32,754 nucleotides of DNA. Source: Spirogloea muscicola. Its lineage: Eukaryota; Streptophyta; Zygnematophyceae; Spirogloeales; Spirogloeaceae. Below, in pieces: positions 1 to 32,754 of this stretch (positions within the stretch are counted from its first letter, which is position 1; each line of letters starts with the position of its first letter). The stretch lies in assembly GCA_009602725.1 (NCBI GenBank), contig WELB01000003.1:112999-145752 (forward strand), written 5' to 3'. Below the pieces are notes generated by a model. The model was not told where the DNA came from. It saw only the letters and a list, made by a program, of their open reading frames with translations, and ran no database searches. The translations under genes and the position numbers were made by a program.

Positions 1-48
1 AACCCCAAACCCCACACCCTAAACCCTAAACCTCAACCCTAACCCCTG
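1..48. repeat. Degenerate telomere-like repeats (CCCTAAA type)
   Basis: The first ~48 bases are imperfect C-rich heptamers, including ACCCTAAACCCTAAACC and variants such as AACCCC and CCTCAACCC. This is the C-strand of the plant/green-algal TTTAGGG telomere repeat. At the left edge of a contig it would fit a subtelomere or chromosome end, but the copies are degenerate and few, so an interstitial remnant is equally possible. Confidence 0.6.
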
Positions 49-570
49 TAGAGAATATGAGAGATATGTTGATTTGTTTTCATATAGGCACTTCTAGTGG
101 GGGAATCTGCCCCGAAAAACTGTGCCTGTACATACAGGCACGTTCCTGTATCGAGTCACATTTGCCGGGGGAAAAAAGTGCTTCCCGCAAAATGGTGCCA
201 CTATCAAGGTTTTGCCCTAATGTGCCTATATCGAGAGGTGCCTATAACAAGGTTTGACTGTACAGAGTACTGGGGGTCCACTGCGCGGGCTGACCCGGCA
301 TTCAAACGTCCAAAAACCGGCGCAGCCTCCGCCGTCGCCTCCATCGCCGCCGCCGCCGCCGCGCCGACTCCGCCGCCGCGGCGGACATCGGCGACCGTTC
401 AACAGCCGGAGGGTCAGACCTTGGTGTGGTCGGCGTGCAACATTGGCTGCATTGCTTCCTCCGGCGCGCCCGTCGCAGGCCGAACCGGGCGCGGCTCGAG
501 GCAACGCCTTGCCCGCCGAATTACAACGACTGCTGGTGCCCGCGCGGCCGGCGCCGCCACGAGGCTCTCC
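49..570 (+). other. Upstream region of MAD2
   Basis: No gene is recognised here. The left half (about 100-260) has loosely repeated GTGCCTNTA / TATCAAGGTTT motifs and a hairpin at 122-141 (GTGCCTGT, 4-nt loop, ACAGGCAC). The right half (about 290-570) turns sharply GC- and CpG-rich, with GCC-type trinucleotide runs, as expected for the promoter and 5' UTR of the MAD2 gene that follows. No TATA box is evident. Confidence 0.4.
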
Positions 571-2362
571 ATGGTGGCCGCCGGCGCAGCCACGGACGCT
601 CCCGCGGCACGGGAGGCGATCACCATCAAGGGATCCACCGCGATCGTGACCGAGTTCTTCGGTGAGCAGCAGCAGCTCTGAGCACAGTGCGACTGCATGG
701 TGGCACTCCCGCCGCCTGCCTAGCGGTCTGCATCGCTCCGAAGTGTCACGGGCACGAACACTTTGCCAGCAGCTAAACGTGGTCAATGGCTCGGCATATG
801 TGCTGCGGCGGCGCCATCAATGGGCGTGGGGCTCTTGAAGGCTATGCTGTGAACAGGTCAGCTTTCTCAAAGAGCCATTTCTTGTCTCCACATGGGACTC
901 GGTATGGTGGTCAATCTCGTGCACGACGTCAGTCAAGTGATCTGCCATAGAGATGTCGAAGCAGAGGGCGGAAGCATGCGCACACCTTTCACTTACAGAC
1001 AAGTCGTCAACAGAGATAAATGATCAAGTTCTGTGTAGAACAGGGCTTGGAGTCTGAGGAGTCACTACACATTGTGCTTCGCTGAGCTGGGGGGTAGCAT
1101 GTTGTTGGGCAAAGCCAGCAGCCCAAGTGGCACGACTACTGCCCTCAGCATAGGTGCTCTGGCCGTCTATAGCCACACAAAAGCACCTCACAGGTGCTCC
1201 TGACAGTCTACACGGTCTTGCAGCATCCTGTACCAGCGAGGCATCTACCCCGAGGAGAACTTTGCACGAGTTCATAAATACGGCCTGTCAATGCTCACGT
1301 GCACTGACGCGCGTGTACGGGAGTACCTCACTGCTATCCTCGAACAGATTTCAAGTCAGTAAGCAAATCAAACTGGAGTGCATGGCACTGTTAGTTACGT
1401 TGGTAGGCCCTTGGCTTGTTGAAAATAGGTGCATACACCACAGAAGCTCTGGGGAATTGTGTTGCCTGCAGCCAGCCGTTCTGCAAGCGTCAGTGCGACT
1501 TTGTTCAGCTCCTGCAGAGCGCCATGCTTGGCTGCATTGTCTTCTCAATCTAGCCTTGCCCAGATTGGATGCTGAAGGGCACCCTGCAGAAGCTGGTCAT
1601 GGTGATTGCAAGCGTCCACACCAGGGAGGCACTGGAGCGATGGGTGTTCAATGTGGAGGCTGACAAGCCAGTGGGGAAGGATGGGTAAGCATTGAAGATC
1701 TCACAGCTGCTGCCACATAGTGCTATGGAGCCTAGGTGTGAGCCATGGATAGGTCCAGTCGCCAATGATGACCCCCTGTCTGGCAGTGCAGGGCTGCCAG
1801 ATGCAAGTCCGACAAAGAAATTACAAATGAAATCCAAGCCATTATACGTCAGATCACCGCCAGCGTGACATTTCTCCCGCTGCTGGAGGAGGCCTGTAAG
1901 TCTTAGCTACCCTCAAGACCTTGACCCCACCTGATGAGGACGATAAGGTTGTCTCAACAGCATTCATAATTTTATCTTAATCCAAGCCAAACTTCTTGAA
2001 TTGCACAGGCAGCTGGGTCTCCAAATTGACAGCCCCTTCTCGATTCATGTGAAGGCACATTTGACCTTCTGGCCTACACGGGGGTAGAGTCCCAGGTACC
2101 ATCAACATGGGAGGAGAGTGACGCTCGAATTATTGCCAACCCTCAGGAAGTCAAGTTGCGGTCCTTCAGCACTAAGGTACACCGCAAGACAGCAGCTGCT
2201 GTTTGGCTTCAACGGTTCCAGTATATGTTAAACATGGCTACAGCAAGGGCATGAAGCATTTGGTTGTAGATACCCTTTATTTTTGAGATTGATGTGGTTA
2301 TCTTTTTGCAGGTACACCATATTGATGCAGCAGTAGCATTCAAGACGGACGTAGATGAGTAG
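571..2362 (+). CDS. MAD2: MAD2 spindle-assembly checkpoint protein (HORMA domain)
   Basis: MAD2 is the HORMA-domain checkpoint protein that binds MAD1 and CDC20 at unattached kinetochores and inhibits the anaphase-promoting complex. Inferred exons are 571-661, 841-856, 1224-1354, 1564-1684, 1801-1895, 2055-2176 and 2312-2362. They give 208 residues, against about 205-210 in the family. Visible family blocks, in order, are AITIKGSTAIVTEFFGYA, SILYQRGIYPEENFARVHKY, LQKLVMVIASVHTREALERW, ITNEIQAIIRQITASVTFLP and TFDLLAYTGVES, then the C-terminal safety-belt part NPQEVKLRSFSTKVHHIDAA. The start is the first ATG in frame ahead of the conserved block. Exon 2 is only 16 nt, and phases match at every junction. 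Acceptors of exons 2 and 6 end GAAG rather than CAG or TAG. The gene looks intact, with a GC-rich first exon and less GC-rich later exons. I am confident of the family; exact splice sites are inferred. Confidence 0.93.
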
Positions 2363-3387
2363 GCATCTACAAGCAGTTGGCTTGTAAGCAAGAGTTCTGG
2401 TCACTGCATCCTCACATCAGCCTCCAACTTTTCATGTCCTCACTGAAATCACTACCAGCTTCGGAGCCTCTCACCGCCACAGCAATATTGTCTAGGATGT
2501 TTACATCCACTAGATTGAAGCAGACATTGACAAGCATGTAGCTCCTGCAAGAAAGCATATGACAATTTCTGCAACAAAATGTCTTGTATATCAAGTTCTT
2601 TGTACAATCTCGCACGCCTTCCCTTGTGCACTTAAGTGTCAGGACCGTGCCTCATCACTGTACTCCCTTAGCAGTGCCTTGGCATGATTGGCTAGATATG
2701 CTCATGCTGTATGTTCTTGTTGAAATGATATGTTGGTCTGACACCAAAACTTCAAGTTACTGAAGTCGCCCGAGAAGGATGCCTTCCCCCTCTTGAACGG
2801 CTCCAGAGATGGATCTTGGTCATGCGGGAGAACTCCATTGTAACCCAGCATGACCACCTTATACATGAAGAGATTGGTGGTTGCAGTATGGGAAGTATCC
2901 AACAGAAGCCCGTCTCTCAACGTCAGCCATCCAAATGGTCCGACCACCAGGTCTTCATCTGACACGCTCGTCAGAAGTTTTGCACCTCATCGATCTGACC
3001 TGACCACGGAATCCACAAGCATGGGGGTGATGCTGTATGCTGTGTGCTGTATGTCAAGCTTACAATAGGACATCTTTTAACATGCCGACTGATATATGCA
3101 CCGCCTTTTTCCTCTGCGCCAGCCATCAAGAAGGTGTTCAAGGACTGACCATGAGTCAACCAACAACTCATCAGGTAGTTATTCAGGTGCTAGGGGCTTG
3201 AGGCAGCCTCATTGATGCTGAAGGAGGAAATTTGCAGGTCAGGGATTATGTTTGTTGAATATAGAAATATGGTGAATCAGTGGGCCGGCAGAATCACCCA
3301 TTCCGCTCATTCTGCTAGGCCGATGAGAGTCTCCCTAGATAAGGAAGGCCCCGGCAGATGACATTATTGGCCCGAACAATCTTGTGG
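2363..3387. other. Region downstream of MAD2, no recognised gene
   Basis: About 1 kb without a gene I can name. On the minus strand two stretches look exon-like. One at about 2703-2960 contains VGPFGWLTLRDGLLLDTSH and is preceded by a TGTCAG acceptor. The other at about 2418-2545 follows a TTCTTGCAG acceptor, contains YMLVNVCFNLVDVNILDNI and ends in a stop. They could be the 3' exons of an unrecognised minus-strand gene or chance. I do not recognise the protein, and the upstream exons (about 3000-3240) cannot be joined convincingly. Confidence 0.25.
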
Positions 3388-3562
3388 CTCTGAGTGCGGC
3401 GAGGCGGCGCTGTGTGCGCGGCTGCTCTGTGCGGCGAGGCGGCGCTGTGTGCGCGGCGGCTCTGTGTGCGACTAGGCGGCGCTGCGTGCGCGGAGGCGCT
3501 GTGTGCGGCAAGACGGTGCTGTGTGTGCGGCCGGGTGGAGCTGAGTGCTCGCCGGCTCTGTG
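3388..3562. repeat. GC-rich minisatellite, roughly 33-35 bp unit
   Basis: About five diverged tandem copies of a unit built on GGCGGCGCTGTGTGCGCGGC / GCTCTGTGCGGCGAG. Successive units differ by substitutions and short indels. It reads open in several frames only because it is GC-rich and periodic, so I do not call it coding. Confidence 0.75.
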
Positions 3563-3606
3563 TGTAATCAGGCAAGCCTTTGTGTTACTCTGAGCTCTTT
3601 GTGATC

Positions 3607-4041
3607 ATGTCTGCGTCTGCGTCCGCATTTGCACCAAGACGAGAACGATCTGCCGGTCCTCCTACCTCAAGACAGGAAGTGGCTGTAAGGCATGAAGGAC
3701 AGGTACAAAATGTAGATCGTGAACAGCAGGTTCAGGTTGCAGATCAAGAAAGGCGAGGGCAGGCAGAGCAAGAATCGTTACAACGTCCACCTCATCTAAG
3801 TGTATATGCTTTTATGAAATCATGCCCTTATGCTATGCAGTGCATCTCATGCGCTACCGCCACAGCCTTTCTCCAGCGTTTCTCCTCGCATCCAGCCAAC
3901 CCTCAGCCTCGTATTTGCACTTATTTCCAGAACGGGTTGGAGGAGAGTTATGCCATCCAATCTCTAGCAGGCGACTTTTGTCCACTCATATACCCTGGAT
4001 GTGAAGGCCGCTCTTCAAGTTACTCCCCAAGGAGTGCATAA
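3607..4041 (+). CDS. Unrecognised open frame, possibly not a real gene
   Basis: An ATG-initiated frame of about 145 codons follows the minisatellite. The N-terminal 60 residues are rich in Q, E, R and V (for example VQNVDREQQVQVADQERRG) and look low-complexity and hydrophilic. The rest has several cysteines and no motif I recognise. There is no obvious intron structure, and the flanking DNA is repeat-like, so it may be a fragment of a mobile element or chance. I assign no function. Confidence 0.2.
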   Translation: MSASASAFAPRRERSAGPPTSRQEVAVRHEGQVQNVDREQQVQVADQERRGQAEQESLQRPPHLSVYAFMKSCPYAMQCISCATATAFLQRFSSHPANPQPRICTYFQNGLEESYAIQSLAGDFCPLIYPGCEGRSSSYSPRSA

Positions 4042-4176
4042 CGTTACCTTCCCGCTCTGACAGGCAGGTAGTCCCTCTCGTCTAACCCTCAAACCTCAAA
4101 TGGCCGGGAGTGCTGTTACTTCAGAACGAGTGCCCAGGGGCAAGCAAGCAAGCAAGCGTGCGCTTTAACATTCCAC

Positions 4177-4252
4177 ACCGTTTGGAAGTGCAAACGGTGC
4201 CTGTTATCTTGCATGATCGTATCGTGTCTACCGTTTGGGAGGCCCAAACGGT
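4177..4252. repeat. Two palindromes with the same stem
   Basis: ACCGTTTG-6 nt-CAAACGGT at 4177-4198 and ACCGTTTGGG-AGG-CCCAAACGGT at 4230-4252 share the same stem sequence with different loops. The DNA around them repeats CATCGTCCG / ATCGTNNC motifs (4205-4400). They may be paired protein-binding sites or the remains of a foldback repeat. Confidence 0.6.
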
Positions 4253-5246
4253 GCTGGTAACTCTGCCACACCCCTTGTAGCTAAGTAGCGGTCCGAGGCT
4301 CTTGGCTTTCGCACCGCACGTGCACGCGGCATCGTCCGCCAACCGTATCGTCCGAGAGCGCTCTGCTTCGCTCGCGCCCGGCATCGTCCGGCAGAGTCGT
4401 CGTATTCCCCTTGTCAGGAGAGGACCTTGAATTTGGGGCGACCTTCGTCTGACCCTCGGGGGAGAGGGACCTTTCAGTCAATCTGGCCGCGCTTTCTTAG
4501 CTTTCCACAGGGGAAGGTGGAGGGCTGGGAGATGGAAAGCTATCAGTGGTGAGCCGAGGCCAGACTGATCAGTCGGACTAGTGACGCCCAGAGAGAGGCA
4601 CAGCCCCAGCTTGCCTGCTGCCGCAGCCACCGCAACAACTCTGCTGCTGCTGCCTGCTGCCCAGCCCGTAGCCGCAGCTCGTGCGCTGCCGACATCGCCG
4701 GCTCTCTCTGTGAGTACTGTGGCTGCGTCCCATGTCGGGACAGCTTGTAAAGCAGACCCCCCGTGGAGTCACCGCCTTCTGGCGGTGCCTCAGGGTAACA
4801 TTTCCGCTGCGCTGTGTGCGCGAGTTCGCTGTGGATGGCGTTCCACTCTGTAAGAGGGTTGTCTCCCAAACACCTATCCGAAACCCAAAGAGGACGTCTG
4901 ACCCCAAGTTTGTGTGTAGGGGTAGGAACGTTACGTGCGCTGACAACCCACCTTGACTGGACCTGCGAAGCCCTCAAGCCCAGCTTCAACTCCTAGAGCC
5001 CCTGGTTCTGGCCCAGCACCCCGCTAGTCGCGGCGATGTCCACCTATGAAGCTACCTCCTGCCTGAACACTCCAGTGACTTGATGTAATCCCCTTCAAGC
5101 CACTCGCACCGTGCGGCGTCTTTCACACTGTAGCGAGCATGGCAGCCGGTCTCACGGCCTCCCTGTCCAAAGGAACTCCCCGAGGCCACACGAGAGCTGG
5201 CCGATGATCCGGCGTGCTTATTGGGCCCAACAAAATAAAACTCTAA
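4253..5246. other. Non-coding or repeat-like region
   Basis: No gene is recognised. A segment at about 4476-4499 (CAGTCAATCTGGCCGCGCTT) recurs at about 8414-8437, in front of the retroelement island, so part of this stretch is a dispersed repeat. Open frames on both strands (about 4540-4990) overlap each other and show no family signature. Confidence 0.4.
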
Positions 5247-6127
5247 TTGCAGGACGCAGCGCCTCCCTGGACGCGGATGCGCTTACAGGAGCACGGAATA
5301 CAACCTCCTCCCACACCTCTGATGACTCTCATGGAGGCCGTCGGACCATCTGACATCGACACTGAAGCCCTTATCAGAGCTGGGCCCACAAAGCGCTTCT
5401 ATACAGATGTGCTACACCAATGCCATGCTTACGCTTTGTTCAATCTCACTGAAGCGAGGGTGGACGCCGCCTACGATGCCGAGGTGCGTCGCCTTGCAAC
5501 AGTAAAGTCGAGGCAGGATGTGTTGCTTCTTCCTCCAGCAAAGGGCGATGAGGACTGCGGTCGCTTCTCGCATGGAGGCAATGGGAGGCGGGTCCACGGA
5601 AGCCCACCGACGTCAGCTTCTGGGTGGCAGCTCAAACACTGGATCGCTTGCAGGAAGTTCTCGAGTGGGTCCGCTGTGACTGGATTCTCTCAGATGCCAT
5701 AACCAAAGACGAAGACGACGCAATGCCTTGGACCCCTTGGTCCCATTGGACCACACCTACATGTGCTTATGGCACATGGAATGACCGTTGGCACATTTAC
5801 AGAGACGCTAAAGAGGGTCCAGGCGGACGAAGAATTCCGGCGCAGGTGGCCAGTCAAGAGATAGACTCTGTGACCGCGGCGTTGACGGGTGATGACGAGC
5901 GAGTTTGGAAGTATGGGTGCCTGTTGACGTGCTCCGTCTTGACCTCAGAAGGGCTCATGATGAGCTTGAGATGGCCAGTAGATGCACTTGATTTCATCCA
6001 AGACAAATTACTGATGTGCAGCTTAATCATGATACTGTGCTTGTTTACCTACCTCGCTAGCGTTCCTTCATTCCCATGCATATTACTTTCACACTTGCTT
6101 TGGTTGCTTGCCAGCGACATGGTCTAA
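5247..6127 (+). CDS. Unrecognised coding-like stretch, multi-exon or decayed
   Basis: Several consecutive segments look translated, but not in one frame. 5247-5520 carries TEARVDAAYDAEVRRLATVK after a strong CTAATTGCAG acceptor. 5630-5700 carries TLDRLQEVLEWVRCDW. About 5797-5850 carries ETLKRVQADEEFRRRW, and about 5910-5980 carries VDVLRLDLRRAHDELEMA. All are helical and charged. They could be exons of an unknown coiled-coil protein, ending convergently with the VTT gene at 6311, or an old mobile-element open frame. Exon boundaries and product are unresolved. Confidence 0.3.
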
Positions 6128-6310
6128 ATTGATGTATAACACTAGCATAAGTCACCTCCTTTCCTGCTAATCGGCCCTATCGATATCGGATGGCATTTTT
6201 GATCGTATTGCATTTCCCTGTGTACAAAAGCATAGCGAAAGTCACAGAAGTGCTTCAGACACAGCTTGCTCAATGCTTGAGCGAAATGCCTCTACATAAA
6301 AGTACGTCAC

Positions 6311-7986
6311 TTACACAAGTTTGGAGGTAGACATCTGTCTCCGAATCACTACTGGAAGGAAAGAGAGCCCTGCAATTAACACAACAGTCAGAATCGTTTG
6401 TGCATCGTACAGATCTCTAACTGAATTCAGTCGTGAAAGAATCCTGCCGGCCTTTATCTGCACCCAGCTCCCAGGTATGGAGCCCAACAGATTGGCGAGA
6501 AAGAATGGTCTGCACAACAAGGATACAAGAACTTTCACTCGCCAAGTACTTGATGGAAACGCAAGAAAATGTGGGCAATTCAACGCAAGGTCATAACACA
6601 GGATGACATGCTGTTTGCAAGTAGCTGGATGGAGCAATTAGATTGGCAGGACCTAGCAAGATGTGGACAGGCATCGTGCAAGACCAGCCTAATCAGAGGC
6701 AGTGCTGCAGGGCATAGCAGAGATTCTTGGAGCAGGAGTAAAGGAGGGGACCTGAAGGGTACGGAGATGAGGGGAGAGCCGACATTGACAAACCAATTGG
6801 GCAAGACCTGCGTGATGCGCAGTACGAGCATGTAGTTGACGAGGCTGTGGCGGTGCTTGTGCACCTCACGGCTGAGCGCCTCGCACTTGGCAGGGAAGTA
6901 GTGGTACACAATGTCGCGGAGAACCAGGCTGGACAAGTAGTAGCACAGGGATGAACCCAGCACCACGAGGACCTGCGATTCACGCCAGGGCCACGAGAAC
7001 CTCTTGTGAGACGGCAAGCGAGGAGAGGCTGCGGTCAGCTCAGCGCCGACAAGCTTGCCGCAGCCCCTGCAAAGAGCAGATGCTCTGTCAGCCTGGCCAA
7101 GACTATGCTATGGCAGCGAAGCTTGCCGTTATGAGTGCAAGGGCCTCGTAGAAGTCGAAGAGGGAGCCAGCGAGGAGGTTGAGGAAAAGGCAGCCCGGCA
7201 CGACGAACGTCTGAAGGAAGAGGTAGAGGCAGGAGAAGCCGACCACTACCTGGCGCAGCCATGCCAGTTCTTGCGCACCCAATTGAGTCACACAAAGTAT
7301 TGGCAAGAATGGCTAATCGCACTCGCCACCTGGCAATCTGGTCTTGCTAGGTGCCGAGTGCCCAGAAGGGGCTCTTGCTGCCAAGCGCTCCAACGTTGCG
7401 ACATGACAAGCTCTTGGGTGTGGGGATGTAGGTGACGGTTAGGTTTACATTTAGGGTTTAGGGCCCGCCCACGGCAGGCGCTGCTCCTCTACTGTTGCCG
7501 CACCTGTGTCTCATACTGGTCGCCATAGAGGTCCAGCGTCGAGCGCACAGCCCGGAGCTCCACCAGGTTGCGCGGCACCCGCAGCAGCAGGGGCTCGGCA
7601 GGCGTCACCGCCGTCGTCGCCGCAAGCTCGCTGGCGGCGGCGCCATCGCTGGCAAGCGCGCTCTGCAGGGTGTTGACCTGCCACCGGCAGTGCGTCGCAA
7701 GCAATTGGGCACCGCTGGCAGGGCAAGCAGTGGCTCTCTGAGAGGGTCCCGAGGCAAAGGAGTAACATGGGGCGTCCAGTCCATGGCGGCGGGCGGATGT
7801 ACGTTGGGCAGGCTGGCGGCGATGGCAAGGAGCCCGGCGAGGGAGCCGAGGAAGGCAGCGGCGAGGAGCAGCAGCTTGCGGGCCCATTGCCGCCGGTCGG
7901 GCTTGAGGTCGGCCAGCCCGCTCAAAATGACGGGCTCGGCGCCGCCGCGGCCGAGCAGGCAGCTTCCGACGCAGCCGGCGGTGGAA

Positions 7987-8019
<33 letters not shown>

Positions 8020-8259
8020 TCCGCAGGCTCAGCCACCTCGAGCACGACGTCGCGATCGCCAAGCTCGTTGACAAGCTCTGCGCCACAAGCGGCAGGGAGC
8101 GCGTGAGCCGCCGCCGCCGCCGCCGCCGCCGACGCCGGAGCGCCCGCACAGCACTTGAGCACACGTTCACAGCGCGGAAGGCGGCGGGCGCGGGCGCACT
8201 GGCGTCGTGCCGGCGGTCGACGAGGACGGCCGGCTCGTCCAGCATCGCGGCCGCTGCAC
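6311..8259 (-). CDS. TMEM41-like VTT-domain (DedA/SNARE-associated) membrane protein
   Basis: TMEM41/VTT proteins are multi-pass ER membrane proteins; TMEM41B is a lipid scramblase needed for autophagosome formation. Inferred exons (minus strand) are 8259-7803 (5' open), 7677-7504, 7249-7127, 6972-6752 and 6509-6311, with phases agreeing at all junctions. Exon 1 encodes an Ala-rich cytosolic region and a first membrane segment (LLLLAAAFLGSLAGLLAIAA). The VTT core shows YLFLQTFVVPGCLFLNLLAG, then GSSLCYYLSSL, LPNWFVNVGSPLISVPF and FFLANLLGSIPGSWVQIKAG, then a last membrane helix before a short basic tail. Intron 3 has a GC donor (ACG|GCAAGC). The N-terminal frame stays open to the N at 8260 without a clear ATG, so the start is probably missing. 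An ATG at 8245 lies in another frame, separated by a GGC-repeat run that may hide a length error. Confidence 0.85.
7450..7463 (+). repeat. Interstitial telomere / telo-box motif in VTT-gene intron 2
   Basis: TTTAGGGTTTAGGG on the plus strand lies inside intron 2 (7250-7503) of the minus-strand VTT gene, next to a related TTAGGTTTACA. Read on the gene strand it gives AAACCCTAAA, the plant telo-box bound by telomere-repeat-binding (TRB) factors. It is either a regulatory element or an interstitial telomeric scar. Confidence 0.6.
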
Positions 8260-8260
8260 N
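8260..8260. other. N at a likely assembly join
   Basis: A single N separates the very GC-rich 5' end of the minus-strand VTT gene from unrelated repeat-rich DNA on the right. The gene's reading frame is still open when it reaches the N. This may be a collapsed gap rather than one ambiguous base. Confidence 0.6.
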
Positions 8261-8472
8261 AACGGTGGCGTGACGGAAGGCAATTAGTAATACCCCTCCG
8301 GACCGCTCCTTTCGGTTACTGAGCGTTCCCTGGCTGATGTCTTAGTCCTAGTCGTTCGCACTCAAGCTCCCTCAGACCTTGTCCATTCTTTTGGGCTGGC
8401 CTTTCCCAGCCACCAGTCAATCTGGCCGCGCTTTCTCTCTTTCGGGCCGCACCTTCGTTGCTTTTGCGGCTG

Positions 8473-8545
8473 GCCTCTCAAGCTGACCAGCGGCGCCGGG
8501 AACAGGGTGCAGCCCTTCCCAGCGCCGCTGGTCAGCTTGAGAGGC
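8473..8545. repeat. Perfect 24-bp foldback with 25-nt loop
   Basis: GCCTCTCAAGCTGACCAGCG at the left (arm 8473-8496) is matched in reverse complement by arm 8522-8545, 24 of 24 bases. The loop is 25 nt. It lies left of the retroelement island and encodes nothing recognisable. Confidence 0.85.
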
Positions 8546-8640
8546 AACTTATTCCATGCGCCCCGCGCGCCTTCCCCCCGGTGGCTCGGTGCGTTTGGGT
8601 CTTGTTTCCTGCTGCCGAATGCGTTCATCTATGTGCCTAC

Positions 8641-8672
8641 AAGAAAGTGCTCGCCCCAGCGAGCACTTTCTT
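8641..8672. repeat. 13-bp palindrome of hairpin-repeat ends
   Basis: AAGAAAGTGCTCG and CGAGCACTTTCTT form a perfect 13-bp stem around a 6-nt loop. The arm is the terminal sequence of the short hairpin repeat family found throughout 8380-9830, so this looks like two element ends joined tail to tail. Confidence 0.8.
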
Positions 8673-8758
8673 GCGGTCCCAGCTTTGCATCGCCGGGCTG
8701 GTCGCGCCCTTGCAGCAGCCTCTGGTTTGCGCAGCGGGGTTGCTCTTCCTCCCAACAG

Positions 8759-9302
8759 AAGAATGCTCGCCCATTGAGGATTGGGGCTGGAAGAGCCAGC
8801 CCAAAATAGAATGAACAAAACATGAGAAGGGGGCCAGGGGAAGCGCTAAGAAAAACAAGAACACAAAGAAACAAAGCAGCTACGAATCACTCAGTAACCT
8901 CTTTATGGGCGGGCACTTTCTTCTGCTAAGCAACCGCAGATCAGAGATGCTAGGCTCCTCGAAGTAGGTCCCTTGGCCAGAGCCAGAGGCAGCAGGGAGG
9001 GCTCTGCCGGCACGAAGGTGCAGCGTGCGGGCCATAGACCTCTGCAGCGAGACGGCCAGGGCATACGGTACACTGGCGCCAGCGACCCGGCTGCAGGAAA
9101 GTCTACCGGCTCCCCATGGGAGCGACGGGCGATGGTGTAGCGGGCGAGCTGGGTGAGCAGCTCGAGCGACGAGCGCCCAGCGCCCCATGGGTGTCAATTG
9201 CCAACAGGAAGAACTCGTCTTCCCGCGGATGGTCGGCGTACTTGAGCTCTTTAGCCCGAGCGGCGCAGGCGACCGCATACCCAGCCTTAGTGGCACATCA
9301 GA
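8759..9302 (-). mobile_element. Non-LTR-retrotransposon-like 3' fragment, copy B (broken)
   Basis: Read on the minus strand, about 9300-8885 encodes the C-terminal part of a reverse-transcriptase-associated protein: AGYAVACAARAKELKYAD, FFLLAIDTHGALG, LAVSLQRSMARTLHLRAGRA and EPSISDLRLLSR. This order resembles the C-terminal region of LINE-like proteins common in algal and plant genomes. A 3' untranslated region (8899-8759) follows and matches that of copy A (9440-9303) closely. The element is truncated at its 5' side and has a few breaks; it carries a short hairpin-repeat fragment at 8904-8927. Family assignment is from memory. Confidence 0.6.
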
Positions 9303-9985
9303 AGAAAGTGCTCGCCCATTGAGGATAGGGGCTGTAAAAGCCAGCCCAAAAAGAATGAACAAAGTACGAGAAGGGGGCCAGGGGAATCGCTAAGAATAAC
9401 AAGCACACACAAAAACAAAGCAGCTACGAATCACTCAGTAACCCCTGCTAAGCAGCCGCAGATCAGAGATGCTAGGCTCCTGGAAGCGGGTCCCCACATT
9501 GGGCTGGGTATGAGCGGTCGTATGCGTCGGTGGTCACCACGTCCAGGAGAAGACGTGGCCCGCCGGCCTGTGGGGTGGCCACCAGGTCTACGCGACGGGC
9601 TTGGAGACCGTCGGCCCTTTCCACCAACTTGCACTTTGTAGTGTTGTCCTTTTTCAGCACCTCTTTCTTTGGCTTTGAACATTGTCCATTCTTTTTGGGT
9701 TGGCTTTGCCAGCCCCTCTTCTCAATGGGCGAGCACCTTCTTCTTTCCTGGAGCGTACTCTGTTCATTCTTTTTTGGGCTGGCTTTTCCAGCCCCTATCC
9801 TCGAATGGCGAGCACTTTCTTTTTTCCTGGAGCGGCATGACGCCGGAGTGCTGCGCTGCCACCGAGAAGCCAGCCTCCACCAGGATGCCATGCATCGCAT
9901 CGCGGAGGCGGTCGTGGGCCGCAGTCCGCTCGCCGCCGTGGGCGCAGCGCAGAACATGAGCGGCCAGCTCCCGGGACTCAGCCCC
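9303..9985 (-). mobile_element. Non-LTR-retrotransposon-like 3' fragment, copy A (broken)
   Basis: The minus strand from about 9985 encodes LAAHVLRCAHGGERTAAHDR, then MHGILVEAGFSVAAQHSGV, and after two inserted hairpin repeats (about 9834-9665) LVERADGLQARRVDLVATP and LLLDVVTTDAYDRSY. It ends with EPSISDLRLLSRGY and the same 3' UTR as copy B. These blocks lie directly upstream of those in copy B in the full-length family, so A and B are two overlapping, same-orientation 3' fragments, both decayed. Copy A is internally shortened and has a few breaks. Confidence 0.6.
9685..9834. repeat. Two copies of a short hairpin repeat family
   Basis: The unit, about 60 bp, runs from GAAGAAAGTGCTCGCCCATT through GGGGCTGG-AAAAG-CCAGCCC to AAAAAGAATGAACA. 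Here two copies (about 9685-9744 and 9756-9822) lie in tandem inside retroelement copy A. The second is flanked by a 12-bp direct repeat, TTTCCTGGAGCG, at 9744-9755 and 9823-9834, as a target-site duplication would be. Other copies or parts: 8379-8411, 8641-8672, 8758-8818, 8904-8927, 9300-9362, 10524-10564 and 23551-23582, in both orientations. There is no coding capacity, so it behaves like a tiny non-autonomous element. Confidence 0.65.
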
Positions 9986-10004
9986 TCAACATTTCGTGTA
10001 TAAG

Positions 10005-10300
10005 AAACAAATGTAGGCCAAATGGCCAAGTACAAAGGCAAGCACATCTAAAGATCTACAGAATATACAGCATGTTGACCCGCTCAATAACCACGGGTCA
10101 AAACATAAAGGTCACTAATCGATGCATGAATACTAGATGCCAGAAACGGAGCCCTTCTGCAACCAACTAGAGCTCGCCCAGCTTTCTGGTGCAAGGCACC
10201 AGCCTGAGCACGCTGCAAACAGGTTGAAACTCGTCGTCGCAAGAGCGACAGATATGCAGCTGGCAAGCGCAGCCCCGTCGCTCGCCGCATACACACTGGA
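10005..10300 (-). mobile_element. Retroelement 3' end, copy C (left arm of inverted repeat)
   Basis: Minus-strand reading gives VSTCLQRAQAGALHQKAGRA followed by APFLASSIHASISDLYVLTR and a stop, then a ~75-bp 3' UTR ending near 10005. The C-terminal pattern (LQR..A..LH.RAGRAL ... SISDL..L.RGY) is related to copies A and B but belongs to a different subfamily. It forms the left arm (about 10010-10229) of a large inverted repeat with copy D. It is truncated on its 5' side. Confidence 0.6.
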
Positions 10301-10464
10301 GCACACCCTCTTCCGCCCCTCAGCTCATCTGACTTCCGACTGCTGACACGGGGGTATTGAGGGCGCCCTGTCTCCGAGTTACTCTGATCTGCTGTTGCTC
10401 ACACGTGCATACTGAGCATCCATCTGCATCTCCCTCTGCACCGTCTGCACGATCTCTTTCTGCA

Positions 10465-10564
10465 CCGTCTTGCAATTTGTAGTTTAGTCCTTTTTCGGCA
10501 CTTCTTTCTTTGGCTTTGAACATTGTCCATTCTTTTTGGGCTGGCTATGGGCGGGCACTTTCTT
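10465..10564. repeat. Repeat shared with 9628-9744
   Basis: This ~100-bp segment (TTGCAATTTGTAGTTTAGTC... to GGGCGGGCACTTTCTTC) is a diverged second copy of 9628-9744, with its hairpin-repeat part shortened. It lies between the two inverted retroelement ends. Confidence 0.65.
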
Positions 10565-10683
10565 CTGTCTACCTAGCCTTTGGCTCCGTCATGAACACCT
10601 GTATGCATCTGGCTGGCAGTTTACAGCTGATTCTTTAATATCCGCAGCCGCATTCTCTTCCAGGCGGCCCCCCTTTTCCTGTT

Positions 10684-10910
10684 TCGGCCTGTTTGCAGCG
10701 TGCTCAGGCTAGTGCCTTGCACCAGAAAGCTGGGCGAGCTCTAGTAGGTGGCAGAAGGGCTCCGTTCCTGGCATCTAGTATTCATGCATCGAGTAGTGAC
10801 CTTTATGTTTTGACCCGTGGTTATTGAGCGGGTCAATCTGCTGTAGGTTATGTAGATTGTTAGATGTGCTTGCCTTTGTACCTGGCCATTTGGCCTACAT
10901 TTCTTTCTAA
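10684..10910 (+). mobile_element. Retroelement 3' end, copy D (right arm of inverted repeat)
   Basis: This is the plus-strand counterpart of copy C. It encodes the same C-terminus (APFLASSIHAS..DLYVLTR) and the same 3' UTR, ending around 10902-10910. The arms are about 220 bp and roughly 90% identical by eye. Copies C and D face head to head with their 3' ends outward, as two independently 5'-truncated insertions would. The right end lies only ~375 bp upstream of the SMC5 start codon. Confidence 0.6.
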
Positions 10911-11285
10911 TGCACGATCTTTTCTTTTCCGAATCAGCAGCCGCGTTTCGTTCCTTTTTGTTCTCACCCGCCCGCCAGTTTCAATTCAAACCCCGGAGCT
11001 CCTTCGCCTGCTCGCCACTGCCGCCGCCCGCCCGCCGCCGGCGGTTGCGGCGCGCCCGGCACGCCGCTGCCGAGCTCTGTGGACGGCCGTGCTCAGCGAG
11101 GCTCCGCCGCTTGGGTGAGGGCGCGCGGCCGAGGGGCCTGGCAGTGGCGCCTCCAGGCGCTGGCTGGAGGAAAGGAGGTGCCGGCTGGGCGGCAGCCGCG
11201 GCAGCGCTCCGCGCCCTCGGCGTCCAGGGGGGGCCGCACTCGATCGCCGAGCTCATTTAGCGCAGCTGAATCCGACGCTGCATCC
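10911..11285 (+). promoter_or_regulatory. SMC5 upstream region and 5' UTR
   Basis: Between the retroelement end and the SMC5 ATG the sequence becomes GC-rich from about 10990 (GCCGCC runs, CpG-dense), like the 5' regions of the other genes here. The frame ahead of the start codon stays open, but it lacks family similarity and is taken as UTR. No clear TATA box is seen. Confidence 0.4.
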
Positions 11286-19509
<8,224 letters not shown>

Positions 19510-19857
19510 GCTTTGAACCAAAAAGCACTTGCATCTTTAACAATGGGGTAACAAGTAGGTTGATGAGTGATTCTAATTTTGCAGGCTTGAGGTGTGCCTA
19601 ATCGCTTTGTGGTATGTACAGGTTGGAAAGATGGATGTTCAGTCCTACATAGACTCATACCAACATACTGATAGCCTCTTTTCCGCCCCCTTGTTTGCTT
19701 AGTGACTACAAGCAGTATACCTGCGCTTTCACTTATGGAGTATTGCTTGCTCCAATGTATGTCCTATTGCTGTCAGATCTGCAAAGAAAGCCTACATTGC
19801 TGCATTACCTTGCCAAAGCAACGACATAACGTGCTCATTATGTGTATCTTGTCAGCA
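19510..19857. other. Short intergenic region between convergent genes
   Basis: About 350 bp separate the 3' ends of SMC5 (+) and the YCII-YicC gene (-). It should hold both 3' UTRs and polyadenylation signals. I see no gene or repeat in it. Confidence 0.5.
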
Positions 19858-22800
19858 CTACTCTACATTTGCAGCTTGCTCCCGCAGATGTTCTATTGCC
19901 TGCTTCATTCTGAGGCCCAGTTGAGTCAAAGCCATATCAGCAGCCTGCACAAGCAGCGTGTCGTGCTTAGCAAGCTGTACATGCCAAGTACTCAGGCAGG
20001 GCAGGTGAGATTGCACCAGCAAGTTCTGGAGGATGCTCAAGCAGGAGCCAAGGATCTGAAGCATTCAGATCCAAGTTCAAGCTCTGGGACTTTGACTACT
20101 GGGTTAGAGCCATCTGCCATTTGCAACTTGCCTTCGAGCAAAGCGTGTTGGCCTCTCTGTGAAGCTCCCGTGTCAAGAACTCCAGTGACCTCCCTACACG
20201 TATCACTTCCTGGAGGGGCCTGGCACACGACCAGCGGTGCTCTTAGAGCTCCTGTGCGATGGTCACATCCAGCCTGTAGCAGTGCCTCAGGCAAGCTGCC
20301 TACCTGGACTGGCCCGGGCTGATCAGGAGCTCCTCTGCTGACTTCACATGTATCCGCAACCTGTCCAACTGACAGACAAGAAAGTGCAAGCAATAATGTG
20401 CAACTACAAGTGGAAACACAGTCCTCTATAGGTCAGAAGAGGCCAGTGGCCTGCCTCATAGATGGTCAATCTACATACAATGCTATGCAAGGTGGTGGTG
20501 TTTTGGATGTTAATTTCTTTCACGAGGATAGACTGATGAACTTGTCCACTAAACACCTTCCCCTACATGCGAGTGCAAGCAGCCAAAGTACTCTAGCTCC
20601 TAAGAACCCCCTAGCACTCACCTCTTCCCGTACATCCATGCGCGTAGCCAAGTACGCAGCCTCCTGCTCAAGCCTGCCACGGTCCAGCTCCAAGCCAGTC
20701 TCCAGGAGCTCCTCAACCTGCTCATCACAGACTGGCTGCTGAGCAAGCGAGGCTATGGCACTGATAAAGAATGTTATTGACAAAAGCACCTAACTCCCAG
20801 TAACATGCTTAGGTACATTTCCTCAGTACGTTTCCTGTGCAGGGATTTCTCTGCTCACTTGTGACCTCAGCTTCTCTTTCATGGCCTTGGGCTGCGCTTC
20901 AGCAAGCCGCGCAGCCTGATCCACCAGCACGGCAATCTCAGTCAGGTGGGAGCACAGGACGCTTGCCAGTCTCGTACCCTCGGCCCGGCGGCTCAAGGCC
21001 AGCTGCTCCAGAGAGGCCGCCATGCTGTCATAAGCAATGCCCAAGGGCCATGATGTACTTTGTGTTCTGCATCGCTACTGGTGTTTATATGATGCTCGTA
21101 TCAATTGCCATGCCAGTCCTACACTACCCTGCCTAGAAGCGCACAGCTTTTCTTGCTCGCGGCCTTACATCTGGTGGATCTGCCCCTAGCAGCCCAGTCC
21201 AACAATGGACATACCTTGCAGAGACAGCCTCCAGCTGTTGAATAACTTCACCATCCTGAGTACCAGAGTTTCTGCAGTCCACCCGATCTAAGATTCCCTG
21301 TCAGTCAGAACCTGTCGGTCAGGACAGATGCTCCCTATCAATCTCAATGGACGCCCTCTTTCTCTTGATGGGGACTGAGCTAGAAGACCCACTCCAGATA
21401 GCTCAGCATGCAGGACAACCTACAATCCATGTTGATGCTATGACTTACAGGCAGTCTCAAGATGCTGTCAGTTGTCAGAGGTGGGGAGAAAGCCAGCTGA
21501 GGCAGCTTCACTTCCAGAGCTTCCGCTGCCTCAAGGACCTGCCCACCATGATAGGAGCTGCTGAGAGGGCCTGATGCTGGCCTAGAAGCTCCAATCCTGA
21601 CATTATTACAAGAGGGCAACAGCATGGTACTTGTTTGAAATCTCTACTCATACCCTCACTATGAAGATCCATGAGTGGTGGAGTAAACGCCCTGTTCGGT
21701 ATTAGGCATGCAGAGATTCAGGCTATTCTCATGTGCCCTGACACAGGTGGAGCGAGGAATAGCATCAGAACCTGTCTGACGGCAGCCTCATTGATGACGA
21801 TTTTGCTTGCCTTATCTGCAACTTCTTCTGACTGCTACACGCAAGACGCGCCATTGAGAAGGTTCCTTAACTCTGCCCCTTCCAGCATGAAGCTGGAAGC
21901 GTGTCTTCATTGAAGAGGTATGGCATTTGTGGCAGAGCTGTGGCACCTGCAAGGTAAGGGTGGCGTTGATCGTCCCGCGCGCAAATTGCTGCTGTGCAGA
22001 AGTTGCAAGCGCCTGCTGGAGGCCCGAGATACTTGTCGGGCAGCCGGCACTTGACATCCAAAGTACGCCCATTGACGCTCCTCATCTGCATGACCAGCCC
22101 CAACTTATCTGCCTCATATCTTGCTGACGGCAAGGGATGTTCCATCAGTGATCACAGTAGACTAGTTGCAATTGACGCTGGAATGAATCATGAGCATGAT
22201 AAGCGGCTAAAGTTTTCTTATACATTAATCATCATCAGGGAGAAAGCAAAGAAGGTCAATGCAGGTACAAGAGAACAGCACCTCCCAGCACCATGTCAGC
22301 CCGTCCACACGACCCTCGGAGGTAGCAAACCCCGTCATGCCCGAGATACCAACATCGCCCGGCAGTGCTGCAGCTTGTCCCAGATTGTCACCATCCACCG
22401 GCCCAATGCCAGGTGTGACAGCAACGGGGACAGGCGGCAGTCTTTCGACACTCTGGTCGCACCCAACGACCACTGCCCACGGTCGGATCCACCACTTGAT
22501 CACCAGACCATTTAGCACGTATGGATCCCGTGCTGCAAACTGCTCCGCATCTGCATCCATGTTATCAGCTTAGCATCAATGTGCAATTGCATGTGAGACT
22601 GTTGCTCTCACATGGATGAGCTGCTTTGAGCAATACCAGCAGCAAGTGCACAATCTAAGATATTGTTCTTACCGCTAATGTGCCCGACATGGAAGACGAG
22701 GACGGCACTGTCAACTGGATCATGCAGTGGGCCACCTAGCAGGAGGTCGTCGCGGGCGACATGCTCCTGGCAGAGCGCCAAGTGCGCTGCACGGTGTGGC

Positions 22801-23838
22801 ACCCGCCTTTCCACAACGTTCTTGACGTACTCTGCGTGGTACAGCAGCCGCCTAACTATCAGGCTGGCCCTGGACTTCACTAGCTCCATACTGCGCCGTC
22901 AAAGTGCGAGCATGCCTTGATTCTGAGTCATTGACTTGATCAGCTGCTGGAGATCACATCTGTGAAAGAACCCGACTTAAGATCAGGAGCCGACACTGTC
23001 ATTGACTTGCTTGTACTAGTGTGGCTGATTTCTGCAAACGGCTGACAGCAAGTAGTGCCAGCCTTTTGAGGTCTAATTCGTCAGCCGCCAAGCCTTGGAC
23101 AATTTGCTGTCCTCTCCTTCTCGCTCTCGACAGGCAGCTTCTGCTTCACTGCTGGCTATAAGAAGCATGACAGCTGTGACATGGTTTTTGAGGAGAACGA
23201 TGTGCTGAAGAGAAGGTGCTGAGTCTGTGCCCTCGCTGCTGGCTGAGATGCTGACCCAGCAGACTGCGACCTGGACCTGTGACGGGCATGGAGCGTGGGC
23301 AGGAGTCCCCGCCTCAGGCTCATTGCTCGGACCACTTTTGACGCTTTTCTTGCCCCTTCGAATCTCTTGTTCTGGGCTGGCCAATTGCAGCCATCGCCCT
23401 CGAATGGAAGAGTTTTGTATTCAAAATCTTGGACTGTGAGCTTGGGCAGGAGGGAGCACTAAAGAGGGAGGGGGTAGAATCTGGGGGGTTGAGGAATACG
23501 ATTGAGGTTTCTGGTGATGGAAGTCCAAGTTATTTCCAGGACTCAAGGCTCAGAAGAAAGTGCTCGCACATTGAGAATAGGCTCAGAGGGGTCCAAGTCC
23601 AACGTGTAGAGTCCGAGGTCTAGGTTTCGGTTCAGGATGCGTTACCGTAAAAGAGCACGAAGTGCCGCCTGGCCCGCTCGCCACTGTCCGGCGGCGGTGC
23701 GGCGGTGGCAGAAACCGCCCTCGCTGGCGCCAATCTCGCGGCGGCGGCTCCGGCGCCGCTGTGGCCGCGGCTATGGCGGCAGTCGGCGTCCGCCAGCAGG
23801 CGCCGCGGCGGCGGCAGGCGGCGGGCGGCGGCGGCCAN
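19858..23838 (-). CDS. YCII domain fused to YicC-type endoribonuclease
   Basis: Twelve inferred exons (minus): 23838-23646, 22831-22673, 22550-22282, 22085-21947, 21834-21772, 21538-21449, 21297-21215, 21024-20859, 20738-20622, 20368-20304, 20189-20132, 19944-19858; about 495 residues. Residues 1-55, rich in Ala/Arg/Ser, look like an organelle transit peptide. A YCII domain (about 58-147) shows RHFVLFYEYVKNVVERR, LLLGGPLHDPVDSAVLVF and DPYVLNGLVIKWWIRPW. After a ~38-residue linker the YicC domain (about 186-495) is complete: ISGMTGFATSEG, WCWEMRSVNGRTLDVKCRLP, SKIVINEAAVRQ, RRAEGTRLASVLCSHLTEI, LDRGRLEQEAAYLATRMDV, LEFLTRELHREANTLCSK, QAIEHLREQAANVE-stop. Bacterial YicC/YloC proteins are metal-dependent endoribonucleases; YCII folds are small ferredoxin-like domains of unclear role. 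Exon 4 has one base too many (GGG at 22023-22025). The intron after exon 11 uses a GC donor (AAG|GCAAGT). The start assumes N 23838 is A. Confidence 0.88.
23551..23582. repeat. Hairpin-repeat fragment in intron 1 of the YCII-YicC gene
   Basis: AGAAGAAAGTGCTCGCACAT and the following TTGAGAATAGG match the left end of the ~60-bp hairpin repeat of the 8.4-10.6 kb island. A weaker relative (GGGCTGGCC ... CCCTCGAATGG) sits at about 23370-23408. Both lie in the ~810-bp first intron (22832-23645), the longest of this gene. Confidence 0.55.
23838..23838. other. N at a likely assembly join
   Basis: On the minus strand BRCA2 coding sequence runs right up to this N, and the first exon of the YCII-YicC gene begins at it (NTG GCC GCC, presumably ATG). 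Base composition also jumps from about 45% to over 80% GC. Missing sequence at this point is the simplest reading. Confidence 0.7.
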
Positions 23839-26800
23839 TGTCATGCTCAGATGCTCCCAAGTTAGATACACGTAATCGAAGCATAGGGGCAACATCACGG
23901 TCTCCAAGAAATTCATTGTCAAGTGCTTCTCGAACTGCTTCTTCTGCTTTTACATTTGCAAGTTCCTGTGAGATGAGAAGATGAGAAGCATTTAGTCAAA
24001 CAGCATGCCTTCAGGCTGTAGCGGAAGTGAGAGCATCAGTCCTCTGATCTGACAACTTACCTGTTGCTTAATTTGCAGAATAGGAGATCCTACATGCTGT
24101 GCAGGACGATCAAGTCCAGAGCATATTGGAGAGCAGTCACCTTGCTGTCCTCTTCATTTGGGTATCCTTCATCTGCTCCATCGTCGTCTTTCCTCAAATT
24201 CAGGAGGGTAGACTCGGCAATCCTTGCACGCCTGACAGTCAAGAAGTATGCAGGCACATAATGTATGACACCCTGGCAAAGCAAGGCGTGACGATCTGAT
24301 TGGCTTTATGTGATTGAGAATACTAGAAGTGAGGGCAGCCTTGCACTTCTTGGTCTGTCTTGGGTACTCGACTGGGAGGACAACTGAGTGAGCATGTTGA
24401 AAACGAATCTAGATTTGGAGCTCACCTCTCTTCGTGCTGACACCTGGCTACATCTTCAGCTTTCTCAGACCTCATGACCCCCTGTCCATTTGATTGCCTG
24501 CACAATTCAGGCTCTTATCGAATGAGCAGGAGTATGCCAGTGGTGAAGCTTGAACTCATCAGCCACCTGCAGATTTGCAGAGGATTTACCGCTGCCAGTA
24601 AAGCATGGGGTAAATGCGGGTCACAGTGACGATTGTTGACGAGATCACACCACCATCTTCTTTGACACGGTGTAAGGCTAGTGGAGGCATAGGCTGTTTG
24701 CCTGTCATTGACATTATGCAGTACATAAATTACTGCTCAGAAGGGCTCTCCGTCCCAACTCTGTGAAGCAACATCCATGAGCATCTTACACCAAAATGCA
24801 ATCTACGTGACACCAAGTCCGTTAAGGAATCCACACAAGGCAGTACATGCCCTCAGCAGGTCAATGAGGCAAATGGTTTGCATCATACAGAGGCCAAGCT
24901 TGTCCGCCCAGTGTGCCCGGTAAGTGCAATTCATGTGAAGCAGCAAGCAGGCTTCAGGATAGGCCTGCACAAAGTCAAATTATGTTGTCAGTTCTGTCGC
25001 ATGCCCTTGTGCTGATGACTGCATTTGTTGAGCACATCAGCACCACAATTGGCAGCCAGAATTTTGAGTAGGTATGACCTCCAAGGGTGGCAAACCCTCT
25101 GGACAACCTTGCAGCTCCGCTCTGCAAATCTGCATATGCAAAAACGTGACCTCAAGCTGTTGTCAGCCAGTCTTTCCTGAAAGACAAACACATCTTCAGT
25201 AGTAAAGTGCCAGGTGGTACTTGCTCTCACCCTCAATTTCTGTCCAATGAAGATTTTGCCTTGATGCAGCAAGTTTGTCAAGGGTGTATCTAAACGGCCC
25301 TTAATTTGGTACCTGCAAGAAGTGCTACAAGCATCAGTCATGCCACAATTCAGACACTGCCATGATTGAGATTGCAGCAGTACTACAACAAGATATCACA
25401 TAGGAAGCTTGGATCCAGTAGTGCGCAGGTGATAAGAGAGATGAAGAACTCACCAACCATCTGTGAGCAGAAGTACTGCACTTTCATGTACTGCACCTGC
25501 AAGATGTGGTATTATGTTAGCAATTCTCACTGAAGCGGTATAACCCTTAATAGGCACTTGTAAGAATTTTTACCTCCTGCTTGATTGATGGTGCTGCTTT
25601 CCTGTATAGCTGCAACACACAGAACCATATGACAGCCAGCAGGGGCGTCCTTCTCTGTTATCTTCCTCAAAATTGGTCGCTGTCCCATGTTGATCTCTCG
25701 ATTGTACCTTCATACCACACACAAGTATCAGAAAACATGACAGTAGTTCATGCCGAATATCAGTGAGATACATACGTGGCCTAGTAGGAGGGCATTGTAG
25801 TAATTTGTCAGCCAGCCTTTGAGTTGCCCTGTATGCTACAGTCTCAAAGCAAGCCAACCTGTAGCTGAGCTCATCAAAGACCCTCTGCTTGGTGAGGTAC
25901 TTTCCACCTAGATGCCGAGGAAAGCTGCGCTCATAGGAGGCAAGCTTCCACACTATCCACTTAAAGTGGTTTGCTGTCCACCTTATTCAGAAAAACTGCC
26001 CTAGGTCAGTGTGTATGTATTGCAGCCAGTGTGATTTGTGCATGAAAGGCTAGCTCCTTGCAGCTCATACTTGGTAATAGCTGCTGTAAGTTTGTTGTGC
26101 TCACTCAGACGTAGCAAGTTGAGGCAGTGCCCCTGTCAAAAGAAGGCTTTGCCTCATTTCTGCATGGCCTGCCGGATTGGAGTTGGGTCCATCAGATGCC
26201 CGGTAAAGAAGTGCAGCCTCACTGGTCATGTCTTGCACATCAACCGCCAAGCGACCAACCTGACAACAATATGTCTGCATTGTCAATAGCTCCATCTAAT
26301 CTGAAAAATCTCGCCGTGATAAATAGGAGGACTCCATTGAATTAGAAACTGTCAGTCTCCAAGGTCAAGCTTACCTCTTCACACTTCCTTGGGCTCTCAT
26401 CGAAGACACTCAGAATGCTGGGCCGCTGGCATTCGCAAGCAGAGCTCTCATAGAGAGGATGCAATTGGCGTGCCAACTTAGGAGAGGGAATGAGTGGATG
26501 ACTTGGTTGCTGCATACACTCTGTGCTTGAAGCCGAAGGCACTTGTAAAGTGATAGAATCAACTTGGTTGTCTGGGGTCTTCAACAAATCCTCTGTGCAT
26601 TTTGGACCAAGAACGCTGGAGTGGCCTGGTGAAACGTCATCCACGGAGCTTGAAGCTCTTGCACTTGCTTGTGGAAGCCGATTGGCCTCCAGGCTTACCT
26701 GAGGGGAACTGAATCTGCTAATTCGCAGACACAGAATGGCACATAAGTGTAGACAGTTGACACAGCAATACAGCAGTGACCCTCTAACCAGCAACTGTGA

Positions 26801-28421
26801 TGCATTATAGTTAAACCCCAGTCAAGTGTCCAAGCAAGACAAAGTGGTAGACAGGCATACATAACTTTCCAGAAGGTGTATACCTCAGTCGCCGCGGCCT
26901 TTTGAACATCGTGATACAAGAGTGAGGCATTTTTGAGACTTTCATAGATTTTGGTCTGCAGTCTTCGTGTATCTGAAACTGCTGCTTTTGGAGCTTTGAT
27001 GTCTTACTTGGTCCCTCCTGTACGCTGTCAGGCAGCAATTCTCTCGCTCTTCCCAAAGCTGAGGTTGATGAGTGTTCAGGCACATCTAAGTCCGTCTTGA
27101 AGAAGCTGGCATGGCTAGCTGGCAACGATGTGCCATGTTTAGAAATTGTTTTAGCCTTTGGAGCTCGGTCTTGTACGAGCTTATCATCACCATGGCTTTC
27201 ATCTTGTTCCAGCAATCTCTTGGCTCTCGCCAGAGAATCTGCTGACACTGAAAGTGATAGGCCTGAGGCAGTACTGAACATTGTTGGAGCCTTGCTTATC
27301 GAGTTCCTCCAAGAATAGGTGCCCTCAGGGCTTCCAGGCCTTACATCCTTGGTAGAATCTTGGAGGATGCAGTCTGCAACATCTTGCTCCTTCTGATCAG
27401 AATCATCAGCATTATTCAGCAAACATCTAGCTCTCTTCAGTGATGCCTCTGAAACCTCAATCGTGCGGCCGGATCCTGAGGTGAACATGCTCATGCTCTT
27501 GAGCTGCTGTTTAGCATTTTCTGGTTGTAACCAATTGGCATCTGCCATTCCTGTCTTGAAATCAGATAGAGGCTCATGAAGAGCATCCGCTTCTCCCTCC
27601 TCATCACATTGTAGAATCTCGTGTGCTCTTCTCTTGGCTGCAGCTGACACTCTGATAGGTATCCCAGAGCCGGTCTTGAAGATGCCAGCAGCCTTCCCTT
27701 GTCCAAACAAACACGCTTCTGTATCATCTGCACTCTTCGCGGCTTGATAAGCCACTTCTTCTGGGGATTCGCTTGTACCTGTGCCATGCCATACTTGGAC
27801 CGTGGACATCCTTTTGGCATCATCTCTGAGGACCTGGTCTTGTTGTTGATTGTGACTTGATGCCAGCTGCAAGTCTCTGAGCGAGTTGTATGATGACAAG
27901 CTTGCCGTGCTCGCCGTGTGACAATTGCTCGTCGTGTGGCGGCTGTCCTCCGTATATGTATCATGCCAGAGCGCCTTGGCTTCCCGGAGCTTTCTCTTAG
28001 CAGCGTCCCATGCTGCAGCCGAGGGCTGCAACGAGTCGGTTGCACCACATGTATGGCTTACTCTGAAACATGATGGCAGCTCTTGAACAACAGAAAGTAG
28101 ATCCACATTCTGCTCAGAGGTTTGAGTCGCCAGCTGGGGGGACGGCGGCGAACGACGTGAAGGCGAAGCTCTATTCGTAAGGCAGCAGTCGTATTTGACC
28201 TGTTCCAGCCCCAGCCAGTGAGCGTCCCGTTCGCTAGGAGCAGCAATCGGTTGGGCAACGAAATGCGCCCGGGCAACCGACCGCGCCGGAGGCGTCCGCT
28301 GGAGCTTCCAAGTCACTCCATCTTCCGCCAGGCCGACCTCGAATGTGCACAACGCTCGGTAGCCGCTACTTTGCGAGCAGTGTGGCCTTGGCGCCGCTCC
28401 GCTGCCGACGCCCGCCATCAT
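23839..28421 (-). CDS. BRCA2: BRCA2 homologue, 3' end missing at the N
   Basis: BRCA2 loads RAD51 on single-stranded DNA during homologous recombination. Fifteen exons (minus) are inferred: 28421-26884, 26714-26375, 26259-26105, 25981-25859, 25707-25574, 25496-25454, 25312-25231, 25176-25151, 25121-25079, 24964-24889, 24701-24590, 24497-24426, 24231-24141, 24096-24061 and 23965-23839; about 1,000 residues. Three clear BRC repeats lie at residues 248-270 (FKTGSGIPIRVSAAAKRRA), 313-335 (FTSGSGRTIEVSEASLKRA) and 382-404 (FSTASGLSLSVSADSLARA), plus degenerate ones near 118 and 441. MFKRPRR (505-511) matches the plant FKRPR block. The helical domain has WTANHFKWIVWKLASYERSF. OB1 has LLLTDGWYQIKGRLDTPL, AELQGCPEGLPPLEAYPEAC and YRAHWADKLGL. 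A Tower-like stretch follows, and the sequence stops in OB2 at LRLRVSNLGASEHD. The remaining OB2/OB3, about 250-300 residues, is absent. Confidence 0.9.
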
Positions 28422-28475
28422 CTCCGGGAGCGCGCAGCAACCGCCCTGCTCGCTGCCAGTGCCACGAGAGAATGA
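28422..28475. promoter_or_regulatory. Very short divergent interval between BRCA2 and the TIC-like gene
   Basis: Only ~54 bp separate the BRCA2 ATG (28421, minus) from the first base of the open TIC-like frame (28476, plus). If both models start here, a single small CpG-rich bidirectional promoter serves both, with each 5' UTR overlapping the other gene. The TIC-like start is uncertain, so the interval could be wider or the genes could overlap. Confidence 0.35.
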
Positions 28476-31400
28476 CGATCACCAGGCGCTGGCGTCAGCT
28501 GCGGCTGCGGCAGCGACGGCGGAGTCGGCGGCGGCGGCGGTGGCGGCGGCGGCGGCGGCTCGCAGCAGGCTGCTGCTGCCGCTGCGGCGGCTGCAGGGAG
28601 CAGCCTCTCGCAGCAGTACCTGCAGCAGTTTGCGATAATGCAGCAGGCTGGCGGCTTCTCATTCGGCTTCCCGCCTGCGCACTTTGGCCACCCGACATTT
28701 GGCAGCCCGGCTGCGCACATGGGGGCCCCAGTACGTACTGCAACCCGTCATGCTTCGTGTCTCTTTGCCCTCATCAAACTCGCCAACATAACCAATGTTA
28801 ATTTAACACGTGATTGCAACAAACTTGTGTGCATGTCTTCAGTGTACCGGGCTTCTACTGTGCTTCCTAATCTCCTGCATGGGCTCTGCTCCAGGCGGCG
28901 CAATTTTTCAGCAATCCATTCTACAGTGCGAACATGCACACGCACCTACTCCAGCAGCAGCAGGCACAGCAGGCGCAGCAGGCGCAGCAGGCGCAGCAAG
29001 CTCAGGAGCAGGCGCAGGCGCAGGCACAGGGGCAGGGGCAGGGGCAGGGGCAGGCGCAGGGCCAGGCGCAGGGCCAGGCGCCGGGCCAGGGCCAGGGCCA
29101 GCCAGTGGCGTCGCCCTCGCCGCAGCAGCAGCAGCAGCAAGCAGCGCACAGGCAGTCGCCGCCTCAGCAGCCACGGCAGGGCCCCGCAGCGGCCAGTTTC
29201 GCGCCACACAGCCGGGGTTTTACGTCGCTGCACCAGCAGCAGCAGCCGCCGCAGCATCACGAGCCCCATGCGCCGGCCTCGCCTTCGCAGAGGCAGCAGG
29301 GGGAGTCTCCGAAGCACCAGCAGCAGCAGCTTGGCAGGCCGGAGATGGATGGAGACGGAGGTGAGAGAGAGAAGGAGAAGGACAGGCGAGAGAGCCCGGC
29401 AGCCAGCGAGAAGGTTGTCTCGTCCATCCTCCAGCGGGGCATCCAGTCTTCCAGCGCGCCCGTGCTGCCGCCACCGTCGCCAGGAGCAGAGCAGCAGATG
29501 ATGCTGCAGGTGCTGAAGCAAGCAGGGAAGCAGCAGCTGCAGCAGCAGCAGCAGCAGCAACAGCAAGTGCCACAGCAGCTCCAGGGCTTCCACAAGGACA
29601 GCGGCGGCGGCGGCAGCGTGCCCACTCCGATGCCGCCCTCCACGAGCGGCAAGAGTATGGGGCACGGCCCGGGGCCGCTCGGCCTTCCCCCGGTGGCGGC
29701 CATGATGGCACCGCAGGGCCACGCCATGCTTCAGGGCGCCGGCTCATCTTCGATGTCGGTCTCAGACGCCGTCGCGCCTGGCCTGCAACAGCAGCAGCAG
29801 CAGCAGCAGCAACGAGGCGGCCGTAGTGGCTCCTCCTTGGAGCCAGAGAAGGAGGCTGACGGCAGGAGCGAGGGGCCATCCGGTGGCAACCGGCGGCCCC
29901 CAGAGGAGGGCAGCGGCAGCGGTGGCGGTGGTGGGGGCGGAGGCGGCGGAGGCTCCAGCCGGAGTCACCGCGAGGCCGATGGCAACCACCACAGAATGGT
30001 GGTGGTCAAGCCGCCGCGGCAGGAGCGGAATGGCACGCAGTCCATGGCGGCCTCCCGCGGCTCACAGGGGTCGCTGGCCACGAGGGATCGGGTGGAGGCT
30101 GATGGCCATGCTGTGGGCGGAGGCGCTGCTACCGGGGTCAAGGGGATGGCAAGCCTGACTGCGGCAAGTACATTGGCGGCGGGGTCTGTGCCATCGCTGG
30201 CCACGCGGGCGCTGTTGACGGGCGAGGGAATGGGCAGGGGTGCCGCGCTGCCTACGTTGCTGCAGTCCACGGTGGCCTCCTCCAAGTCCATGCCAGCGAC
30301 GCCGCACTCCTCTGCTGCTCTTTCTGTGACAGCGCCTGGCACGCCGCAGCACCAGAAGTCTGTCGCGCGTGGAGCCAAGGCCGTGGCCGCAGCCGGCACA
30401 TCTCCAGGCGGCCCTGCCTCGCCTTCCGAGGGGCCTGCCAGGCCGGGGTCCCTGGCTCCCGCCCCCCTGGGCCAGCTGCCTCCGCTGCGGCTCACGCCAG
30501 GTCCCACGCCATCGACGCTGGCAGGGGCGCAGGCGGTTCTTGCAGCAGCCATGTCCAACGCCGGCAAGCAGGCGCAGCACCGGAGCCTGCCCATCGGCAA
30601 CGCACCGGTGGCGCTCTTGAAGCCATCCACTGCTGGCCATGGCCCGCACGCGGTGCCGGCCGCCGGCAAGGCCAGCAAGGGGCCGCTCAAGCTGCCCCCC
30701 ACTGCCGCGGCCAAGAAGGGGCTCCATGCCCTCCCACACCAGCCGCCCGGGCACCTACCAGCGCCGCCACAGGCGCTCGCGTCGGGCCCTGCCTCAACAG
30801 GCTCGGTCATGAGAGGTATGCAGCCAGTGCAGAATGGCACTGGAGCACCGTCTTCAGGTGCCCACGGGAGGGGCAGCGTGAGCGGCAGCACGGCTCTGCC
30901 AGACGTGAAGCCGGGGAGGGGGAGCTTGAGTGCCCAGATCTCGTCAGCGACGCCGCCCCAGTCGTTGGCATCAGCCACGCCGCCAAAGGGAGCTCCTTCC
31001 TCTCCGGTGCCTGCCTCCACCTCGCAGAGGTCGCCGGTGCATCCTCTGTACCGGTCTCCTGGGCAGATGGCAGCGTCCTCAACAACACCTCCAGGTGGCA
31101 CATCACCGTCACCTGCGGGTGCTGCTGCGTCGGGCGCAAAAGCGGTGCAGCTTGCAGCTGCCGAAACATCCGGTGCCAAGAGCTTGAAAGGTTCAGCCCT
31201 CCATCCTAAATCTCATCTATGTCAAGGAGGAGGTCGAACTCGTGGCCGTACTCGTGTTGATTCCTCTTAGTCTTTGGCGCTATCTGCCCGTGCTTTGAGC
31301 TTGTAAGCTCGCTGGTCAGCATGCTCACAGGGCCAATCTTGCTGTGCAGAAGCAGATGCCGACCAGGCAAAATTCCTCGGTCAGCGGTCCACCTCTGCAC

Positions 31401-31795
31401 ACAGCGACTCCGAGCCGTCTTTGGCGGTTGCTCCGCCATCGTCGTCATCAGCAGTTGGCTTGGCGAGCCATTCGCAGGCAGGCCCATCGTCGCCGTCGAA
31501 CAACCCAGCCAAACCCCCGCATTCATCCCCTCAGCCTGGCACTCAGCATCAGTCAACCTCAGCGGCGACCTCTGCGCCGCACTTGGAAAGCAGCGGGCCC
31601 GCCAGTGGTAGCAGCATTCCCCTCTCCGTCCAGGCGCCCACGCCTCTGCAGAAGGTGGCCAAGAATAACGTGGACAAGGACCATGCGATGGGCGCGAGGC
31701 CCATGGACGTGGCGCCGTCCCCACCCAAAGCCGCCGGCGGCGGCGTGCACGGAGAGGAGGCTGCTTCTCTGACCCTCGGCCCGGTTGTCAACTGA
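28476..31795 (+). CDS. TIC: TIME FOR COFFEE-like protein (Gln/Ala/Gly/Ser-rich), 5' end uncertain
   Basis: TIC is a nuclear regulator of the plant circadian clock. Inferred exons are about 28476-28730, 28895-31190 and 31350-31795 (stop 31793-31795), with matching phases. After a Gly run and an Ala run comes the recognisable block: QQYLQQFAIMQQAGGFSFGF then PPAHFGHPTFGSPAAHMGAP. Across the first intron comes AAQFFSNPFYSANMHTHLLQ running into a long poly-Gln/Ala-Gln/Gly-Gln tract. This resembles the plant TIC C-terminal block ...GYPFPIPAHVG...FFNGSFYSSQM..., followed by Gln-rich sequence. The rest (~800 residues) is low-complexity Ser/Pro/Ala/Gly with poly-Q, poly-G and poly-S runs, as in TIC. 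The conserved N-terminal half of TIC is not upstream, where BRCA2 occupies the other strand. No in-frame ATG precedes the block before 28638. The family call rests on one motif block plus composition. Confidence 0.65.
28950..29105 (+). repeat. Coding dipeptide repeat array (AQ/GQ)
   Basis: Within the TIC-like gene, hexamers CAGGCG and CAGGGG/CAGGGC iterate about 20 times. They encode (QQA)n, then (QA)n, (QG)n and PGQGQ variants. Pure CAG runs recur at 29125-29140, 29540-29560 and 29790-29815. Tract length is expected to vary between alleles. Confidence 0.85.
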
Positions 31796-32754
31796 TGGGC
31801 AGCGGAGGAAAGCCCACCATGTGTAGCAAGGCCCCGGTGGGGCTTGCAAGGGCTCAGAGCTGTGTATTGTATTCTGGGCTAAGCACCCACCCCCCGCTGC
31901 AGAGATGCAGACGCTACTCAGTAGTTGTGATGTAGTCTTCTTCCATGTATATTGCTCCGACATTTTGGGCCCAAGGCGCAGCACCGTAAAAGGCCGTCAC
32001 ACGTCCAGAGTCTGCCGCCCCTCTCCGCGACCACGACCGCTGCTCATCTAGTGCCGCGCACCCGACGCCCGGCTCGCGCTTCGTCGCGGGACTAAACCCA
32101 AGCGGGCAATAGTGACGTCGCTGGGGGAGCCCGAAAGCTGTGCCGCAATACATGGCGGCGGCGGCCGCGGGGGTCTGGTTAAAGGGTTTGACATGGGGTT
32201 AATTCGTGACGAGAGAAGGCGTGTGGTGCGCATGGAAATGAAAGGGAGGCCAACTCGAGCCTTCCAAAAGTCCTGGTAAAGGGTAATGAGCTGGCTAAGG
32301 GGGGCACTGACATCCTCGAGCGAGCGCATACTTATCTGACAAGCTAAGCTGAGGAGCCAGACCACCGCCACGGTAAGCCATTAGCCTGGCCCAAGGCACG
32401 CCCAGCACGCTGGGAGCGTGGCAGACTCCAAACGGTGACGGTGACGGTGGTGACTGCCGGGCTCCGGGGTCAAACGAGCCGTTTGTGACGTGGATGGTGG
32501 CGTCACGCCGGGGCCCCACGGAAGGGGGCACGTGGCGCGCAGCTGGGGGCCGTCCACTTCAAGCGGGGCCCGCCGTCACCCCCGCGCTTTTTGTCGCCAC
32601 CTGCCCCCCCCGGCTTCCCCCCCCCCTCGCCGCCACCTGTCGGGCTCCCCGGGTTCGGCGGCGGCGGCGACGTTAGCGGGGAGCGCCGGCGGCGGGGGCG
32701 GCGGCGGCTACAGCAAGTCGAGGACGCGGCGGCACCGGCGCGGCCGGCGCGGCG
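31796..32754. other. 3' UTR of the TIC-like gene and unassigned GC-rich DNA
   Basis: No gene is recognised in the last ~960 bp. The first part should be the 3' UTR. From about 32480 the sequence becomes extremely C/G-rich, with CCCCCC runs and GGC triplets at 32655-32710, resembling the promoter/5' UTR of the other genes in the window. The window probably ends at the 5' edge of a further plus-strand gene. Confidence 0.4.

Follow-up and report, generated by a model that had tools for sequence, protein, structure and literature searches.

Introduction

YicC proteins form a recently recognised family of ribonucleases that is conserved across bacteria and whose function and native substrates are described as unknown in the principal study (PMC10793500). 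According to the same text, the Escherichia coli protein is a hexamer, assembled as a dimer of trimers that closes on RNA, and alanine mutants at M5, N28, R30, E216, E217, F244, R251, E252, R280 and E281 are inactive, while the Q247A mutant remained active (PMC10793500). In domain databases the family appears as the YicC/YloC endoribonuclease (RNase CS; TIGR00255), composed of the Pfam domains PF03755 and PF08340.

YCII (PF03795) proteins form dimers. A conserved His-Asp dyad has been described in the YCII dehydrochlorinase TftG, and YciI is reported to be fused to a sigma-70 domain in Caulobacter vibrioides and to BolA in Coxiella burnetii (PMC7641849). Among the papers listed, titles and opening lines of abstracts mention neither a eukaryotic YicC nor a YCII-YicC fusion; at the same level of detail, the two names YicC and YciI occur together in an E. 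coli promoter study.

The locus considered here lies in a window of 32,754 nt from the streptophyte alga Spirogloea muscicola (contig WELB01000003.1) and is reconstructed as a gene for a YCII domain followed by YicC. Like the known YciI fusions, it joins YCII to a gene-expression protein, but its partner is neither a sigma-70 domain nor BolA. It resembles the YicC/YloC endoribonucleases over their full length (residues 186-504 of the protein) and differs from them in being an intron-rich nuclear gene with an N-terminal YCII domain and a leader.

Gene structure

The original prediction proposed twelve exons on the minus strand, and this model could be rebuilt over 23838-19858 (Table 1), giving a protein of about 504 residues. 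The 11 introns range from 84 to 814 nt, ten of them with GT-AG borders and one with GC-AG; three donors are weak (gtgctg, gtgcca and gttctg). GC content is 0.47-0.79 in exons and 0.43-0.61 in introns, and exons 1-3, which total 621 nt, are in phase. The introns, together with an SMC5-like fragment encoded on the window's plus strand, support a eukaryotic nuclear origin. A search of the window against Rfam (gathering cut-offs) and for tRNAs gave no match.

Table 1. Exons of the YCII-YicC gene and the ambiguous base at its 5' end (positions within the window).
Feature	Coordinates	Strand	Content
Exon 1	23646..23838	-	Leader rich in Ala and Arg, then HFVLFY, the first strand of YCII; exon starts at N23838
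Exon 2	22673..22831	-	YCII middle; GT-AG borders, phase fits
Exon 3	22282..22550	-	YCII end, 38-residue linker (22461-22348) and YicC start in one open frame
Exon 4	21947..22085	-	YicC N-terminal region; net one-base frameshift near GGG 22025-22023
Exon 5	21772..21831	-	YicC
Exon 6	21449..21538	-	YicC
Exon 7	21215..21297	-	YicC
Exon 8	20859..21024	-	YicC: end of N-terminal domain and middle region
Exon 9	20622..20738	-	YicC C-terminal domain; E216/E217 equivalents at exon end
Exon 10	20304..20368	-	YicC C-terminal domain
Exon 11	20132..20219	-	F244, R251 and E252 equivalents; GC-AG intron follows
Exon 12	19858..19944	-	R280 and E281 equivalents and stop codon
Single N	23838..23838	.	At the start codon, where upstream BRCA2 breaks off; probable assembly join

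The exons had been said to join with matching phases throughout, and this fails at one place, exon 4. This exon is 139 nt long, and its two halves match YicC in frames shifted by one base relative to each other: the first half (MRSVNGRTLDVKCRLPDKY) continues the frame of exon 3, and the second (LQQALATSAQQQFARGTINATLTLQ) is in frame with exon 5. When the exons are spliced as written, stops are met beyond exon 4, and owing to this net one-base frameshift the window as it stands does not encode the full protein. Removal of one G from the GGG at 22025-22023 restores an uninterrupted frame of 504 residues, against the roughly 495 predicted earlier. The frameshift went unremarked in the original prediction.

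A one-base sequencing or assembly error is the most likely cause. That the locus is instead a decaying copy or pseudogene carrying a real frameshift is quite improbable: the frameshift is indeed present in the sequence as given, but the lesion is a single one-base change beside a run of three Gs, phase is kept where the remaining exons meet, and none of the ten catalytic residues is lost. Splicing out the frameshift was also considered. Inspection by eye found a single GT...AG removal that would restore the frame, of 40 nt; it was rejected on the grounds that it is far shorter than the other introns of the model and would delete a conserved RLP stretch, in which R is found in 109, L in 100 and P in 117 of 118 YicC sequences.

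The 5' end lies at one of the only two Ns in the window (8260 and 23838). N23838 is the first base of the presumed ATG, which requires it to be A. Directly upstream on the same strand stands a BRCA2 gene, recognised by domain search from its repeat (5.8e-17) and helical domain (8.2e-13), with an OB1 match (0.00013) under its cut-off. Its final visible coding piece (23841-23995) matched no Pfam family; we take it to be the start of the last BRCA2 OB fold, running mid-exon into the N, with the end of the gene missing. GC content changes across N23838 from 0.38 (23900-24000) via 0.65 to 0.78 (23700-23800), and the N is probably a contig join. The broken BRCA2 gene had been overlooked in the original prediction. 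With the start codon resting on an N beside a truncated gene, both the leader and the true start are putative only.

The putative leader, counted from N23838, has 58 residues, including 18 Ala, 11 Arg and 4 Ser, and a net charge of +7. It contains no strong amphipathic helix, the helical moment being a modest 0.40. Such a composition would be loosely compatible with import into an organelle and does not discriminate between mitochondrion and plastid. An alternative start within intron 1 (MELVKSRASLIVRRLLYHA), whose frame continues into exon 2, was rejected as the main start since it would lack the first YCII strand supplied by exon 1.

Domain content and the YCII-YicC junction

The joined protein carries three Pfam domains in the order YCII, YicC_N and YicC_C, each scoring over its cut-off. 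YCII (PF03795) matches residues 60-142 (6.9e-7, 30.1 bits against a cut-off of 24); with the one base dropped, YicC_N matches residues 186-351 (1.4e-29, 103.9 bits, cut-off 25) and YicC_C residues 383-504 (2.9e-29, 102.1 bits, cut-off 27). The YCII/PRK12866 match begins within exon 1, at residue 59-60. Taken singly, exon 2 reaches 13.8 bits for YCII, below the cut-off, and exon 3 matches no Pfam family. Among whole-family models, NCBIfam TIGR00255 is passed at 175.7 bits (cut-off 167.5), and the PRK12866 YciI-like model (NF009508) gives 101.7 bits, missing its equivalog cut-off of 108. Of known structures, E. coli YicC (8ver, 8ves and 8hvj) matches residues 186-504 at about 1e-27 and HI0828 YciI (1mwq) weakly matches residues 58-143 (0.0012). 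The earlier claim that the YicC part is complete is supported, with both Pfam domains and TIGR00255 over cut-off and the structural match extending to the final residue.

The junction between the two parts falls inside exon 3, whose coding frame has no stop from 22550 to 22282, the other two frames having four and one. The earlier contention that the end of YCII, the linker and the start of YicC are read from one exon is borne out in that frame alone, and this junction, together with the domain matches on the joined protein, supports the fusion. Two adjacent genes, one for YCII and one for a YicC beginning at the methionine of MTGF in exon 3, are a highly improbable alternative. A usable Met is present there, and an open linker of 38 codons could arise by chance; against this, the YCII frame runs stop-free into YicC, exon 3 is in phase at both borders with stops in its other frames, and the Met in question is M189, the equivalent of E. 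coli M5, which is internal. The linker itself contains no Met. Judged from these sequence features, the locus is a real eukaryotic YCII-YicC fusion that is probably functional, its two parts presumably carried on one transcript.

Catalytic residues of the YicC part

In an alignment with E. coli YicC and 117 other sequences, the window protein has the same amino acid as E. coli at all ten essential positions, which makes YicC activity likely. The window protein has insertions in the middle region, and it departs from the YicC/YloC endoribonucleases at the position of Gln247, which is invariant in the 118 other YicCs and is Arg here.

The YCII part and its relatives

The window YCII shares 43-46% identity with three bacterial PRK12866 proteins, taken from seven matching plasmid records, which themselves score 128.1-151.3 bits on NF009508 against the cut-off of 108. 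A His and a DPYV motif, invariant across the five aligned sequences, are kept in the window protein, which differs from its YciI-like relatives (PRK12866, PF03795 YCII and HI0828) in being fused instead of free-standing. No PRK12866-type YCII scored over cut-off in any of 142 genomes of the class of Maricaulis or in any of 200 genomes of one phylum; among the genomes scanned this type is rare and patchy in bacteria, which suggests a separate source for the YCII part.

The joined form was not found in the bacterial genes examined. A YCII frame (of at least 70 aa) was present near yicC at none of 117 bacterial and viral-contig loci, which comprised the 80 best loci of a scan, two from viral contigs, 30 from the genome survey for YicC_N and five from plasmid records; the flanks reached at most 6 kb either way at the 80 scan loci and were shorter at the others. 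The neighbour observed in the annotated plasmid records inspected was gmk, just downstream of yicC in four of four, with a small gene between them in two. In viral contigs, the whole-protein query gave no pattern match, the YicC alignment query gave two relatives out of 31 stretches, and the YCII alignment query gave none confirmed out of 57. The window DNA itself matched plasmids only in a 2% stretch of exon 1, in three records.

The conserved His and DPYV, with the His-Asp dyad of TftG as a precedent (PMC7641849), could indicate that the YCII part is still an enzyme in its own right, linked to RNA cleavage through the fusion by co-location only. We consider this unlikely, as no substrate or pathway link was found and no YCII frame accompanies yicC at the 117 loci.

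Origin of the YicC part

Similarity places the YicC part nearest to alphaproteobacteria. A scan of bacteria and archaea, with search patterns derived in part from E. coli, yielded at least 455 confirmed relatives; among the best 80 of these, the top 11 are alphaproteobacteria by title, with 35-41% identity, and the other 69 (L012-L080) are presumed from their titles to be gammaproteobacteria, the titles of two, L071 and L077, naming no class. Seven Azospirillum records (39-40% identity) lead the 38 records of the plasmid collection. Comparisons were made with 83 alphaproteobacterial, 69 gammaproteobacterial and seven other sequences, the two viral-contig rows being excluded. For the three groups in that order, median identity is 0.393, 0.338 and 0.247, best identity 0.440, 0.390 and 0.300, and profile score 285, 207 and 159 bits. 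The window protein carries 17 of 31 residues diagnostic of alphaproteobacteria and none of 32 diagnostic of gammaproteobacteria, and by these measures of similarity its YicC part has an alphaproteobacterial affinity.

Of 142 genomes of the class of Maricaulis, 76 contain YicC_N (75 over cut-off), as do five of 14 control genomes. Loci were obtained from 70 of the 76; the six left out include the two genomes of L001 and L004. YicC_N was not found in Synechococcus elongatus, the sole cyanobacterial control, where YCII was matched.

Phylogenetic trees appear mostly to favour an alphaproteobacterial placement. In a 62-row tree (43 alphaproteobacteria, 15 of the 69 gammaproteobacteria, three Bacillota and the window) the window stands beside the 43 alphaproteobacteria with support of 100/99, the bootstrap being not quite settled. 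A 97-row tree with distant outgroups (77 of the 83 alphaproteobacteria, 12 of the 69 gammaproteobacteria, seven rows from other phyla and the window) put it with the 12 gammaproteobacteria at 94/90, again with an unsettled bootstrap; this search overlooked a tree better by 39 log units, which keeps the 77 alphaproteobacteria together and leaves the window outside them. Placements were compared on a 55-row set under a simpler model, with 12 gammaproteobacteria, five others, the window and 37 alphaproteobacteria (every second one remaining), after six rows that were long or odd in composition (four alphaproteobacteria and two from other phyla) had been dropped. In the best tree the window groups with alphaproteobacteria (-25320.9; AU p 0.646), and the alternatives are worse by 6.8 log units for the window as sister of all alphaproteobacteria (AU p 0.455), 23.8 for the window with other phyla (p 0.244) and 30.7 for the window with gammaproteobacteria (p 0.209); the AU tests reject none of the placements tried.

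The alphaproteobacterial likeness, with the negative result for YicC_N in S. elongatus, favours descent of YicC from the mitochondrial ancestor over descent from a cyanobacterium, which is disfavoured on the basis of that one cyanobacterium. Acquisition by a later horizontal transfer, whether the donor was an alphaproteobacterium or some other bacterium, and perhaps with the product acting in the plastid or cytosol, has an appreciable though lesser chance of being correct. It is consistent with the AU tests, which fail to separate a position as sister of all alphaproteobacteria from one anywhere with them and likewise fail to reject grouping with gammaproteobacteria or other phyla, and with the patchy distribution of PRK12866-type YCII and the separate source it suggests. 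The 62-row tree, on the other hand, places the window outside all 43 alphaproteobacteria (that alphaproteobacterial branch having support of 82/43), and the 11 introns would point to a long residence. Mitochondrial descent is the favoured reading of the sequence comparisons, and the earlier suggestion of a role in plastid or mitochondrial RNA processing can be narrowed toward a predicted mitochondrial one, by ancestry alone, the composition of the leader giving no decision.

Proposed function

We consider it reasonably likely that the gene encodes one nuclear-encoded protein in which an N-terminal leader, a YciI-like (PRK12866-type) YCII domain and a flexible linker precede a complete YicC endoribonuclease, that its YicC derives from an alphaproteobacterial gene, most simply that of the mitochondrial ancestor, and that it acts as an organellar RNase tuned by YCII. 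The YicC part would be a divalent-cation-dependent clamshell RNase, hexameric as a dimer of trimers and probably active, and its site of action would be an organelle, the mitochondrion being likelier than the plastid. For the YCII part, the probable role is to bring subunits together in pairs or to bind a small ligand in the His/Asp pocket, and by such means it may tune the opening or assembly of the clamshell. A dimerising domain at each N-terminus could, for instance, link a subunit of one trimer to a subunit of the other and thereby restrain or favour closing, possibly with a ligand in that pocket. The more specific version, in which a YicC of the mitochondrial ancestor was kept as a nuclear gene and a dimerising YCII ties the two trimers into a ligand-gated organellar RNase, is put forward tentatively as a rather unlikely elaboration.

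If the protein is active and its YicC alphaproteobacterial, it would hint at an undescribed RNA-cutting step, probably in an organelle, and the fusion to YCII would offer a handle on the possible regulation of the clamshell RNase.

Gene neighbourhood and sequence continuity

The gene lying immediately upstream of the YCII-YicC fusion gene was assigned to BRCA2 by a Pfam profile search, with matches to the repeat, helical and OB1 domains, the last below its cut-off. It stops short at N23838, the single N at the supposed start codon of the fusion gene, and since the remainder is absent from the window, an assembly join is suggested at this point. A second single N, in GC-rich surroundings at position 8260, may be a further join. 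For the SMC5-like fragment, a Pfam search gave no match.

Features of the window
Feature	Position	Strand	Remarks
SMC5-like coding fragment	12453-12881	plus	PDB 9lwi match, E 1.1e-7
GC-AG intron	19945-20131	minus	directly after exon 11
Exon 11, YCII-YicC gene	20132-20219	minus	
BRCA2 gene	23838-28478	minus	
Open frame, 799 codons	28871-31267	plus	repeats rich in Gln, Ala, Gly, Pro

Splice sites and a substituted residue

Weak donors (GTGC and GTTC) follow exons 3, 4, and 5 of the fusion gene. Residue 464, encoded in exon 11 and aligned with E. coli YicC Q247, is Arg, where all 118 other YicC sequences in the alignment carry Gln.
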